Shown: positions 1-64,000, numbered from the stretch's first letter. The stretch is 64,000 nt of DNA from Desulfuromonadaceae bacterium (GCA_028681335.1 JAQUIT010000004.1:1-64000); one strand, 5' to 3'. Notes: generated from the letters alone by a model not told the origin. Program-made: numbers and translations.

Positions 1-1712
1 GATTTAATAATCATTTCTGTGCATTCATCAAAGACCTTCTCGTCATCACTAAAGCGCGACAGATAGCGTTTTCTCAGGCGTTGGGCAGAAAGCTGGATCG
101 GGGTTAACGGGTTTTTAATTTCATGGGCTATTCTGCGGGCAACCTCCCGCCAGGCAGCCATGCGTTGAGCGCGCATCATCTGAGTCAGATCATCAAGAAC
201 GGCAACCATACCAAGTATTTCTCCATTTACGGCGCGCAGCAGCGTCAGATGAAGCTGCAAGGCAATACGCGATCCATTTATATCCAGAAATATCTGTTTG
301 CTGATCGTCCCGTTTTTTGACTGCAATAGCTCTCTGATTGAATCAGAGGCCATTTCGATATGTTTACTCCTGACGACATCGCGGTAGTTTTTGCCCAAAA
401 CATTTTCGGCGCTCAGATTGAGCAAGCGTTCGGCAGAGGTATTAATCGTACGCAACAGGCCTTCACTATCGATAGAAATTACGCCGGCGGCAACGTTCCG
501 CAGCACAATCTCCATATATTGCTGACGTCGCTCGATTTCCCGGTTGCTGCGAAGAAGCTCGAGATTGGATACGTTCAGTGCATCCTGCTTGGTACGCAGA
601 TCTTCCGTCATAAGATTGAAGGACTGGACCAAGAGGCCAATTTCATCTGCAGAATAGGAATCTATACGGACATCAAGATTCCCGCCTGCTACGGCATGAG
701 TTGCGTCCACAAGCTCCTGAAGAGGCCTGGTCATACTGTTCGCCAGATAGACACCCATCCAGTATGCAAAAAAGACAATCACCATTGTAATTAAGAAGAG
801 GGTAATTATATAGGCGGTCCTGATCGGATTTTTCAGGATTTTAAGCTGGCGGAATTCATGATATGAGTTGGTAATCTCTTTCATCTTGTTTACAAGAGAG
901 TACGGCACATAATAATTAACAACAACTACACCAACTATATCAGACGCATTCCAGGTAGAACGAATCGGCACAATACCGCGGATTAAATCGGCCTTTCCTG
1001 CCTGATTAACTCTGGTAAGCTCCTCACCGGCAAGTCCACGCTTGATGTCCTCAGAAGAGGGGTTGGTAAATTCACCTTTTGGTACCGCCGGATTTGACGA
1101 TCGGACCAATTCCTCATGCTGGGCGGAATACACCTCAACAACCCCCAGGTTATATTCACTCTGTTTCTGGTGGATAAGCCGTTTGAGCTGTGGCAGGTTG
1201 GCTTCGTTCAGCAGTTTCTGATCTTTAATAAAGGTGCTGATCTGTCTGCCGTAATAGAGTGAATTGACAGCCGAGCTTTTGTAGTACGTCTGCGCCACTT
1301 CAAGCGACTCACTCAGAGATGATTCAACCTGTGTATTGAACCAGTTATGCACGGTATTATTAATGAAACCGGCTGCAGCAAAAAAGAGCAGTAGAGTCGG
1401 GACCAGCGAGAGGGCAACAAACGAGAGAACAAGCTTGGTACGTAGTTTCTTTGCAAATGGATTTGAGCGGCTTTCAACAAAAAGTTTTACAACATTGCGG
1501 CTTACCAGATAAACCAGCAGAATTACCAACAGAATGACAACATTGATTACTACAAAAATTGCGATAATGCTCCCCAGTTTGGCATCTCCGCTTAACTGGG
1601 TAAGGCTGATTTCAGCCCTGGTCAGGAACACAATTAATAGTACAGCCAAGACAATTATGATCGCTTCCCGCAATCTCTTTTTCCGCTCTTGACGCGAAAC
1701 GGATGTATTCAT
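1..1712 (-). CDS. ntrY: NtrY-type membrane sensor histidine kinase (partial)
   Basis: The gene runs off the left edge, so only its first 570 residues are visible. The N-terminal third has several hydrophobic segments (about residues 17-35, 50-70 and 95-115), then an extracytoplasmic stretch and another membrane segment near residue 300. HAMP (about 325-375) and PAS (about 395-505) domains follow. The H-box reads RRIAHEIKNPLTPIQLSAQR, with the phospho-accepting His at about 530. This H-box and the multi-pass N-terminus are typical of NtrY, the nitrogen-related kinase partner of NtrX. The ATP-binding domain and any ntrX gene would lie outside the window. It is divergent from the next gene. Confidence 0.85.
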   Translation of the reverse strand, partial: MNTSVSRQERKKRLREAIIIVLAVLLIVFLTRAEISLTQLSGDAKLGSIIAIFVVINVVILLVILLVYLVSRNVVKLFVESRSNPFAKKLRTKLVLSFVALSLVPTLLLFFAAAGFINNTVHNWFNTQVESSLSESLEVAQTYYKSSAVNSLYYGRQISTFIKDQKLLNEANLPQLKRLIHQKQSEYNLGVVEVYSAQHEELVRSSNPAVPKGEFTNPSSEDIKRGLAGEELTRVNQAGKADLIRGIVPIRSTWNASDIVGVVVVNYYVPYSLVNKMKEITNSYHEFRQLKILKNPIRTAYIITLFLITMVIVFFAYWMGVYLANSMTRPLQELVDATHAVAGGNLDVRIDSYSADEIGLLVQSFNLMTEDLRTKQDALNVSNLELLRSNREIERRQQYMEIVLRNVAAGVISIDSEGLLRTINTSAERLLNLSAENVLGKNYRDVVRSKHIEMASDSIRELLQSKNGTISKQIFLDINGSRIALQLHLTLLRAVNGEILGMVAVLDDLTQMMRAQRMAAWREVARRIAHEIKNPLTPIQLSAQRLRKRYLSRFSDDEKVFDECTEMIIK

Positions 1713-1865
1713 TAAACGGTATTTCCTTTCCAATTTAAATACATGCTGATACTAGCATAGATATAATTCGTTTAAAACTCATTGTTGCATTTTTGCATCA
1801 ATTGCCGATTAAATTCTGGTATGATATTGTCCGTATCATCAACAACAACGGACCGGAGTCAGGGC

Positions 1866-2312
1866 ATGCGCATTCAAGACTCATCATCACTAAGAGAGCT
1901 GGACAAAAATACCAAGAACTCTTCACCGATAAAAAAAATGATGAATTCGTTTTTTATCGATGAATTAAGTCATCAGGAGGAGGGTGTCAATTCGTATCAG
2001 GATGATACGGAGGCGCTCAGAAACGAAATTGAGAATGCAGGAAACCTGCTGACAACTGAACCGACACTGGCAAACTTCAAACAATTTCGCGATCTATTAA
2101 GCAAGCTGGCCAAAAAGGTGAATTCCGAGGCCTACCGGTTGGATAAGTTTGGCGGCACGCCCCAGAATCCTCGCTACTATGAAATAATTACGGTGATAAA
2201 CCGTGAAGCCGATAATCTTTACAATCTTATCGTCAAAGAGAATAAGGATCCGATGGCCATTACCGCAAAGGTCATCGGCATCAAGGGGTTAGTGGTAGAT
2301 TTAATTACATGA
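1866..2312 (+). CDS. YaaR/DUF327 family protein
   Basis: A 148-residue soluble protein resembling the YaaR (DUF327) family, whose biochemical role is not established. The conserved family core is visible from about residue 60, including FRDLLSKLAKKV, a GG.....RYYEII stretch and a C-terminal KVIGIKGLVVDLIT helix. An upstream in-frame ATG at 1782 exists, but the start at 1866 is preceded by GGAG with normal spacing and is preferred. It lies 61 bp before the TPR gene, in the same direction, so co-transcription is possible. A TATGAT hexamer upstream may be a -10 element, but I could not pair it with a convincing -35. Confidence 0.7.
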   Translation: MRIQDSSSLRELDKNTKNSSPIKKMMNSFFIDELSHQEEGVNSYQDDTEALRNEIENAGNLLTTEPTLANFKQFRDLLSKLAKKVNSEAYRLDKFGGTPQNPRYYEIITVINREADNLYNLIVKENKDPMAITAKVIGIKGLVVDLIT

Positions 2313-2373
2313 GCTGCACGCAGATACCTACTGATTCATATGAATAGAAACTATAATGGGAGAAAGACTGATC

Positions 2374-3171
2374 ATGAGTGATACAGAATTGAATACAATT
2401 GTACAGAAGGGGCTTGAACTGCTCGACCAGGGAGCTGTCAAACAGGCTATTTCTATCTTTGAAGAGTACTTGAACACCGACAAAAGTCAGCCTGACGGCT
2501 GGTTCTACCTTGGTGACGCACTGGCTGAAGACGGACAACTGGATGATGCCATCGCCCGCTACAATGAAGGTCTGAAACTGGCACCTGAAGACACCGATGC
2601 CTTGACGACTCTGGGCGATATGCTGCTCGAATCTGGCGACCACAAGGGATCACTCGACTGTTACAAAAAGGTTTTGGAATTAGACCCGAAGGATGCTGAT
2701 GCGCTTGTCAGTATCGGCCTGGTACATAACAGCCAGGACCGCAGCGAAGATGCAATACGTGCCTTCACCCAGGCGCTCGAACTCGAGCCTGACAATGTTT
2801 TTGCCCTGAACGCCATGGGAGATGCACTTTACGGCCAGGGAGATGTGGACGGAGCCATCGACGCCTTTACTAGAGGCGTTGAAATTGATCCAAAGGACCC
2901 GGCGGCCCACTTCAACCTTGGAGAGCTGTATTATGATCTGGAGGAGCTGGAAGAAGCCGAGGATGAGTGCCTTGAAGCTGTCCGGTGTGATCCCGCCTAC
3001 AGCATGGCATACTTGACTTTGGGTGGCATCTGTATGGATCAGGACCGCACGTCCGATGCTATAGCACATTTCGAAAGTTACCTTAAATTCGAGACATCAG
3101 CTCAGGCCGCCGACATGATTGCCGAAGTAAAGGCGGTTGTCGAAGGACTCAAAGAAGAATTAAAGGGGTAG
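2374..3171 (+). CDS. Tetratricopeptide repeat protein
   Basis: A 265-residue protein built almost wholly of TPR units. At least six 34-residue repeats can be followed from about residue 8 to 240, with the usual A..G..L.....Y..A...Y.. spacing (for example GDALAEDGQLDDAIARYNEG). There is no signal peptide or membrane segment, so it is probably a cytoplasmic scaffold for protein contacts. The protein is strongly acidic. The start at 2374 is favoured over an in-frame ATG at 2356 because GGGAGAAAG lies just upstream of it. It ends 2 bp before the TatD-radical SAM gene, which suggests one operon. Its partner cannot be told from sequence. Confidence 0.85.
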   Translation: MSDTELNTIVQKGLELLDQGAVKQAISIFEEYLNTDKSQPDGWFYLGDALAEDGQLDDAIARYNEGLKLAPEDTDALTTLGDMLLESGDHKGSLDCYKKVLELDPKDADALVSIGLVHNSQDRSEDAIRAFTQALELEPDNVFALNAMGDALYGQGDVDGAIDAFTRGVEIDPKDPAAHFNLGELYYDLEELEEAEDECLEAVRCDPAYSMAYLTLGGICMDQDRTSDAIAHFESYLKFETSAQAADMIAEVKAVVEGLKEELKG

Positions 3172-3173
3172 TA

Positions 3174-4559
3174 ATGCCGCATCAAAAGCCTGTTCTGATT
3201 GATTCACACGCACATATATACTATAGCGACTATACTGCAGACTTTGACGAAATGCTGAAACGCGCCGAAGATGTCGGCGTTGCTGCCATCCTTGTGGTTG
3301 GAACCGACATCGAATCAAGTCACAAAGCGGTCGAACTTGCGGAGAAATATCCACAACTGTATGCCGCTGTGGGTATTCATCCTCACGATGCCGGACCTGT
3401 TACCGAAAACTGTTACGATGTGATCCGGACGCTTGCTGTTTCCAGTCAGAAGGTTGTTGCCATAGGTGAGATAGGACTTGATTTCTATCGCGACAGGTCG
3501 CCGCGGGACCGGCAGGAAATAGTTTTTCGACGTTTCCTGCAGATTGCGGCTGAGCTCGGAAAGCCGGTTATTATTCACGACCGCGATGCCCATGATCGTG
3601 TTATGGCGATTCTCAGAGAGGAAAAAGTGCGTAAGGGGGTCCTGCACTGTTTTTCAGGCGACGCCGCCATGGCTTTCGAGGCGTCAGCACTCGGCTTTCA
3701 TATTTCGATCCCCGGGACTATCACCTACCCTGGCAACCAGCATTTAAGGGATGTTGTGCAAGCCGTCAGCATCGATCGCATGCTGGTCGAGACTGACTGC
3801 CCCTACCTGACCCCGGTCCCGCATCGCGGCAAGCGTAACGAACCAGCTTACGTACGGCTTGCAGCCGAGAAAGTGGCAGAAGTTAAAGGACTGACACTGG
3901 AGGACGTCGCCCGCATAACGACCAAGAACAGCAGTGACCTGTTCGGCATCAACCTCTGGGACCAGTCAACAAAGATAGCCTACCGGATTCGCAACTCGAT
4001 GTATCTGAACATCACCAACCGCTGTTCAAACCGCTGCACTTTCTGCCCGAAGTTTGAAGATTTCACTGTCAAGGGTCACAACCTGATGTTGAACAGTGAA
4101 CCTTCGTTCGACGAGATTATGGCGGCCGTCGGCCAGCCGGAAGGGATCAACGAGATTGTATTCTGTGGCTATGGTGAGCCACTCATCCGTCTTGATTTGG
4201 TCAAACAGGTTGCAGCAGCCCTCAAGGTTCGCGGCTATCAGATTCGTATTAATACCGATGGTCAGGCTAATCTGGTACATGGCCGTAATATTCTTCCGGA
4301 GTTAGCTGGCCTGGTGGACAGCATATCCGTCAGCCTCAATGCTCCGGATGCTGCAACATACAGTCGCATCTGCAACACCCCTTTTGCTGAAGCAGGCTTC
4401 AGCGGAGTATGTGACTTTATCCAGTCAGCAACAGCTCATATTCCACAAGTTGTGGCCAGTGTTGTAACGGTACCGGGTGTTGACGTTGAAGCCTGCCGGA
4501 TAGTGGCAGAATCGCTGGGAGCTGAGTTTCGTGTGCGGGAATACTCGGAAGTCGGGTGA
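3174..4559 (+). CDS. TatD-family metal-dependent nuclease fused to a radical SAM domain
   Basis: A 461-residue two-domain protein. Residues 1-260 are a TatD-type hydrolase: DSHAH metal ligands (His12, His14), GEIGLDFYRD, HCFSG and ETDCPYLTP are all present, so the metal site looks intact. TatD proteins are metal-dependent DNases that also act in tRNA or DNA quality control. Residues 275-461 are a compact radical SAM domain with NRCSNRCTFC (C-x3-C-x2-C) and a FCGYGEPL motif. A separate radical SAM family encoded beside tatD is known; here both are one chain. The substrate of the radical SAM part is unknown. It starts 2 bp after the TPR gene and ends before a perfect palindromic terminator. Confidence 0.88.
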   Translation: MPHQKPVLIDSHAHIYYSDYTADFDEMLKRAEDVGVAAILVVGTDIESSHKAVELAEKYPQLYAAVGIHPHDAGPVTENCYDVIRTLAVSSQKVVAIGEIGLDFYRDRSPRDRQEIVFRRFLQIAAELGKPVIIHDRDAHDRVMAILREEKVRKGVLHCFSGDAAMAFEASALGFHISIPGTITYPGNQHLRDVVQAVSIDRMLVETDCPYLTPVPHRGKRNEPAYVRLAAEKVAEVKGLTLEDVARITTKNSSDLFGINLWDQSTKIAYRIRNSMYLNITNRCSNRCTFCPKFEDFTVKGHNLMLNSEPSFDEIMAAVGQPEGINEIVFCGYGEPLIRLDLVKQVAAALKVRGYQIRINTDGQANLVHGRNILPELAGLVDSISVSLNAPDAATYSRICNTPFAEAGFSGVCDFIQSATAHIPQVVASVVTVPGVDVEACRIVAESLGAEFRVREYSEVG

Positions 4560-4614
4560 TAATCAGCCAAGACACAAGACAGCCTGTTGTGGCAGTCTAC
4601 TGATAATAAAAAAA

Positions 4615-4636
4615 GGCCACGTCAATTGACGTGGCC
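4615..4636. terminator. Bidirectional palindromic terminator
   Basis: A perfect 22-bp palindrome (arm GGCCACGTCAA and its complement) is flanked by an A-run on the left (4607-4614) and TTTGAATTTTTT on the right. It can end the TatD-radical SAM transcript on the plus strand and the tRNA-His transcript on the minus strand. Confidence 0.85.
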
Positions 4637-4647
4637 TTTGAATTTTT

Positions 4648-4724
4648 TGGGGTGGCTGGAGGGTATCGAACCCTCGAATATACGAGTCACAGTCGTACGT
4701 GTTAACCGCTTCACCACAGCCACC
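4648..4724 (-). tRNA. tRNA-His (GTG anticodon)
   Basis: The minus strand folds into a full cloverleaf. The anticodon stem TACGA/TCGTA encloses the loop CTGTGAC with anticodon GTG; the T arm is GAGGG-TTCGATA-CCCTC; the acceptor pairs GTGGCTG with CAGCCAC. The gene encodes the extra G at -1 opposite discriminator C73, the identity element of histidine tRNA, and an encoded CCA end. Confidence 0.97.
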
Positions 4725-4815
4725 ATATAAGAGACGATTTAATAGCCCGAACCGACCCTATAAGTCAAGATATTTTTAAGTCACAAGCTATATATTTTTA
4801 AATTGAAGCCGTGTT

Positions 4816-6720
4816 TTACCCCTTTAACAACTGAAGAATCTGCTGCAAACATTTATACTCATTATCCGTCAGGCTGCAGTCGTGATATACGGCTCTGGCA
4901 TAGATCCCTACAAATTCTAAGACATCTTCATTGTCTGTTGCCGCAGCTATTTCAAACAAACCCTTATCGCCCGCAGAAACACCAAACTTAAGTTCTACAG
5001 TACGAAGGAAACGATTCAGGATACGCCGTTCACGGGGATAAAAAAACGAAGTACGCCTGACTGCAAAAAACAAAGCGGCTACAAGCAACATAACGGCAAA
5101 ATACGGCACACTACTTCGAAGTATTTTAGTTGCATTGATACCCTGTAAACGCGAACCGACATCGGCCGCTATTTTAATCTGCTGTTCAAAGTCATAGGTT
5201 ATAACTAAACGGTTCCACGCGTGATTAAATGAATCAAAAGCCTGTCGTATATTAAGTTTAAGAGTGTTCACCTCTGGTGCCTTCCAGACATCTCCTGCAT
5301 TGGTGGCAAAACTGCTGGGATCGATCCTCGTCCAGCCACCACCATTTATATACGCTTCTACCCAGACATGAGCTCTATCTTCAGTAACAAGGTAATAACC
5401 GCCCAACTGATTATATTCGCCGCCAAGATAACCGCCAACGACACGACAAGGCACACCAACTGCGCGCAGCAACAGAGCAAATGATGAAGCAAAAAATTCA
5501 CAATGCCCCTGTTTCTTATCAAAGATGAACTGCTCCATAGCACTGTCACCGGTCGGCAAATCTTTTGTAGAGTAGCGGTAGCCCCCGTTTCTAAAATAGT
5601 TTTCCAGCTGCTTTACTCTGGTACGATCATCATCAGCCGTACGAACTATTGTCTCCGCAAGAGCTTTAATCCGAGCGGGGAGCCGCTCCGGCAGTTGGAG
5701 GTAAAACTGGCTATCAAGCTGATTGCGTTGTGCGATCACTCCGCTTGATAGAGAATCTGCAGTATAGCTAAGGCGCTTACCGGCGCTTCCTATAAGCTCG
5801 AAGACACCATCAGGCGATCGCTTTACCCGTTGCAGGGCAATTGCGGTAGGACGATCAAGAGCGATCAGAGTACGGATTGCAGTTGGCTCGGGATAGATAA
5901 CCTGTGAAACCGGTTTGATAGTAATTACCGGTCGTTCAACCGGAACCTGTGCAATGCGCGTCCACTTGATCCCATCGGTACGGTTAAACACAGTTCCGCG
6001 CCAGTACGGCTGAGATTGACCCTGCTGAGGCATTTCAGCCCGAAAGACAAGCGCGCCTGACACGGTGATACTGCTTTTATTACCAGGTTCTACCGTGTCT
6101 GAATAACCGCTTGTCGTCGCAGTCTGTGGATTGAGAAAGTGCCATAGCGGTAGTTGGGTTCGCGGCATGATCGGAAAGAAAAATAGTAACAGCGGTACTG
6201 ACAGCAAAGGCATTAACAGACCGAAAGCTAGAATTTTTTTAAGGTCAGGCAACGTTACCGCAATTGCCTGGTCCTGTTTCTGAAACGTCAATAACACCAG
6301 AGCAAGAGACACAACAAAGAGCAATACTCCGAGGTAGAGTAGAAAAACCGGGCTCAGGTCAAACAGCGAGGAAGACGCAAGACAGAACATCGAAAGGACA
6401 TATATCTGTAGAGAGTATCTGACTGTTTTTTCACCACTAAGCCGGACGGCGAGCATTATTGCCAGCACACTGATTACCGGCTGTATCGGATTGGCACTGC
6501 TGAACTGCATAGCGTAGAAGAAAAAAACGGGGACAATGACGACGTTCTGCATCCAGGGCCTCAGCGGCCACCTTCCACTGCGATCCTGCCAGACCCCGGA
6601 GATAACACCAACCAACAAAATCGTACGAGGCATTGCCGTCAACCAAGGGAACAGCGGTATCATGCCACACAAACCAATAGCATAGGTCAGTATAGTCGTC
6701 AGGGATCTAATCGCTACCAT
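4816..6720 (-). CDS. Membrane transglutaminase-like protein (TgpA/DUF3488 type)
   Basis: A 634-residue integral membrane protein. The first 190 residues hold about six hydrophobic segments (DUF3488-like), a long extracytoplasmic region carries a transglutaminase-like cysteine-protease fold, and a further membrane segment lies near residue 550 before a cytoplasmic tail (DUF4129-like). The likely catalytic triad is visible: Cys407 in GHCEFFAS, His in AHVWVEAY and Asp in RIDPSS. Proteins of this type are found with DUF58 and MoxR proteins in many bacteria, and a cell-envelope or peptide-processing role is suspected but not settled. Its start overlaps the end of the DUF58 gene by 14 bp, so the two are translationally coupled. 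It is last in a three-gene operon. Confidence 0.88.
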   Translation of the reverse strand: MVAIRSLTTILTYAIGLCGMIPLFPWLTAMPRTILLVGVISGVWQDRSGRWPLRPWMQNVVIVPVFFFYAMQFSSANPIQPVISVLAIMLAVRLSGEKTVRYSLQIYVLSMFCLASSSLFDLSPVFLLYLGVLLFVVSLALVLLTFQKQDQAIAVTLPDLKKILAFGLLMPLLSVPLLLFFFPIMPRTQLPLWHFLNPQTATTSGYSDTVEPGNKSSITVSGALVFRAEMPQQGQSQPYWRGTVFNRTDGIKWTRIAQVPVERPVITIKPVSQVIYPEPTAIRTLIALDRPTAIALQRVKRSPDGVFELIGSAGKRLSYTADSLSSGVIAQRNQLDSQFYLQLPERLPARIKALAETIVRTADDDRTRVKQLENYFRNGGYRYSTKDLPTGDSAMEQFIFDKKQGHCEFFASSFALLLRAVGVPCRVVGGYLGGEYNQLGGYYLVTEDRAHVWVEAYINGGGWTRIDPSSFATNAGDVWKAPEVNTLKLNIRQAFDSFNHAWNRLVITYDFEQQIKIAADVGSRLQGINATKILRSSVPYFAVMLLVAALFFAVRRTSFFYPRERRILNRFLRTVELKFGVSAGDKGLFEIAAATDNEDVLEFVGIYARAVYHDCSLTDNEYKCLQQILQLLKG

Positions 6721-7552
6721 ATAGAGCTAACTCCCTCAGCAATAGCAGGGCGTGCCGTTTACCAGTCCCGACAGCGACGATACGCCCTCCGAGATGCAAC
6801 CCTATAGGCCGGTTACGCCACCAACGCTGAACCAGCCAGGCCGCTCTGGACAACTTTTCCTCCACCCCATACCCCGGTAACCCGTCAAGCTCAATCACCA
6901 ATGGGACAACAACATTCATACCGAAGCCTTTTACCAGCAGGTCATGACTGCGAGCCGAATGCTTCCAATGAATCATCCGTAGCGGCTCTGATCCGGAATA
7001 GGGATATATACGCTCAAGCTCACCACTCAGGCCGCGTTCACGACGCAGAGAAACTCCGACCGCCTGTGTCCCTTCCCCACCACCTACTGAATCGCTGGCA
7101 ATCGGAGCCGGAAAGACCGTCACCTTGCGATCAATTTCAATACGCCAATAGCGGGTAAAGAAACCGACCGGATATGGTGAGCTGATTGTTATCAGACCAA
7201 GAAGGACTTCCCCACGCTGGTGGAAAGTAATCTGGACAGGTGCATCACATACGGAGTTCGGGGTAACAAGAGGAACAACAACAGTCTGGCCGCCTTGACA
7301 CTCAACCTGGATAATAAATGAGGGGAGAAAATGTTTGCTGTTTTTTACTGACAAACTAAAAGTCGCCGGGGTCCCGACGTAGATCTCTTCCGGAGGGTGA
7401 AGATCCGGAATCAGCTTCTTGATGTTATACATTCCAGCAAGACCGGTAACCGACATAAATGCCAGTAAGCCGGAAACAACCAGAAAAAGCAGGTTGTTAC
7501 CGGTATTAACCGCTGCGAATCCGATCAGGAGCGTAATCAGAACATAAAGCAT
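6707..7552 (-). CDS. DUF58 domain protein
   Basis: A 281-residue protein with two hydrophobic N-terminal segments (about residues 2-18 and 22-42) and a cytoplasmic DUF58 region. The family signature is clear: YSGSEPLRMIHWKHSARS near residue 190, followed by DLLVKGF. DUF58 proteins resemble von Willebrand A-like domains and are nearly always encoded beside MoxR ATPases, as here. It lies 17 bp after the MoxR gene and overlaps the transglutaminase gene. A chaperone-like role with MoxR at the membrane is inferred from family context only. Confidence 0.88.
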   Translation of the reverse strand: MLYVLITLLIGFAAVNTGNNLLFLVVSGLLAFMSVTGLAGMYNIKKLIPDLHPPEEIYVGTPATFSLSVKNSKHFLPSFIIQVECQGGQTVVVPLVTPNSVCDAPVQITFHQRGEVLLGLITISSPYPVGFFTRYWRIEIDRKVTVFPAPIASDSVGGGEGTQAVGVSLRRERGLSGELERIYPYSGSEPLRMIHWKHSARSHDLLVKGFGMNVVVPLVIELDGLPGYGVEEKLSRAAWLVQRWWRNRPIGLHLGGRIVAVGTGKRHALLLLRELALYGSD

Positions 7553-7569
7553 CCCGGATGTGCTTATTT

Positions 7570-8511
7570 TCAGGCCAAAGGCAGCGCTATGCCGGCGATT
7601 ATTGTCCGTATCACTCCTCCACGCTCAACAGTCGCCATGTCATTACGCATCACCAAACGATGGGCGCAAACAGGAACTGCAATACCTTTAACATCATCCG
7701 GGGCAACATAGTCGCGCCCGTCTAGAAATGCGGCTGCCTTGGCTGCCTGAGCAATATTGATAGCCGCCCTGGTTGAAAGACCGTTCTGGATCAAGTCGTG
7801 CGAACGGGTTGCCAGCACCAGATTATGAATATAGGAAAGAACCTTGTCAGAAAGATATACCGCTTTAACCTCATCCCTGGCAGCCAGAATTTCAGCGGAA
7901 TATACCAGCGCTTCGATACTTCCGACCCTTTCCCGGATACCCCCACCGGCAATTATTTCCCGTTCAAGGTGCTCAGCCGGATAACCGATACCGGTACAGA
8001 TCAGAAAACGGTCCAACTGTGATTCCGGCAGCAGAAAAGTACCGCTCTGATCAGAGGGATTCTGGGTTGCAATCACCATGAATGGGTCCGGCAGAGGATA
8101 CGTAATTCCTTCGATCGTAACGCGCCGTTCCTCCATTGCCTCCAACATTGCGCTCTGGGTGCGCGGCATAGCGCGATTAACCTCATCCAGCAGAACAATA
8201 TTGTTAAAAATCGGCCCTGGTTGAAAACTGAAATGCCCTTCTTCACGGTTAAATATTGACAGCCCTGTTATATCTGACGGGAGCAGGTCACTGGTACATT
8301 GAACCCTGCCGAAAGAGAGTCCGGTAACCGCGGCAAGAGCGAGCGCTACCGTTGTCTTGCCAAGACCGGGCAGATCTTCCACCAGAATATGACCACCAAC
8401 CAGCAGAGCAATCACCGATAAACGCAGCACCTCCTCCTTACCCTGTAGATAATCACGGGAGAGGGTCTCAAAAACATTCGTAAAAACGTGGCGCTGAGGC
8501 GTTCGACTCAC
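7570..8511 (-). CDS. MoxR-family AAA+ ATPase
   Basis: A 313-residue AAA+ ATPase of the MoxR group, first gene of the MoxR-DUF58-transglutaminase operon. Walker A is GLGKTT (about residue 48), Walker B is VLLDEVNR, sensor 1 lies in VIATQNP, and the C-terminal lid contains STRAAINIAQAAKAAAFLDGRDYV. MoxR ATPases act as chaperones that help metal insertion or assembly of partner proteins; the direct client here is unknown. The length is normal for the family. The gene follows the hairpin that ends the long pyrimidine operon. Confidence 0.92.
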   Translation of the reverse strand: MSRTPQRHVFTNVFETLSRDYLQGKEEVLRLSVIALLVGGHILVEDLPGLGKTTVALALAAVTGLSFGRVQCTSDLLPSDITGLSIFNREEGHFSFQPGPIFNNIVLLDEVNRAMPRTQSAMLEAMEERRVTIEGITYPLPDPFMVIATQNPSDQSGTFLLPESQLDRFLICTGIGYPAEHLEREIIAGGGIRERVGSIEALVYSAEILAARDEVKAVYLSDKVLSYIHNLVLATRSHDLIQNGLSTRAAINIAQAAKAAAFLDGRDYVAPDDVKGIAVPVCAHRLVMRNDMATVERGGVIRTIIAGIALPLA

Positions 8512-8562
8512 TGGGTACCTCGCTACATGAATTATTTATCGTGGTTGCAAACATTAAACAGA

Positions 8563-8594
8563 GCGACCCCCAGAAGATTGTTCATGGGGGTCGC
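8563..8594 (-). terminator. Probable terminator after the DUF1858 gene
   Basis: A 9-bp perfect stem (GCGACCCCC with its complement) encloses a 14-nt loop. On the minus strand it is followed by TCTGTTTAATGTTTG, which is only modestly T-rich. It sits 19 bp beyond the stop of the DUF1858 gene and separates the pyrimidine operon from the MoxR operon. Confidence 0.65.
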
Positions 8595-8613
8595 AGTCTG
8601 TATCAACATTTTT

Positions 8614-8811
8614 TTAGCCTAGTGCCGTTTTTAAATCACTCATCAGTGCATCAATATCAAGCCCGTGAGCCCGTGCGCCCTGCTCAAGGCTCTCGTTCTG
8701 GGCCCCCATACAGCCGATGCATCCAAGGTTGTGCTTCTGCAGAACCTTGACAGACTCAGGATAGGAACGCATAAGCTCAAAGAAAGTCATATCTTTAGTT
8801 ATCTCAGCCAT
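8614..8811 (-). CDS. DUF1858 small redox-disulfide protein
   Basis: A 65-residue protein of the DUF1858 family (hybrid-cluster-associated redox disulfide domain). The signature is visible: an N-terminal D.TF.EL...YPE....L...N GCIGC block with the Cys-x2-Cys pair (residues 31 and 34), then ESLEQGARAHGLD. A strong AAGGAG precedes the ATG. Its role is probably thiol or metal redox chemistry, but no substrate is known. It is the last gene of the long minus-strand run after greA, 44 bp downstream of it. Confidence 0.85.
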   Translation of the reverse strand: MAEITKDMTFFELMRSYPESVKVLQKHNLGCIGCMGAQNESLEQGARAHGLDIDALMSDLKTALG

Positions 8812-8855
8812 ACAAGGCTCCTTTTCAAAACAATAGTTATATTAAATACAGCAAC

Positions 8856-9332
8856 TTACTCGTACTTTATATCAATTATTTCATATTCTTTTTTACCTGA
8901 AGGGACAATTACCTTGACTGAATCATCAAGCTTATGGCCAATCAGCGCTTTTCCGACAGGTGATGTACAGGATATTTTACTTAATTTAATATCAGCTTCA
9001 TCTTCACCTACAATCTTGTAGGTGACCTCTTCTTCTGACGCAGTGTCATACACGGTTACTGTGCAGCCAAAGACAACCTTATCCGGTTTCATGCCGGACA
9101 GATCAACAACGTGCGCACGAGCCAACTTACCGTTAATCTCCTGAATACGCCCTTCAATGAATCCCTGGCGGTTTTTTGCTGCATCGTATTCGGCATTTTC
9201 CGACAGGTCACCGTGGTCACGCGCTTCGGAAATATCCTGGATTACCTTGGGGCGTTCTTCACGAATAAGACGTTTCAACTCTTCCTGCAATGATTCAAAA
9301 CTCTCTTTTGTTAACGGTATGGTATGGGACAT
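8856..9332 (-). CDS. greA: Transcription elongation factor GreA
   Basis: A 158-residue GreA of normal length. The N-terminal coiled coil (residues 1-75) ends in the tip motif DHGDLSENAEYDAAK, whose acidic residues reach into the RNA polymerase channel to stimulate transcript cleavage. The C-terminal FKBP-like domain includes the SPVGKALIGHK motif. AGGAG lies upstream of the ATG. It starts 28 bp after carB, a gene order seen in other Geobacter genomes, so it is probably co-transcribed with the pyrimidine genes. Confidence 0.97.
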   Translation of the reverse strand: MSHTIPLTKESFESLQEELKRLIREERPKVIQDISEARDHGDLSENAEYDAAKNRQGFIEGRIQEINGKLARAHVVDLSGMKPDKVVFGCTVTVYDTASEEEVTYKIVGEDEADIKLSKISCTSPVGKALIGHKLDDSVKVIVPSGKKEYEIIDIKYE

Positions 9333-9360
9333 CGAGTAGTCTGCTCCTGTAGTAAATAAT

Positions 9361-12300
9361 TCAACAAAGATAATCCTGGATCGGTTTGACAGTCAGCTCT
9401 TGAGTCTGCAGAGAGACGATACTGTCAGCTACCGCTTTTGCACCGGCAACAGTCGTATAATAAGCAAGGCCATGCATCAAGGCCTCTCTCCTGATAGAGA
9501 AAGAATCAGCCACTGCCTGAGCACCATGAGTCGTGTTAAGGACCAGTTGAACCTCTCCGTTCTTGATGGCGTCAACAATGTGTGGGCGTCCTTCCAGCAC
9601 TTTGTTGACGCGCCGGACAGGAATCCCCTTCTCTTCAAGAAACTGGGCAGTCCCACCGGTCGCCAGAATCCCAAAACCGGATTTATACAGTTTTTCAGCA
9701 GCGCTGACAACATGTTTCTTGTCAGCATCCCGCACGCTTATAAATACATTTCCAGACAACGGCAGCTTGACATTTGCCCCCAACTGCGATTTGGCAAAGG
9801 CCTCGGCAAACGTTTCGCCAATACCCATTACCTCGCCGGTTGACTTCATTTCCGGTCCCAGCAGCGTATCAACACCGGGGAATTTAACAAACGGGAAGAC
9901 CGCCTCTTTTACGGAAATGTGCTTCGGAATAATGTCGCTGACAATCCCCAGTTCTTTAAGAGTTTTTCCGGCCATGACACGGGCAGCTATCTTGGCAAGT
10001 GGCCGGCCGGTTGCCTTGGATACAAATGGCGATGTCCGGGAGGCGCGTGGATTAACTTCTAGAATATAGACGGTGGAACCTTTGACCGCATACTGAACGT
10101 TCATCAGCCCTTTAACATTCAATTCAAGTGCCATCATGACCGTCTGACGACGGATATCGGCAATTATTTCCTGACTGATCGAGTAAGGAGGCAGACTGCA
10201 GGCCGAATCTCCGGAATGAATACCAGCCTCCTCAATATGCTCCATGATCCCACCGATAACAACATCGGTTCCATCGCAGAGTGCATCAACGTCGATTTCG
10301 ATCGCTTCATCAAGGAAACTGTCAAGCAGGATGGGATGCTCAGGTGAAATCAGCACGGCAGTTTTCATGTAGCGCTGGAGATTTTCCTGATCATACACAA
10401 TTTCCATGGCTCTTCCGCCCAGGACGTAAGAAGGGCGAACGACAACCGGATAACCGATGCGTTCCACAACCTTTTCAGCCTCCTCAAAGGATCTGGCAAT
10501 ACCGTTTTCAGGTTGCAGGAGACCTAACTTATGGAGCATTTCCTGAAACCGCTCACGATCCTCGGCACGGTCGATCGCATCCGGTGAAGTACCGATTATC
10601 GGCACACCGGCCTTCTCGAGAGCAACTGCCAGCTTGAGCGGTGTCTGACCACCAAATTGGACGATCACACCAACCGGTTTCTCAACAGCAACTATTTCAA
10701 GCACATCCTCCAGAGTCAGCGGCTCGAAATAAAGCCGGTCAGACGTATCATAATCGGTAGAAACTGTTTCCGGATTACAGTTGACCATGATTGTTTCATA
10801 GCCATCTTCAGCCAACGCAAAGGCACCGTGAACACAACAGTAATCGAATTCGATCCCCTGCCCGATCCGGTTCGGTCCTCCACCGAGAATCATGATCTTT
10901 TTCCGGTCAGTCGGAGCCGCTTCACACTCTTCCTCATAGGTGGAGTACATATAGGGTGTGTAGGCGACAAACTCGGCAGCGCAGGTGTCAACACGTTTGT
11001 AAACAGGACGTACCCCCATACTCCAGCGCAGCGCACGCACCTCGTCTTCACTACATCTCCAAAGCATCGAGAGGAATTTATCCGAAAAACCAAACTGTTT
11101 GGCTTCACGCAGCACCGCTGGTGAAACATTCACAAGTGCAATAGCTTTCAGCTCTTCCTCTTTTTCTATAATCTGACGGATGTTGTGCAGAAACCAGGGA
11201 TCAATGGCGGTATGTTTTTGAATCTCCTCCACACTCATGCCGCTGCGCATGGCATCGCCGATGTACCAAAGCCTGTCAGCATTAGGTACCCGTAGTTTTT
11301 CCAACAACAACTGTTGTTCCTTGCCGGTCAGTGCACGTCTTGTTTCTGTGCCAAGATCAAACAGCTTGGAATCAAAACCGCTGACTCCAATCTCAAGAGA
11401 CCTGATCGCCTTCTGAAATGATTCCTTGAAGGTTCGGCCGATTGACATGACTTCACCGACCGATTTCATCTGCGTGGTCAGTGTTGCATCGGCAGCGGGA
11501 AACTTCTCAAAGGTAAAGCGCGGAATTTTGGTGACAACATAGTCAATGCTCGGCTCAAAACAGGCCGGAGTTTCGCGGGTGATATCGTTGGTTACTTCAT
11601 CAAGAGTATAGCCAACCGCCAGCTTGGCGGCAATCTTGGCGATCGGGAACCCGGTCGCCTTTGAAGCCAGCGCCGATGAGCGCGACACACGCGGATTCAT
11701 CTCAATCACGACGAGACGCCCGTCACGCGGGTTGATGCCAAACTGGATGTTTGAGCCGCCGGTGTCAACGCCGATCTCACGAATGATCTTCAGCGAAGCA
11801 TCGCGCAGAATCTGATATTCCTTATCGGTCAAAGTCTGGGCTGGAGCGATGGTGATAGAATCACCGGTATGAACGCCCATCGGATCAAAGTTCTCGATCG
11901 AGCAGATGATCACGACGTTATCTGCTGTATCGCGCATAACTTCCAGCTCGTACTCTTTCCAACCTATAACCGATTCTTCAATCAGAATTTCATCTGTCGG
12001 CGAGGCATCGATTCCTCCCATCGCCATTTTTTCGTATTCCTCAAGATTGTAGGCGATTCCTCCGCCACTGCCGCCAAGGGTAAATGAAGGCCTGATAATG
12101 GCTGGAAAACCAATCGTTTTGACGATTTCCATCGCCTCGGCATGGTTATGAGCCAGACCTGAATTGGGTACCGCCAGCCCGATTTTTTCCATGGCAGCCT
12201 TGAAAAGTGTGCGATCCTCGGCTTTTTTGATGGCCGGAAGTTTGGCACCGATCAACTCCACGCCAAACTTTTCCAGAATGCCCATTTCAGCAACTGAAAC

Positions 12301-12597
12301 GGCTGTATTGAGTGCCGTCTGGCCGCCAAGTGTTGGCAAAACTGCGTCGGGGCGTTCTTTCTCGATAATCTTGGCAAGAATTTCCGGTGTGACCGGTTCA
12401 ATATAGGTGCGGTCGGCAAAATCAGGGTCGGTCATAATGGTGGCAGGATTGCTGTTCAGCAGCACAACCTCATACCCCTCTTCCTTCAACGACTTGCATG
12501 CCTGTGTACCGGAATAGTCAAACTCGCAGGCCTGACCGATAACAATCGGTCCGGCGCCAATGATAAGTATTTTTTTAATATCTGTTCTTTTAGGCAT
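9361..12597 (-). CDS. carB: Carbamoyl-phosphate synthase large subunit
   Basis: A 1078-residue full-length CarB (about 1073 in E. coli). It joins ammonia from the CarA amidase with bicarbonate and two ATP to form carbamoyl phosphate for pyrimidines and arginine. Both ATP-grasp halves are present (about residues 1-400 and 550-935), each with a [10 protein letters not shown] or [10 protein letters not shown] loop and a [19 protein letters not shown] or [19 protein letters not shown] metal-binding strand. The C-terminal MGS-like allosteric domain covers residues 940-1078. It is separated from carA by three unrelated genes, all in the same direction with short gaps. Confidence 0.98.
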
Positions 12598-12620
12598 TTA
12601 TACATTACTCCTTCGTGTGA

Positions 12621-12947
12621 TTATCGAAATATAAAAAAGACCGCACCGGCCAGACAACAGCCGGCCCATAGATAATTCCAGGAAATACTCGTTCCCATAT
12701 AAAAAACTGCAAATGGCACAAAAACCATCAGTGTGATGACTTCCTGAATGATCTTTAGCTGAGCCAGATTAAATCTGCCGTAGCCGATCCGGTTAGCCGG
12801 AACCTGTATCAGATATTCAAAAAAGGCAATTCCCCAGGAAACCGCTACGGCAATCAACCAGTGACGGGTGCGCAGGTTCTTCAGATGCGCATACCAGGCG
12901 AAGGTCATGAAGACATTTGATATAACCAGCAATACAATTGTTCTCAT
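12621..12947 (-). CDS. DUF486/DMT-like small membrane protein
   Basis: A 108-residue protein with four hydrophobic segments, similar to the DUF486 group of small drug/metabolite-transporter-like proteins. Visible features are WLIAVAVSWGIAFFEYLIQVP and RIGYGRFNLAQLKIIQEVITL, which are typical of the family. The transported compound, if any, is unknown. It sits between the ferritin-like gene and carB with gaps of about 25-30 bp, so it probably belongs to the same transcript. Its link with pyrimidine synthesis is not obvious. Confidence 0.8.
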   Translation of the reverse strand: MRTIVLLVISNVFMTFAWYAHLKNLRTRHWLIAVAVSWGIAFFEYLIQVPANRIGYGRFNLAQLKIIQEVITLMVFVPFAVFYMGTSISWNYLWAGCCLAGAVFFIFR

Positions 12948-12975
12948 CTGTTCTCATCACTTTATTATTCCAGCA

Positions 12976-13476
12976 TCAACCGGTAAATGTCCAATCCTGA
13001 GCACCTGTGAGCTTGTCATATTCCGCCTGCAATGATTCAATATGTTCACAGTCGCTCGACATCATGGCACTAAACATCTTCCCGTATGATTCATCCTCAA
13101 ACCGTGCGACACAATCAACATGGAATTCAGACAGGTATTTTTCAAGTTTAATTGCTGAGTTCAACGCATCTACCAGAGTCGGCGGCGCCGCCTTTACCTG
13201 GGCAATAACGACACGAAGTGAAGAAAGAATTGATTCAACTCTTGCAGCATCCGTTAAGACCGTGCAGGGAAGATCTTTTCTCAGCTTGAGTGCCAGAGAA
13301 AACTGATCGGCGTGATTTTGCTCTTCCGTGGCTGTTTTACGCCATATATGGGCGACGCCCTGATTATCCGAATAAAGTTCCGCAAAGTAACTGTAGAGAT
13401 CTTTACAGAGCAGCTCAATATCCCTGCATTTTTCCAGCAGAATCTGTTCGGATAATGTCATCGCCTTATCGGACAT
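12976..13476 (-). CDS. Ferritin-like/rubrerythrin-fold protein
   Basis: A 166-residue all-helical protein that I place in the ferritin-like superfamily. Helix 2 carries TEEQNHADQF and the fourth helix carries SDCEHIESLQAEYD; both match the E-x-x-H iron-ligand pattern of di-iron ferritin-like proteins. There is no rubredoxin C-terminal domain. Such proteins may store iron or remove peroxide in anaerobes. It is in an apparent operon with the radical SAM gene upstream (14 bp gap) and the DUF486 gene downstream. The exact family is not certain. Confidence 0.7.
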   Translation of the reverse strand: MSDKAMTLSEQILLEKCRDIELLCKDLYSYFAELYSDNQGVAHIWRKTATEEQNHADQFSLALKLRKDLPCTVLTDAARVESILSSLRVVIAQVKAAPPTLVDALNSAIKLEKYLSEFHVDCVARFEDESYGKMFSAMMSSDCEHIESLQAEYDKLTGAQDWTFTG

Positions 13477-13490
13477 AAAAATAACCTCAT

Positions 13491-14405
13491 TTAGATATCA
13501 TCGTGATCCTGCACCCAGCCGTTATCAAGACCGACCTCTTCCAGTACATCCACTACCCGATTGTACTCATCAACCGTAATCCTGCATTCCATCTCCGGCA
13601 TGCTTAACGCCTTATGGGCCGCAAAGTACTGGCTCATAAGGGCTATATGAGTTTCTAACCCCAGGTTTGTTGCAATCCAGTGAAGCGTCTCGATTGACCC
13701 CGCCCTGTCCTGCGGCAGAACGAGATGCCGAACAATAAGCCCACAGGTGGCAATACCGTTTTCATCTACCTGAAGATGTCCAACCTGACGCAACATCTCT
13801 GTAACTGCGCTGCGATTGAACGCACGATATTCGGTAACGGCTGAAATCTCCACGGCATGAGTATCATCACTGTACTTCATATCCGGCAGATATATATCAA
13901 TGACACCGCTAAGTACCATCAGCGCATCGACCTTCTCATAACCGCTACTATTCCAGAGCAGCGGCAGAGAGAAACCTTGCGGTATCGCCAACCAGAGAGC
14001 CGCCAGAATCTGCGGCAGAAAGTGGGTTGGAGTCACAAAATTGATATTATGGACACCCAGACGCTGCAATTTGAGCATGCGAGCGGCCAACTCTTTGGTT
14101 GTTATTTCTTCACCATTGCCAAACTGGCTAATAGGGAAATTCTGGCAGAAGGCGCATTTGAGGGAGCAACCGGAGAAAAAGATTGTGCCGGAGCCTTTTG
14201 TTCCAGATATCGGCGGCTCCTCACCCCTGTGAACATTTGCCGAGGCAATCTTCGGTTTCAGCCCTGCCCCGCAGATTCCGCGTTCTTCCTTTATGCGGTT
14301 CACACCACATTCATGAGGGCAGAGATCACAAGCAGACAGACGCCGGTAGGCGTCCCGGACACGCTGCAACAGCTCACCTGATTGATAAAGAGCAAGATAA
14401 TTCAT
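13491..14405 (-). CDS. PflX-type radical SAM protein
   Basis: A 304-residue radical SAM protein of the PflX (pyruvate formate-lyase-activating-enzyme-like) group. An N-terminal zinc- or cluster-type motif CDLCPHECGVNR...GICG (residues about 25-47) precedes the radical SAM motif CSLKCAFCQNF (C-x3-C-x2-C). The family is found widely in anaerobes and its target is unknown. It lies just downstream of carA (78 bp gap) and upstream of the ferritin-like gene, inside the interrupted carA-carB interval. Confidence 0.85.
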   Translation of the reverse strand: MNYLALYQSGELLQRVRDAYRRLSACDLCPHECGVNRIKEERGICGAGLKPKIASANVHRGEEPPISGTKGSGTIFFSGCSLKCAFCQNFPISQFGNGEEITTKELAARMLKLQRLGVHNINFVTPTHFLPQILAALWLAIPQGFSLPLLWNSSGYEKVDALMVLSGVIDIYLPDMKYSDDTHAVEISAVTEYRAFNRSAVTEMLRQVGHLQVDENGIATCGLIVRHLVLPQDRAGSIETLHWIATNLGLETHIALMSQYFAAHKALSMPEMECRITVDEYNRVVDVLEEVGLDNGWVQDHDDI

Positions 14406-14483
14406 AGCCGATTCAAACCTTACTGGAACACTGATTACACAGAGTTTTACAAATACTGACTTCCTGACAAAACACGTTCAACC

Positions 14484-15611
14484 CTATTGTTGTTTATGCT
14501 TCTCCATCATCTCAACAAACCTGTCAAACAGATACTGAGAATCGTGCGGCCCCGGTGATGCCTCAGGATGATGCTGGACCGAGAATATCGGCAGACTGCA
14601 GTGATGAATTCCCTCAACCGTCTGGTCGTTCAGGTTTTCATGTCCCAGACAAGCGGCACTACCCAGTGAATCCAAATCAACAGCAAAACCGTGATTTTGT
14701 GAAGTTATCTCCACCTTACGCGTCTGCATATCCATGACCGGCAGGTTGGAACCATGATTACCAAACGGAAGCTTAGCAGTCTTACCACCCAACGCCAGGC
14801 CGAGAAGCTGGTGTCCGAGACAGATTCCGAAGATAGGCTTTTTACCGACAAATTTCTTGATTTCATCCTGTATCTTCACCAGTGGCTCTGGGTCACCAGG
14901 GCCATTGGAGAGGAAGATGCCATCAGGATTCATTGCCAACGCCTCTTCGGCGGAAAATGTTGCCGGCACCACGGTGACGTCGCAGCCGACATCAATAAGA
15001 CAGCGCAGGATATTGTACTTTATGCCGAAATCATAGACCACGACCTTGTACTTCAAGGTTGAAGGGTCCACCTGTGGATAACCTTCCGCCAGATCCCACA
15101 CACCCTCTGTCCAATGATACGGCTTCTCGCAGGAGACGCCGGATGCGAGGTCAAGACCGGTCATACTTGGAACGGCCTTAGCCTTGGCAACCAGACTGGC
15201 ATGATCCATATCAATGGTGGAGATGACGCCGTTCTGGGCACCTTTGTCGCGCAGATGGCGCGTCAGGGCGCGGGTATCTATCCCCTGGATGCCGACAACA
15301 CCATTCTCCATCAGATAGGATGCAAGGCTCATGGTGGCGCGCCAGTTGGAATAACAGTCCAGATACTCCTTGACGATAAAACCTGACAGAAACAGACCGC
15401 GGCTTTCAATATCCTCTGGATTAATACCGGTATTACCGATCTGCGGATAGGTCATGGTTACCATCTGTCCCTTGTAGGAGGGATCGGTCAGAACCTCCTG
15501 ATAGCCGGACATGGCAGTATTGAATACGACCTCTCCAGTGGATTCACCGCTGGCACCAAAAGATTTTCCTTCAAAGATGCGCCCGTCGGCGAGCGCAAGA
15601 ATTGCTTTCAT
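14484..15611 (-). CDS. carA: Carbamoyl-phosphate synthase small subunit
   Basis: A 375-residue glutaminase subunit that hydrolyses glutamine and channels ammonia to CarB. The N-terminal CarA domain starts ALADGRIFEGKSFGASGESTGEVVFNTAMSGYQEVLTDPSY, here only described by its opening ALADGRIFEGKSFG. The class I glutaminase has the catalytic Cys in FGICLGHQLLGLALGG and the His/Glu pair in QHHPEASPGP. Length is normal. It lies 24 bp downstream of pyrC. Confidence 0.97.
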   Translation of the reverse strand: MKAILALADGRIFEGKSFGASGESTGEVVFNTAMSGYQEVLTDPSYKGQMVTMTYPQIGNTGINPEDIESRGLFLSGFIVKEYLDCYSNWRATMSLASYLMENGVVGIQGIDTRALTRHLRDKGAQNGVISTIDMDHASLVAKAKAVPSMTGLDLASGVSCEKPYHWTEGVWDLAEGYPQVDPSTLKYKVVVYDFGIKYNILRCLIDVGCDVTVVPATFSAEEALAMNPDGIFLSNGPGDPEPLVKIQDEIKKFVGKKPIFGICLGHQLLGLALGGKTAKLPFGNHGSNLPVMDMQTRKVEITSQNHGFAVDLDSLGSAACLGHENLNDQTVEGIHHCSLPIFSVQHHPEASPGPHDSQYLFDRFVEMMEKHKQQ

Positions 15612-15635
15612 AGACCATGACTCCTGAATTATTGT

Positions 15636-16910
15636 TTAACGTTTATACATCAGCTTGCCGCCTACAACAGTAGCAACGGCTGCGCCCTTAACCTTTTGAC
15701 CAAGCCAGGGAGAGTTTTTAGACTTACTGGCCAGCTTGTCGGCCTCGACAACCCACTCGATCTTTGGATCAATCACAGTGATATCGGCAACTGAACCAGC
15801 TGCAAGGGTGGCACGATTAAGACCGAGAATATTCGATGGGTTACACGACATCTTTTCAATCAGCTGATTAAGTGTCAAAACACCTTCATCAACCAATCCG
15901 AGTGACAGCGGCAACGACGTTTCCAGACCGATAATGCCGTTCATAGCAGCTGTAAACTCCACATCTTTTTCATCCTGATGGTGTGGTGCGTGGTCAGTGG
16001 CAATGGCATCAATGGTGCCGTCCCTCAACCCCTCTTTGATAGCAGAGACGTCCGCAGACTCACGAAGCGGCGGATTCATCTTGGCGTTAGTGTTGTAACC
16101 GCGCACCGCAGCGTCGGTCAGAGTAAAATAGTGTGGTGCCGTTTCACAGGTTACCTTGACGCCACGGGCTTTGGCTTCGCGTATGATACGCACCGCCCCC
16201 TTGGTGGAGACATGGGCAATATGAATCGGTGTACCGGTATATTCCGCCAGCATTGTTTCTCTGGCTGTGGCAATATCTTCAGCAACACACGGAATACCTT
16301 TCAGTCCAAGCTCGGTAGAGGTGAAACCTTCGTTCATTGCCCCCTCTCCCACCAGTTCCAGTTCCTCGGCATGCGAAATGACCATAATGCCGATTCCGGC
16401 TGCATATTGCATGGAGCGCATCATTAATTCACTGTTGCCCACCGGCTTACCGTCGTCGGACACAGCGACACACCCAGACTCCTTCAACTCTCCCATTTCA
16501 GCCATATGGTCTCCGGAAAGACCGTACGTAATTGATCCAACAGGAAATACGTTGCAGAAACCTTCAGACTTGGCTTTGTTGATGATGTAGCTGGCAACTG
16601 TTTTATTGTCGATGACCGGCTTGGTATTCGGCATACAACAGACTGAAGTGAAACCTCCGGCAACCGCCGCTTTTGTACCGGAAATAATGTCTTCCTTGTA
16701 CTCCAGCCCTGGATCGCGCAAGTGGACATGCATATCAATCAGTCCAGGCACGACATAACTGCCTGCGGCATCAATGGTTTCTACTCCGGCAGGAGCAGAA
16801 AGCCCTTTGCCGACAGCCTTGATCAGGCCGTTCTCCACCAGGACATCCAGCGTGTCGTCCAGCTTCTGGGAGGGGTCAATCACCCGACCGTTTTTTATCA
16901 ACAGATCCAT
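15636..16910 (-). CDS. pyrC: Dihydroorotase
   Basis: A 424-residue class I dihydroorotase, which closes carbamoyl aspartate to dihydroorotate in pyrimidine synthesis. Metal ligands appear in [10 protein letters not shown] near residue 58, HAEE in the middle and ATDHAPHH near residue 305. All catalytic motifs are present, so it is probably active and not a PyrC-like pseudo-subunit of aspartate transcarbamoylase. It follows pyrB by 53 bp. Confidence 0.96.
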
Positions 16911-16963
16911 ATAGTCACCTCGAAAGAGAAGTTTTTAAAAAATAAAGGTTGCCTGAATGTTCA

Positions 16964-17896
16964 CTACTCCAGTTCGCCGCCGCAGACATGGTACAACATC
17001 GCCATCCTCACCGCCACTCCGTTCTCAACCTGTTTCAGCACCCATGACTGGTCTCCATCAACCATACTGGAGGACATTTCCACTCCGCGGTTAATCGGTC
17101 CGGGGTGCATAATCATCGCATTCGGCTTGGCAAGCTTGATATTAGTCGGGTTAAGACCGAAGTAACGGGAATATTCACGGGCATTGGGCATAAGGGTTTT
17201 ACCCTGACGTTCCTGCTGAATTCGCAGCATCATAACAACATCAGCATCCTGAAGCGCCTCGTTCATTGTAGCGCAGACAGTAACATCACCAAGCTTTTCA
17301 ACACCCGGCGGAACCATGGTTGGAGGTCCAGCCAGATACACCGACGAACCAAGCTTGGTCAAACCCTGAATATTTGAACGGGCAACGCGACTATGCGTTA
17401 TATCGCCGACAATCGCCACCTTCAAGCCATCAAGACGCCCGTAGCGATCCTTCATAGTCAGCAAGTCAAGCAGACCCTGTGATGGATGCTCATGAGCACC
17501 GTCGCCGGCGTTAATAATAGAGCAGTTCAGCTTGTTCGCCAGGAAATAGTGCGAACCGGAAACTGCGTGGCGCATAACGATGATATCCGGTTTCATTGCC
17601 AGCAGGTTCAGCGCCGTATCTGCCAGCGTTTCGCCCTTGGTAGCCGAGCTATTAGACGGGGCTATGTTAACCGTATCGGCAGAAAGACGCTTACCGGCAA
17701 TCTCGAAGGAAGTACGGGTACGGGTTGATGCTTCGTAGAACAGATTGATGATCGTCTTGCCGCGTAGCGTCGGAACCTTCTTGATGTCACGACAGTTGAT
17801 ATCACGCATATTCTCAGCGGTTGATATCAACAATTCAATATCATCTTTCGTCAGGTCCCGCAGGGCAATAATGTGCTTGTGCTTGAACTCGGCCAT
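16964..17896 (-). CDS. pyrB: Aspartate carbamoyltransferase catalytic subunit
   Basis: A 310-residue aspartate transcarbamoylase, condensing carbamoyl phosphate with aspartate. The carbamoyl-phosphate loop reads [19 protein letters not shown] (residues about 53-71), followed by [12 protein letters not shown] and, near the end, [11 protein letters not shown]. No regulatory pyrI gene lies beside it. It is second in the operon, 13 bp after pyrR. Confidence 0.97.
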
Positions 17897-17909
17897 TCCT
17901 GTTTACCCC

Positions 17910-18446
<537 letters not shown>

Positions 18447-18473
18447 TTAAAGGTCCTCCTTGGACACAAAAAA

Positions 18474-18504
18474 AGAGCCTCCCCGCGTCAAGCGGCAAGA
18501 CCCT
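18474..18504 (-). terminator. Leader terminator (attenuator) before pyrR
   Basis: On the minus strand a 13-position stem with one mismatch and a few G-T pairs closes a 5-nt loop and is followed by seven T residues (18468-18474). It lies 28 bp before the pyrR start codon and after the PyrR-box-like hairpin, so it fits an attenuator that ends transcription of the whole pyr operon when pyrimidines are plentiful. Confidence 0.75.
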
Positions 18505-18527
18505 TCTGTTATGAATTAAATGGTTCA

Positions 18528-18564
18528 TTGTGTCGCCTTTACTAGTCTCTCGGACTAATTTAAA
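18528..18564 (-). promoter_or_regulatory. PyrR-binding RNA element (candidate)
   Basis: The minus-strand leader contains TAGTCCGAGAGACTAG (18542-18557) followed by AAAGGCGAC. It forms a 7-bp hairpin with a CGAGA loop and resembles the UCC-x-GAGAG-x-CU loop of the known PyrR-binding RNA. The loop is one base shorter than the Bacillus sites I recall. Its position, upstream of a strong terminator and of pyrR, supports the assignment. Confidence 0.6.
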
Positions 18565-18668
18565 AGGGGGATTTATTTAAGTGAGGCACTTTAACATTGA
18601 TAACCGAGGCTGGTCAAGCAGGATTTGCAGTAAAATCTCAAGTTCCCAAAGACAGATGATGTAACCTA

Positions 18669-19928
18669 CTACACTGCCAACATCCCAGGCGATATCCCAA
18701 GATCAGCAACCTGCCCCATCACTTCGAGATGCAGGTATTCACTCCGGATCAATTCCCGCGAAACACGCTGTATATCAGTGCTACTGACCGCATCATAATT
18801 GGCAAGAACATCTTCAACAGACTGCTGCTTTTGGAGATAAATTTCGTTTTTTGCCAAACGGGTCATCAGGCTGTCGCTACTTTCAAGTGACATCAGAGTT
18901 TTCCCCTTCAGTTGTTCCCGTGCCGCGTCCAGTTCGTCCTGATGCACTTCCTCGTTTACAAGACGCGCCATTTCACGTTGAGCAATATCAATGACTTCGA
19001 GACAATGGTTTTTTTCGGTACCGGCATAAACGACGAGAGCTCCTGAATCTGCATGGGATATGATGTAGGAGTAGACTGAGTATGCCAACCCCTTCTTTTC
19101 GCGAATTTCCTGAAACAGGCGTGAGCTCATCCCCCCACCCAGAATAGTCGTCAACAGAAAGAGCGTATAACGATCCTGATGATCGTAGCGAAGCGAACGA
19201 GTGCCGAGACAGACAAGAGTTTGCTCCATCTCACGTTCAATAAGATTAACCTCTTTATTAGAAGGAAAAGTTGTATCAAACAATTCAGGCTGCCAATTGG
19301 AGGAGATTCCCGAAAACAACGGAGCCATAATAGCAACCAGCTCGTTGTGTTGTACATTTCCGGCCGCAGCGATAACTATATCCTGAGGACGGTAACGGCT
19401 GTTTTTATGCGCCAGGATCGAGGTGCGTGACAGACCTGATACTGTTTCTTCGCTTCCGAGAACAGGCATACCAAGTCGCTGCCCGCGCCAGAAATTTTGA
19501 TGAAAGCGGTCGTGAATATACTCATCCGGAGCATCGTCACGCATCTTGATTTCCTGAAGAACCACTTTGCGCTCACGCTCAATCTCATCAAGAGGAAAGG
19601 TGGAATTCAGAAAGATATCAGCCAGCAGGTCTGCAGCGCGGGGCAAAAATTTTGCCAGTACCTTGGCGTAGTAGCAGACATATTCATGTCCGGTGAATGC
19701 GTTAAGAATCCCGCCCATGGAGTCTATTTCGCGGGTAATCTGATGGGCGTTGCGGCATTTTGTGCCCTTGAACAGCATATGTTCAATAAAATGGGCAACA
19801 CCGTTGTCTTCATGGGCTTCATGGCGAGTGCCGTTAGCCACCCAGATGCCGGTTGTTACCGTATGCATATAGCCAATATTTTGGGTGACGATACGTACGC
19901 CGTTGTCAAGAGTTGTTGTATTTATCAT
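18669..19928 (-). CDS. M16-family zinc peptidase
   Basis: A 419-residue pitrilysin/mitochondrial-processing-peptidase-like zinc protease. The inverted zinc motif HFIEH (His46, Glu49, His50) is intact, with the third ligand Glu126 in VVLQE. The second, structural half of the M16 fold follows from about residue 215 (R.EMEQTLVCLGTRSL and GGGMSSRLFQEIREKKGLAYSVYS). In related genomes this gene often follows pnp; here it stands alone between the pyr operon and sucC. The substrate is unknown; peptide clean-up is the usual proposal. Confidence 0.92.
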   Translation of the reverse strand: MINTTTLDNGVRIVTQNIGYMHTVTTGIWVANGTRHEAHEDNGVAHFIEHMLFKGTKCRNAHQITREIDSMGGILNAFTGHEYVCYYAKVLAKFLPRAADLLADIFLNSTFPLDEIERERKVVLQEIKMRDDAPDEYIHDRFHQNFWRGQRLGMPVLGSEETVSGLSRTSILAHKNSRYRPQDIVIAAAGNVQHNELVAIMAPLFSGISSNWQPELFDTTFPSNKEVNLIEREMEQTLVCLGTRSLRYDHQDRYTLFLLTTILGGGMSSRLFQEIREKKGLAYSVYSYIISHADSGALVVYAGTEKNHCLEVIDIAQREMARLVNEEVHQDELDAAREQLKGKTLMSLESSDSLMTRLAKNEIYLQKQQSVEDVLANYDAVSSTDIQRVSRELIRSEYLHLEVMGQVADLGISPGMLAV

Positions 19929-20070
19929 CAGCGAAGCATACCCTAGTTTTTTACTATTTCAACAAAAAATAGAGTAATGAATTTTTCATCACCAAACTGA
20001 CTAGCGCATATACATCCTACTCCGTTCAGCCTTCGTAACATCCCCGCCCCACTCCACATTCAAAATTGAG

Positions 20071-20108
20071 TTGACAATAGGCAAGCAAAGGAATAATTGG
20101 TATTACCA
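20071..20108 (+). promoter_or_regulatory. sucC promoter with FCD/GntR-type operator
   Basis: TTGACA (20071-20076), a 15-nt spacer and AATAAT (20092-20097) are followed directly by TGGTATTACCA (20098-20108), which fits the TNGTNNNACNA operator of FadR/LldR-like regulators. The 14-mer ATAATTGGTATTAC recurs at the same distance from a TTGACA in the promoter at 25236. The 296-bp region upstream of sucC holds no other feature that I can name. Confidence 0.65.
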
Positions 20109-20224
20109 CACAGTATAACTGGTTTATATTGCCGTTAAAGCCATATATATCGGTGCAGTAGTTGATTATATTTATTCGCTAAATCGCAGCAGTATACGAA
20201 TAATTAAAACAGGAGCCATTACCA

Positions 20225-21397
20225 ATGAACATTCACGAGTATCAGGCAAAAGCTATCTTAAGAAAGTTTGGTGTGCCGGTACCTGACGGCCACGTCTGTT
20301 ACAACAGTGCCGGTGCCCGCGAGTGGGCCAAACGTCTGGGTGACGGCCCCTGGGTGGTCAAGGCGCAGATCCATGCCGGCGGGCGCGGCAAGGGTGGCGG
20401 CGTCAAACTGGCCCACACCCCTGATGAGGTGCGTAACATATCCCGAGAAATGCTCGGCATGATCCTCCGCACCCACCAGACCGGCGCAGAGGGAAAACTG
20501 GTCACCCGCGTTCTGGTTGAAAAAGGGTGTAACATTGACAACGAACTCTACGTCAGCCTTCTCGTTGACCGGGCAACATCCAAAGTCACCGTCATGGCAT
20601 CCACCGAAGGGGGGATGGACATCGAGGAGGTTGCCGCCAAAACTCCCGAAAAAATCTTTGTCGAAACCATCGATCCGTTGATCGGCCTGACAGCCTTTCA
20701 ATGCCGCAACATCGCCTTCAGCCTCGGCCTGACCGGAAAACTGGTGGGCAAAGCCACGGCCGTACTTGAAGGGCTCTACACAACCTTCATGGCCTGTGAC
20801 TGTTCCATGCTGGAGATAAATCCGCTGGTTGTCACCGCTGAAAACAACCTTCTGGCGCTGGACGCCAAATTCGGCTTCGACGATAACGCCATGTTCCGTC
20901 ATCCCAAAATAGCCGACATGCGTGATTATGATGAAGAAGACCCGAAAGAGATCGAGGCATCCCAGTTCGAACTCTCCTACATCTCACTCAGCGGCAACAT
21001 CGGCTGCCTCGTCAATGGCGCCGGACTGGCCATGGCCACCATGGACATCATCAAACATTACGGCGGAGATCCGGCCAACTTCCTGGACGTCGGGGGCGGT
21101 GCCACTATCGAGCGCGTCACCGAAGCCTTCAAAATCATTCTCTCCGACAAGAACGTCAAGGGGATACTGGTCAACATTTTCGGCGGCATCATGAAATGTG
21201 ACATCATCGCCACCGGTGTAGTGACTGCGGCCCGCCAGGTATCACTGGGCGTGCCACTCGTCGTTCGCCTGGAAGGCACCAACGTCGAGCAGGGCAAACA
21301 GATTCTGGCTGAAAGCGGCCTTGACATCGTTGCCGCCGACGGCATGGCCGACGCCGCACAAAAAATTGTCCAGGCCGTGAAAGGAGCCGAGCAATGA
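20225..21397 (+). CDS. sucC: Succinyl-CoA synthetase beta subunit
   Basis: A 390-residue ATP-grasp subunit that, with SucD, interconverts succinyl-CoA and succinate with ATP or GTP formation in the TCA cycle. The N-terminus [20 protein letters not shown] is the family signature; [17 protein letters not shown] forms the nucleotide-binding region and [12 protein letters not shown] the subunit interface. Geobacter species normally use succinyl-CoA:acetate CoA-transferase with acetate, and sucCD becomes important on other donors such as lactate. It overlaps sucD by 4 bp (ATGA). Confidence 0.97.
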
Positions 21398-22266
21398 GTA
21401 TTCTGATCAATAAAAACACCAGAGTCATCACCCAGGGAATCACCGGTGCTACCGGCCTGTTCCACGCCCAGGGAGCCCGCGAATACGGCACCCAGATGGT
21501 AGGCGGCGTCACCCCCGGTAAAGGGGGTACAACCATCGACGGTTTCCCGGTTTTCGATACCGTCAAGGAAGCGATCGAAAAGACCGGCGCGACCGCCTCG
21601 GTCATCTACGTCCCACCGCCATTCGCCGCCGACTCCATCATGGAAGCGGTTGATGCCGGTATTGAACTAGTCTGCTGCATCACCGAAGGAATTCCGGTCC
21701 TCGACATGGTCAAGGTCAAGCACTTCATGAAGGGGAAGAGAACCCGCCTCGTCGGCCCGAACTGCCCCGGCGTCATCACTCCCGGTGAATGCAAGATCGG
21801 TATCATGCCCGGCTACATCCACAAACCGGGCAAGATCGGCGTGGTTTCCCGCTCCGGCACGCTCACCTATGAAGCGGTCTGGCAGCTTACCAGCCTAGGG
21901 CTCGGTCAGTCTACCTGCGTCGGCATCGGCGGCGATCCGGTCAACGGCACCAACCACCTTGATGTCCTGCGGCTGTTTCAGGCTGACCCGGATACCGAAG
22001 CGGTCATCATGATCGGCGAGATCGGCGGTACTTCGGAAGAAGAAGCGGCTCGGTTCGTCAAGGAGTACATGACGAAACCGGTAGCAGCCTACATCGCCGG
22101 CATTACCGCTCCTCCCGGCAAACGCATGGGACATGCCGGCGCGATTATCTCCGGCGGTAAGGGGACGGCGACTGAAAAGGTCGCGGTTCTAAGAGAGTGC
22201 GGCATCAGTGTGGCGGATAGTCCGGCCGAGATGGCGCAGGCGTTAATGAAGGTGTATAAACCGTAA
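21394..22266 (+). CDS. sucD: Succinyl-CoA synthetase alpha subunit
   Basis: A 290-residue alpha subunit. The CoA-binding Rossmann part is [19 protein letters not shown], with [20 protein letters not shown] following, and the phospho-accepting His lies in [20 protein letters not shown]. All catalytic motifs are intact. The ATGA overlap with sucC gives translational coupling. A strong bidirectional terminator follows 14 bp after the stop. Confidence 0.97.
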
Positions 22267-22280
22267 TCCGCTTACAACAG

Positions 22281-22308
22281 AAAAAGGCGACCGCAAGGTC
22301 GCCTTTTT
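22281..22308. terminator. Bidirectional terminator between sucD and lutBA
   Basis: A 12-bp perfect stem (AAAAAGGCGACC with its complement) with a GCAA loop. The A-run on one side and T-run on the other let it serve both the sucCD transcript and the convergent lactate operon. Confidence 0.9.
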
Positions 22309-22331
22309 CATGTCAGTGTATCGTTATGTAA

Positions 22332-24467
22332 TCACATATCCAACTGTTCCGCCAGCAGTTCGGCCGTATGCCTGACCTTTACGTCCGCCCCATCCTGATC
22401 CATCCCCCCCCTGATCTGCATGACGCAACCCGGACAGTCCATGGCTACAACCGCTGCGCCGGTATCCTTGATGTTCTTTAGTTTGCGCTGTAGAATCGGT
22501 GCGGATATTTCCGGCAGTTTCAGCGAATATGAACCGCCCATACCGCAACAGGTATCACACTCGAACATCTCGGTCAGCTCATACCCTGCTTTTTGCAGCA
22601 GTTCTCTCGGCTGAGCCGACACCTTTAGTGTCCGCTTCAGATGACAGGAATCATGGTAGGTGAGCCTGCCGAGCTTCTGCCCCTCCTTCAGAGTCAAACG
22701 CCCCTCACCAACCAATTTCCTGACCAATGTGGCAAAGTCTATCGCCTTTTCAGCCAGTATCCTCGCCTTCGGCATCCACTCGGCCTGACCCACGCTTTCA
22801 AAGGTACTGATAAATTCATGCTTCAATGCCACCGTACAGGTCGGACAGGCCGAGATCACATAGGTTGCATCCACGCTCAGCAGCGCCTTGATGTTGTCGA
22901 TGGCGTTATTTTCCGCAACTTCATAGGCGCCGTTATAGCGGGCCGGTGCGCCGCAACAGGTCTGTTCCTCGGGGAAAAACACCTCGATGCCGGCCTTGTT
23001 AAGGATTTTCACCAGCGCTTCTCCCATTTCCGGATAGGCAAAATCAATCAGGCAGCCTGCATAGAAAACCGCCCTCTCCTTCAGCTTTGGCTGTTTGATT
23101 TTTTTGAAGCGATCCCGGAACGGTTCGGCGGCGATGGCCGGCAGGCTGCGACCATCGGTCAAGTCTGCCAGAAACAGCGGCAGATGGCGGATGAATGTGC
23201 CTGATGTGAACGGCTTGCCCGCGATTGAAGCGGCACGCAGCATGCCGTGGAAGAGCTTGCGATTGTTCACCACGGCATAGATCGTTTTCTGCAGTAACGG
23301 GAGCCCATTCTCTTTCACCAGTCGCCGCCGGATCTCCATGATCAGCTCCGGAATATCGATCTTGCCGGGACAGACATCCTTGCAGGCGCCGCATTGGATG
23401 CAGAGGCCTTGAATATCTTCGGACTTTTTCAACTCATCGAACCAGGCGGTCAGGATCGTGCCGATGCCTCCGGTGTAGACCTTGCCAAAGACATGCCCGC
23501 CAACCAGGCGGAAAATCGGGCAGACATTAAGGCACGACGCGCAGCGAATGCATTGCAGCGCCTGTTTGAATTTTGGGTCGGCAGCCATTTCAGAGCGGCG
23601 ATTATCCATGAGGATGATGTGGAGACCCTTCATACTCCCGTCGCTGTTCGGCGTCGGACCGGTGATAATCGATACATAGCTCGTCAACAACTGGGCTGTA
23701 GCACTTCTTGGGAGCGCCTTTAGAATCGTGGCGACGTCAGCATACTTCTCGATCAGCTTTTCGATACCGACCAGTGCGATATGAATCTTGGGGAGTGACG
23801 TGACCAGCCGGGCATTGCCCTCATTGGTCATCAGGACGATACTGCCTGTTTCCGCCACGGCGATGTTACCGCCGGAGATACCCATATCGGCAGCCAGAAA
23901 AGCGGGGCGTAACTGTTCACGGGCAACCTTGACGAGCCGCGGAATATCGGAACTCAGCCGTTCGTTGACCTCCTTGCTGAACAGATCAGACACCTCCTCC
24001 TTGGTCATATGGATCGCCGGCATCACCATGTGCGAAGGGGTCTGCCCCGCCAGCTGTATGATCCATTCTCCCAGATCCGTCTCCCCTACCACTATACCCG
24101 CTTCTTCAAGATACGGATTGAGGTGAATCTCTTCCGTTGCCATCGACTTTGATTTAACGATGGATTTGACGTTATTATCCTGCGCAACCTTCAGGATGTA
24201 TTCCCTGACCTTGGCGGGATCACTGGTTCTGAACACGGTAGCGCCGCTCGCTTCGGCGTTACGCGTGAACTGTTCGGACAACTCGTCAAGATGAGAGGCG
24301 GCATAAGACTTCAACTCGGCGATCCTCCCCCGCAGTTCCTCAAAGTCGATTCCCTCATACGCCTTGGCCCTGTTGACCTTGTACGCCTCGGAGAACTTGC
24401 CGAGCGCGCCGGTCAGGTTGGCGTTGTTCACCGCCCTGGTGATGGATTCCTTGAATTCATTTCCCAT
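22332..24467 (-). CDS. Fused LutB-LutA lactate-utilisation Fe-S protein
   Basis: A 711-residue fusion of the L-lactate utilisation proteins LutB and LutA (LldF and LldE). Residues 1-290 are a LUD domain; two [4Fe-4S] motifs follow (CIRCASCLNVCP near 310 and CIQCGACKDVCP near 360); residues 450-700 hold two cysteine-rich CCG domains (TCCGAPARYN and TCCGMGGSYSLK, with YHDSCHLK between them). In other bacteria LutA, LutB and LutC together oxidise L-lactate to pyruvate. The start codon overlaps the lutC stop by one base (TGATG), so lutC and this gene are coupled. Confidence 0.88.
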   Translation of the reverse strand: MGNEFKESITRAVNNANLTGALGKFSEAYKVNRAKAYEGIDFEELRGRIAELKSYAASHLDELSEQFTRNAEASGATVFRTSDPAKVREYILKVAQDNNVKSIVKSKSMATEEIHLNPYLEEAGIVVGETDLGEWIIQLAGQTPSHMVMPAIHMTKEEVSDLFSKEVNERLSSDIPRLVKVAREQLRPAFLAADMGISGGNIAVAETGSIVLMTNEGNARLVTSLPKIHIALVGIEKLIEKYADVATILKALPRSATAQLLTSYVSIITGPTPNSDGSMKGLHIILMDNRRSEMAADPKFKQALQCIRCASCLNVCPIFRLVGGHVFGKVYTGGIGTILTAWFDELKKSEDIQGLCIQCGACKDVCPGKIDIPELIMEIRRRLVKENGLPLLQKTIYAVVNNRKLFHGMLRAASIAGKPFTSGTFIRHLPLFLADLTDGRSLPAIAAEPFRDRFKKIKQPKLKERAVFYAGCLIDFAYPEMGEALVKILNKAGIEVFFPEEQTCCGAPARYNGAYEVAENNAIDNIKALLSVDATYVISACPTCTVALKHEFISTFESVGQAEWMPKARILAEKAIDFATLVRKLVGEGRLTLKEGQKLGRLTYHDSCHLKRTLKVSAQPRELLQKAGYELTEMFECDTCCGMGGSYSLKLPEISAPILQRKLKNIKDTGAAVVAMDCPGCVMQIRGGMDQDGADVKVRHTAELLAEQLDM

Positions 24468-25015
24468 CAGAAGCCACCTCCAAGCTCATCGACAAAAACG
24501 ATAACGAGACGCTCCGGCCCATGCACACCAATAGTGAGTACCCGTTCTATATCCGCCGTCCGACTCGGCCCGGTAATCATGGCGATATAAGGGTTCTCTT
24601 TGGGATTCATCCTGGAGAGGAGTGACGGCATATCAGGGAGTATTGCGGCCGTCGGCACCAGAGCGATATGAATCGTCGAGAGTGACGACACCAGGCGCTG
24701 TTCCATGGCGGTGGAATTTTGCACGAGCGAACCGGTGTCTGCCAGCGCCCAGTCCATCTGGCTGATTCCGAACCGGGCTTCCGCGGCAAGTTCGCGGGTA
24801 ACCTCAAACTTCAACCCGGCAATCATCTTCAGGGCATCAACATCCAGACCGTCAAGAAAAGAACTTTCAGCCCATAAAGCAGAAGTCTGGGGAGTATCAG
24901 CAAGCCCTTCCTTCTGCAAAAACGCCAACAGCCAGCTGAGTGCCGCACTTTTTGTGACAAAGCGAAACACCTCTGCACTAACACCTACTGCTCTGGCTTT
25001 GAATTGTTCGTACAT
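24467..25015 (-). CDS. lutC: LutC/LldG LUD-domain protein
   Basis: A 182-residue LUD-domain protein equivalent to LutC (LldG), third component of the L-lactate oxidation complex. Typical motifs are the ADTGSLVQNS stretch, LSTIHIALVP and a C-terminal MITGPSRTADIERVLTIGVHGPERL. GGGGAGG lies upstream of the ATG. It is first in the two-gene operon with the LutBA fusion and divergent from the GlcD-like gene, 323 bp away. Confidence 0.9.
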   Translation of the reverse strand: MYEQFKARAVGVSAEVFRFVTKSAALSWLLAFLQKEGLADTPQTSALWAESSFLDGLDVDALKMIAGLKFEVTRELAAEARFGISQMDWALADTGSLVQNSTAMEQRLVSSLSTIHIALVPTAAILPDMPSLLSRMNPKENPYIAMITGPSRTADIERVLTIGVHGPERLVIVFVDELGGGF

Positions 25016-25154
25016 TATGATATGCCTCCCCTCGTTTCAGGCTATCGTTTTTTGCTTACAACTTCTATTGGGATGCGTAAAAATTTCTACTCTAGCAAAT
25101 GAGATCTGGTCATTAATGCAACTGTACCGCATTCAGCTTATACTTCATAATAAT

Positions 25155-25165
25155 TTGTATAACCA
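25155..25165. promoter_or_regulatory. Possible FCD/GntR operator upstream of lutC
   Basis: TTGTATAACCA matches TNGTNNNACNA exactly and lies in the 323-bp divergent region, 140 bp upstream of lutC. The consensus is loose enough to occur by chance several times in a window this size, so only the position supports it. The rest of the intergenic region is AT-rich without another recognisable element besides the promoter at 25236. Confidence 0.35.
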
Positions 25166-25235
25166 CATTACCTACAACACTATTTCATATACACATCCAT
25201 GTCAACACGCTTAATACATACGCTTACAATAAAAC

Positions 25236-25273
25236 TTGACAGCTTTTTTTATTTCATATAATTGGTATTACAA
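25236..25273 (+). promoter_or_regulatory. glcD-like promoter with FCD/GntR-type operator
   Basis: TTGACA (25236-25241), a 15-nt spacer and TATAAT (25257-25262) lead straight into TGGTATTACAA (25263-25273), an exact TNGTNNNACNA match overlapping the expected transcription start. The layout is the same as in the sucC promoter, with the same spacer length and a shared 14-mer. Confidence 0.7.
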
Positions 25274-25338
25274 GTTTACACGCCTGTTTTGGATTTATAA
25301 AGTTACCTGGAAACAGAAAGCAAAAAGGATATGAACGC

Positions 25339-26709
25339 ATGGAACGGTCATTCATAAAAGAGCTGCAAACCATAGTTGGTGAAAAACATACGCTATCAGA
25401 CCGCGAGTCGCTTGCCGTCTATGGCTACGACTCAACTCCGGAGCTGGAAAGCCTGCCCGGCGTGGTACTGCTCCCCGGCACAGCCGCTGAAGTTGGACGC
25501 ATCATGCGCCTCTGCCACGGAGCCGGCGTAAATGTCACGCCGCGCGGCTCAGGAACCAACCTCTCCGGCGGCTCTCTTTCCGCCGCCGGGGTAGTCGTTC
25601 AGACCAGCCGCCTGAACCGGATCATCGAGGTGGACGAGGAGAACCTGACTGCGACAGTCGAACCCGGGGTCATCACCAGCGTTCTCCACCGCGAAGTAGA
25701 GTCGCGCGGACTGTTCTATCCTCCAGATCCAGGCAGCATGAACATCTCCACCATGGGTGGCAATGTCGCCGAAAATTCGGGAGGACTGCGCGGGCTTAAG
25801 TACGGCGTCACCGCCGATTACGTCATGGGTCTTGAAACGGTTCTGGCCGATGGAGACCTGCTCCGTAGCGGCGGCAAGGTTGTTAAAGATGTGGCCGGGT
25901 ACAACCTCAGTCCATTGCTGGTTTCATCAGAAGGCACACTCGGTTTCTTCACCACTATTACCGTCAAGTTGATCCCCAGACCGCAGGGCAAAATCACCAT
26001 GCTGGCCCATTTCCCGGTGCTGCAGGACGCGGCCCTGGCGGTCTCGGCAATCATCGCCGCCAAGGTTATTCCGGCAACACTGGAGTTTCTCGACAAGGTC
26101 ACCATCAAATGTGTCGAGGATTACGCCCATGTCGGCCTGCCGCTGGACGTGGACGCTGTGCTGCTCATTGAGGTGGACGGCCATCCGGTTGTGATTGCGG
26201 AGGAGGCGGCGGCAGTAGCAGAGATCTGCAGGAAACACCGCTGTTCGTTTTTCCAGACCGCCAAAGATGCCGCTGAGGCGTTCAAACTAACAGAGGCTCG
26301 CCGCACAGCGCTTTCGGCATTGGCCCGCCTCAAGCCGACGACTATCCTGGAGGACGCCACAGTGCCGCGCAGCTGCATCGCCGCCATGCTGAAAGTCATC
26401 CAGGATGCAGCAAAAAGGCACAATGTTCTCATCGGCACCTTCGGCCATGCCGGTGACGGCAACCTGCACCCGACCTGCCTGACCGACGAACGCGACAAGG
26501 AGGAGATCGCCAGGGCCCATGCAGCTTTTGCTGAAATCTTCAACGCCGCCATCTCTATGGGCGGAACCATTACCGGTGAGCATGGGGTGGGACTGGCCAA
26601 GAAAAAATATCTGCCAAAACTGGTCGGTGAATCGGGTATTCGCATCATGCGAGGGATCAAACAGGCCTTTGATCCGAAGGGAATATTGAATCCGGGAAAA
26701 ATCTTTTAA
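25339..26709 (+). CDS. FAD-linked 2-hydroxyacid dehydrogenase (GlcD/D-lactate dehydrogenase type)
   Basis: A 456-residue flavoprotein of the VAO/GlcD family that oxidises D-lactate or glycolate. The FAD-binding PCMH domain (about residues 40-215) holds VTPRGSGTNLSGGSL, PPDPGS..ISTMGGNVAENSGG and GKVVKDVAGYNL. The C-terminal half contains the ligand motif TFGHAGDGNLHP (two likely catalytic His) and ITGEHGVGLAKK. With the lut genes opposite, D-lactate is the more likely substrate, but glycolate cannot be excluded. It is followed 124 bp later by its probable Fe-S partner. Confidence 0.9.
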   Translation: MERSFIKELQTIVGEKHTLSDRESLAVYGYDSTPELESLPGVVLLPGTAAEVGRIMRLCHGAGVNVTPRGSGTNLSGGSLSAAGVVVQTSRLNRIIEVDEENLTATVEPGVITSVLHREVESRGLFYPPDPGSMNISTMGGNVAENSGGLRGLKYGVTADYVMGLETVLADGDLLRSGGKVVKDVAGYNLSPLLVSSEGTLGFFTTITVKLIPRPQGKITMLAHFPVLQDAALAVSAIIAAKVIPATLEFLDKVTIKCVEDYAHVGLPLDVDAVLLIEVDGHPVVIAEEAAAVAEICRKHRCSFFQTAKDAAEAFKLTEARRTALSALARLKPTTILEDATVPRSCIAAMLKVIQDAAKRHNVLIGTFGHAGDGNLHPTCLTDERDKEEIARAHAAFAEIFNAAISMGGTITGEHGVGLAKKKYLPKLVGESGIRIMRGIKQAFDPKGILNPGKIF

Positions 26710-26718
26710 CGTATTGTC

Positions 26719-26815
26719 CACGAAAGACACTAACTTTACGAAAATCAAACCATAACCAAGTCTGATTTCCACCCTTATGGTTGTTATGAATTTTGATTTT
26801 TTCGTGCTTTTCGTG
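26719..26815. repeat. Imperfect inverted repeat between glcD-like and glcF-like genes
   Basis: CACGAAAGACAC on the left faces GTGCTTTTCGTG on the right, with further partial pairing inside (ACGAAAATCAAA against TTTTGATTTTTTCGT, and CCATAACC against GGTTGTTATG). It looks like a degraded intergenic repeat unit that could fold in the mRNA between the two genes. Confidence 0.5.
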
Positions 26816-26833
26816 AACAAAGAGGTTCTAAAT

Positions 26834-28072
26834 ATGGACTACGTCAAACTCATAAACTGCATGCGCTGCGGCATGTGCCTGCCATCCTGCCCAACCTACA
26901 GGGAAACATTCCTGGAAACCGCCTCACCGCGAGGACGGGTGGCACTGGTGCGCAAGCTGCAGGAAGGTGAGCTGGAACAATCGGAGCGCCTGCTGGAATA
27001 CCTGTCTCTCTGCCTGGATTGCCAGGCCTGCGCCTCTGCCTGCCCCTGCGGCGTCAATGCCGGCGAACTGGTAGCGGAGTTCACCTGTGAACGCAAGGAG
27101 AGCAGCGGCCTTAACTTCATGGAAGATCTGATCCTGCGCAAACTGGTGCCGCACCCGGATCGCCTGGAAACATCAATGACACCTATGCGGCTGTATCAGA
27201 GAAGCGGCCTGCAGAAGCTGGTCAGAACTCTCGGTATCCTCAAGATGTTCCCCAGGCCGCTGGCACGGATGGAGGGCCTGTTACCCACCCTCCACTCCCG
27301 GCCGCTCCGCCAGGAGATTAGCGAGGTGACAGCAGCGATCGGGACAGAGCGCGGCACAGTCGGCTTCTTCCTCGGATGCGTCATGAGCCTGATCTTTTCC
27401 GATGCCAGCCGCGCCACAATCAGACTGCTCTCGTCCCTCGGCTACACGGTCATCACGCCACGGAACCAGGTCTGCTGCGGCGCACCCAACATGCTTGGTG
27501 GTGACATGGAAGGAGTCAAAGAGGCTGCCCGCACCAACATCGGCATCTTCGCCGCTCACGAGGTTGATTTTATCGTCACCGATTGCGGCGGTTGCGGAGC
27601 TGAGCTTAAGAAATATGGACATCATATCGGAGATGAGGCGGCTTCTGCTTTCAGCGCCAAGGTTCGTGACATTTCGCAGATACTGGCTCATCATACAGAG
27701 GAACTGGCACCACTCCTCAAACCGCTGCCGCTGAAGGTCACCTACCATGACCCGTGCCACATCGCCCATTGCCAGGGGATTCGCAAGGAGCCACGCGACC
27801 TGCTCAAATTGGTGCCTGACATTGACTACCGGGAGCTGGAAACAGCCGACGCCTGCTGCGGCAGCGCCGGGACGTACAACATTACCAAACCGGAAATGTC
27901 CGACCGGATACTTCAGCGCAAAATAGACACGGTACGTTCAAGCGGTGCCGAGGTGCTGGTGACCGGCAACCCGGGATGCCTGCTGCAGCTGAAGAAAGGG
28001 ATTAATGACCAGTTACCGGGAGTCAGAGTCATGCACCTGACGGAGGTATTGGCACTGAGCATGGATTCTTGA
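26834..28072 (+). CDS. GlcF-type (Fe-S)-binding oxidoreductase subunit
   Basis: A 412-residue Fe-S subunit that would take electrons from the GlcD-like flavoprotein. Two [4Fe-4S] motifs lie near the N-terminus (CMRCGMCLPSCP and CLDCQACASACPCGVNAGE), followed by two CCG domains (VCCGAPNMLGG, DCGGCGAELK, CHIAHCQGIR and ACCGSAGTYN). The start at 26834, preceded by AAAGAGG, is preferred over an in-frame ATG at 26777 that would add a hydrophobic non-family extension. A hairpin terminator lies 40 bp after the stop. Confidence 0.9.
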   Translation: MDYVKLINCMRCGMCLPSCPTYRETFLETASPRGRVALVRKLQEGELEQSERLLEYLSLCLDCQACASACPCGVNAGELVAEFTCERKESSGLNFMEDLILRKLVPHPDRLETSMTPMRLYQRSGLQKLVRTLGILKMFPRPLARMEGLLPTLHSRPLRQEISEVTAAIGTERGTVGFFLGCVMSLIFSDASRATIRLLSSLGYTVITPRNQVCCGAPNMLGGDMEGVKEAARTNIGIFAAHEVDFIVTDCGGCGAELKKYGHHIGDEAASAFSAKVRDISQILAHHTEELAPLLKPLPLKVTYHDPCHIAHCQGIRKEPRDLLKLVPDIDYRELETADACCGSAGTYNITKPEMSDRILQRKIDTVRSSGAEVLVTGNPGCLLQLKKGINDQLPGVRVMHLTEVLALSMDS

Positions 28073-28112
28073 CGCCGAGCCGGTTGCAGAACGACAGAAA
28101 ATACTATAAAAC

Positions 28113-28137
28113 ATGGGGTGTCGTTGTGACACCCCAT
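28113..28137 (+). terminator. Hairpin terminator or attenuator before the FCD regulator
   Basis: ATGGGGTGTC pairs perfectly with GACACCCCAT around a GTTGT loop and is followed by TTTT. It ends only 17 bp before the regulator's ATG. A possible promoter (TTGCAG, 15-nt spacer, TATAAA) precedes it, so it may act as an attenuator in the regulator's own leader as well as a terminator for the glcF-like gene. Confidence 0.7.
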
Positions 28138-28154
28138 TTTGATTGGAACAAACC

Positions 28155-28874
28155 ATGAATTTTCAACCGATAAAACCGAAGAAGGTTTCGACCCAGATAG
28201 CCGAGCAAATCCGCTCCTCCATTCTGGCCGGAGAGTTTACCCCCGGCGACAAACTACCGCCGGAGCGTGAACTGGCTGAGATGTTCGGGGTATCGCGTCC
28301 CTCGGTACGAGAAGCGCTAAATGTTCTTGCATCATCCGGACTGGTGATGTCGTATCAGGGGGGTGGCACTGTTGTCATGTCACTGGTTGAAACCTCCTCC
28401 ACCAATCCGCTCAGCGAATTGATACGCGTCCAGCAGGATCGTGCCCTTGACGTCATCGAAGTCCGGAAATCCATGGAATCATGGACAGCCTGGTATGCCG
28501 CAGAGCGCGCTCTTCCCGAAGATATTCGCCGCATGGAAGAGATAATTGCCGGGATGAGGCAGAACCTTGAAACCAAGCATCCATCTGAAGACCTTGATGC
28601 CAACCTGCACATTGTCATTGCCAGAGCAACTCACAACATTGTCTGGCTGCACCTGATGCAGAGCCTGTTTGATGCAATGAAGGAGTTTCAGCAGACCGTC
28701 TGGCGGGCGGTTTATCTTACCCACGAAGATCACCAGCTTCTCTTTGATCATCACAATGCCATCGTACAGGCAATCAAAGCTAAAGATTCAAAGGCCGCAC
28801 GCGATGCCATGCTCCACCACCTGACTTTCGCCGAAGGGCGCAGTAGCGCCTACGTTTCACAGCAACAACCGTAA
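28155..28874 (+). CDS. GntR-family regulator with FCD domain (LldR/FadR-like)
   Basis: A 239-residue repressor-type protein. Residues 1-75 form the GntR winged helix (AEQIRSSILAGEFTPGDKLP.ERELAEMFGVSRPSVREAL), followed by the all-helical FCD ligand domain (about 95-230) with ligand/metal-type residues in LDANLHIVIARATHN and LFDHHNAIVQAI. A TTG at 28143 is also in frame, but the ATG at 28155 matches family N-termini. Its place after lactate genes suggests a lactate-responsive role; likely operators are TGGTATTAC sites before sucC and the glcD-like gene. These links are inferred. Confidence 0.88.
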   Translation: MNFQPIKPKKVSTQIAEQIRSSILAGEFTPGDKLPPERELAEMFGVSRPSVREALNVLASSGLVMSYQGGGTVVMSLVETSSTNPLSELIRVQQDRALDVIEVRKSMESWTAWYAAERALPEDIRRMEEIIAGMRQNLETKHPSEDLDANLHIVIARATHNIVWLHLMQSLFDAMKEFQQTVWRAVYLTHEDHQLLFDHHNAIVQAIKAKDSKAARDAMLHHLTFAEGRSSAYVSQQQP

Positions 28875-28906
28875 CCATACCAAACCGAAACAGTGGAGAT
28901 TCCCGG

Positions 28907-29452
28907 ATGCAAATCATCCCGACAACCATTCCTGATGTACTGATAGTTGAGCCGAAAGTGTTCGGCGATGACCGTGGCTTCTTTTTTGAAAGCTTCAACG
29001 AACGCAGCTGGCGTGACCTTACCGGCGTAGATCTACGCTTTGTTCAGCATAATCACTCCCGCTCTACAGGCGGCGTTCTCAGGGGGCTACATTACCAGAT
29101 CCAGCAGCCACAGGGAAAACTGGTGCGGGCCGTTGTCGGTGAAGTTTTTGATGTTGCCGTTGATCTTCGCCGGAGCTCACCAAGCTTCGGACAATGGTTC
29201 GGAACCCTGCTTTCCGCTGAAAACAAGCGCCAGATGTGGGTCCCGCCCGGCTTCGCCCATGGATTCTGTGTAACATCCGAGGTGGCAGAATTCCTCTATC
29301 TGGCAACAGATTACTATGCACCTGAGTTCGAACGCTGCATCGCCTGGAACGACCCGGATCTGAACATCACCTGGCCTCTGGCAGAAGGGCCGAACGTCTC
29401 CGCCAAAGACCGCCAGGGGGCTGCCTTCAAAGCAGCTGACCTGTTTCCATAA
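28907..29452 (+). CDS. rfbC: dTDP-4-dehydrorhamnose 3,5-epimerase
   Basis: A 181-residue RmlC/RfbC cupin that epimerises the 4-keto sugar in dTDP-L-rhamnose synthesis for surface polysaccharide. Typical motifs are DDRGFFFESFNER, FVQHNHSRS..GVLRGLHYQ (catalytic His), GEVFDVAVDLR and WVPPGFAHGF. Length is normal. It lies 32 bp after the regulator gene with no other rhamnose gene nearby, so it is an isolated member of the pathway here. Confidence 0.95.
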   Translation: MQIIPTTIPDVLIVEPKVFGDDRGFFFESFNERSWRDLTGVDLRFVQHNHSRSTGGVLRGLHYQIQQPQGKLVRAVVGEVFDVAVDLRRSSPSFGQWFGTLLSAENKRQMWVPPGFAHGFCVTSEVAEFLYLATDYYAPEFERCIAWNDPDLNITWPLAEGPNVSAKDRQGAAFKAADLFP

Positions 29453-29546
29453 CTGCCATTACTACGGCACTATTCTCTACAAAGATATTTTACAAGAGGG
29501 ATTGGCTAAGCGCGAATAAACGGGGTGCTACGCATCAACGAGGGGA

Positions 29547-30026
29547 CTAGCGCTTAATCTTTTTTTCCATCTCCAGATCAAGGTTCTTTAAACGATCAAT
29601 ACTCTGGCGCAGCTCGCGATTCTCACGGCTCAAGAGAATATTCTGCTCACGTTCTTTTTCATCAGAAGCCAAATAGGACATCAACGGCGCAGATTGATGG
29701 GTCCAGAGACTGCGAGGATACTCTTTTTTCAGACGCTCAAGCAAGGCCAGTGAACGTGTCGTCCCCCTCCCCTCTCCATCTCTCAGATACAGCAGCGCCA
29801 ACCGGAACAGCGCCTCATCGGTCAAACCATCACGGGGAGGTGCAGCAACAACGTGTTCCAGCAGTTCTCTGGCCCGTTTTTCTTTTCCCCTCTGCAGCGA
29901 CTGCATCCCTTCCGCAAAAGAGCCCTCGCCCTCACCACCAAATCCCATCCCGAAGTTCGCACAGCCACCCGCTGACAGCAACGCCAGCAACATGAGGATG
30001 TAACCATGATATTTAAGCTGCCGCAC
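29547..30026 (-). CDS. Lipoprotein with TPR-like region and C-terminal coiled coil
   Basis: A 159-residue predicted lipoprotein of unknown function. The N-terminus has a short hydrophobic run ending in LLSAGGC, a lipobox with the acylated Cys. A helical region like one or two TPR units follows, and the last 45 residues form a charged coiled coil (SRENRELRQSIDRLKNLDLE). I place the start at a GTG (30026) because GGGAGG lies 6 bp upstream; it then overlaps the end of the GGDEF gene by 14 bp, which implies translational coupling and a shared function in the envelope. Confidence 0.7.
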   Translation of the reverse strand: MRQLKYHGYILMLLALLSAGGCANFGMGFGGEGEGSFAEGMQSLQRGKEKRARELLEHVVAAPPRDGLTDEALFRLALLYLRDGEGRGTTRSLALLERLKKEYPRSLWTHQSAPLMSYLASDEKEREQNILLSRENRELRQSIDRLKNLDLEMEKKIKR

Positions 30027-31332
30027 TACCCGCCTCCCGCACGATGATATAGTTACTCCCTGATGATTCCTTGACACGGTCTTTCACCTCTGCCGCCGCC
30101 GTGGCTATTTCGGCGGCCGTGGCATAGCTTCCCGGTTGACAGTTCAAAGCCGCGATGGAAATAGTTATCAAGGGGAAGTGGCGCGGCACACCATAACGGT
30201 CCACGCCTTCAATAAATCCTGCCACACAATCTTCCTCAGAATAGTAGGCCGGAATCATGGCATCAAATTCACGGATTATCCCCTGGCACGCCTTTTTTGC
30301 CAGCACATTGTTGATAATCACAACAAAGTCATCTCCGCCAATATGCCCGACAAAGGCATCGGGGTCTTTCAAGCTGTTCACTACATTATAGATAACCTGA
30401 CCGGCGTCCTTGATCAACTCACTCGCCTTAATATATCCATAGCGGTCATTATACGACTTGAAATTATCAAGATCAAGATAGCACATAGCGAACGGTACCC
30501 GTTCACGGAGACGTCTGTTGATGGAACGCTCAATGGCAATGTTGCCCGGCAGACGCGTCAACGGACTGGCATCAAGGCTTAACTGTTCGAGTTCTTTAAG
30601 CCGGATAGCCATACGCCTGAAGTCCTGGGACAATGAACCAATCTCGTCGCCAGCAGGAATCTGTGGATCATGGTCAAAGTCTCCGGCGGCAATACGATGC
30701 GTCGCCTTCTGCAGCTTGCCCATGGAGGAGGAGAATGCATAGACAAAAACGGCATCAATTCCAATTGCCAGGGCAATACCGGCAAGCGAAAGCCCGAGCG
30801 CCCAAGCCGAAGTGTTTGCTTCACGCTCACCGGCAATTTTCAGCTTTTGTTTCATACGCTGTTGCTGCTCACCCCTGACTTTTTCAATAGCAGCTTCAAC
30901 ACGTCCGGCAGCTTTTATAAAAGCAGTTTCTTCCACAGCCTTTCCGGCAAAGAGTTGCGCAGCCAACAAGCTATAAGTTTTATAGGCTGATGTCACCCTA
31001 TCGGGAGCAACATCACGGGAACGCAGTGCCAGGATTTCCAGTGCCTGGTCAAAAGCGGCAGATTGCTGTCCATGCAGCGTTATAAGATCCGACTGCCGGA
31101 GGATAATAAACTTCCTGGCGGTGCGCTCCTGCGCGAGCATCGTATCTTTCAGCGTAATTGCGGCCGTAATTGCAACAATATCATTACGGGCTATTTCATC
31201 TACCATACTGTGCATGGTGGACAGACCGCTAATCGCATATGACAGCGCCGCCACCAGGCAAATGCCGTTTATGGCAAAGCTGACAATCAACTTTTGCGTC
31301 AAGGTCAGGCGTATTTTTTTGGTATGCGACAT
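30013..31332 (-). CDS. Membrane GGDEF-domain signalling protein
   Basis: A 439-residue protein with two membrane segments (about residues 15-40 and 180-205) flanking a helical extracytoplasmic sensor like the four-helix-bundle module of chemoreceptors, then HAMP and a GGDEF domain. The active-site loop reads GHIGGDDF, a variant of GG(D/E)EF, and no RxxD inhibitory site precedes it, so diguanylate cyclase activity is possible but not assured. The ATG at 31332 (MSHTKK) is preferred over an upstream TTG. The downstream lipoprotein gene overlaps it. Confidence 0.85.
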   Translation of the reverse strand: MSHTKKIRLTLTQKLIVSFAINGICLVAALSYAISGLSTMHSMVDEIARNDIVAITAAITLKDTMLAQERTARKFIILRQSDLITLHGQQSAAFDQALEILALRSRDVAPDRVTSAYKTYSLLAAQLFAGKAVEETAFIKAAGRVEAAIEKVRGEQQQRMKQKLKIAGEREANTSAWALGLSLAGIALAIGIDAVFVYAFSSSMGKLQKATHRIAAGDFDHDPQIPAGDEIGSLSQDFRRMAIRLKELEQLSLDASPLTRLPGNIAIERSINRRLRERVPFAMCYLDLDNFKSYNDRYGYIKASELIKDAGQVIYNVVNSLKDPDAFVGHIGGDDFVVIINNVLAKKACQGIIREFDAMIPAYYSEEDCVAGFIEGVDRYGVPRHFPLITISIAALNCQPGSYATAAEIATAAAEVKDRVKESSGSNYIIVREAGSAAA

Positions 31333-31476
31333 ATAATCGTTTCCATTTATCAAGATGATTCGGTTGGGTTACTATCATTCACAGAACGGACCGCAACAGT
31401 GAATAAACTTCTAACTTTTGAACTGTACTCCTTAAGATAAATTTCTGATACAAAATCCATTGTTACTGTTAAGTCC

Positions 31477-31516
31477 CGCCCTATAACAGCCTCCTGTCAG
31501 AGACTGTTATAGGGCG
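31477..31516 (+). terminator. Orphan hairpin terminator in a divergent region
   Basis: A 13-bp perfect stem (CGCCCTATAACAG with its complement) and a 14-nt loop are followed by CTTTTATATC on the plus strand. It lies between two divergent genes and upstream of the promoter at 31623, so it ends no annotated gene. The remainder of this 343-bp region holds only that promoter. Confidence 0.65.
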
Positions 31517-31622
31517 CTTTTATATCACGACTGAGTAGTCTGTCAATGAAATCGCAGAGGGTTGACAAGGTCGTTAACCGGCACCAGACATCTAGCTAAC
31601 GGTTATTTTTTCAGCAAGTTAG

Positions 31623-31650
31623 TTGTAATCCAAAAGAATAACGTTATAAT
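31623..31650 (+). promoter_or_regulatory. Sigma-70-type promoter of the DJ-1/HD-GYP gene
   Basis: TTGTAA (31623-31628), a 16-nt spacer and a perfect TATAAT (31645-31650). The start codon at 31676 follows about 20 bp after the expected transcription start, with CCGGAGG between, giving a very short leader. Confidence 0.6.
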
Positions 31651-31675
31651 CAGTCAATTATCCGGAGGTATTTAT

Positions 31676-32836
31676 ATGGCAAAAGTGTTCATGGCGCTAG
31701 CGCCCGGTTTTGAAGAGATTGAAACGCTGACGGTCGTTGACATCCTGCGCAGAGCTGAAATAGAGGTTGTTCTGGGAGGACTTATGCCCGGTCCGGTTGC
31801 GGGTGCCCATAACGTCAGCATTATCCCGGACTCGACGATAGATGCCGTCAACGTCGGTGCCTTTGACATGCTCATTCTCCCAGGTGGACAGCCGGGAACC
31901 GACAATCTCAACGCAGACCAGCGCATTCATAAACTTCTCAAAGAATTTGCCGCCAAAGAAAAGCTGATTGGCGCTATCTGCGCCGCTCCGATTGTACTCG
32001 CTGCTGCCGGACTGCTGAACGGCAAAAAAGTGACCTGCTACCCGTCATACCGGGATCAATTAAGTGGCGGTATCTATGAGGAGGCGCCCGTTGTCAGCGA
32101 CGGCAGCTTCATTACCAGCCAGGGCCCCGGCACAGCAATTCAATTCGGACTTGCCATAGTTACCAGACTGGCCGGACGTCACACATCAGATGGAATTGCC
32201 AAAGCGATGCTGGTTAAACATACTTCGGCTGAAATATGGAACCCGGGGCTATTCAGCAGCACCATTCAGGCCATGCTTGGAGCATTGGAGATGAAAGACA
32301 GCTATACGCAGGGGCAGGCACAGAGGGTTGCCGAATACTGCCTGAGTATAGGTTCACGGCTTAAACTTCCAATCATCGAGATGCGCGACCTGTATCTGGG
32401 TGCAATGCTCCACGATATCGGCAAATACAACACCGCCGAAGACGTCCTTAACAAGCCGGATAGCCTCAATTTGCGCGAGGAGACACTGACACGCGAGCAC
32501 ACCCTGAAGGGAACGCTTTTTGTTGTCGGCATCAACAACATTAGTCACATCGGCCCGACTATTCTCCACCATCACGAACATTGGGACGGCTCCGGTTATC
32601 CCGGTCGTTTGAAAGGCGAGCAGATTCCACTTCATGCCCGGATTGTTGCCGTAGCAGACGCGTACGATGCAATGACCTCCAACCGCTCCTATCGGGACGG
32701 GCTTGACAAAGAGACCGCTATGCGCGAACTTCTAAAGAAGAAAGATTCGCAGTTCGACCCATTTATTGTCGATATTTTCATTGAATGCCTGAACGATTCA
32801 CCGTTCGAGATAAAAGATTTCAGTTACTATTTCTAA
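31676..32836 (+). CDS. DJ-1/PfpI domain fused to an HD-GYP-type domain
   Basis: A 386-residue fusion. Residues 1-185 are a DJ-1/YajL-like domain (FMALAPGFEEIETL at the start; nucleophile-elbow Cys in AICAAPIVLAAAG near 104; then GKKVTCYPSY). Residues 190-386 are an HD-GYP-like phosphodiesterase domain: MLHDIGKY, EHTLKG, HHHEHWDGSGYP and ARIVAVADAYDAMTSNRSYR. The first metal-ligand His of HD-GYP domains (usually in a GHS motif) appears replaced by Gln in TQGQAQRVAEY, so cyclic-di-GMP hydrolysis is uncertain. The start is set by CCGGAGG. A role joining stress or glycation sensing to nucleotide signalling is only a guess. Confidence 0.88.
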   Translation: MAKVFMALAPGFEEIETLTVVDILRRAEIEVVLGGLMPGPVAGAHNVSIIPDSTIDAVNVGAFDMLILPGGQPGTDNLNADQRIHKLLKEFAAKEKLIGAICAAPIVLAAAGLLNGKKVTCYPSYRDQLSGGIYEEAPVVSDGSFITSQGPGTAIQFGLAIVTRLAGRHTSDGIAKAMLVKHTSAEIWNPGLFSSTIQAMLGALEMKDSYTQGQAQRVAEYCLSIGSRLKLPIIEMRDLYLGAMLHDIGKYNTAEDVLNKPDSLNLREETLTREHTLKGTLFVVGINNISHIGPTILHHHEHWDGSGYPGRLKGEQIPLHARIVAVADAYDAMTSNRSYRDGLDKETAMRELLKKKDSQFDPFIVDIFIECLNDSPFEIKDFSYYF

Positions 32837-32877
32837 CAGCTTTTAATCCATCACATCCTGACCGTATCATTTATGCA

Positions 32878-32948
32878 ATACTATATTAAGCCAACACAAA
32901 ACCCGCCTCCAAAAGGAGAGCGGGTTTTGTGTTGGCTTAATATAGTAT
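32878..32948. terminator. Very long perfect inverted repeat between convergent genes
   Basis: Two 29-bp arms are perfectly complementary around a 13-nt centre (CTCC, AAAA, GGAG and one extra A), making a 71-nt hairpin. It lies between the convergent HD-GYP and chemoreceptor genes. The inner part with GCGGGTTTTG resembles a normal terminator on either strand, but the arms are far longer than such a terminator needs. Confidence 0.85.
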
Positions 32949-32971
32949 GTATCGCCATACAAACGTTAAGC

Positions 32972-35389
32972 TTACAATTTAAACCACTTCGCGGTCTCAT
33001 TCAGTCCTGCTGCCGTAACAGCCAGGTTCTCAGATGATTTTTTAACGTCGACAAAAGCGCTCTTTATCTGTTTGGCAACGGCAGCAATACTATTCATCCC
33101 GTTGGAAATATCGTCCGAGGTTGCCGACTGCTCTTCAGCAGCAACAGCAATCCTATCAACCATATCCGAGACACTCTCCATATTTCCAACAATTTCATCG
33201 ATAGAAGTTACTGATTCATTAACTATGGCGACAACCCGGTCAACAGAAGAGCTTTCATCCTGAATAAGCCTTACCGCCGATTCCACACCAGAGCGCATTG
33301 CAGATACACTGTGGACAATCTCTTCGGTTGCCTCCGAGGTCTTGGCTGCGAGCTTTCTTACTTCATCGGCAACGACAGCAAACCCCCTGCCCTGATCACC
33401 GGCTCGGGCGGCTTCAATCGCGGCGTTAAGAGCTAACAGGTTCGTCTGGTCGGCAATGTCGCTTATGAGCGAAACGATACCGGTAATTTCCTGTGATTGA
33501 GTGCCGAGTTTTTCAACCTCAAGGGCTGAAGATTTGATTGTGTCCGCAAATAAATGCAACTCTTCAACAGCGATATGCATTTTTTCGCGTCCGGTTTCTG
33601 CCGCTTTTTTCATCGTAGCAGCAGTTACGGCAGTTGTGTTGGCATTATCAGAAACTTCATTGATGGTCTGTGACATCTGGGTCATGGCAAGCGCTGACTG
33701 TTCGATTCGTCCCGTCTGCTCGTCTGTCCCCTCTTCCAAAGAAGAGGAGGTCAAAGAGAGCTCTTCAGAACTGCTGGCTAACGTATCGGTAGCCTCACCT
33801 ATTTTCAACGCTATATCATGCAGATTTTCAACCATTTTTGCCATAGCAGCCTGAACCCTGCCAATTTCATCTTTGCGATCTGATTTAATGATACAGCGGA
33901 GATCGCCACCGGCAATTGACTCTGCAGTCTTTAACAGTCCATTCAACGGTCCGGACACCGCCTTATATATCCACAGACCAAAAACTAATCCCAAAACTAT
34001 TGCAATGACTCCGATAGCAAGAATAAGCCCTAGACTCTTGCGGATCATAGTATTTACGGATGCTAGCGATTTTTCCTGTTCACCCTGCGCAATAGAAACA
34101 GTTTGACGGCTTTTTTCAGCCTGTTTAATCACAATGTTTCGCAATTTGCTGATTTCACGTGAAGTTTCTTCGCGCATTGTTATTACATTGTTGAGTTTTT
34201 CAGTAACCCCTCCAGCGGCAAAGAGCGCTGTACGAATGCTATTCAGACCACTGATTGCTCCATTCATAACTGCAAGTTCTTTTGTCGCTTTAATTTTTTT
34301 CAGGCTTCGTTCAAGATCAGTTTGTGATTTGGCAATTTTTACATAAAGTGAATTAATAGCTGTGGAGATCGCATTTATCTCCTCGCTTGATCTCACGGTA
34401 AACAATCTGATTGCCAGTGCTTCAACACTTGTTCCGTAGGCGACCAACTCAGCGTTGCTTGACAATGCATCAATCGCTATATTAGACCGGTTGAAGGCTA
34501 CTGTTTGCTTCGCCGTCACATCACCTACCTGATCTTCAGTTGTTTCAATTTCAGCATTAAGCACAGCAACAATATCTTTGGTTATGGCGTTCAATTCAGC
34601 GCTCAGTGATTCTGCTTTTGCAACTTCATTATTGGTCAGCGCCGTATAATATTCTTCAGTTTTGGCGGCAAACGTTTTGGTGGCATTCTGTATTTGTTGA
34701 TTGTGCTTAACCGTGCCGTTTTGCTGAATATTATTAATCAACGCCTTTGCTTCCGAGTGTTTTTTGCTGACATCGCCCTTTTGAGACTGGAGCAACACGA
34801 CAAGCACATCCTTCATACGAGCTTTTACCATCTCCATACCGGGCAGTTTATCAGCAGATACGTTACGGACAGCGACGGCGTTTATATACGAAGCCGAACT
34901 GGATATTTGCAGAGTTTTAACCAATGCCGCCAGATTTTTTAACCGCGACATGGCCTCATTAATCCGTTTGCTATTCAACTCACCAGCTACGCGGGCGTCA
35001 TCTTCTGCTCTTAGGCTACCTTCGACAGACCGGGACAGGGTATCTGAGACACTTTTAAGGCTTTCGTATGCACTGTATTTTTCACCTGACATTGTTTCAA
35101 GTGAATCCTGAGCCTTTTTGACGGAAGCGAGTGACTTTTCAGCTTCCGAACGAAACTGGACAAGTTCATCCATGTTCCGCGATGCACCGACTTTTACCAG
35201 ATCTGCTGTCGTTACCTGAATGGTGCGCTCGAACTCTACCGTCCTCAACTGAAAAGGTGTGCTCTTCTCTGTGAGATACGTCAGCTTGCTTTTGATGAAC
35301 CCCATGCTCACGTAGCTTGTCGTAGCGATAGTACCGACGATAACCGCGACGATGACGACGTTAAGAAACAATTTCATTTTAATTGTCAT
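32972..35389 (-). CDS. Methyl-accepting chemotaxis protein
   Basis: An 805-residue transmembrane chemoreceptor. Two membrane segments (about residues 8-28 and 475-497) enclose an unusually large, mostly helical periplasmic region of some 440 residues; a HAMP domain and the cytoplasmic signalling domain follow. The hairpin tip reads [36 protein letters not shown], the CheA/CheW-binding core. The ATG at 35389 has GGAG upstream and is preferred over an upstream in-frame start. The ligand is unknown. No che genes are nearby. Confidence 0.93.
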
Positions 35390-35616
35390 GAAACGACTCC
35401 TTGCCCGTGTTAATTTAAGCTCGCACAATACGACAATTTTGCATAACAAACCATAACATTTAGACTTTAATTAACAGAGAGAAGTAAAAAAGAGGGAGAG
35501 GACTGTAACTCAACGTTTTACGGCGAGGTTTTTTTACAAAACATTTTCAAACGCTAACCAACAGAAATGTTTTGCTCGTTGCGTTAATGCAGTAAAATAT
35601 TTAATGAACACACCAA

Positions 35617-37137
35617 TTAGCCTGTCAGGTTGAACTGCTTTATTTTTCGATACAACGTATTCCTCCCGATTCCCAAAGATCGTGCCGTTTCTGTAATATT
35701 CCACTGGTGTAGATTCAGTGCCTTTTTAATAGTATCTTCCTCAATCTCTTTAAGCCCTCGTGGTACCGTAGAAGTGACTCCTTTCATGCGCATTGCCGAG
35801 AGGACTTCAACCTCAATCCCACGCAGAGCATCGAGCAGACGGTCTAATTCCGGCCCTTCAAGCGACTCAAACATATTCCCGCTACCCGACCGTCCCTGGA
35901 AACCCTCGCAAGCAAGAAGAAAATCTTTCGCACCGGGCATCTCCATCTTCGCCGCCTTCACCGGGGGTAAAGCGGCACCCTGAAAACGGTCATTCAGATG
36001 GGTGGAAAGAATGGTATCGTCGGGACACATCACCACTGCCCGCCGCATGACATTGGCCAGCTCACGGATATTTCCCGGCCAACCGTGGTTCTGCAGCAAG
36101 AGCATGGCCGACGGTGAAATGTGCGCCTTTGGGTTGAACAGACTCACAAAATGCTCTGCCAGCAGCGGGATGTCCTCACGCCGTTGCTGTAACGAGGGGA
36201 GTTCCAGACGCACCACATTCAGGCGATAGTACAGGTCCTCACGGAAGGTTTTCTCGCTGATGGCCTCTTCAAGATTTACATTGGTAGCCGCAATCACCCG
36301 CACATCGCTCTTTATCGGTCGTTCGCCGCCTACCCGCATGAATTCACCGGTTTCCAGCACCCTCAGCAGTTTTACCTGGATCATCGGGCTGGCGTCGCCA
36401 ATCTCGTCGAGCAGCAGTGTGCCATGGTTGGCCAGTTCGAATATGCCGCGACGGGTCTGATTGGCTCCGGTAAAAGCCCCACGTTCATGGCCGAACAGTT
36501 CACTTTCAAGGAGATTTTCCGGAAGGGCACCGCAGTTCACCGGAATGAATGCACCCTCGGCGCGGTTTGATGCGGCGTGAATGAAACGTGCCAACACCTC
36601 CTTGCCGGTGCCGGTTTTCCCCTGAATCAGTACATTAATGTTCTTGCCGGCGACCTTGTACGCCAGTGAAACAAGGCGCCGCATCAGCGGTGAACTGCCG
36701 ATCTGGAAACCGACGGCACTTGCTACTTCTGACCATTCTTCCTTGCCATGTCCTCCCTGCTGCTGCGAATTTCTCTGGGCAACGGCCCGGGCGATCAGAT
36801 CCTCTATCTCGCCGATGTCGTCGAACGGTTTCTCCAGGTATTCATACGCTCCCTGCTGCATGGCTGTCACCGCCGTTTTGACGGTACTGTAGCCGGTCAT
36901 GATAATGACCTCGCACGCCGGCTGGCGGGATTTGATCGCCTGGAGAAGAGTAAGGCCATCGGTGTCCGGCAGCTTAAGGTCAACCATGGCAACGCTGAAG
37001 CTGTGAGCGGCCAGGGCAAGCAGCGCATCCGGCCCGTTGGTGGCCGTCGTCACCTCATACCCCTTCTTCGTCAACAAACGGCGAAAAAAGCTGCAGACAT
37101 CCGCTTCGTCATCAATGATCAATATTTGAACAGGCAA
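35617..37137 (-). CDS. NtrC-family sigma-54 response regulator
   Basis: A 506-residue activator: receiver domain (residues 1-120, phospho-Asp53 in VDLKLPD), AAA+ domain with Walker A GKTGTGKE and the sigma-54 contact loop GAFTGA, and a C-terminal Fis-type helix-turn-helix (NITETARSLGIGRNTLYRKI). It follows the histidine kinase gene by 24 bp, which in turn follows the alcohol dehydrogenase gene by 24 bp, so all three form one operon. It likely binds the 19-bp palindromes upstream of that operon and of the second dehydrogenase gene. Confidence 0.93.
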   Translation of the reverse strand: MPVQILIIDDEADVCSFFRRLLTKKGYEVTTATNGPDALLALAAHSFSVAMVDLKLPDTDGLTLLQAIKSRQPACEVIIMTGYSTVKTAVTAMQQGAYEYLEKPFDDIGEIEDLIARAVAQRNSQQQGGHGKEEWSEVASAVGFQIGSSPLMRRLVSLAYKVAGKNINVLIQGKTGTGKEVLARFIHAASNRAEGAFIPVNCGALPENLLESELFGHERGAFTGANQTRRGIFELANHGTLLLDEIGDASPMIQVKLLRVLETGEFMRVGGERPIKSDVRVIAATNVNLEEAISEKTFREDLYYRLNVVRLELPSLQQRREDIPLLAEHFVSLFNPKAHISPSAMLLLQNHGWPGNIRELANVMRRAVVMCPDDTILSTHLNDRFQGAALPPVKAAKMEMPGAKDFLLACEGFQGRSGSGNMFESLEGPELDRLLDALRGIEVEVLSAMRMKGVTSTVPRGLKEIEEDTIKKALNLHQWNITETARSLGIGRNTLYRKIKQFNLTG

Positions 37138-37161
37138 TAGACTCTCCTTCTTTTTACACTA

Positions 37162-38820
37162 TCATGGTTGGTCAAGCGGCAGTACCAGAGAGAAGGTGCT
37201 CCCCTGGCCCGGCTTACTGGTGACTTCTATGGTCCCGTTGTGGGACTCGGCTATCCCGAGACTGACCGAGAGACCGAGGCCGGTCCCCTTGGTGGCTTCC
37301 TTACTGGTATAAAACGGCGTAAAGATCTTGGCCATGTTTTCAGGCGGAATTCCGATACCGTTGTCGGTAACGCTGAGAACAACGTTGCGGCGCCCGTTCT
37401 TAATCTGCAGCTCCGTTGCCACATCAATTATCCTCTCTCTCATTTCCACGGTTTCAAGCGCGTCCCGGGAGTTGATCAGAAAGTTAGTCAGCACCTGCTG
37501 GATCTGGGGACCGTTGGCGGTCAAGCTCGGCAGGTCCGGCGCCAAGTGTTCTACAATTTTGATCTGGTTTCTGTTGATCTGGTACTTGACCATACCGAGC
37601 ACCAGGTGCACCTCGGCATTCAGATTGATTTCCGTCGCCGGTTGTTGATCCTGTCGGGAAAAGGTCAGCAGATTCTGAATTATCCGCTTGCAGCGCAGTC
37701 CGGAAGTGGCAATGTCATCCAACTCACCGGCGTGCTCAGTTTGGCCGCTCTCCCGCAGCTCCCTTGCCACCAGCTGAGCCGTGCCGATAATTACCGTCAT
37801 CGGGCTATTCAGTTCGTGGGCCACTCCGGCAGCTAGTTCGCCCAGAGCAGCCAGCTTGGCTGACTGCACCAACTGACCCTCCATCTTGATCTTCTCGGTT
37901 ACATCTTTGAGGATAATCGTCACCGCAGAGAGAATCTTGTTCTCATTCAATACCGGATAGTAAGAGATATCCAGCACAACCCCTGACTCAGTCTGCCAGC
38001 GTTGATAAACCGGCTGCCCACTCCGCTGGACCTCCTGAATAGGACAATCCGGGCAGGTCTCCGTGCGGCCATGCATCTTGGCAAAACATTTCCTGCTATT
38101 CGCCTTATCCCAGAAACCCTTTAATTCTGCGGGTAGCCGGCCGTTATGGAGCAGAACATTGTAGTCGGTGTCAATTAACAGGATCGGGTCGGTCACCGCC
38201 ATAAAGGTGGACTCCCATTCGTCCTTGGCCCGTGACACCTGCTTGTAGAGCCGGGAATTCTGGATGCTGATCGACAGTTGATCGGCAAGATGCTCAGTGA
38301 AGGTGAGGTCTGTTTCGTCATAGACACCAACAACGGTACTGGCAACGATCAGGGCTCCGATTACCTCGTCCCGCTTGAACATCGGGGATATTGCCATTGA
38401 GCGAAGCGGCCCTGGATAGAATGGATCAATCTGGACATGACTGAGCTCCTCCGGCGGGAGGTTGAAGATACCGGCACGCTTCTCCTGTATGACTTTGAGG
38501 GAAGGAGAATGGGCGGGGAAATTGTCGATCCGGCAAAAATCTCGTGGCATTAGTGCCTTGAGAATCAGACCGTTGCTCTTCACCGCCACCAGGCCGAGAA
38601 AATCGCAGGGAAGTGTCTGAGGAAGTCTGGCAAAGGTCCGTTCGATGATATCAGCAATTGACATATCGATATTGATATCCCTGGCCAGTTGATGCAGAAT
38701 CTCCAGTCGGCTGTTCTGCTTCAGCACCTCCTGGCTTCGTTTTTTCAGCTCGACGTAGTAGTTGAGTTTAGACGAATCGACGCCGGTCAGCTGTTCCAGC
38801 AGTTTTTCTCTCTCATCCAC
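37162..38820 (-). CDS. Soluble GAF-PAS sensor histidine kinase
   Basis: A 552-residue kinase without membrane segments, so it senses a cytoplasmic signal. A GAF-like domain (about 35-190) is followed by a PAS domain (about 205-320) with a Cys/His-rich stretch CFAKMHGRTETCPDCPI, then HisKA with phospho-accepting His335 in GVAHELNSPMTV and an HATPase domain (DNGIGIP, GTGLGLS). It is the apparent partner of the adjacent sigma-54 regulator. The Cys-rich PAS motif may bind metal or a redox group; this is unproven. Confidence 0.9.
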   Translation of the reverse strand: MDEREKLLEQLTGVDSSKLNYYVELKKRSQEVLKQNSRLEILHQLARDINIDMSIADIIERTFARLPQTLPCDFLGLVAVKSNGLILKALMPRDFCRIDNFPAHSPSLKVIQEKRAGIFNLPPEELSHVQIDPFYPGPLRSMAISPMFKRDEVIGALIVASTVVGVYDETDLTFTEHLADQLSISIQNSRLYKQVSRAKDEWESTFMAVTDPILLIDTDYNVLLHNGRLPAELKGFWDKANSRKCFAKMHGRTETCPDCPIQEVQRSGQPVYQRWQTESGVVLDISYYPVLNENKILSAVTIILKDVTEKIKMEGQLVQSAKLAALGELAAGVAHELNSPMTVIIGTAQLVARELRESGQTEHAGELDDIATSGLRCKRIIQNLLTFSRQDQQPATEINLNAEVHLVLGMVKYQINRNQIKIVEHLAPDLPSLTANGPQIQQVLTNFLINSRDALETVEMRERIIDVATELQIKNGRRNVVLSVTDNGIGIPPENMAKIFTPFYTSKEATKGTGLGLSVSLGIAESHNGTIEVTSKPGQGSTFSLVLPLDQP

Positions 38821-38844
38821 GGTAGTTTCCTCGCTCGATGGTGA

Positions 38845-39993
38845 TCACATGCACTTTTTGTAAATCATCGCAATGTCTTCACGGCTGGCGGGACGCGGGT
38901 TGGTTACCAGGCACGCATCTTTCAACGCGTTCTCACTCAGCAGCGGGATAAATTCTTCCGTCAGACCAAGTTCACCAAGCCCTTTCGCCAGGCCGATATC
39001 GGCGATCAGTCGTCGCACCGCGTCCACCGCCAGTTCCGCCGCCGCCATTACCGACAGACCGGTCACATCCTCACCCATCGCTTCAGCAATATCCCGGAAC
39101 CTCTCAGGGCAGGCACTCAGATTGAACTCCATCACTGCAGGGAGAATAGCAGCATTTGTTTCGCCGTGATGCTGGTCGATCAGACCATCAACCTGGTGGG
39201 TCATGGCGTGGGTTGCGCCAAGAATGGCATTCGAAAAGGCCAGACCGGCGGTCAGGCTGGCCATGGACATATTGGTGTTCGCCTCCATATCGTGCCGGTC
39301 TGCCACCGCCTGACGGAGATTGCCGGAAGCCAGTTTAATCGCCTTCAAAGCGTGGATATCGGTCAGCGGTGTGGCGGCCAGGGAAACATATGATTCAATA
39401 CCGTGGGTAAACGCATCCAGGCCGGTAGCGGCCGCAAGCTTGGCGTCCATTGTCTGCACAAGTTCCGGGTCAACAATGGCGATATCCGGCACCAGCAACT
39501 TCGAAATGATCGACATTTTCAGCTTCCTGGCCGTATCAACGATGATGGTGAACTGGCTGACTTCGGAGCCGGCACCGGCTGTACTCGGGGCAATGACCAT
39601 CGGCGGCAGTGGACTGCTTATCTTGTTGATCCCTTCATAATCCTGCAGAACGCCGCCATTGGTTACCAGAATGGCAATTGCCTTGGCTACATCAGTGGGG
39701 CTGCCGCCGCCGACGGCGACAATCCCGTCACAACCGGACTCCCTGTAGCGCCTTACCCCCTCAGTTACTTCGCAATCTTTCGGATTGGTTGTCAGGGCAG
39801 AGAATATCACCGTTTCGATACCGGCTGTCTTCAGGTAATGCACAGCCAGATCTACCCAACCGGCCTTGATAACGCCTGCGTCGCTGACCAGAAAGACCTT
39901 TGAGGCACCGATGCGGACGGCGCTTTCGCCGAGCTGGCTCAGGGAACCCCGGCCGAAGATAATCTCAGGGGCAACAAACTTGCTGATGTTCAT
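38845..39993 (-). CDS. Iron-containing alcohol dehydrogenase (first copy)
   Basis: A 382-residue group III (Fe-dependent) alcohol dehydrogenase that would interconvert an alcohol and its aldehyde with NAD(H). The nucleotide-binding motif GGGSPTDVAK and the metal-site segments ATGLDAFTHGIESYVS and LGATHAMTHQVDGLIDQHHGETNA are present, with Asp and three His ligands. It is clearly related to the second copy at 53651 but differs over much of its length. It is the first gene of an operon with its own kinase and sigma-54 activator. Confidence 0.93.
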   Translation of the reverse strand: MNISKFVAPEIIFGRGSLSQLGESAVRIGASKVFLVSDAGVIKAGWVDLAVHYLKTAGIETVIFSALTTNPKDCEVTEGVRRYRESGCDGIVAVGGGSPTDVAKAIAILVTNGGVLQDYEGINKISSPLPPMVIAPSTAGAGSEVSQFTIIVDTARKLKMSIISKLLVPDIAIVDPELVQTMDAKLAAATGLDAFTHGIESYVSLAATPLTDIHALKAIKLASGNLRQAVADRHDMEANTNMSMASLTAGLAFSNAILGATHAMTHQVDGLIDQHHGETNAAILPAVMEFNLSACPERFRDIAEAMGEDVTGLSVMAAAELAVDAVRRLIADIGLAKGLGELGLTEEFIPLLSENALKDACLVTNPRPASREDIAMIYKKCM

Positions 39994-40051
39994 GGTAACT
40001 CCTCATGTCAGCGCCGACTCCGGCACGTAGTGCTGTAATAAATGTATACAC

Positions 40052-40067
40052 TGCAAATCCCATGCTC
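40052..40067 (-). promoter_or_regulatory. Candidate sigma-54 promoter of the first alcohol dehydrogenase operon
   Basis: On the minus strand GAGCATG, 4 bp, TTGCA resembles TGGCACG-N4-TTGCA with the -12 element perfect but the first G of the -24 GG missing. It lies about 60 bp upstream of the start codon and 50-115 bp from two palindromic activator sites, the usual arrangement for sigma-54 promoters. Confidence 0.45.
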
Positions 40068-40118
40068 AAAATCCCCACTACACTGTTGACCGCGCCTGAC
40101 AGAATAAATGTGTCTCAA

Positions 40119-40137
40119 CTGTATCGGATCGGAACAG
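40119..40137. promoter_or_regulatory. Activator-binding palindrome, copy 1
   Basis: CTGTATCG-GATC-GGAACAG, an interrupted palindrome of 19 bp. The same pattern occurs at 40164 and, with small changes, upstream of the second alcohol dehydrogenase at 53398 and 53441. A weaker version (CTGTACCA...AGAAC) lies between the two copies at 40144. Confidence 0.65.
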
Positions 40138-40163
40138 TTACTACTGTACCATACTAGAACTAT

Positions 40164-40182
40164 CTGTATCGCAATGGAACAG
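40164..40182. promoter_or_regulatory. Activator-binding palindrome, copy 2
   Basis: CTGTATCG-CAAT-GGAACAG, identical to the site at 40119 except in the 4-bp centre; the two are 45 bp apart start to start, close to four helical turns. The remaining part of this 357-bp intergenic region holds the sigma-54 candidate at 40052 and the plus-strand promoter at 40293. Confidence 0.65.
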
Positions 40183-40292
40183 TTTTGTGCGCGCACTTAA
40201 CAAAGGAGAATCTGCAGATTCCACGTGTAAATCAACATTTCAAGCCTTCAAACAAAGCGAAAGCAAATAGCCAAAACCATCATAACTGTTAT

Positions 40293-40320
40293 TGACAAGC
40301 ATAAAGGGAGGGATACTATT
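40293..40320 (+). promoter_or_regulatory. Sigma-70-type promoter of the MoaD-like gene
   Basis: A perfect TTGACA (40293-40298), a 16-nt spacer and TACTAT (40315-40320), ending 30 bp before the start codon. Confidence 0.65.
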
Positions 40321-40350
40321 TACATATCAAGAAAAAGAGAGGTGGTATTT

Positions 40351-40656
40351 ATGTCCTTACAGGCAAATACGACAGTACGGATGTTCGGAGCCCTTCACAC
40401 CATCATGAAAGACCGGGGTCTGGAATCCACGGTCACCATGGTTATCCCACCAGACGGTTGCACAGCCTTTGATCTGGCAAAACAGCTCAACCTCCCTCAG
40501 GATAAAGTTGAGGCGGTATTTATCAACCATCTGGTGTACGGCCTTGAACAGATCATTCAACCGGGCGACAGAGTAGCTTTTGTCCCCACCGGCATCCCGG
40601 GACCGCATCGTTTCCTTCTCGGGATTCACAATGCAGGCCGGCAGAATAACCATTAA
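40351..40656 (+). CDS. MoaD/ThiS-fold small protein without C-terminal diglycine
   Basis: A 101-residue protein with the beta-grasp pattern of MoaD/ThiS proteins: VRMFGAL at the start, LAKQLNLP...VEAVFINHLVYGLEQIIQPGDRVAFVPTG in the second half. The C-terminus reads IPGPHRFLLGIHNAGRQNNH, so it lacks the terminal Gly-Gly needed for thiocarboxylate chemistry. The role is unknown; it may be a binding partner, not a sulfur carrier. ATG at 40351 with GAGAGGTGG upstream is preferred over a GTG at 40342. It is divergent from the alcohol dehydrogenase operon and convergent with the siroheme protein gene. Confidence 0.7.
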   Translation: MSLQANTTVRMFGALHTIMKDRGLESTVTMVIPPDGCTAFDLAKQLNLPQDKVEAVFINHLVYGLEQIIQPGDRVAFVPTGIPGPHRFLLGIHNAGRQNNH

Positions 40657-40788
40657 CATGCGGTCGTATGAAGAGCGCGGATCTACTGGATGGACTCAGT
40701 GAAACAGGGTCGTTCACACTGAATCACTGTACAATAATGTATTTATGATGGGATTGCATGCTGGTACTGCGGCTGCTGTTGAATAACA

Positions 40789-41472
40789 TCAGACTCCTGC
40801 AGATGGAGAGCCCTGACCCAGAACCGTTACGCGAAACTGCTCGATTCCCATCTCCTCTACCAGCGTTCCGATGCGTACCTCGCGCCCGGAATGACGGTAC
40901 CAGTCGATGATCCTGTCAATAACGGCGATCACTTCTCCCTCGTCGGCGGTAGTTTCCACCAGCAGTTCAGCCAGTCGCGGGCGTGCACCGGCGTTACCAC
41001 CGACAAGAATCCGCCACCCCTTCGGGATTCCCATGATGCCGATATCCTTGACAGCTACCTCGGCGCAGGAGAGCATGCAGCCGGAAACCCCCATTTTCAT
41101 CTTGTTGGGAAGCGGCAGGGCATGGTAAAGGGCATCGATCTTAAGCCCCAGCGAGACTGAGTCCTGGACTGCCCGCTTGCACTGGGTGGTGCCTGGGCAG
41201 ATTTTTATACTACGGACACAGAGGCCGATGGCCGCACCCGGACGTTCATCAATTTCTGCCCATATACTGTCGATATCCTCTTCCTTGATGCCGAAGAGGG
41301 CTATCCGCTGGGCCGAAGTCAGCTTCAGCTGCAGCCGGTATTTATCAGCCACATCACAGATTTTACGCAGGGTGGCGGTATCGGTGATCCCTCCGGGGAT
41401 ATGCGGGGCAATTCCGTAGGTCTCACGGTCCCGCTGTAGTATGGCACCTTTTTCAACGATATCTTTTTTCAT
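40789..41472 (-). CDS. Small siroheme sulfite/nitrite reductase-like protein
   Basis: A 227-residue protein equal to one half of a normal sulfite or nitrite reductase. The siroheme-[4Fe-4S] cysteine motifs are complete: CPGTTQC (C-x5-C) and CMLSC (C-x3-C). The size and motif layout match the low-spin, assimilatory-type small sulfite reductases described from Desulfovibrio and Desulfuromonas. Their true substrate in the cell is unclear. The ATG at 41472 has AGGA upstream and is preferred over an earlier in-frame start. It precedes a CinA-like gene in the same direction after 49 bp upstream. Confidence 0.82.
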   Translation of the reverse strand: MKKDIVEKGAILQRDRETYGIAPHIPGGITDTATLRKICDVADKYRLQLKLTSAQRIALFGIKEEDIDSIWAEIDERPGAAIGLCVRSIKICPGTTQCKRAVQDSVSLGLKIDALYHALPLPNKMKMGVSGCMLSCAEVAVKDIGIMGIPKGWRILVGGNAGARPRLAELLVETTADEGEVIAVIDRIIDWYRHSGREVRIGTLVEEMGIEQFRVTVLGQGSPSAGV

Positions 41473-41521
41473 CCTGAATTCCTTTTTAGGTTTATTGCCA
41501 CAACTCACCTTCTTACAGCGG

Positions 41522-42340
41522 TTACTTTTCCCGATGGCCGATGCCGAGGATGGTGAGTCCCTCCGTCAGATCTTTTACCGCACGCTCAAGGAGCATGTCC
41601 AGAGCAGAGTCATCAGTTCCCACGGCCGTCAGGATCACTTCCAGATCCTGCATCTCACCCAAAGTTGTGGCCAGTGATTTGATGTATATACCCGGGTAGT
41701 CATTTGCCGCCTGACTGAGCACCGGCTCCATCAGCGATTCGTCGTTGCATTGGACGGTGATGGTGCGCATGACGGATATGCCGCCGCAAAAAGTTGCCAG
41801 CAGAAACGGCTGAAGAGAACTTTTGAAAATGCCCTTGAGCTCCGAGGGAACGCCCGGCAGACTGATAACGGTACTCTTACCTATCTGAAACAGAACCCCC
41901 GGAGCGGTACCAACCGGGTTGTGCAACGGAGTGGCGCCGACCGGGAGCCAGGCCATCTTTTCGCGAGCCGGATTGAGTCCCCCCTGAGCAAGTATCCCCT
42001 GGTCAGCCAATTCATCATAGCGTTGACGGATCATCTGCAGCGCCTGTTCATGCAGTCGCCACTCAACGCCGGCACCACGCGCCACTGCCGCCAGGGTCAG
42101 GTCGTCGGCGGTGGGTCCCAGCCCACCGGAGGTAATGATAACGTCGGCGCCGCGCAGCAGGGCAGCCTGCAACTCGGAGGCAATAACCTCTTGAACATCG
42201 CGTAGAACGGTAGCCCGGACAACGTGCCCTCCCAGCTGGTTAATCTCGTTGCAGAGCCAGTGCGTGTTGGTGTCCTGAATATCTCCGATCAGGATTTCAT
42301 TGCCGATGATGAATATTTCCACGCAAACCGGTTCTGACAT
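41522..42340 (-). CDS. CinA-type molybdopterin-binding domain protein
   Basis: A 272-residue protein equal to the N-terminal (COG1058) half of CinA. The MoCF-like fold is marked by IFIIGNEILIGDIQDTNTHWL and ITSGGLGPTADDLT. The C-terminal nicotinamide-nucleotide amidase domain of full-length CinA is absent. In CinA the N-terminal domain hydrolyses ADP-ribose; that activity is possible here. It belongs to a run of minus-strand genes from EtfB to the siroheme protein. Confidence 0.85.
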   Translation of the reverse strand: MSEPVCVEIFIIGNEILIGDIQDTNTHWLCNEINQLGGHVVRATVLRDVQEVIASELQAALLRGADVIITSGGLGPTADDLTLAAVARGAGVEWRLHEQALQMIRQRYDELADQGILAQGGLNPAREKMAWLPVGATPLHNPVGTAPGVLFQIGKSTVISLPGVPSELKGIFKSSLQPFLLATFCGGISVMRTITVQCNDESLMEPVLSQAANDYPGIYIKSLATTLGEMQDLEVILTAVGTDDSALDMLLERAVKDLTEGLTILGIGHREK

Positions 42341-42405
42341 GACCGTTCCTTGTACCTGCTTATTGTATTTTAGTGCACTTCAGCAACGATCTTCATTTAC
42401 GCCAC

Positions 42406-43500
42406 TCACAATAGCCGGTCAATCGCCTCGAAATCAATAACCTTCTCCGCCAACGAACAGATCAGATCGATCTTTTCGTCATCCTCGGCACTGAGCTTGG
42501 AAATAAAGCCGGTAACGGCAGAATATATCTCAGATGTTGTCGATTCTATGATCCGGATATAGGGGATATTGCTGTCATCGAGTATCTGCTGGGTGATGGC
42601 CGATACCGGAGCGTGACCCGGAATCAAGAGGCCGACGATCTTCCTCTGGTATGCGGGGATATGATAAAGAGATGAAAGCGTGACAATCAGCTCGTCACGG
42701 CAACTGGTGGTGATCAGAAGCGTAGAGTCTTCGAGCCGATCGATAACCTTCTGTGATGATGCCGCCCCAAGCTGGATATGGTGAACGATCCTGTTGTGCG
42801 CCGTCTCGTCGCCCTTTAGCGGGTGTTTAAGGAGTCGTGCCAGGTGGTTGAGAGTCGGGTCGGCAAGGACCGGCGAGTAGTCAAAGGCTGCTGTGACAGG
42901 AAATCCCAGCTGGCTGAAAGCCTTGGACAGATAGCCCATTGACTCTTTTCTCTTTTCAGCCAGCAAACGGTTAACCAGGAGCAGCTTAACTTCGACCCCT
43001 TCCGCCCGGTAGAGCGGCAGGTTCAACAGAACCGAATCAATCACACTGCCGATACCACCGCCGCTTACCATCGCCACCGGCGCACTGCACAGGGAAGCCA
43101 CCCTGCTGTTACTCAGTCCGACCACTGAACCGACACCGCCGTGCCCCGCCCCTTCAATCACGAGAAAATCGTACCTGCGCTCCATCTCCCGACAAGCGCT
43201 GACCAGCCGTTCTTCAAGGACGGCTGTTGTCAGGTGCCCGTCGAGAAACCGTTTCGTAGAACCACTGCCGAGAACCACCGGCGACATGAGATGGATATCC
43301 TCTTCAAGCCCGAAAACCCTGGCCATCAGGGCCGCATCCTTGTCGACCACGCAGCCGTTAAAATCCAGGCATTTCGGACCGACCGCCTTGATGAAGCCGA
43401 CCCGCTTGTATTTCTGCCGCGCCAGATGCACAAGGGAGAGGCTGATGGTTGTTTTACCGGTATTCTGCCCGGTGGCGGCAATAAATATTTTTTTGCACAT
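42406..43500 (-). CDS. Phosphotransacetylase N-terminal-like P-loop/DRTGG protein
   Basis: A 364-residue protein like the N-terminal regulatory half of large phosphotransacetylases (BioD-like plus DRTGG). The P-loop is ATGQNTGKTTISLSL near residue 10, with VIEGAGHGGVGSVVGLSNSRVA in the middle; residues 220-345 match the DRTGG region (VGLLIPGHAP). The catalytic PTA domain is absent, so it probably senses a ligand or acts as a regulator of acetate metabolism. It is 32 bp downstream of the NfnAB fusion gene. Confidence 0.8.
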   Translation of the reverse strand: MCKKIFIAATGQNTGKTTISLSLVHLARQKYKRVGFIKAVGPKCLDFNGCVVDKDAALMARVFGLEEDIHLMSPVVLGSGSTKRFLDGHLTTAVLEERLVSACREMERRYDFLVIEGAGHGGVGSVVGLSNSRVASLCSAPVAMVSGGGIGSVIDSVLLNLPLYRAEGVEVKLLLVNRLLAEKRKESMGYLSKAFSQLGFPVTAAFDYSPVLADPTLNHLARLLKHPLKGDETAHNRIVHHIQLGAASSQKVIDRLEDSTLLITTSCRDELIVTLSSLYHIPAYQRKIVGLLIPGHAPVSAITQQILDDSNIPYIRIIESTTSEIYSAVTGFISKLSAEDDEKIDLICSLAEKVIDFEAIDRLL

Positions 43501-43532
43501 GGGTTAAGGCACTCCCATTATCTCATAAGATG

Positions 43533-45791
43533 TTACAAGCCGCCGTTCAGGTAGTCATTGATTGCGGCAGCAGCCTGCTTGCCGTCACCCATAGCGAGGA
43601 TAACCGTTGCTCCGCCGCGAACGATATCACCACCGGCAAAAGCACCGGGAATACTGGTGGCGCCGTTGTCGTCTACCGCGATATTCCCCCATTTGTTGAG
43701 TTTCAGATCAGGGGCGGTAGCGGTCAGGAGCGGATTAGCCCCGGTGCCTGCCGCATTCACCACGACATCAACAGCTATATCGTACTCTGACCCGTCAACT
43801 GCAATCGGTTTGCGTCGCCCGGAATCATCCGCAGGCCCCAGTTCCATGCGTTGGCAGCGAAGCGTTGCCGACCACCCTTCCCCGTTGCCAATGATCGCCA
43901 GTGGAGCTGTCAGCATGACGAACTCGACACCCTCCTCCTTGGCATGCTTAATCTCTTCGACCCTGGCAGGCATCTCCGCCTCGCTGCGACGATAGATGAT
44001 CATGGCGTGTTCAGCGCCCAGGCGGCGCACGGTACGAACGCAATCCATGGCGGTATTGCCGCCGCCGATGACCGCCACCTTTTGCCCGGCAATAACCGGC
44101 GTGGATGAGTCCGGATTACGGCCAGCCTCCATCAGGTTGACGCGGGTAAGCAGCTCATTCGCCGAATAGACCCCCTTCAGATTTTCTCCCGGAATATTGA
44201 GCATGGTCGGCAGACCGGCGCCATTGGCGATGAATATCGCGTTGAATTCATCACTGAGCTGTTTGAGGGTCAAGGTCTTGCCGATGATGACGTTGCACTC
44301 AATGGTCACTCCCAGGTCTACCAAGCGCGCGACCTCAACGTCGATGATCTCCTTGGGGAGGCGGAATTCGGGAATGCCGTAGCGGAGTACACCGCCCGTG
44401 TCGTGGAGAGCTTCGAAGATAGTAACGCTGTGCCCCTGTCGTGCCAGTTCACCTGCGGCAGTCAACCCTGCAGGGCCGCAACCGATGACGGCAACGCGCT
44501 TGCCGCTGGCAGATGGAACCTGCTCGCGGGGAAGCTCGGCCGCATTGGCCATGGCCCAGTCGGCGACGAAACGCTCCAGATACCCGATGGCAACCGCTTC
44601 ACCTTTTACCCCGCAGACACACTTTGCTTCGCACTGACTTTCCTGTGGACAGACGCGGCCGCAGACAGCAGGCAGGGCGTTGTCTCCGCGCAGAATTTGT
44701 GCGGCGGCGGGCAGGTCTTCGGCAGCCAGCGCGGCGATAAATTCCGGAATCGATACACCTACCGGACAGCCATTCACACAGGGTCGATGCTTGCACTGAA
44801 TGCAGCGTTGCGCCTCCCGTACCGCCTGCTCGTAGCCGAGACCCAGATTAACCTCCTCGAAATTGCGGCTTCTGACCTCCGCATCACGTTCAGGCATATG
44901 CACCCGCGGGATGGCCAGGCGCTCCTTGACCGTAAGATTTTCGGCAGCAACGTCCAATGCCAGCCGACACTCGCCGGCCGCATGACGCGCCTGTTCTTCG
45001 AAGTCGCGATAGGTGGTAAGACGATCCGTGAGACCATTAAAATCTACCTGATGGCCGTCGAATTCCGGACCATCGACGCAGGCAAATTTCACGACACCGC
45101 CAACCACAACACGGCAGCCACCGCACATGCCGGTACCGTCAATCATGACCGGATTGAGACTGACTACGGTCTCTATACCGTAGGGGCGGGTCAACTCCGA
45201 CACAGCCCGCATCATCGGCACCGGACCGACAGCCAGCACAACTTTGGGAGTACTTGCCTGGTCGGCAATAAGATCGGTTAACTCTGCGGTAACGAACCCT
45301 TTTCGCCCGAGAGTGCCATCCTCGGTGGTGATAAGCAGCTTTTCTGAAAGCGCCGCCAGTTCATCGGCCAGTATAACGTACTGGCTCGAACGTCCACCGA
45401 TGATGGTGGTCACCTGGTTTCCGGCTGCGGCAAGCGCCTTGACGAGCGGAAAGAGTACCGCAGTACCAACTCCGCCGCCGACACAGGCTACCCTCCCCCA
45501 ATTTTCAATATGGGTTGCCTGTCCCAGCGGACCGGCAACGTCACGGATGAAGCTGCCCTGCGGGATCGCGACAATCTTGCGCGTAGATGCGCCGTTCGCC
45601 TGGATAAAGAGTGTTATGGTGCCGGCAAGCGGATCGGCATCGCCGATGGTGAGCGGAATCCGCTCGTCCCCACGATCGGCACGTACAATTACGAACTGCC
45701 CCGCTTTTCGTGCCGTGGCAACCCGCGGTGCATGAACCACCATGCGGTGGAGGTTTGGCGCCAAAATATCGTTACTGATTACTTCAAACAT
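43533..45791 (-). CDS. NfnAB fusion: FNR-like and glutamate-synthase-small-subunit-like oxidoreductase
   Basis: A 752-residue fusion. Residues 1-275 match NfnA or dihydroorotate dehydrogenase electron-transfer subunits: flavin/NAD-binding ferredoxin-reductase domain, then a [2Fe-2S] site in GTGMCGGCRVVVG...C. Residues 290-752 match NfnB/GltD: [4Fe-4S] motifs (CIQCKHRPCVNGCPV, CGRVCPQESQCEAKCV), FAD motif VAVIGCGPAGLTAAGEL and NADPH motif VAVIGGGNTAMDC. Separate Nfn subunits bifurcate electrons between NADPH, NAD and ferredoxin, and the fusion probably does the same. It would connect AOR and ETF chemistry to the NAD(P)H pool. Confidence 0.88.
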   Translation of the reverse strand: MFEVISNDILAPNLHRMVVHAPRVATARKAGQFVIVRADRGDERIPLTIGDADPLAGTITLFIQANGASTRKIVAIPQGSFIRDVAGPLGQATHIENWGRVACVGGGVGTAVLFPLVKALAAAGNQVTTIIGGRSSQYVILADELAALSEKLLITTEDGTLGRKGFVTAELTDLIADQASTPKVVLAVGPVPMMRAVSELTRPYGIETVVSLNPVMIDGTGMCGGCRVVVGGVVKFACVDGPEFDGHQVDFNGLTDRLTTYRDFEEQARHAAGECRLALDVAAENLTVKERLAIPRVHMPERDAEVRSRNFEEVNLGLGYEQAVREAQRCIQCKHRPCVNGCPVGVSIPEFIAALAAEDLPAAAQILRGDNALPAVCGRVCPQESQCEAKCVCGVKGEAVAIGYLERFVADWAMANAAELPREQVPSASGKRVAVIGCGPAGLTAAGELARQGHSVTIFEALHDTGGVLRYGIPEFRLPKEIIDVEVARLVDLGVTIECNVIIGKTLTLKQLSDEFNAIFIANGAGLPTMLNIPGENLKGVYSANELLTRVNLMEAGRNPDSSTPVIAGQKVAVIGGGNTAMDCVRTVRRLGAEHAMIIYRRSEAEMPARVEEIKHAKEEGVEFVMLTAPLAIIGNGEGWSATLRCQRMELGPADDSGRRKPIAVDGSEYDIAVDVVVNAAGTGANPLLTATAPDLKLNKWGNIAVDDNGATSIPGAFAGGDIVRGGATVILAMGDGKQAAAAINDYLNGGL

Positions 45792-45829
45792 GTCGTCACA
45801 ACCTTTCGAATTTGTTGAGATATAGGCTA

Positions 45830-47170
45830 TCAGTCAAGACAGTGAAAAACCTGGGCACTCCAGAGGCAACTGCCACAGGGTTCGGAATTGGCGTAGCAAT
45901 CCTGCTCAAAGGTATCGTTCTGAACAAGGTCACAGGGGGAGCTGTTGCAACTGAAACAGGTTGGATAATCATGCCTGAGCACATTTTCACGATAGGTGCG
46001 GAACTCCACGCTATTCCAGATTTCCAGACCTCCCTGTTCAATAACATTTCCAAACACCAACGGTTTTACAGAATGCTGCCAGCCATTAGCAAACGAATGG
46101 CAATTATGCCAGAGCTGGTAGCAGGGGTGCATGCTGCCGTCCCAGGATATGAACGCCCCGCCCTGTTCGACAAAATTACAGCTGCGTCTCCCGCTTGGCA
46201 TCATTTCCGGGAGCCGCAGATTAAGACCGCTTTGAAGGGCAAAGGTACGCGCCTGTTCAAAGGCACTATCAACCGCTTCGATCCTGGTATAGTCCATGGC
46301 TAAGAGCTGTTTCAAGTTGAGGCTGATTCCGCGGCTCTTGGCATTAGCCTTCATAGTTTCAACAAAATCAATGATTCTCTGTTCCTCGGGTGACTTACGG
46401 TATTTCCACAACAGCTTGAAATAACGCTCCATTTCCACCCCGGCCACATCAGCCTTGCACTTCCAGGCATGAAACAGTGAGAGGGCTTCATCCGTGCTGG
46501 TCTCATAGGCGCACTGGTCAAGATGCTGCTCATCATATGGGTGGAGGTGCGAGACTATTGCGAAGTTCACCCCACGTTCAGCAGCCCAGGTGAGTGCGGC
46601 GGGCAGCTCATCCAGATTGTTGCGCATCACCACATATTCTACACCGACCTGGAAATCCGGCCGCGAGCATATTCCTTTGGCTGCGGTAATGGCTGAGAGG
46701 GCGCATTCAAGATCTGACAATTCCCCACCCGTACGGATGGCGCTGAAGGTTGATGGCAAAATGCCGTCCATTGACAGGCATATTTTGTCAAGACCGGCTG
46801 CTACGAGCGAAATTGCGCGCTGGTTGGTAAGGAGCAGACCATTGCTTTGAAAGCCGATCCAACTTTGCGCCGGCATCCGTTCTTTTGCCTGGGAAATAAA
46901 TTGCTCCAGATGCTGGTTAAGCAGTGGCTCGCCGATACCGTTAAGCACCAACGAATCTAAGCCGGGAAAAACGTCGTACAAAGCGGCAAAGGTGGCCGGT
47001 GCCAGATCGCCGTCAACTACGATGCCACTCTGGTTCTGTTTGGGGCACATAACGCAGGTAAGGTTGCAGCGGCTGGTTGTTTCGACGAAAAGTTTAGTTG
47101 GAAATTCCCTGATCGCCGGGGCTGTCAATACTTCTTTGGCATCGTTGCCTGCGGACAAATTGAGCGGCAT
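45830..47170 (-). CDS. Radical SAM/SPASM protein, putative metalloenzyme maturase
   Basis: A 446-residue radical SAM protein with a Cys-rich C-terminal SPASM region. The cluster motif is TSRCNLTCVMCPKQ (C-x3-C-x2-C) near residue 36. The C-terminal 110 residues carry at least ten Cys, including SCNFVEQGGAFISWDG, MHPCYQLWHNC, CFSCNSSPC and PCGSC..., enough for two auxiliary clusters. It resembles the Geobacter-type SPASM proteins proposed to mature metalloenzymes, but I cannot prove the family. ATG at 47170 follows GGGGG and is preferred over a GTG at 47191. It sits between the NfnAB and ETF oxidoreductase genes; its substrate is unknown. Confidence 0.78.
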   Translation of the reverse strand: MPLNLSAGNDAKEVLTAPAIREFPTKLFVETTSRCNLTCVMCPKQNQSGIVVDGDLAPATFAALYDVFPGLDSLVLNGIGEPLLNQHLEQFISQAKERMPAQSWIGFQSNGLLLTNQRAISLVAAGLDKICLSMDGILPSTFSAIRTGGELSDLECALSAITAAKGICSRPDFQVGVEYVVMRNNLDELPAALTWAAERGVNFAIVSHLHPYDEQHLDQCAYETSTDEALSLFHAWKCKADVAGVEMERYFKLLWKYRKSPEEQRIIDFVETMKANAKSRGISLNLKQLLAMDYTRIEAVDSAFEQARTFALQSGLNLRLPEMMPSGRRSCNFVEQGGAFISWDGSMHPCYQLWHNCHSFANGWQHSVKPLVFGNVIEQGGLEIWNSVEFRTYRENVLRHDYPTCFSCNSSPCDLVQNDTFEQDCYANSEPCGSCLWSAQVFHCLD

Positions 47171-47226
47171 TCTTTTCCCCCGTAATGGCACAACTGCGCT
47201 TCTCTCCTACTGACAGGTAACGGAAT

Positions 47227-49194
47227 CTACCTCAGCCCCTCGGCAACCACCTCGGCGATATCCTTGACCTTGACCTCGGTCGCCCCTTCATCTTTCAGTG
47301 CGTCGCCAAACATTGTCATGCAGTACGGACAGGAAACGCAGATGGTATCCGGTTGTGCTCCGAGAGCCTCCCGGGCCCTTTCGCGGTTGATTCGTGTGCC
47401 GCTCTGCTCCTCCAGCCACATCCGGCCGCCGCCGGCACCGCAGCAAAAAGAGCTGTTCAGGTTGCGGGTAAACTCTGCTGCAGGCTGGCCGGTAACGGTG
47501 GCGATAACCTCGCGCGGGGCCTGATAAACATCGTTGTGTCGTCCCAGATAACACGAATCATGGTACAAGACCGTGCCGAGTTCGGTCACCTCCCGGTTCA
47601 GCTTCAGTTTCCCGTCCTTCATCAGTTGATTAATGAGTTCAGTATGGTGAATAACTTCAAGCTCCAGGCCATACTGCAGATAATCGTTCTTGAGCGTGGA
47701 AAAACAGTGGGGACAGTGGGTGAGTATCTTAGTTACGCCACGTTCCTTTAACATCTGCACGTTTTCACGGGCCAACCGGTCGAAGGCAAACTCGTTGCCG
47801 AGTCTGCGCAGGCTATCGCCGCAACACATCTCATCGCGCCCCAAGATTCCCCAGGAGACTCCTGCTGCGTCAAGAATGGCGGCCAGCGCCACGGTGACCT
47901 GCTTCTGTCGCGAATCAAAAGCCCCGGCACAACCGACGTAGAAGAGGTATTCAGTTTTGCCTGCCTCGAATGGCTTCACCTCAAGAGTGGAACACCACTT
48001 GCTCCGTTCGGAAGGGGCTATCCCCCATGGATTGCTGCGTCCCTCGATATTCTCGAACAGGTTTATCAATTCCACAGGAAAACTGGCCTCCATCTCCACC
48101 AGATGACGTCTCATCTTGACTATCTTCGGCATCTGCTCAATAAGGACCGGACAGGCTTCCATACAGGCACCACAGGTAGTGCAGGACCAGAGGGTCTCCT
48201 CGCTACTGGTCCCCTCAGCGGCGTCTCCGATCAAGGGAAGCAGCGGTCCCTTCCCATTTTTCAGCTGTTTGGCGTTGCGGAAGAGATTGGTCTTGATGTC
48301 ATGCACAACCTGACGGGGATTAAGCGATTTACCGGTCAAAGCGGCCGGGCAGACCGTCTGACAGCGACCGCATTCGGTGCAGGAAACGGAATCCAGCAGA
48401 TCCTTCCAGGTAAATTCATCCACAGAACCGACACCAAAGCGTTTACCCTCGATGAACTCTTCGCGCGGCTGGGTATTGGACTGATTGAGGTTGCGGAAGA
48501 AACAGTTGGGAATGGCGGTAAGGATATGCATGTGCTTGCTGTAGGGGAGGTAATTCATGAACGCCAGCAATACTACGGCATGAATCCACCAGGAGATTAC
48601 GATAATAGTGTGCAGGTCAGCGGGGGTAAAAGCCGAAAGCATGACGGCAAGATACCGCGAAACCGGCATATAGCCGGATGCTGTTTCCGTTCCCAGGGCT
48701 ATCTCGGCACCATGCATACCGAAGAAGACGAGCATGAGCAGAGCTATCATGCCGAGAATAACAAAGGCCTCACCGGTCCGCGCCCCTGCAAACGGAGGGG
48801 AGACAATTCGCCGCACAACGGCGCTGCCGACAGCCAGCAGGGCGAAGAGCGAAGCCAGGTCGAAAACAAAAGCGAGCGCCCCGTACATGGCCGGAGGAAG
48901 AAGCGAGAGGCTGATACCCGGGAAAGCACCGTGGAGGAGGAAGTCTCCGTTAGCCACGGCAAGCGCCAGAAATGCCCAGAAGATGACGGCGTGATTGACG
49001 CCGAAGGGCCTGCTCAGCACCTTCTTCTGGCCGAAGGCGAACTGCAGCGCCGCCCGTACGCGGCCGACGGGATTGCTAAGACGGTCATCCTGCGCACCAC
49101 ATGCGACCAGGCTCAGACGCCGGTAACAGCTCCAGGCAAACAGAAGGAGAGCAGCTCCCAGAAGTGGAGCAAAAATGATCGGATTGGGTATCAT
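47227..49194 (-). CDS. Membrane ETF:quinone-type Fe-S oxidoreductase (EMO-like)
   Basis: A 655-residue protein. Residues 1-225 hold about six membrane segments with a NarI-like di-haem cytochrome b pattern; residues 265-345 hold two [4Fe-4S] motifs (CTECGRCQTVCPA and CTTCGACMEACPVL); the rest is HdrD-like with two CCG domains (MCCGDSLRRLGNE and FCCGAGGGRM, with YHDSCYLGRHN between). This layout is that of the membrane oxidoreductases that take electrons from ETF to menaquinone in acyl-CoA-oxidising anaerobes. The adjacent etfA and etfB genes support that role. Confidence 0.88.
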   Translation of the reverse strand: MIPNPIIFAPLLGAALLLFAWSCYRRLSLVACGAQDDRLSNPVGRVRAALQFAFGQKKVLSRPFGVNHAVIFWAFLALAVANGDFLLHGAFPGISLSLLPPAMYGALAFVFDLASLFALLAVGSAVVRRIVSPPFAGARTGEAFVILGMIALLMLVFFGMHGAEIALGTETASGYMPVSRYLAVMLSAFTPADLHTIIVISWWIHAVVLLAFMNYLPYSKHMHILTAIPNCFFRNLNQSNTQPREEFIEGKRFGVGSVDEFTWKDLLDSVSCTECGRCQTVCPAALTGKSLNPRQVVHDIKTNLFRNAKQLKNGKGPLLPLIGDAAEGTSSEETLWSCTTCGACMEACPVLIEQMPKIVKMRRHLVEMEASFPVELINLFENIEGRSNPWGIAPSERSKWCSTLEVKPFEAGKTEYLFYVGCAGAFDSRQKQVTVALAAILDAAGVSWGILGRDEMCCGDSLRRLGNEFAFDRLARENVQMLKERGVTKILTHCPHCFSTLKNDYLQYGLELEVIHHTELINQLMKDGKLKLNREVTELGTVLYHDSCYLGRHNDVYQAPREVIATVTGQPAAEFTRNLNSSFCCGAGGGRMWLEEQSGTRINRERAREALGAQPDTICVSCPYCMTMFGDALKDEGATEVKVKDIAEVVAEGLR

Positions 49195-49231
49195 GGTAAA
49201 ACCTCATATTGTTTTGTCGGAATATCCACTG

Positions 49232-50545
49232 TTATGCCTTTAACTCCCTAATCTGCGCGGTCAGCTCCGGCACAACCTGAAACAGGTCACCGACGATGCC
49301 GTAGGTCGCAACCTCAAAGATCGGGGCATCCTTATCGCGGTTAATGGCGATTATCACGTCGGAATCCTGCATACCCACCAGGTGCTGGATTGCTCCGGAA
49401 ATACCGCAGGCGATGTAGATTCGTGGACGCACGGTCTTGCCGGTCTGCCCCACCTGACGTTCCGGAGGAAGCCAACCAGCATCAACGGCGCTGCGCGAGC
49501 CGCCAACCGCACCGCCCAGCTCATCAGCCAGTTCATGGAGGATGCTGAAGTTCTCTTTCGTCATCAGGCCGCGCCCGCCGGAGACGATAAACTCGGCCCC
49601 GGCTATATCAACGTCGTCCTTCCCCTCCCCGTCTCTGATGATCTCAAGGACCTTGGTAAAGATATTCTTCTCATCGGGGGCGAAACTATCGCGGATAATT
49701 TCACCGCTGGCGCTTTCACTCTTTTCCGGCAGCGGCATCACCTGCGGCCTGACCGTGGACATCTGCGGCCGGAACCGGTCACACATGATAGTGGCCATGA
49801 TGTTGCCGCCGAAAGCCGGTCGGGTCTGCATCAGGTTGCGCTTGTCGTCTATAGCCAGGCCGGTGCAGTCAGCAGTGAGCCCGGTCTTCAGGCGCGTCGC
49901 GACCGCCCCTGCCAGGTCCCGACCCATACCGCTCGCCCCCATGAGGACAATCTCCGGTTTGAACGTGTCAATCAGGTGGCAGCAGGCATCGAGGTACGGC
50001 TCGGTACGGTAATATTTGTAGACCGGATGGTCGAGAATGTATGAGCGTGCGGCGCCATAACTGAAGGCTTCATGGCACAGGTGTTCAACCTTTTCACCAA
50101 TAACGACGGCGCACAGTTCCACACCCAGGGCACGGGCCAGTTCACCACCCACCCCCAACAGTTCCCAGGAAACGCGAGCCGCCTCCCCTTCTGTCTGTTC
50201 GACGAATACCCAGACATTCCGGTAACCGGCAATCATTTCCCGCCGCGTTTTCTCTTCCTCGTCGATCTCCTCGGACGGCAGTGTTCCCTGCTTTTGCCAT
50301 TCCGCGAGAATCACCAGCTCCTCAGGAGTATAAAAAAGTTCCAGGGCGCCGCCCGGGCAGGCCTTGACGCACTTGACGCAGCCGATACATTTTTCCAGTA
50401 TAATGTGCGGTTCCCCGGCCTCGTTCATATCGATGCCGTTTACCGGGCAGATGCTCTGGCAGCGGGCACCGCAGGCGATGCACTTCCCCTCAACGAGCCG
50501 TACTTTACCGCGCGGTTTTTTAACAGGTTTCTTGGTTTCACTCAT
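49232..50545 (-). CDS. etfA: Electron transfer flavoprotein alpha subunit with ferredoxin domain
   Basis: A 437-residue EtfA. The first 75 residues are an added ferredoxin-like domain with two [4Fe-4S] motifs (CIACGARCQSICPVNGI and CIGCVKCVKACP). The ETF alpha core follows, with GASGMGRDLAGAVATRLKTGLTADC and the FAD-binding region GQTGKTVRPRIYIACGISGAIQH...IAINRDKDAPIFEVA. It forms a heterodimer with EtfB. The added clusters could pass electrons toward the membrane oxidoreductase encoded next to it. It is 37 bp from that gene and 30 bp from etfB. Confidence 0.94.
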   Translation of the reverse strand: MSETKKPVKKPRGKVRLVEGKCIACGARCQSICPVNGIDMNEAGEPHIILEKCIGCVKCVKACPGGALELFYTPEELVILAEWQKQGTLPSEEIDEEEKTRREMIAGYRNVWVFVEQTEGEAARVSWELLGVGGELARALGVELCAVVIGEKVEHLCHEAFSYGAARSYILDHPVYKYYRTEPYLDACCHLIDTFKPEIVLMGASGMGRDLAGAVATRLKTGLTADCTGLAIDDKRNLMQTRPAFGGNIMATIMCDRFRPQMSTVRPQVMPLPEKSESASGEIIRDSFAPDEKNIFTKVLEIIRDGEGKDDVDIAGAEFIVSGGRGLMTKENFSILHELADELGGAVGGSRSAVDAGWLPPERQVGQTGKTVRPRIYIACGISGAIQHLVGMQDSDVIIAINRDKDAPIFEVATYGIVGDLFQVVPELTAQIRELKA

Positions 50546-50575
50546 GTAGTCCCTTCCTTAACATTCCTGTACAGT

Positions 50576-51388
50576 TCAAGCCGTCAGCAGGTCATGTGCC
50601 AGCAGTCTCTCCATCAACAACCGCGTTGATCCGACCGGATCGCTCAACCCGTCACCCAACATCTCACCCTTGTCCCGTTCCGGGGAGAAGATCTTGCTCA
50701 CCCAGGTGGGAGAACCTTTTAGGCCGATGGTGTTGGTATCAAGCTTCAAGGTTTCATTATCCCAGACGGTTATTGGCGATTTACCCGCTTGCATGCGCAT
50801 CGGGACAGTCGGATAACGTGGCTGGTTGATCTCTCTCACTACGGTGATCATCGCCGGCAAACGCGCCTCGACTATCTCGTACCTCCCTTCGAGCTTTCTC
50901 CGCACGCGGATTCTGTTGGCAAGAAAATCCAGGCTTTCAATACGATCGACCAGTGTTAACTGGCTCAAACCAAGACGAACCGCAATGCCCGGCCCTACCT
51001 GGGCGGTGTCGCCATCTATGGTCTGCTTGCCGCATATAACCAGGCCCAATGGCCTGTCTTGAGACAATTTTTTTATGGCGGTCGCAAGTACATTGCTGGT
51101 CGAGAGGGTATCCGCACCGCCAAAAGCCCGGTCAGAGAGGAGTACGGCGTCATCCATACCGAGTGCCAGCGCCCTTTTCAAGGCCGCTTCGGCATTGGGA
51201 GGCCCCATGGAAAGCGCTGTCGTATGAAGACCGAAGCGATCCTTAAGACGCAGGCTTTCTTCAATCGCATGCACGTCATACGGATTGATGATGAACGGTA
51301 TCCCGTCACGGACGAGAGTGTTGGTCACCGGGTCTATTTTAACCTGAGTCGTATCGGGAACCTGTTTGATACACGTGATGACACGCAT
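50576..51388 (-). CDS. etfB: Electron transfer flavoprotein beta subunit
   Basis: A 270-residue EtfB. It starts MRVITCIKQVPDTTQVKIDP, with the conserved ICGKQTIDGDTAQVGPGIAVRLGL nucleotide-binding segment near residue 120 and a C-terminal arm that binds EtfA. It is first gene of the ETF-oxidoreductase group. No acyl-CoA dehydrogenase gene lies in the window, so the electron donor must be encoded elsewhere. Confidence 0.95.
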   Translation of the reverse strand: MRVITCIKQVPDTTQVKIDPVTNTLVRDGIPFIINPYDVHAIEESLRLKDRFGLHTTALSMGPPNAEAALKRALALGMDDAVLLSDRAFGGADTLSTSNVLATAIKKLSQDRPLGLVICGKQTIDGDTAQVGPGIAVRLGLSQLTLVDRIESLDFLANRIRVRRKLEGRYEIVEARLPAMITVVREINQPRYPTVPMRMQAGKSPITVWDNETLKLDTNTIGLKGSPTWVSKIFSPERDKGEMLGDGLSDPVGSTRLLMERLLAHDLLTA

Positions 51389-51408
51389 GAATAATCTCCT
51401 TATATGGT

Positions 51409-51600
51409 TTACAGACAGGAGCTATTCAGTGCTTCTATCTCATTGAAACGTTCTACCTGCAGGTGAAACGCTTTTCTCATAATCTCGGAGGCTGACAGAT
51501 TTGTCAGATCCATCAACTGCCTGACGTTGTACATCTCATCATCACTGATTCTTGCCGAGACAATAGTATCCTTGGTAATCGCTTTGTATTTTCTTGTCAT
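51409..51600 (-). CDS. Small ribbon-helix-helix-like protein
   Basis: A 63-residue basic-then-acidic protein that resembles an Arc/MetJ-type ribbon-helix-helix DNA-binding protein: TIVSARISDDEMYNVRQLMD (strand and helix 1) followed by LSASEIMRKAFHLQVERF (helix 2). ATG at 51600 has GGAG 8 bp upstream and is preferred over GTG at 51606. It could be an autoregulated repressor or an antitoxin; no toxin gene is adjacent. It lies 20 bp upstream of etfB, so it may be co-transcribed with and regulate the ETF operon. Confidence 0.6.
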   Translation of the reverse strand: MTRKYKAITKDTIVSARISDDEMYNVRQLMDLTNLSASEIMRKAFHLQVERFNEIEALNSSCL

Positions 51601-51642
51601 GATCACTGCTCCTGATGCATTTTTTAAAATTATACTGCGGCA

Positions 51643-52077
51643 TTAAGGGTTAGTTATTATCGTTTCTCCGCATCTGACCACCCCTCCCTGTAAAACTTTG
51701 GCAAATATCCCTTCCTTCGGCATGACACAGTCTCCCGCCTGATAATAGATCGCACAGCGGGTGTGGCATTCCTTGCCGATCTGGGTGACCTCAAGAATTG
51801 TTTCGCCAAGCGTAAATCGGGTACCAACCGGAATTGAAACAAGGTCAATTCCCTCTGTTGTGACATTCTCGGCAAAATTCCCCGCTACGACATCAAGACC
51901 GAGTTTCTGCATCTTGTGAATGCTTTCCATGGCCAGCAGGCTTATCTGACGGTGCCAGTCACCGGCATGACCATCGCCGACAATGCCATGATTCTCCTTC
52001 AGCTCAACGAAGGCTACCGGGGTCTTCCGCTCCCCTTTTTCCTTGCTGACGTTTAATGCCACTATTATTCCGGACAT
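51643..52077 (-). CDS. MOSC-domain protein
   Basis: A 144-residue stand-alone MOSC domain. MOSC proteins bind molybdenum cofactor and hand on sulfur or the cofactor. Visible features are the GIVGDGHAGDWHRQISLLA strand, NFAENVTTEG and a conserved Cys in GKECHTRCAIYYQAGDCVM. ATG at 52077 with GAGGAAAAC upstream is preferred over an in-frame start at 52116. It follows moaA, separated by a GC-rich inverted repeat. Confidence 0.88.
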   Translation of the reverse strand: MSGIIVALNVSKEKGERKTPVAFVELKENHGIVGDGHAGDWHRQISLLAMESIHKMQKLGLDVVAGNFAENVTTEGIDLVSIPVGTRFTLGETILEVTQIGKECHTRCAIYYQAGDCVMPKEGIFAKVLQGGVVRCGETIITNP

Positions 52078-52124
52078 ATGTTTTCCTCTCTTCTCCGTTA
52101 TAGGTGCACCAGCCACCAGAATCC

Positions 52125-52187
52125 AACCCCCCTTATCAGGGGGGAGGCCTTTAAGTCTCCCCTGATAAGGGGAGATTTAGAGGGGTT
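52125..52187. repeat. GC-rich inverted repeat between moaA and the MOSC gene
   Basis: CCCCTTATCAGGGG and CCCCTGATAAGGGG type arms, each self-complementary as well as complementary to the other, within AACCCCCC...GGGGTT ends. It is an intergenic repeat element of the kind scattered through many bacterial genomes and may fold in the moaA-MOSC transcript. Confidence 0.75.
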
Positions 52188-52189
52188 GC

Positions 52190-53170
52190 TCAGCCGCCGA
52201 TCCGTGACATGGCAACATTGCCATGGCCCGGTTCATCTTTTCCCAGATGGTGACGCCCCGGTTTATCAATGATGATCCGCTGTAATATTTCACTCACCTG
52301 AGCATGCGCTGATGAGCGCAGATGTGATTTAAGGTCAACAGCCTGATTGTCAAACAGACACCCGCGCACCAGACCTGAAGCGGTGACGCGGATACGATTG
52401 CAGCTCTCGCAAAAGTGCCCTGAGATCGGCGTGATAATACCGATCGCACCGACGGCGCCGCCGACTTTAAAATTTCTTGCCGGACCGGCCATTTCATTGC
52501 TGACCAGCGGCAACAGCGAAAAATGTTGGCTGATGCGCTCAAGGATCTCCTGACCAGCAAGGGAACGGGCGCTCCACTCCGTATCCTGAAGAGTAGGCAT
52601 ATATTCAATGAAGCGGACTGTGTAGGGCTTGCGAAGGGTCAGAGCGACAAAATCCAGGAGTTCATCATCATTCACGCCGCGCATAACAACCATGTTGATT
52701 TTAATCGAAGAGAAACCGGCCTCCTCGGCTGCAGCTATACCGTCCAGCACCCTGCCAAGATATCCACCGCGGGTGATCGCTGCAAAAGTCGTCGGGTTCA
52801 TAGAGTCGAGGCTGATATTGAGCCGCTGTATACCTGCCTGGCGAAGTGACACTGCCATCTCCCGAAGCAGAATGCCGTTTGTAGTGAGAACAAGTTCCTT
52901 CAGGCCGGGGATAGCGGCAAGGCGTTCGATAAAGCCGATCAGTCCCTTCCTCACCAGCGGTTCTCCGCCGGTCAGGCGTATTTTTTCAACCCCTAGCGAC
53001 ACCGCCTCACGTGCAATGCGATACAACTCCTCATAACTGAGTACATCTCCGTGCTGCAGCAGTGAAAGGCCTTCCGCCGGCATACAGTAACGACAGCGCA
53101 AATTGCACCGGTCTGTAACAGAGAGCCTCAGATAATTGATATGCCGGCCATGTGAGTCAATCAGTTTCAT
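52190..53170 (-). CDS. moaA: GTP 3',8-cyclase MoaA
   Basis: A 326-residue radical SAM enzyme that starts molybdenum/tungsten cofactor synthesis by converting GTP to 3',8-cyclo-GTP. The N-terminal cluster motif is CNLRCRYC (Cys22, Cys26, Cys29); the C-terminal substrate-binding cluster is CESCNRIRVTASGLVRGC; the chain ends in the functional SRIGG Gly-Gly tail. GAGG precedes the ATG. It lies upstream of a MOSC gene and divergent from the second alcohol dehydrogenase. Confidence 0.97.
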   Translation of the reverse strand: MKLIDSHGRHINYLRLSVTDRCNLRCRYCMPAEGLSLLQHGDVLSYEELYRIAREAVSLGVEKIRLTGGEPLVRKGLIGFIERLAAIPGLKELVLTTNGILLREMAVSLRQAGIQRLNISLDSMNPTTFAAITRGGYLGRVLDGIAAAEEAGFSSIKINMVVMRGVNDDELLDFVALTLRKPYTVRFIEYMPTLQDTEWSARSLAGQEILERISQHFSLLPLVSNEMAGPARNFKVGGAVGAIGIITPISGHFCESCNRIRVTASGLVRGCLFDNQAVDLKSHLRSSAHAQVSEILQRIIIDKPGRHHLGKDEPGHGNVAMSRIGG

Positions 53171-53305
53171 ATCAACATACCTCAGCTGGAATTGCGTCTC
53201 GATAACGGAACAAATTGGTTTCCCTAGTGGTACATGGCAATTTCAATACCAACTTTGCAGTTATCGATGACAGCGGCAGAGCCCTCCCCTGCAAAATCGA
53301 CGATA

Positions 53306-53336
53306 AATCGTGTGATTACAGGGTAATGATACGATT
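53306..53336. promoter_or_regulatory. Inverted repeat upstream of moaA
   Basis: AATCGTGTGATTAC and GTAATGATACGATT are complementary in 12 of 14 positions around AGG. It lies 136 bp upstream of moaA in the 480-bp divergent region and looks like a regulator-binding site or RNA hairpin. No riboswitch-like core was seen between it and moaA. The rest of the region holds the sites at 53398, 53441 and 53567. Confidence 0.5.
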
Positions 53337-53397
53337 TTATAATAAACCGTTGCTTTTAGAATCGTGACATTTGGTTGTCATGAACACGGCTGTACAA

Positions 53398-53416
53398 CTG
53401 TTCCACATCGCAACAG
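53398..53416. promoter_or_regulatory. Activator-binding palindrome, copy 3
   Basis: CTGTTCC-ACAT-CGCAACAG, the inverse-orientation form of the sites at 40119 and 40164 (CTGTTCC-N4-CGATACAG) with one changed base. It lies 150 bp upstream of the sigma-54 promoter at 53567. Confidence 0.65.
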
Positions 53417-53440
53417 ACGTGCCAGAACGGAACGGTTAGC

Positions 53441-53459
53441 TTGTCCCAGTACAGAACAG
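53441..53459. promoter_or_regulatory. Activator-binding palindrome, copy 4 (weaker)
   Basis: TTGTCCC-AGTA-CAGAACAG matches the 19-bp pattern at 10 of the 15 non-spacer positions. It is 43 bp from copy 3, near the 45-bp spacing of the two sites upstream of the first dehydrogenase. Confidence 0.5.
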
Positions 53460-53566
53460 AGTTAACCAATCCACAAACACACATATCACAACCACCCACC
53501 ACAACTACCTGACATACCACACTTATTTAGATGTCTTTTTGTGACAGCATTTGATTGCAACACAAT

Positions 53567-53582
53567 TGGCATGTGCATTGCG
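53567..53582 (+). promoter_or_regulatory. Sigma-54 promoter of the second alcohol dehydrogenase
   Basis: TGGCATG-TGCA-TTGCG fits the sigma-54 consensus TGGCACG-N4-TTGCA, with the essential GG and GC separated by 10 bp. Transcription should begin near 53593, 58 bp before the start codon. Upstream palindromes at 53398 and 53441 are placed as enhancer sites would be. Confidence 0.8.
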
Positions 53583-53650
53583 TATACGTAGAAAATCGTT
53601 TTACTGCCAACCGGTGGTGATACAAAAAATTGCGGAAGAGGAGAATACAA

Positions 53651-54814
53651 ATGGCATTAGCAGATCAGACGTACGGGTTTTACATTCCAACAGTTTCATT
53701 GATGGGTGTGGGTTGTTCGAAAGAAGCAGGTGAGCAGGCTAAGGCGCTGGGTGCCACAAATCTGCTGATTGTTACTGATGCCGGACTGGCCAAGATGGGC
53801 GTTGCCGACACTATCAAAGGGTACATCGAAGCGGCAGGCCTCAAGGCTGTCATCTTTAGCGGCGCAGAGCCAAACCCGACCGACACCAATGTCCATGACG
53901 GCGTAAAGGCATATCAGGATAACAAGTGCAACGGCATCGTTACACTGGGTGGCGGCAGCTCCCACGACTGCGGCAAGGGCGTCGGTATGGTAATCGGCAA
54001 CGGCGGAAACATCCGCGACTTCGAGGGCGTCAACAAGTCCACCAAGCCTATGCCTCCGTTTCTGGCTATCAACACCACCGCCGGAACCGCTTCCGAAATG
54101 ACACGTTTCTGCATCATCACCAACACCGACACCCATGTAAAAATGGCAATCGTCGATTGGCGCTGCACCCCTAACATCGCGATCAACGACCCGGTCCTGA
54201 TGGTTGGCAAACCACCGGCACTCACCGCTGCAACCGGCATGGATGCCCTGACCCACGCAGTTGAGGCTTATGTTTCCACCATCGCCACCCCGATCACCGA
54301 CGCCTGCGCCATCAAGGCAATCGAGCTCGTCGCCCAGTACCTGAGCCCGGCAGTAGCCAACGGCGAGAACCTCGAAGCACGTGACAAAATGGCCTATGCC
54401 GAGTATCTGGCCGGCATGGCTTTTAACAATGCCAGCCTCGGCTACGTTCACTCCATGGCTCATCAGCTGGGTGGTTTCTACAACCTTCCGCACGGCGTCT
54501 GCAACGCTATCCTGCTTCCGGCCGTCAGCCAGTACAACCTGATCGCCTGTCCGCAGCGTTTTGCCGATATCGCCGTTGCCATGGGCGAAAACATCAGCGG
54601 CCTTTCGGTTATGGAAGCTGCTGAAAAAGCGATCAGCGCTATTCGCCGTCTGTCAGCCTCAATCGGCATCCCAACCGGCCTCAAGGCCCTGAATGTCAAA
54701 GAGGAAGATCTGAAAGTCATGGCTGAAAACGCAAAGTTGGACGCCTGCCAGTTCACCAACCCGCGCAAAGCGACGCTGGAGCAGGTTATCGATATCTTCA
54801 AAGCAGCAATGTAA
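53651..54814 (+). CDS. Iron-containing alcohol dehydrogenase (second copy)
   Basis: A 387-residue group III alcohol dehydrogenase. The nucleotide motif GGGSSHDCGKGVG and metal-site segments ATGMDALTHAVEAYVS and LGYVHSMAHQLGGFYNLPHGVCNAILLP are complete. It is closer to NAD-dependent ethanol/1,3-propanediol-type dehydrogenases (MdhA/DhaT-like) than the first copy. ATG at 53651 is set by AGAGGAG upstream. With the AOR gene 280 bp downstream it could form an alcohol-aldehyde-acid pathway. Confidence 0.94.
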   Translation: MALADQTYGFYIPTVSLMGVGCSKEAGEQAKALGATNLLIVTDAGLAKMGVADTIKGYIEAAGLKAVIFSGAEPNPTDTNVHDGVKAYQDNKCNGIVTLGGGSSHDCGKGVGMVIGNGGNIRDFEGVNKSTKPMPPFLAINTTAGTASEMTRFCIITNTDTHVKMAIVDWRCTPNIAINDPVLMVGKPPALTAATGMDALTHAVEAYVSTIATPITDACAIKAIELVAQYLSPAVANGENLEARDKMAYAEYLAGMAFNNASLGYVHSMAHQLGGFYNLPHGVCNAILLPAVSQYNLIACPQRFADIAVAMGENISGLSVMEAAEKAISAIRRLSASIGIPTGLKALNVKEEDLKVMAENAKLDACQFTNPRKATLEQVIDIFKAAM

Positions 54815-54837
54815 TAAGAGCCTGAAATGCGGTTTGC

Positions 54838-54932
54838 ACCGCAGAGGACGCAGACGGCCCAAGAGGAAATACGATATTAAAACTAACGTTTGAATTTGAT
54901 TTTACTCTGCATGACGTCGCGCCCTCTGCGGT
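54838..54932. repeat. Inverted repeat between alcohol dehydrogenase and AOR genes
   Basis: ACCGCAGAGGACGC on the left pairs with GCGCCCTCTGCGGT on the right with a single mismatch, about 67 bp apart. The ACCGCAGAGGACGCAGA-type unit looks like a scattered intergenic repeat. It ends about 25 bp before the riboswitch-like leader. Confidence 0.6.
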
Positions 54933-54956
54933 ACATATTTTATGAGAACAAATAAT

Positions 54957-55066
54957 CTCCGAGCCATGTTGCCTAACAGGATAAACCTCACGGCGTCTGG
55001 CCAACGGGTTTCGCTGGAAACGGCGGAGCCTCCCTTTCGGGAAGGAGCCCTATCGCAGCGCGGTAG
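54957..55066 (+). ncRNA. Moco/Tuco riboswitch-like RNA upstream of aor
   Basis: The leader contains CTCCGAGC, GCCTAA, GGCCAACGGGTTTCGC, GGAAACGGCGGAGCC and TCCCTTTCGGGAAGGAGCC in that order. These match the conserved core of the Moco RNA motif as I remember it, and the same blocks recur at 58254. The start codon of the AOR gene follows after 28 bp with no terminator hairpin between, so control of translation is likely. A tungsten-cofactor (Tuco) variant would fit the gene, but the helix that separates the two types cannot be judged by eye. Confidence 0.75.
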
Positions 55067-55094
55067 AAAATATATATGATCGGGAGAATTTAAC

Positions 55095-56825
55095 ATGGAC
55101 AAAATTTTACGCGTAAACATGACCGACCTGAGCAGCAAGCTTGAATCGGTTCCAACCGCCTGGGCAGGTCTTGGAGGCCGCGGCCTGACATCAACCATCG
55201 TCGCGGCAGAAGTCCCACCTGCCTGCCACGCACTGGGAGCAAGCAACAAGCTGGTGTTTGCCCCGGGACTCCTGACCGGAACCGCTGCAGCCAACTCCGG
55301 GCGTCTTTCCGCCGGTGCCAAGAGCCCGCTGACCGGAACAATCAAGGAAAGCAACGCCGGCGGCACCGCAGCACAGATGCTGGCACGCCTTGGCATCAAG
55401 GCGCTGATCATTGAAGGCATGCCGACGGAGGACAAGTGGTACAGCCTCCATGTCAATAAAGACGGCGTCAGCGTACAGGAAGAAACCGAGCTTGTAGGCA
55501 AGAAAAACTTTGCCGTGATCGAAGCTCTTGAAGCCCGCCTCGGCAAGAAAACCGGCATCCTGACGATCGGACCTGTCGGCGAGCTGAAGATGGCTGCAGC
55601 CAACATCTCCGTCAAGGACCCGGACAGCAAGATTCGCAGCCATGGCCGCGGCGGTCTCGGTGCCGTCATGGGCTCCAAGAAAATCAAGTTTATCTCCATC
55701 GACGATCAGGGCGCTCCCGGCGTTACAATCGCCGATCCGGAAAAATTCAAAGTTGCGGCCAGAACATTTGCCAAGGCTCTCCTCGACCACCCGGTCAGTG
55801 GTGAAGGTCTGCCGACCTACGGCACCAACGTCCTGGTCAACATCCTCAATGAGGCAGGGGGACTGCCGACCCGTAACTTTTCAGTCGGCCAGTACGAAAG
55901 TGCCGACAAAATATCCGGCGAAACCATGCATGACACCATCGTTGCCCGCGGCGGCAAACCGAGACATGGCTGCCACGCCGGCTGCATCATCCAGTGTTCA
56001 CAGGTCTACAACGACAAGGACGGCAAATACATAACCTCCGGTTTTGAGTACGAGACCATCTGGGGGCTTGGCGCCGACTGCTGTATCGATAACCTGGATG
56101 ACATCGCCTATGCCGACAGCATCATGGACGATATCGGCATCGACTCCATCGAAACCGCCGTCATGTTCGGTGTGGCTATGGAAGCCGGTATCCTTCCCTG
56201 GGGCGACAGCAAAGAGATGTTGCGTATGCTCAGCGAAGAAATCGGTGCAGGAACACCACTCGGTCGCATCCTCGGCGGCGGAGCAGGATCTGTCGGCAAG
56301 ACGTATGGCGTGATTCGCGTACCGGTTGTAAAGAATCAGGCAATCCCGGCCTATGATCCCCGTTCCGTGAAAGGAATCGGCATCACTTACGCCACCAGCA
56401 CCATGGGTGCTGACCACACTGCAGGCTATACAATCGCCACCAACATGCTCAATGTCGGCGGTTTTGTAGATCCACTCAAAAAGGACGGGCAGGTTGAACT
56501 CTCCCGCAACCTGCAGATCGCCACCGCTGCAGTTGATTCCACCGGTATGTGCATCTTCGTTGCCTTCCCGGCACTGGACATCCCCGAGTGCCTGCCTGCG
56601 CTGATCGACATGATCAACGCCCGTTTTGGCATCGCCCTTACCGGCGATGATGTCACCAATCTCGGCAAGCATATCCTTAAGGTAGAGCATCAGTTCAACA
56701 TTGAAGCCGGCTTTACCAACAAGGATGACCGCCTGCCGGAGTTTTTCAATACAGAGCCGGTCGCTCCACACAACGCCATCTGGGATTTTACCGATGCCGA
56801 GATCGATGAGTTCTGGAACTTCTAA
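55095..56825 (+). CDS. aor: Tungsten aldehyde:ferredoxin oxidoreductase
   Basis: A 576-residue AOR-family enzyme that oxidises aldehydes to acids with ferredoxin, or reduces acids in reverse. The N-terminal pterin-binding domain has GLGGRGLTS and SAGAKSPLTGTIKESNAGG. The [4Fe-4S] ligands appear as Cys293, Cys297, Cys301 (GCHAGCIIQC) and Cys486 (STGMCIF); the first gap is three residues where the archaeal enzymes have two. It groups in context with the Aromatoleum AorB set because genes for a MoaD-like and a MoeB-like protein follow. No AorA or AorC subunit gene is present. Confidence 0.93.
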   Translation: MDKILRVNMTDLSSKLESVPTAWAGLGGRGLTSTIVAAEVPPACHALGASNKLVFAPGLLTGTAAANSGRLSAGAKSPLTGTIKESNAGGTAAQMLARLGIKALIIEGMPTEDKWYSLHVNKDGVSVQEETELVGKKNFAVIEALEARLGKKTGILTIGPVGELKMAAANISVKDPDSKIRSHGRGGLGAVMGSKKIKFISIDDQGAPGVTIADPEKFKVAARTFAKALLDHPVSGEGLPTYGTNVLVNILNEAGGLPTRNFSVGQYESADKISGETMHDTIVARGGKPRHGCHAGCIIQCSQVYNDKDGKYITSGFEYETIWGLGADCCIDNLDDIAYADSIMDDIGIDSIETAVMFGVAMEAGILPWGDSKEMLRMLSEEIGAGTPLGRILGGGAGSVGKTYGVIRVPVVKNQAIPAYDPRSVKGIGITYATSTMGADHTAGYTIATNMLNVGGFVDPLKKDGQVELSRNLQIATAAVDSTGMCIFVAFPALDIPECLPALIDMINARFGIALTGDDVTNLGKHILKVEHQFNIEAGFTNKDDRLPEFFNTEPVAPHNAIWDFTDAEIDEFWNF

Positions 56826-56835
56826 CGCGGAAACG

Positions 56836-56859
56836 TCCCTCCCCGGAAACGGGGAGGGA
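56836..56859 (+). other. GAAA-capped hairpin between aor and moaD
   Basis: A 10-bp perfect stem (TCCCTCCCCG) closes a GAAA tetraloop. No T-run follows, so it is more likely an RNA processing or stability hairpin than a terminator. It could set the ratio between the abundant enzyme and its cofactor-synthesis partners. Confidence 0.6.
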
Positions 56860-56883
56860 AACTGTTGGACAAATGGAGCAGGC

Positions 56884-57108
56884 ATGCAGATTACATTAAA
56901 ATTATTTGCCTCATTCAGAAATGACAGGTTCAAGGCTGCCCAGAAGGAGATACCTGATGGAACCGACTGCCGTACCATCGTACGTGAGCTGGGATTAACG
57001 GAAGAGGAGATCGGCATTATCCTGGTAAACGGCCGTCATGTGACTCTTGATTATGTACTGAATGACAGTGAAACCCTGTCGCTCTTTCCACTGGTCGGCG
57101 GAGGCTAA
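56884..57108 (+). CDS. moaD: MoaD-type sulfur-carrier protein
   Basis: A 74-residue ubiquitin-fold protein. It starts MQITLKLFASFR and ends FPLVGGG, so the terminal Gly-Gly needed for adenylation and thiocarboxylation is present with one additional Gly. It corresponds to AorD of the Aromatoleum aldehyde oxidoreductase operon. GGAGCAGG lies directly before the ATG. The next gene, its presumed activating enzyme, starts one base after the stop codon. Confidence 0.9.
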   Translation: MQITLKLFASFRNDRFKAAQKEIPDGTDCRTIVRELGLTEEEIGIILVNGRHVTLDYVLNDSETLSLFPLVGGG

Positions 57109-57109
57109 A

Positions 57110-57994
57110 ATGAGACGAACAATGTTGGCATGTATCCAAAAACAGCTTACAGGCGGTCTCCTACCCTGGGCAGTTCAGAGTGCTGCGGCAGAACAGTTTA
57201 ACTGCAGCCTTGCGGCGGTTGAAGAATTTACTCTTGAGAACGGCATACTTCCCGCCAGATATCAGCGCAACCAAAACATGATTTCAACCGCCGAACAGCT
57301 ACTGCTGTTCAGAAGCCGGATAGCCGTAATCGGCTGCGGCGGACTTGGTGGATACGTTATTGAGGAGCTTGCCCGACTGGGAGTTGGCGGGATTGTGGCC
57401 ATCGATCCGGATGTATTCGAAGAGCACAACCTGAACCGGCAACTGCTTGCCACCCCGCGAACTCTGGGGCAGGCCAAGGCAAAAGCGGCTCTGAACAGGG
57501 TCAACGAGATCAATCCGGCCGTAACGGTCACACCGATTATTGATGCCTTCTGCGAAGCTAACGGCCACGACCTCCTTAATGGAGTGACGGTGGTGGTCGA
57601 CGCTCTCGACTGCATCTCATGCCGCTTGGAACTGGCGGAAATCTGCACTGAAATGCAGATTCCGCTGGTTCACGGGGCGATCGGCGGCTGGTATGGACAT
57701 GTTGCCACCCAGCTCCCGGGCGACACCACGGTACAGAGCATCTATCGCAATTGGGTACAGGGGAAAGGAATTGAAAAAGAATTGGGAAACCCTGCATTCA
57801 CCCCGGCAGTGGTAGCAAGCCTGCAGGTGGCAGAAGCTTGTAAAATAGTGCTTGGCAAAGGTGAACTGCTGCGGCGGCGCAAACTAAGCATTGATCTGTT
57901 GGATATGGAGATTCATGAAATTCTTTATGGCAGTACCGCGGACGTTATTTATCTCCCGACCCGCGACATTGAATCTGCAAGAGCCGCCGGATAA
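57110..57994 (+). CDS. MoeB/ThiF/HesA-type adenylyltransferase
   Basis: A 294-residue E1-like enzyme that would adenylate the C-terminus of the neighbouring MoaD. The ATP-binding loop is GCGGLGGYVIEELARLGVG, followed by DPDVFEEHNLNRQLLA and KAKAALNRVNEINPAV, and a VHGAIGGWYGHVA segment. The paired CxxC zinc motifs of classic MoeB are not obvious. It is equivalent in position to AorE. GGAGG lies 5 bp upstream of the ATG. Activation of a tungsten-specific MoaD is the likely job. Confidence 0.87.
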   Translation: MRRTMLACIQKQLTGGLLPWAVQSAAAEQFNCSLAAVEEFTLENGILPARYQRNQNMISTAEQLLLFRSRIAVIGCGGLGGYVIEELARLGVGGIVAIDPDVFEEHNLNRQLLATPRTLGQAKAKAALNRVNEINPAVTVTPIIDAFCEANGHDLLNGVTVVVDALDCISCRLELAEICTEMQIPLVHGAIGGWYGHVATQLPGDTTVQSIYRNWVQGKGIEKELGNPAFTPAVVASLQVAEACKIVLGKGELLRRRKLSIDLLDMEIHEILYGSTADVIYLPTRDIESARAAG

Positions 57995-58079
57995 TTTTGT
58001 TTTCCGGTTACCGATAGAGTTTAAAAGTACCATCATTAACTGATTAATTATTGAAGCTCTTATAAAGGTCTTAGATTTT

Positions 58080-58218
58080 GACTCCCCCTCCCTTGCCTAG
58101 AGGCACCTACTTCTGGTGACGGGAGGGGGTTGGGGGGTGGGTGAAGTTGCAAACTGCTGATTTCATGGCAACCTCCCCCCCACCCTAACCCTCCCCCGCC
58201 AGGGGGGAGGGAACTTTT
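58080..58218. repeat. GC-rich nested inverted repeats
   Basis: CCCCCTCCC and GGGAGGGGG form one hairpin, and GGTTGGGGGGTGGG faces CCCACCCTAACC near its partner further on, with a second local CCTCCC/GGGAGG pair at the end. It looks like an intergenic repeat element. It fills much of the 500-bp space between the MoeB-like and MoaE-like genes; the riboswitch-like leader follows directly. Confidence 0.7.
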
Positions 58219-58253
58219 GTGACTTTTGCAAGAGGCTCTATTTATACGTAACA

Positions 58254-58360
58254 CTCTCCGAGCTGCAGCGCCTAAAAGTTTTTCTCATGGTGCCAGGCCA
58301 ACGGGTTCTGCCGGAAACAGCAGCGCCTCCCTTTGGAAAGGAGAACCTCCGATAACGGAT
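58254..58360 (+). ncRNA. Moco/Tuco riboswitch-like RNA upstream of the moaE-tup operon
   Basis: CTCCGAGC, GCCTAA, GGCCAACGGGTTCTGCC, GGAAACAGCAGCGCC and TCCCTTTGGAAAGGAG appear in the same order as in the leader at 54957. The primary sequence around them differs, which suggests a conserved fold and not a recent duplication. A strong terminator 17 bp further on implies control by premature termination. Confidence 0.75.
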
Positions 58361-58376
58361 ATCATCCGGACTTTAG

Positions 58377-58405
58377 GGGGCTTTCCATATGGAGAGCCCC
58401 TTTTT
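58377..58405 (+). terminator. Expression-platform terminator of the riboswitch-like leader
   Basis: GGGGCTTTCC pairs with GGAGAGCCCC (one G-T pair) around ATAT and is followed by TTTTT. It lies between the riboswitch-like element and the first gene of the operon. Confidence 0.85.
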
Positions 58406-58494
58406 CATTACGTTATAGACACCATGGACGGTGCACGAACGGGCTGTTAGAGACACAACCAGCCCGATTTCATAGGATAGAGAGGATGTGTAAA

Positions 58495-58875
58495 ATGGTT
58501 ACCATTTCAGAAATGCCTATAGACCCGGCAACCACGTATCAGCAGCTCGAAAAGGGATGTTCAGGTTCGATAGTTTTTCACTATGCGTCAGTAAAAGAGC
58601 AGAACAACCCTGAAAAAAGGACAACCGGCATTGAGTACAAATCTGCTGGTGATACAGAAGCTGAGCTGACAGAGATCGCCGTGGATCTCAAGAACAGATG
58701 GAAACTTGAGGACGTTCTGCTTACAAGGAGAATAGGGAAACTCGGCATTGGCGACATAATTTCACTCGTAGCCGCAAGTTCGCCCAACAGTGAAGACGCC
58801 TTTGAAGCCTGCAAATACGGCATCAGCTGCATGAAAAAGATGTCCACCATTATAAAAAATGAGATGTACGCCTGA
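58495..58875 (+). CDS. moaE: MoaE-like molybdopterin synthase catalytic subunit
   Basis: A 127-residue protein with the MoaE pattern: GCSGSIVFHYASVKEQ, EYKSAGDTEAELTEIAVDL, LLTRRIGKLGIGDIIS and DAFEACKYGISCMKKM. The two catalytic Lys of E. coli MoaE (119 and 126) have counterparts 7 residues apart (MKKMSTIIK), but the HR pair before them is replaced by Asn-Ser and the chain stops about 20 residues early. It may serve the tungsten cofactor with the MoaD at 56884. ATG at 58495 is preferred for its AGAGG; an ATG at 58486 is possible. Confidence 0.8.
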   Translation: MVTISEMPIDPATTYQQLEKGCSGSIVFHYASVKEQNNPEKRTTGIEYKSAGDTEAELTEIAVDLKNRWKLEDVLLTRRIGKLGIGDIISLVAASSPNSEDAFEACKYGISCMKKMSTIIKNEMYA

Positions 58876-58921
58876 TCATCGTGATGATCAGAGATAAGAA
58901 TCTTCAGCACGGAGGAACACC

Positions 58922-59734
58922 ATGAAACGCATCTATAACCTGATTCTCGCCCTGACTCTTTTGACCGCCCTTTGTTCCGTTGCAGCGGCCGAGGACAGGC
59001 TGAAATTATCCACCACCACATCCACTCAGGATTCCGGACTTCTGAAAGTCCTGCTCCCACCCTTTGAGAAACAGCTTAATGTGAAGGTCGATGTGATTGC
59101 CGTCGGCACCGGCCAGGCCCTGAAGCTTGGTGAGGCCGGCGATGTAGATGTGGTGTTCGTTCACGCACGCAAACTTGAGGATAAGTTTGTCGCTGACGGT
59201 TTCGGTGTCAATCGTAAAGATGTCATGTACAACGACTTCGTCATCATCGGCCCGAAGGGAGATCCGGCAGGAATAGCCAAGGCAAAAAGTGCCGCCGAGG
59301 CCTTGAAGATGATCGCAACCAAGGGTGCAATATTCATCTCGCGCGGGGACAAGTCCGGTACCCACACAAAAGAGAAGGAACTCTGGAAAACAGCCGGGAT
59401 AGAGCCTAAAGGGAGCTGGTATGTTGAGGCTGGCCAGGGGATGGGCCCGGTCATCATCATGGCCACAGAGCGACAGGGATACACGCTGACTGACCGGGGG
59501 ACATATAACGCCTTCAAGGCAAAGAAAACAGACCTTGCCGTACTCAATCAAGGCGACAAAGGTCTCTTCAACCCCTACGGCGTTATCGCTGTCAATCCAA
59601 AGAAACATTCACATGCCAAGTACGATCTGGCGCTCAAGTTCATCGAGTATGTCACCGGCCAGACGGGACAGGGAATCATTGCCGCTTACAAGGTGAATGG
59701 CGACCCGGTCTTTTTCATCTACGGGAAAAAATAG
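58922..59734 (+). CDS. tupA: Tungstate ABC transporter substrate-binding protein
   Basis: A 270-residue periplasmic protein with a Sec signal peptide (residues 1-23, cleavage after VAAA). The ligand motif TTTSTQDSGLL directly after the signal is the TupA hallmark for tungstate; molybdate-specific ModA proteins differ here. Further motifs are GTGQALKLGEAGDVDVVFVHA and SRGDKSGTHTKE. It is followed 4 bp later by tupB. ACGGAGG lies before the ATG. Confidence 0.94.
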   Translation: MKRIYNLILALTLLTALCSVAAAEDRLKLSTTTSTQDSGLLKVLLPPFEKQLNVKVDVIAVGTGQALKLGEAGDVDVVFVHARKLEDKFVADGFGVNRKDVMYNDFVIIGPKGDPAGIAKAKSAAEALKMIATKGAIFISRGDKSGTHTKEKELWKTAGIEPKGSWYVEAGQGMGPVIIMATERQGYTLTDRGTYNAFKAKKTDLAVLNQGDKGLFNPYGVIAVNPKKHSHAKYDLALKFIEYVTGQTGQGIIAAYKVNGDPVFFIYGKK

Positions 59735-59738
59735 TGCC

Positions 59739-60425
59739 ATGGATTTTATCCTGGAATCATTTCAGACCTCCCTTTCACTCATCCTGTCCCTCGACAGGGA
59801 GGTCTTTTCGGCAGTCTCGACGTCGGTCAGCGTTGCCGCCTGGTCAATAGTTTTTGGGTCACTAATCGGCATCCCACTTGGACTGACCATCGCCATCAGT
59901 GAATTTCCGCTTAAGCGCTGGGTTATTACCATGCTCAACACCCTGATGGCCATGCCCACCGTGGTAGTCGGTTTGGTTGTGTATGGCATTATCAGCAGAC
60001 AGGGGCCACTGGGAGAATTAGGACTGCTCTTCACTCCCACGGCCATGGTCATCGGCCAGACGGTACTGGCGTTGCCGATAGTAGCCAATTACACCCTGAG
60101 TGCCGTGAAGGGCTCCGACGACCGCATCCTGGCAACCGCCCTGACGCTTGGGGCCAGCCCGCTACAGTCGGTGTTACAGCTGATCCGTGAAATCCGCTTC
60201 GGCATCATGGCGGCGGTTATTGCCGGATTTGGCCGGGTGATCTCGGAGGTAGGTGTGGCCATGATGTTGGGTGGCAACATCCGCGGGTACAGCAGGACCA
60301 TTACTACCGCCATCGCTCTTGAAACGAGCAAGGGTGAATTCGCCTTCGGCTTGGCACTCGGCATCATCCTGATGGCGGTCGCACTGATTGTGAATCTCAT
60401 CCTTAATATCATGCAACAGAGGTAG
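59739..60425 (+). CDS. tupB: Tungstate ABC transporter permease
   Basis: A 228-residue permease with about five to six membrane segments. The EAA-type loop is visible as ATALTLGASPLQSVLQLIREIRFGI, which docks the ATPase subunit. The ATG at 59739, 4 bp after tupA, is preferred over an in-frame start inside tupA. It is followed 6 bp later by tupC. Confidence 0.93.
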   Translation: MDFILESFQTSLSLILSLDREVFSAVSTSVSVAAWSIVFGSLIGIPLGLTIAISEFPLKRWVITMLNTLMAMPTVVVGLVVYGIISRQGPLGELGLLFTPTAMVIGQTVLALPIVANYTLSAVKGSDDRILATALTLGASPLQSVLQLIREIRFGIMAAVIAGFGRVISEVGVAMMLGGNIRGYSRTITTAIALETSKGEFAFGLALGIILMAVALIVNLILNIMQQR

Positions 60426-60431
60426 GCTCCC

Positions 60432-61172
60432 ATGAACGCACAATATGTAATCACCTCGGTCCAGAAAAGATATGGTGAAAAGATCGCTCTGGAACTCAAA
60501 ACACTGGCCATATGGCCGGGACGTATCTATATTCTTACCGGCCCGAACGGTTCCGGGAAGAGTACGCTGTTGAATATCCTGGCTCTCCTCTCGAAGCCGG
60601 AACTGGGCGCAGTGACGTATGCCGGCAAACGGGTAATCTGGAAGAACAGGGAGTTGGGGGTTCTTAGAAAAAAGATTACTCTTATGCACCAATCTCCTTA
60701 TCTCTTTACCGGTACGGTGTTCGACAACGTCGCCTTCGGTCTTAAAGCGAGAGGAATATCCGGCGAAAATCTTCGGCGGACAGTGACTGATTCACTGACA
60801 ATGGTCGGGCTTTTTGATTTCGAGGATCGCAACATCACCCAGCTTTCAGGCGGCGAAGCAAGGCGGGTTGCCCTCGCCAGAGCGCTGGCGCCCAAGCCGG
60901 AGATGCTCCTGCTTGATGAACCTTTGGCACACGTTGACAGAGAGAGTGCGGAAATAATAGAGAAGCTGATCGCCTCACTTCCCGCCCGGGGAACCACAGT
61001 CGTAATGTCCACCCATGACTCGCAGCAACGCGAGCGATTGGGCGGTGAGGAGATACAGCTTTGCGCTGGCGGCCTGGAGCAGGCATCAGGCTGGATTGAT
61101 TATACAAAAGATTCCGAATTCAATGTTAACGGGGGACAGATATGCCCAGTTTTGAAGATGCACGCCGCATAA
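60432..61172 (+). CDS. tupC: Tungstate ABC transporter ATP-binding protein
   Basis: A 246-residue ABC ATPase. Walker A is GPNGSGKSTLLN, the Q-loop lies in LMHQSPYLF, the signature is LSGGEARRVALARALA and Walker B is MLLLDEPLAHVD. The C-terminus overlaps the start of moeA by 31 bp, linking uptake directly with cofactor insertion. Length is normal for the small Tup/Mod ATPases that lack the C-terminal Mop domain. Confidence 0.94.
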   Translation: MNAQYVITSVQKRYGEKIALELKTLAIWPGRIYILTGPNGSGKSTLLNILALLSKPELGAVTYAGKRVIWKNRELGVLRKKITLMHQSPYLFTGTVFDNVAFGLKARGISGENLRRTVTDSLTMVGLFDFEDRNITQLSGGEARRVALARALAPKPEMLLLDEPLAHVDRESAEIIEKLIASLPARGTTVVMSTHDSQQRERLGGEEIQLCAGGLEQASGWIDYTKDSEFNVNGGQICPVLKMHAA

Positions 61173-62359
61173 TTCTCGACAGCGTTTCACCTCTGGGAGT
61201 GGAGCGGGTAGAATTGCTCGAATCCCAGGGGCGGGTAATCGCCGAAGATGTAGTAGCTCCCTGGAACATGCCGTTCTGCGACAATTCCGCCATGGACGGT
61301 TATGCGGTTCGGGCATGCGACTGTGCGGCACTTCCAGCCATACTGAGGATCATCGGCTATATACCGGCAGGTGCTGATATAACCGGTCCGGTGGAGCCGG
61401 GCTGTGCCATACGCATCATGACCGGCGCACCAATCCCTCCGGGATGCGACGCGGTGGTGCCGGTGGAGGAGACCGACGATGGCAGGGAAAGCGTCACTAT
61501 CAACGCTCCGGTTACGCTCCGCCAGCACATACGTTTCACCGGAGAAGATGTGCCGGCAGGCGAAACCATTATTACCGCCGGCACCCTGATCCGCCCGCAG
61601 GAGATCAGCATGCTGGCCTCTTTTGCCAAGGTATTCGTTCCGGTCTACCGTCAGGCACGGGTCGCCATCCTTTCAACCGGCGACGAATTAACAGAACTTG
61701 GCGAACCACTGGCGCATGGTAAAATAGTCAACAGCAACGCCCTCTCTCTGGCAGCGGCCGTCAAGGAGATCGGCGCAATCCCCGTGATCCTTGGTATTGC
61801 GCGCGACAATCATGAGAGCCACCGGGAGAAAATGGCCGAAGGGCTCAAGGCCGATGCCCTCATAACCTCAGCCGGTGTGTCGGCGGGCGATCGTGATCTG
61901 GTGCGGGAAGTGCTGACAGAGCTGGGGATGACACAGGTGTTCTGGCGGGTGGACATCAAACCAGGCGGTCCGACCGCTTTTGGATTATACGAGAACAAAC
62001 CGGTCTTCTGTCTGCCCGGCAACCCGGTCTCTACGATGGTGACGTTTGAAGAGTTCGCCAGGCCGGCATTACTGAAAATGATGGGGCACAAGCGGGTTAT
62101 AAAGCCCCTCATCAAAGCGGTACTGCAGAATAGCGCGTCTAAAAAACCGGGCAAGATCAACTTTCTGCGCGTCAAACTTGTATCTTCAGAAGGCAGATAT
62201 CTGGCATACAGCTCTGGCGACCAGAACACCGGGATACTCAAAACCATGCTCATGGCAGACGCCATGGCGGTCCTTCCCGCCAACCGCACCACCTTCTCGG
62301 CTGGTGAAGAGGTGGATGTCCACATTCTCTCCGGCAATGTCGGGATGCTTGAAGAGTAG
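61142..62359 (+). CDS. moeA: Molybdopterin molybdenumtransferase MoeA
   Basis: A 405-residue MoeA that inserts molybdate or tungstate into adenylated molybdopterin. Motifs include MPFCDNSAMDGYAVRACD (linker), IMTGAPIPPGCDAVVPVEE, the MoCF domain ILSTGDELTELG, ITSAGVSAGDRDLV and FCLPGNPVSTMVTFEEFARP. A GGGGGACAG site lies before the ATG inside the end of tupC. In this operon tungsten is the more likely metal. Confidence 0.95.
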   Translation: MPSFEDARRIILDSVSPLGVERVELLESQGRVIAEDVVAPWNMPFCDNSAMDGYAVRACDCAALPAILRIIGYIPAGADITGPVEPGCAIRIMTGAPIPPGCDAVVPVEETDDGRESVTINAPVTLRQHIRFTGEDVPAGETIITAGTLIRPQEISMLASFAKVFVPVYRQARVAILSTGDELTELGEPLAHGKIVNSNALSLAAAVKEIGAIPVILGIARDNHESHREKMAEGLKADALITSAGVSAGDRDLVREVLTELGMTQVFWRVDIKPGGPTAFGLYENKPVFCLPGNPVSTMVTFEEFARPALLKMMGHKRVIKPLIKAVLQNSASKKPGKINFLRVKLVSSEGRYLAYSSGDQNTGILKTMLMADAMAVLPANRTTFSAGEEVDVHILSGNVGMLEE

Positions 62360-62389
62360 AAACAACAGATACTGATCTGGAGGTAGGAA

Positions 62390-62863
62390 ATGTCATTTAA
62401 TCACTTTGACGAAAAGGGACAGGCCATAATGGTCGACGTCAGTGCGAAGCAACCGACCCTGCGCATCGCACGGGCCGCGGCAACCGTCAATCTCAAGACA
62501 GAGACCCTGGCGGCAATTCTGGATGGTGGCATCAGCAAGGGGGACGTTCTTGGTGTGGCAAGGATCGCCGGAATCGCCGCAGCCAAGAAGACCGCAGACT
62601 TGATCCCGCTCTCCCATCCCCTTGCCATCCATAACGTCGCGGTGGAGTTCAAGGCAGACCGCTTGACCGGCACGATCATTATAGAAGCGACCGTAAAAGC
62701 CTTTGAACGCACCGGTGTGGAGATGGAGGCGATGACAGCCGCAGCGGTGACTGCTCTTACCATCTATGACATGTGCAAGGGAGCCGATAAATCGATCACC
62801 ATCAGTGATATCAGCCTCCTCTACAAAGAAGGCGGCAAGAGCGGCATCTACGAAAAAAAATGA
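62390..62863 (+). CDS. moaC: Cyclic pyranopterin monophosphate synthase MoaC
   Basis: A 157-residue MoaC that converts the MoaA product to cyclic pyranopterin monophosphate. The family motifs FDEKGQAIMVDVSAK, ARIAGIAAAKKTADLIPLSHPL and GVEMEAMTAAAVTALTIYDMCKGADK are complete, with the catalytic Lys and Asp in GADK. GGAGG lies before the ATG. It ends 20 bp before mog-mobB. Confidence 0.97.
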   Translation: MSFNHFDEKGQAIMVDVSAKQPTLRIARAAATVNLKTETLAAILDGGISKGDVLGVARIAGIAAAKKTADLIPLSHPLAIHNVAVEFKADRLTGTIIIEATVKAFERTGVEMEAMTAAAVTALTIYDMCKGADKSITISDISLLYKEGGKSGIYEKK

Positions 62864-62883
62864 AACATGAGAGGGGTTTATCC

Positions 62884-63888
62884 ATGAAAGTTGCCATTTT
62901 AACGTTAAGTGACAAGGGTTCTCGTGGCGAGCGTGTCGATGCCAGCGGCCCCGCACTCTCCACGTGGCTTGCTGAGTACTCCGCAGAGACTGTTCGAGCA
63001 GAAATCATCCCTGATGAAGCCGGGCTTATTGTCACCACACTCACGGAATGGGCCGATAGCGGGAAGTATGACCTGATCCTTACAACCGGCGGCACGGGAG
63101 TTTCCCCCCGCGATGTCACCCCGGATGCAACCATCAAGGTCGTTGAGAAGGTCATTCCCGGTTTTGGCGAGGTTATGCGGGCCAAGAGCCTCGAGAAGAC
63201 GCCCCATGCCATGATCTCCAGGGCCATTGCCGGAATACGCGGAAAGTGCCTGATCATCAACCTTCCCGGTAGCCCGAAGGGAGCGGTGGAGAACCTTGCT
63301 GCGGTATGGCCTGCAGTTCCGCACGCAGTTGCCAAGATCCAAGGGGATCAATCGGATTGCGCCGACACTCCGGCCAAGTCGCCAAAGAAGTTACCTGCTG
63401 TCTCGTTCGTGGCAAAATCAGGCACCGGCAAGACCACACTGCTGGAGCAGGTAATTGCAGAACTGAAAGCGCGTCATTACCGTGTCGGCGTCATCAAGCA
63501 CGACGCCCACAGATTCGACATCGACCACCCAGGAAAAGACAGTTACCGGATGGCCGCAGCAGGAGCCGACACGGTGCTCATCTCATCTCCGGAGAAGCTC
63601 GCAATGATAAAGACCCATGCAGCTTCTCCGCCCATTGGTCAGCTCATTGCGACCTATTTTTCCGATATGGACATAGTTCTGACCGAAGGTTTCAAACAGG
63701 GTGACCTGCTCAAAATAGAGGTACACCGGAGCGAGCGGAGCAGCACCCTCCTCTGTCGCGGGGAACAGAATGATCCGACCCTCATTGCGGTTGCCAGCGA
63801 CGCTCCTCTCGAGCTTGATGTTCCTCTTCTGGATCTGAACAATGCCCTAGAGGTCGCAGATTTTCTGGAGAGTTACTTCTTAAAATAA
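62884..63888 (+). CDS. MogA/MoaB-MobB fusion protein
   Basis: A 334-residue fusion. Residues 1-155 are a MogA/MoaB-type molybdopterin adenylyltransferase (ILTLSDKGSRGERVDASGP, ILTTGGTGVSPRDVTPDAT, LPGSPKGAVENL). Residues 175-334 are a MobB GTP-binding domain with P-loop VAKSGTGKTTLLEQ, KHDAHRFDIDHPGKDS and VLTEGFKQGDLLKIEV. It would adenylate molybdopterin and help to deliver or modify the cofactor. The ATG at 62884 with GAGGGG upstream is preferred over a start at 62860. Last gene of the tup operon. Confidence 0.9.
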   Translation: MKVAILTLSDKGSRGERVDASGPALSTWLAEYSAETVRAEIIPDEAGLIVTTLTEWADSGKYDLILTTGGTGVSPRDVTPDATIKVVEKVIPGFGEVMRAKSLEKTPHAMISRAIAGIRGKCLIINLPGSPKGAVENLAAVWPAVPHAVAKIQGDQSDCADTPAKSPKKLPAVSFVAKSGTGKTTLLEQVIAELKARHYRVGVIKHDAHRFDIDHPGKDSYRMAAAGADTVLISSPEKLAMIKTHAASPPIGQLIATYFSDMDIVLTEGFKQGDLLKIEVHRSERSSTLLCRGEQNDPTLIAVASDAPLELDVPLLDLNNALEVADFLESYFLK

Positions 63889-63910
63889 CGGCACATGTTT
63901 ATGTGCCAAA

Positions 63911-63953
63911 AAAGGGCCCGCTGATTCTGTAGTAACGAATCAACGGGCCCTTT
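63911..63953 (+). terminator. Terminator of the tup-moe operon
   Basis: AAAGGGCCCG and CGGGCCCTTT pair perfectly, and the stem continues inward after one mismatch with TGATTC against GAATCA. TTT follows inside the right arm and further T-rich bases after it. The last 47 bases of the window show no feature. Confidence 0.85.
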
Positions 63954-64000
63954 CTGTTTGCACTGAAGCCACACGCCACACCAGCACTCTACTACCGGTT

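Follow-up and report, generated by a model that had tools for sequence, protein, structure and literature searches.

The window analysed here, a stretch of 64,000 nucleotides from a Desulfuromonadaceae bacterium (GCA_028681335.1, JAQUIT010000004.1:1-64000), harbors two groups of genes, each of which is preceded by a structured leader. In the first, aor for a tungsten-type aldehyde:ferredoxin oxidoreductase (AOR) is followed by genes for a moaD-like and a MoeB/ThiF-type protein; in the second, moaE is followed by tupABC, moeA, moaC and a MogA-MobB fusion (Table 1). A first, sequence-only reading had recognized a tungsten island in this region, and comparison with solved structures bears this out: TupA matches the tungstate-binding protein 3lr1 with 438 bits, and AOR matches the solved AORs 9mqx, 1aor and 8c0z, the last of which contains tungsten, with 269-329 bits. 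Several of the NCBIfam matches lie under the library cut-offs, and TupB, MoeA and others are named by best match together with position. The gene order Fe-alcohol dehydrogenase, leader, aor-moaD-thiF, leader, moaE/tupA is also present in the relatives L142 and L078. In L117 the same order occurs without moaE, and two leaders precede a porin gene and tupA; L120 has kept aor, moaD, moaE and tupABC. The gene order is likewise kept in L140, but the gap between dehydrogenase and aor comprises only 86 bases and leaves no room for the first leader.

Table 1. Features of the two leaders and of the surrounding genes (SD, Shine-Dalgarno sequence).
Feature	Position	Strand	Basis or remark
P3-less Moco/Tuco aptamer 1 (aor leader)	54945..55063	+	RF01055, 56.2 bits
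P1 5' strand CUCC of aptamer 1	54957..54960	+	pairs with 55044-55047; SD partner in predicted ligand-free fold
P5 5' strand CUCCC, SD-complementary, candidate anti-SD	55030..55034	+	sequence, folds, relatives
P1 3' strand GGAG of aptamer 1	55044..55047	+	covariance alignment
Hairpin CUAUCGC-AGC-GCGGUAG between aptamer and SD	55050..55066	+	relatives, with changed sequences; fold
SD GGGAG of aor	55082..55086	+	sequence; 9-13 nt before ATG 55095
aor, tungsten-type aldehyde:ferredoxin oxidoreductase	55095..56825	+	PF01314/PF02730; structures 8c0z, 1aor
moaD-like ThiS-family protein	56884..57108	+	PF02597
MoeB/ThiF-type adenylyltransferase	57110..57994	+	PF00899; NCBIfam MoeB models below cut-off
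P3-less Moco/Tuco aptamer 2 (moaE-tup leader)	58244..58359	+	RF01055, 54.5 bits
Predicted antiterminator, 5' part: GGAGA 58340-58344 (including P1 3' strand), CCUCC 58346-58350	58340..58350	+	pre-terminator fold
Intrinsic terminator AGGGGGCUUUCC-AUAU-GGAGAGCCCCUU, then U run	58375..58402	+	-20.5 kcal/mol
Predicted antiterminator, 3' part, overlapping terminator 5' arm	58376..58386	+	pre-terminator fold
moaE	58495..58875	+	PF02391
tupA, tungstate-binding protein	58922..59734	+	NF041772 best match, below cut-off; 3lr1, 438 bits
tupB, permease	59739..60425	+	NF041773, below cut-off
tupC, ATPase	60432..61172	+	PF00005; place in operon
moeA	61142..62359	+	NF007960 best match, below cut-off
moaC	62390..62863	+	TIGR00581
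MogA-MobB fusion	62860..63888	+	NF006932 and TIGR00176

When the 64-kb window was searched with cmscan, the Rfam model for Moco RNA (RF01055) matched both leaders on the plus strand, with 56.2 bits (E 8.5e-11) upstream of aor and 54.5 bits (E 2.7e-10) upstream of moaE, and both scores exceed the gathering score of 36. No third copy was found elsewhere in the window or in the whole 4.0 Mb genome. Both alignments cover the full length of the model (positions 1-135) with P1, P2, P4, P5 and GGAAAC, and both leaders thereby match the four- or five-stem junction with a GAAA tetraloop on P4. Each occupies the 5' leader position before genes for the cofactor, its transport or a cofactor enzyme. The P3 helix is missing from both aptamers, as 14 model positions are deleted and a GGCC-AAC-GGG linker is found. 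The two RNAs are identical in 83 of 122 alignment columns and share the blocks CTCCGAG, GCCTAA, GGCCAACGGGTT, GGAAAC and GCCTCCCTTT in this order. The sequence-only reading had noted five shared blocks and proposed Moco/Tuco riboswitches. The Rfam scores confirm the class and place the two leaders in the Moco RNA family, in its P3-less form.

For comparison, 147 related genomes were searched, of which 106 carry RF01055 with up to 13 copies per genome, as do 65 of 394 genomes of a draw from the phylum. A model was built from 30 loci around the matches and all leaders were re-aligned, giving 156 distinct leaders of the order, plus outgroups. The aptamers measure 115-123 nt in all 156 leaders, hence P3 is absent throughout the order. 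A domain inserted into P5 of formate dehydrogenase and tup leaders was considered as a second aptamer and discarded, as it represents a dispersed repeat. Terminators, scored if located within 45 nt of the aptamer, were detected in none of the 47 aor or formate dehydrogenase leaders of the order versus 78 of the 103 others (Fisher p ~7e-21, to be taken with caution since the leaders are related), and the aor start codons cluster 20-40 nt beyond the aptamer model. Outside the order, the aor leaders L208, L253, L275, L276 and L277, which come from other families, also lack a terminator and most non-aor leaders have one. The split of leaders with and without predicted terminators by gene function is conserved across the order. 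It does not extend to a general rule that enzyme leaders are translational, which was rejected because the leaders of bamB, encoding a subunit of tungsten benzoyl-CoA reductase, have terminators; this gene is located behind tandem RNAs of the terminator type.

The strong terminator that had been proposed behind the second leader was confirmed as a hairpin following aptamer 2, and the assignment of moaE-tup to the transcriptional type stands with it. In the predicted antiterminator, positions 58340-58344 pair with 58382-58386 and positions 58346-58350 with 58376-58380. For a window transcript ending in the terminator loop, this structure was calculated at -43.2 kcal/mol versus -40.0 kcal/mol with the aptamer enforced. 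Across 82 leaders, pairing between the P1 3' strand and the terminator 5' arm had a mean of -9.79 kcal/mol compared with -8.29 (sd 0.25) after shuffling, a difference whose significance is inflated by kinship among the leaders. Matching strands were also seen by eye, such as GAAAAGGGG with CCCCUUUUC and GGAAAGG with CCUUUCC. Covariation in the 82 leaders and the folds of the window both point to a terminator and a P1-using antiterminator that are mutually exclusive, and the layout appears to be the usual transcriptional arrangement in which the ligand switches expression off. If so, GGAGA and CCUCC would pair with the terminator 5' arm in the absence of ligand and polymerase would read through; binding of the cofactor would stabilise P1, free the terminator arm and shut off moaE-tupABC-moeA-moaC. 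In Geotalea daltonii, bamB homologues measured by qPCR fell 1.5- to 3-fold when tungstate was supplied (PMC13119186), which would agree with ligand-dependent shut-off by terminator-type RNAs, provided that those transcripts carry the RNA. A promoter scan around both leaders yielded sites no more numerous than in shuffled sequences.

Behind the aptamer of the aor leader, no terminator was found in the window. The leader ends close to a ribosome-binding site (RBS), as had been stated, with the SD starting 34 nt beyond the P1 3' strand and near the start codon, and the translational type assigned to aor is retained. The earlier description needs refinement in that the SD lies outside P1, unlike that of E. 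coli moaA, and is separated from the aptamer by a hairpin. A switch of the E. coli type with the RBS inside P1 was rejected for this leader, because there is no start codon behind the P1 3' strand.

Among the aor-type leaders of the relatives, the SD varies with the first strand of P5: this strand reads CUCCCUUU, CUUCCUUU or CCUCCUUU, and the matching SDs are, in the same order, AAAGGGAG; AAGGAAGG or AAAGGAG; and AAAGGAGG. Over 27 distinct combinations, P5:SD pairing averaged -9.54 compared with -8.63 (sd 0.26) in shuffled combinations, with a p of 1e-4 that overstates independence because the leaders share descent. The P1 5' strand was rejected as a covarying partner of the SD, its fit being worse than shuffled. 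Pairing of the aor SD with CUCCCUUUC was -11.2 for genes with the RNA (n=15) versus -7.0 for genes without it (n=62; p 5e-7), and the fit to the 16S anti-SD was equal in the two sets (p 0.81; 15 versus 62).

According to RNAfold, which models neither ligand nor tertiary contacts nor co-transcriptional kinetics, the unpaired fraction of the SD in real leaders is 0.12 in the free RNA and 0.71 with the aptamer enforced, compared with 0.18 and 0.51 in controls onto which RBS regions of other genes were grafted. Closure is partly generic, since any GGAG can pair by chance with the conserved CUCC or CUCCC and the grafted controls close as well, but real leaders show the greater predicted contrast between closed and open states. 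For the leader L117_7340m, the SD stays closed in the prediction even with the aptamer enforced. In the aor leader of the window, the SD is predicted to be closed either by the P1 5' strand (-49.3) or by P5 (-48.2), and the aptamer fold reaches -42.0, so that the closed form without ligand is better by 7.3 kcal/mol; the P5:SD match comprises 5 bp here versus 8-9 in relatives. Both closed forms exclude the aptamer and therefore both predict activation by the ligand. Comparison and modelling thus suggest that the aor leader is a translational ON riboswitch. In the absence of ligand, the CUCCC of P5, the CUCC of P1 or both would hold the SD and AOR would remain untranslated, and cofactor binding would recruit both strands into the aptamer, release the SD and turn translation on.

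Both leaders might instead be OFF switches, with aor translated less upon ligand binding, after the pattern of E. coli moaA, either through an SD paired with P5 in the bound state or through a folded aptamer that blocks the ribosome. Indeed, in the papers examined E. coli moaA is the sole member of the class that has been tested; there the ligand represses expression and the RBS is part of P1 (PMC2408646). The P5:SD pairing described here would likewise mean OFF, were it a feature of the bound state. We regard this as unlikely, considering the location of the aor SD 34 nt outside P1 and the SD left mostly open by the enforced aptamer, more so than in the grafted controls. Moreover, terminator-type leaders without an SD nearby have also conserved the CCUCCC of P5, which consequently serves the aptamer itself. 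It is highly improbable that decay or constitutive expression has left the aor leader devoid of regulatory output: the lack of a terminator and a P1 of just 4 bp in the window copy would fit such decay, but the full-length covariance score equals that of the tup copy, and position, linker hairpin and tuning of the SD are conserved in many species.

It is thus likely that the two P3-less RNAs are wired to opposite outputs, ON for aor and OFF for moaE-tup. In the sequence-only reading, one ligand acted on translation at the first leader and on transcription at the second. These output levels hold; the sign had been omitted, and the comparison favours outputs that probably differ not just in level but also in sign. 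We also lean towards a sign split conserved at this single locus, in which translation of aor (and of Sec-formate dehydrogenase in relatives) would be turned on and transcription of the genes for tungstate import and pterin synthesis turned off. In the resulting circuit, apo-enzyme would be made only with its cofactor present, and import and synthesis would then be turned down.

On the basis of gene context, the cofactor is probably sensed in its tungsten form. Within this genome, aor and moaE-tup are the only genes behind such an RNA, and three ModA genes lie elsewhere; across the order, the RNAs are mostly located before tup, aor and bamB. A ligand that is not specific for tungsten is less probable but a serious contender; P3-less RNAs of this phylum would then sense Moco, a precursor without metal, or the cofactor with either metal. 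In G003 and G006, two genomes that belong to the same genus, a P3-less RNA precedes a MoeA-like gene and a gene of the molybdenum-hydroxylase type, and the G003 protein matches the Desulfovibrio aldehyde oxidoreductase (1dgj, 1sij), a molybdenum enzyme, with 1174-1182 bits over its length. In other families of the phylum, P3-less RNAs are located upstream of MoeA-like, XdhC and 2Fe-2S genes, and moaE, moeA and moaC serve both cofactors. The tungsten variant, which the earlier reading had raised as a condition, agrees with the missing P3 and with the tungsten genes at this locus, but as the same form stands before a Mo-type operon in relatives, the P3-less label by itself does not tell tungsten from molybdenum.

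The equation of P3-less RNAs with Tuco was proposed from 19 organisms, with exceptions already noted, in Regulski et al. 2008 (PMC2408646). According to that paper, the E. coli RNA lost its regulation upon deletion of P3 and did not change specificity, and the instability of Moco and its intermediates precludes in-line probing. Direct proof of what P3-less Moco RNAs bind was not found in the literature examined. Nor was a report of an activating Moco/Tuco riboswitch found in the literature searched, which left subscription journals mostly outside; the aor leader, if confirmed as ON, would be the first in that literature. Two reporters with opposite expected slopes for one ligand would allow side effects of cofactor mutants to be separated from the ligand response, and the locus makes the question of molybdenum versus tungsten testable in a Geobacter relative.

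As to known systems, the riboswitch class, its P3-less subtype and an organism with both types of output were published in 2008, and tandem copies are likewise on record. The RNAs described here share with Moco RNA (RF01055, PMC2408646) the consensus, the P1/P2/P4/P5 architecture, the GAAA tetraloop and the link to moa, transport and enzyme genes. With the P3-less Tuco/WCo subtype they share the missing P3 and the aor and tup neighbours, and in the relatives studied here this subtype is also found before a Mo-type aldehyde oxidoreductase operon. Moco-type riboswitches are likewise annotated upstream of aorA1-3 in the related Pelobacter carbinolicus, where transcription is said to be controlled (PMC3543383), whereas the aor leaders of our set are without terminators and look translational. 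The accessible part of the 2008 paper discusses repression alone; what we infer in addition, from comparison of the leaders, is a division of output types by gene function within a conserved island and a predicted opposite sign for aor.

In Geobacterales relatives, P3-less RNAs are also followed by a second terminator family with the pattern GGCCGACGGGTGTTT...CCGTCGGCC, which shows no pairing with the P1 strand and may pair with CCCGU of P5. The genes downstream of these RNAs encode a TonB receptor, a FecBCD-type importer, DUF364 and XdhC; taken together, the leaders and their genes suggest that metallophore-type uptake is controlled by the same P3-less RNA. Double and triple tandems of P3-less RNAs, each RNA with a terminator of its own, precede bamB and a DUF7479 gene. 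A recurrent first gene downstream of terminator-type RNAs encodes a small protein that carries the motif IDDTDNLESRGTG and whose sole match in Pfam was TiaS_TCKD, below the threshold.

In one relative, the alcohol dehydrogenase gene and aor of the same island lie only 86 bases apart. No aptamer was found in this gap and the Shine-Dalgarno sequence AAAGGGAG of aor is kept despite its absence, a possible case of natural loss of the first (aor) riboswitch. The genome that contains the window also has a distant second AOR-family gene, and no Moco RNA lies upstream of it.

Loci (L) that carry the features described; G000 is the window's own genome
Feature	Locus and coordinates	Source
Second terminator family	L115, L116, L121, L013, L004	Geobacterales relatives
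Island with 86-base gap	L140 (1-6550)	relative
Distant AOR-family gene	G000:C10:132633-133694 (L333)	G000
Tandem P3-less RNAs	L119, L118, L063, L113	
P5-loop element	L058, L108-L112, L122-L126, L282, L283; example L109:1766-1934	
Small IDDTDNLESRGTG protein	L074:7288-8028; also L009, L014, L016, L018, L023, L025	

In several formate dehydrogenase and tup leaders, the P5 loop holds an inserted, conserved and structured element of ~70-85 nt with the pattern TTTAGTGAGTTAG...CGTGAACGAACTATCCTG...GAAAAGG, for which a search of Rfam returned no family. This element is a dispersed repeat, present in 53 of 147 related genomes and often in at least 20 copies; the window's own genome has 15 matches, weak to good, none of them within the window. 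The repeat may belong to the multicopy sequence families noted in Geobacter bemidjiensis (PMC2996986).
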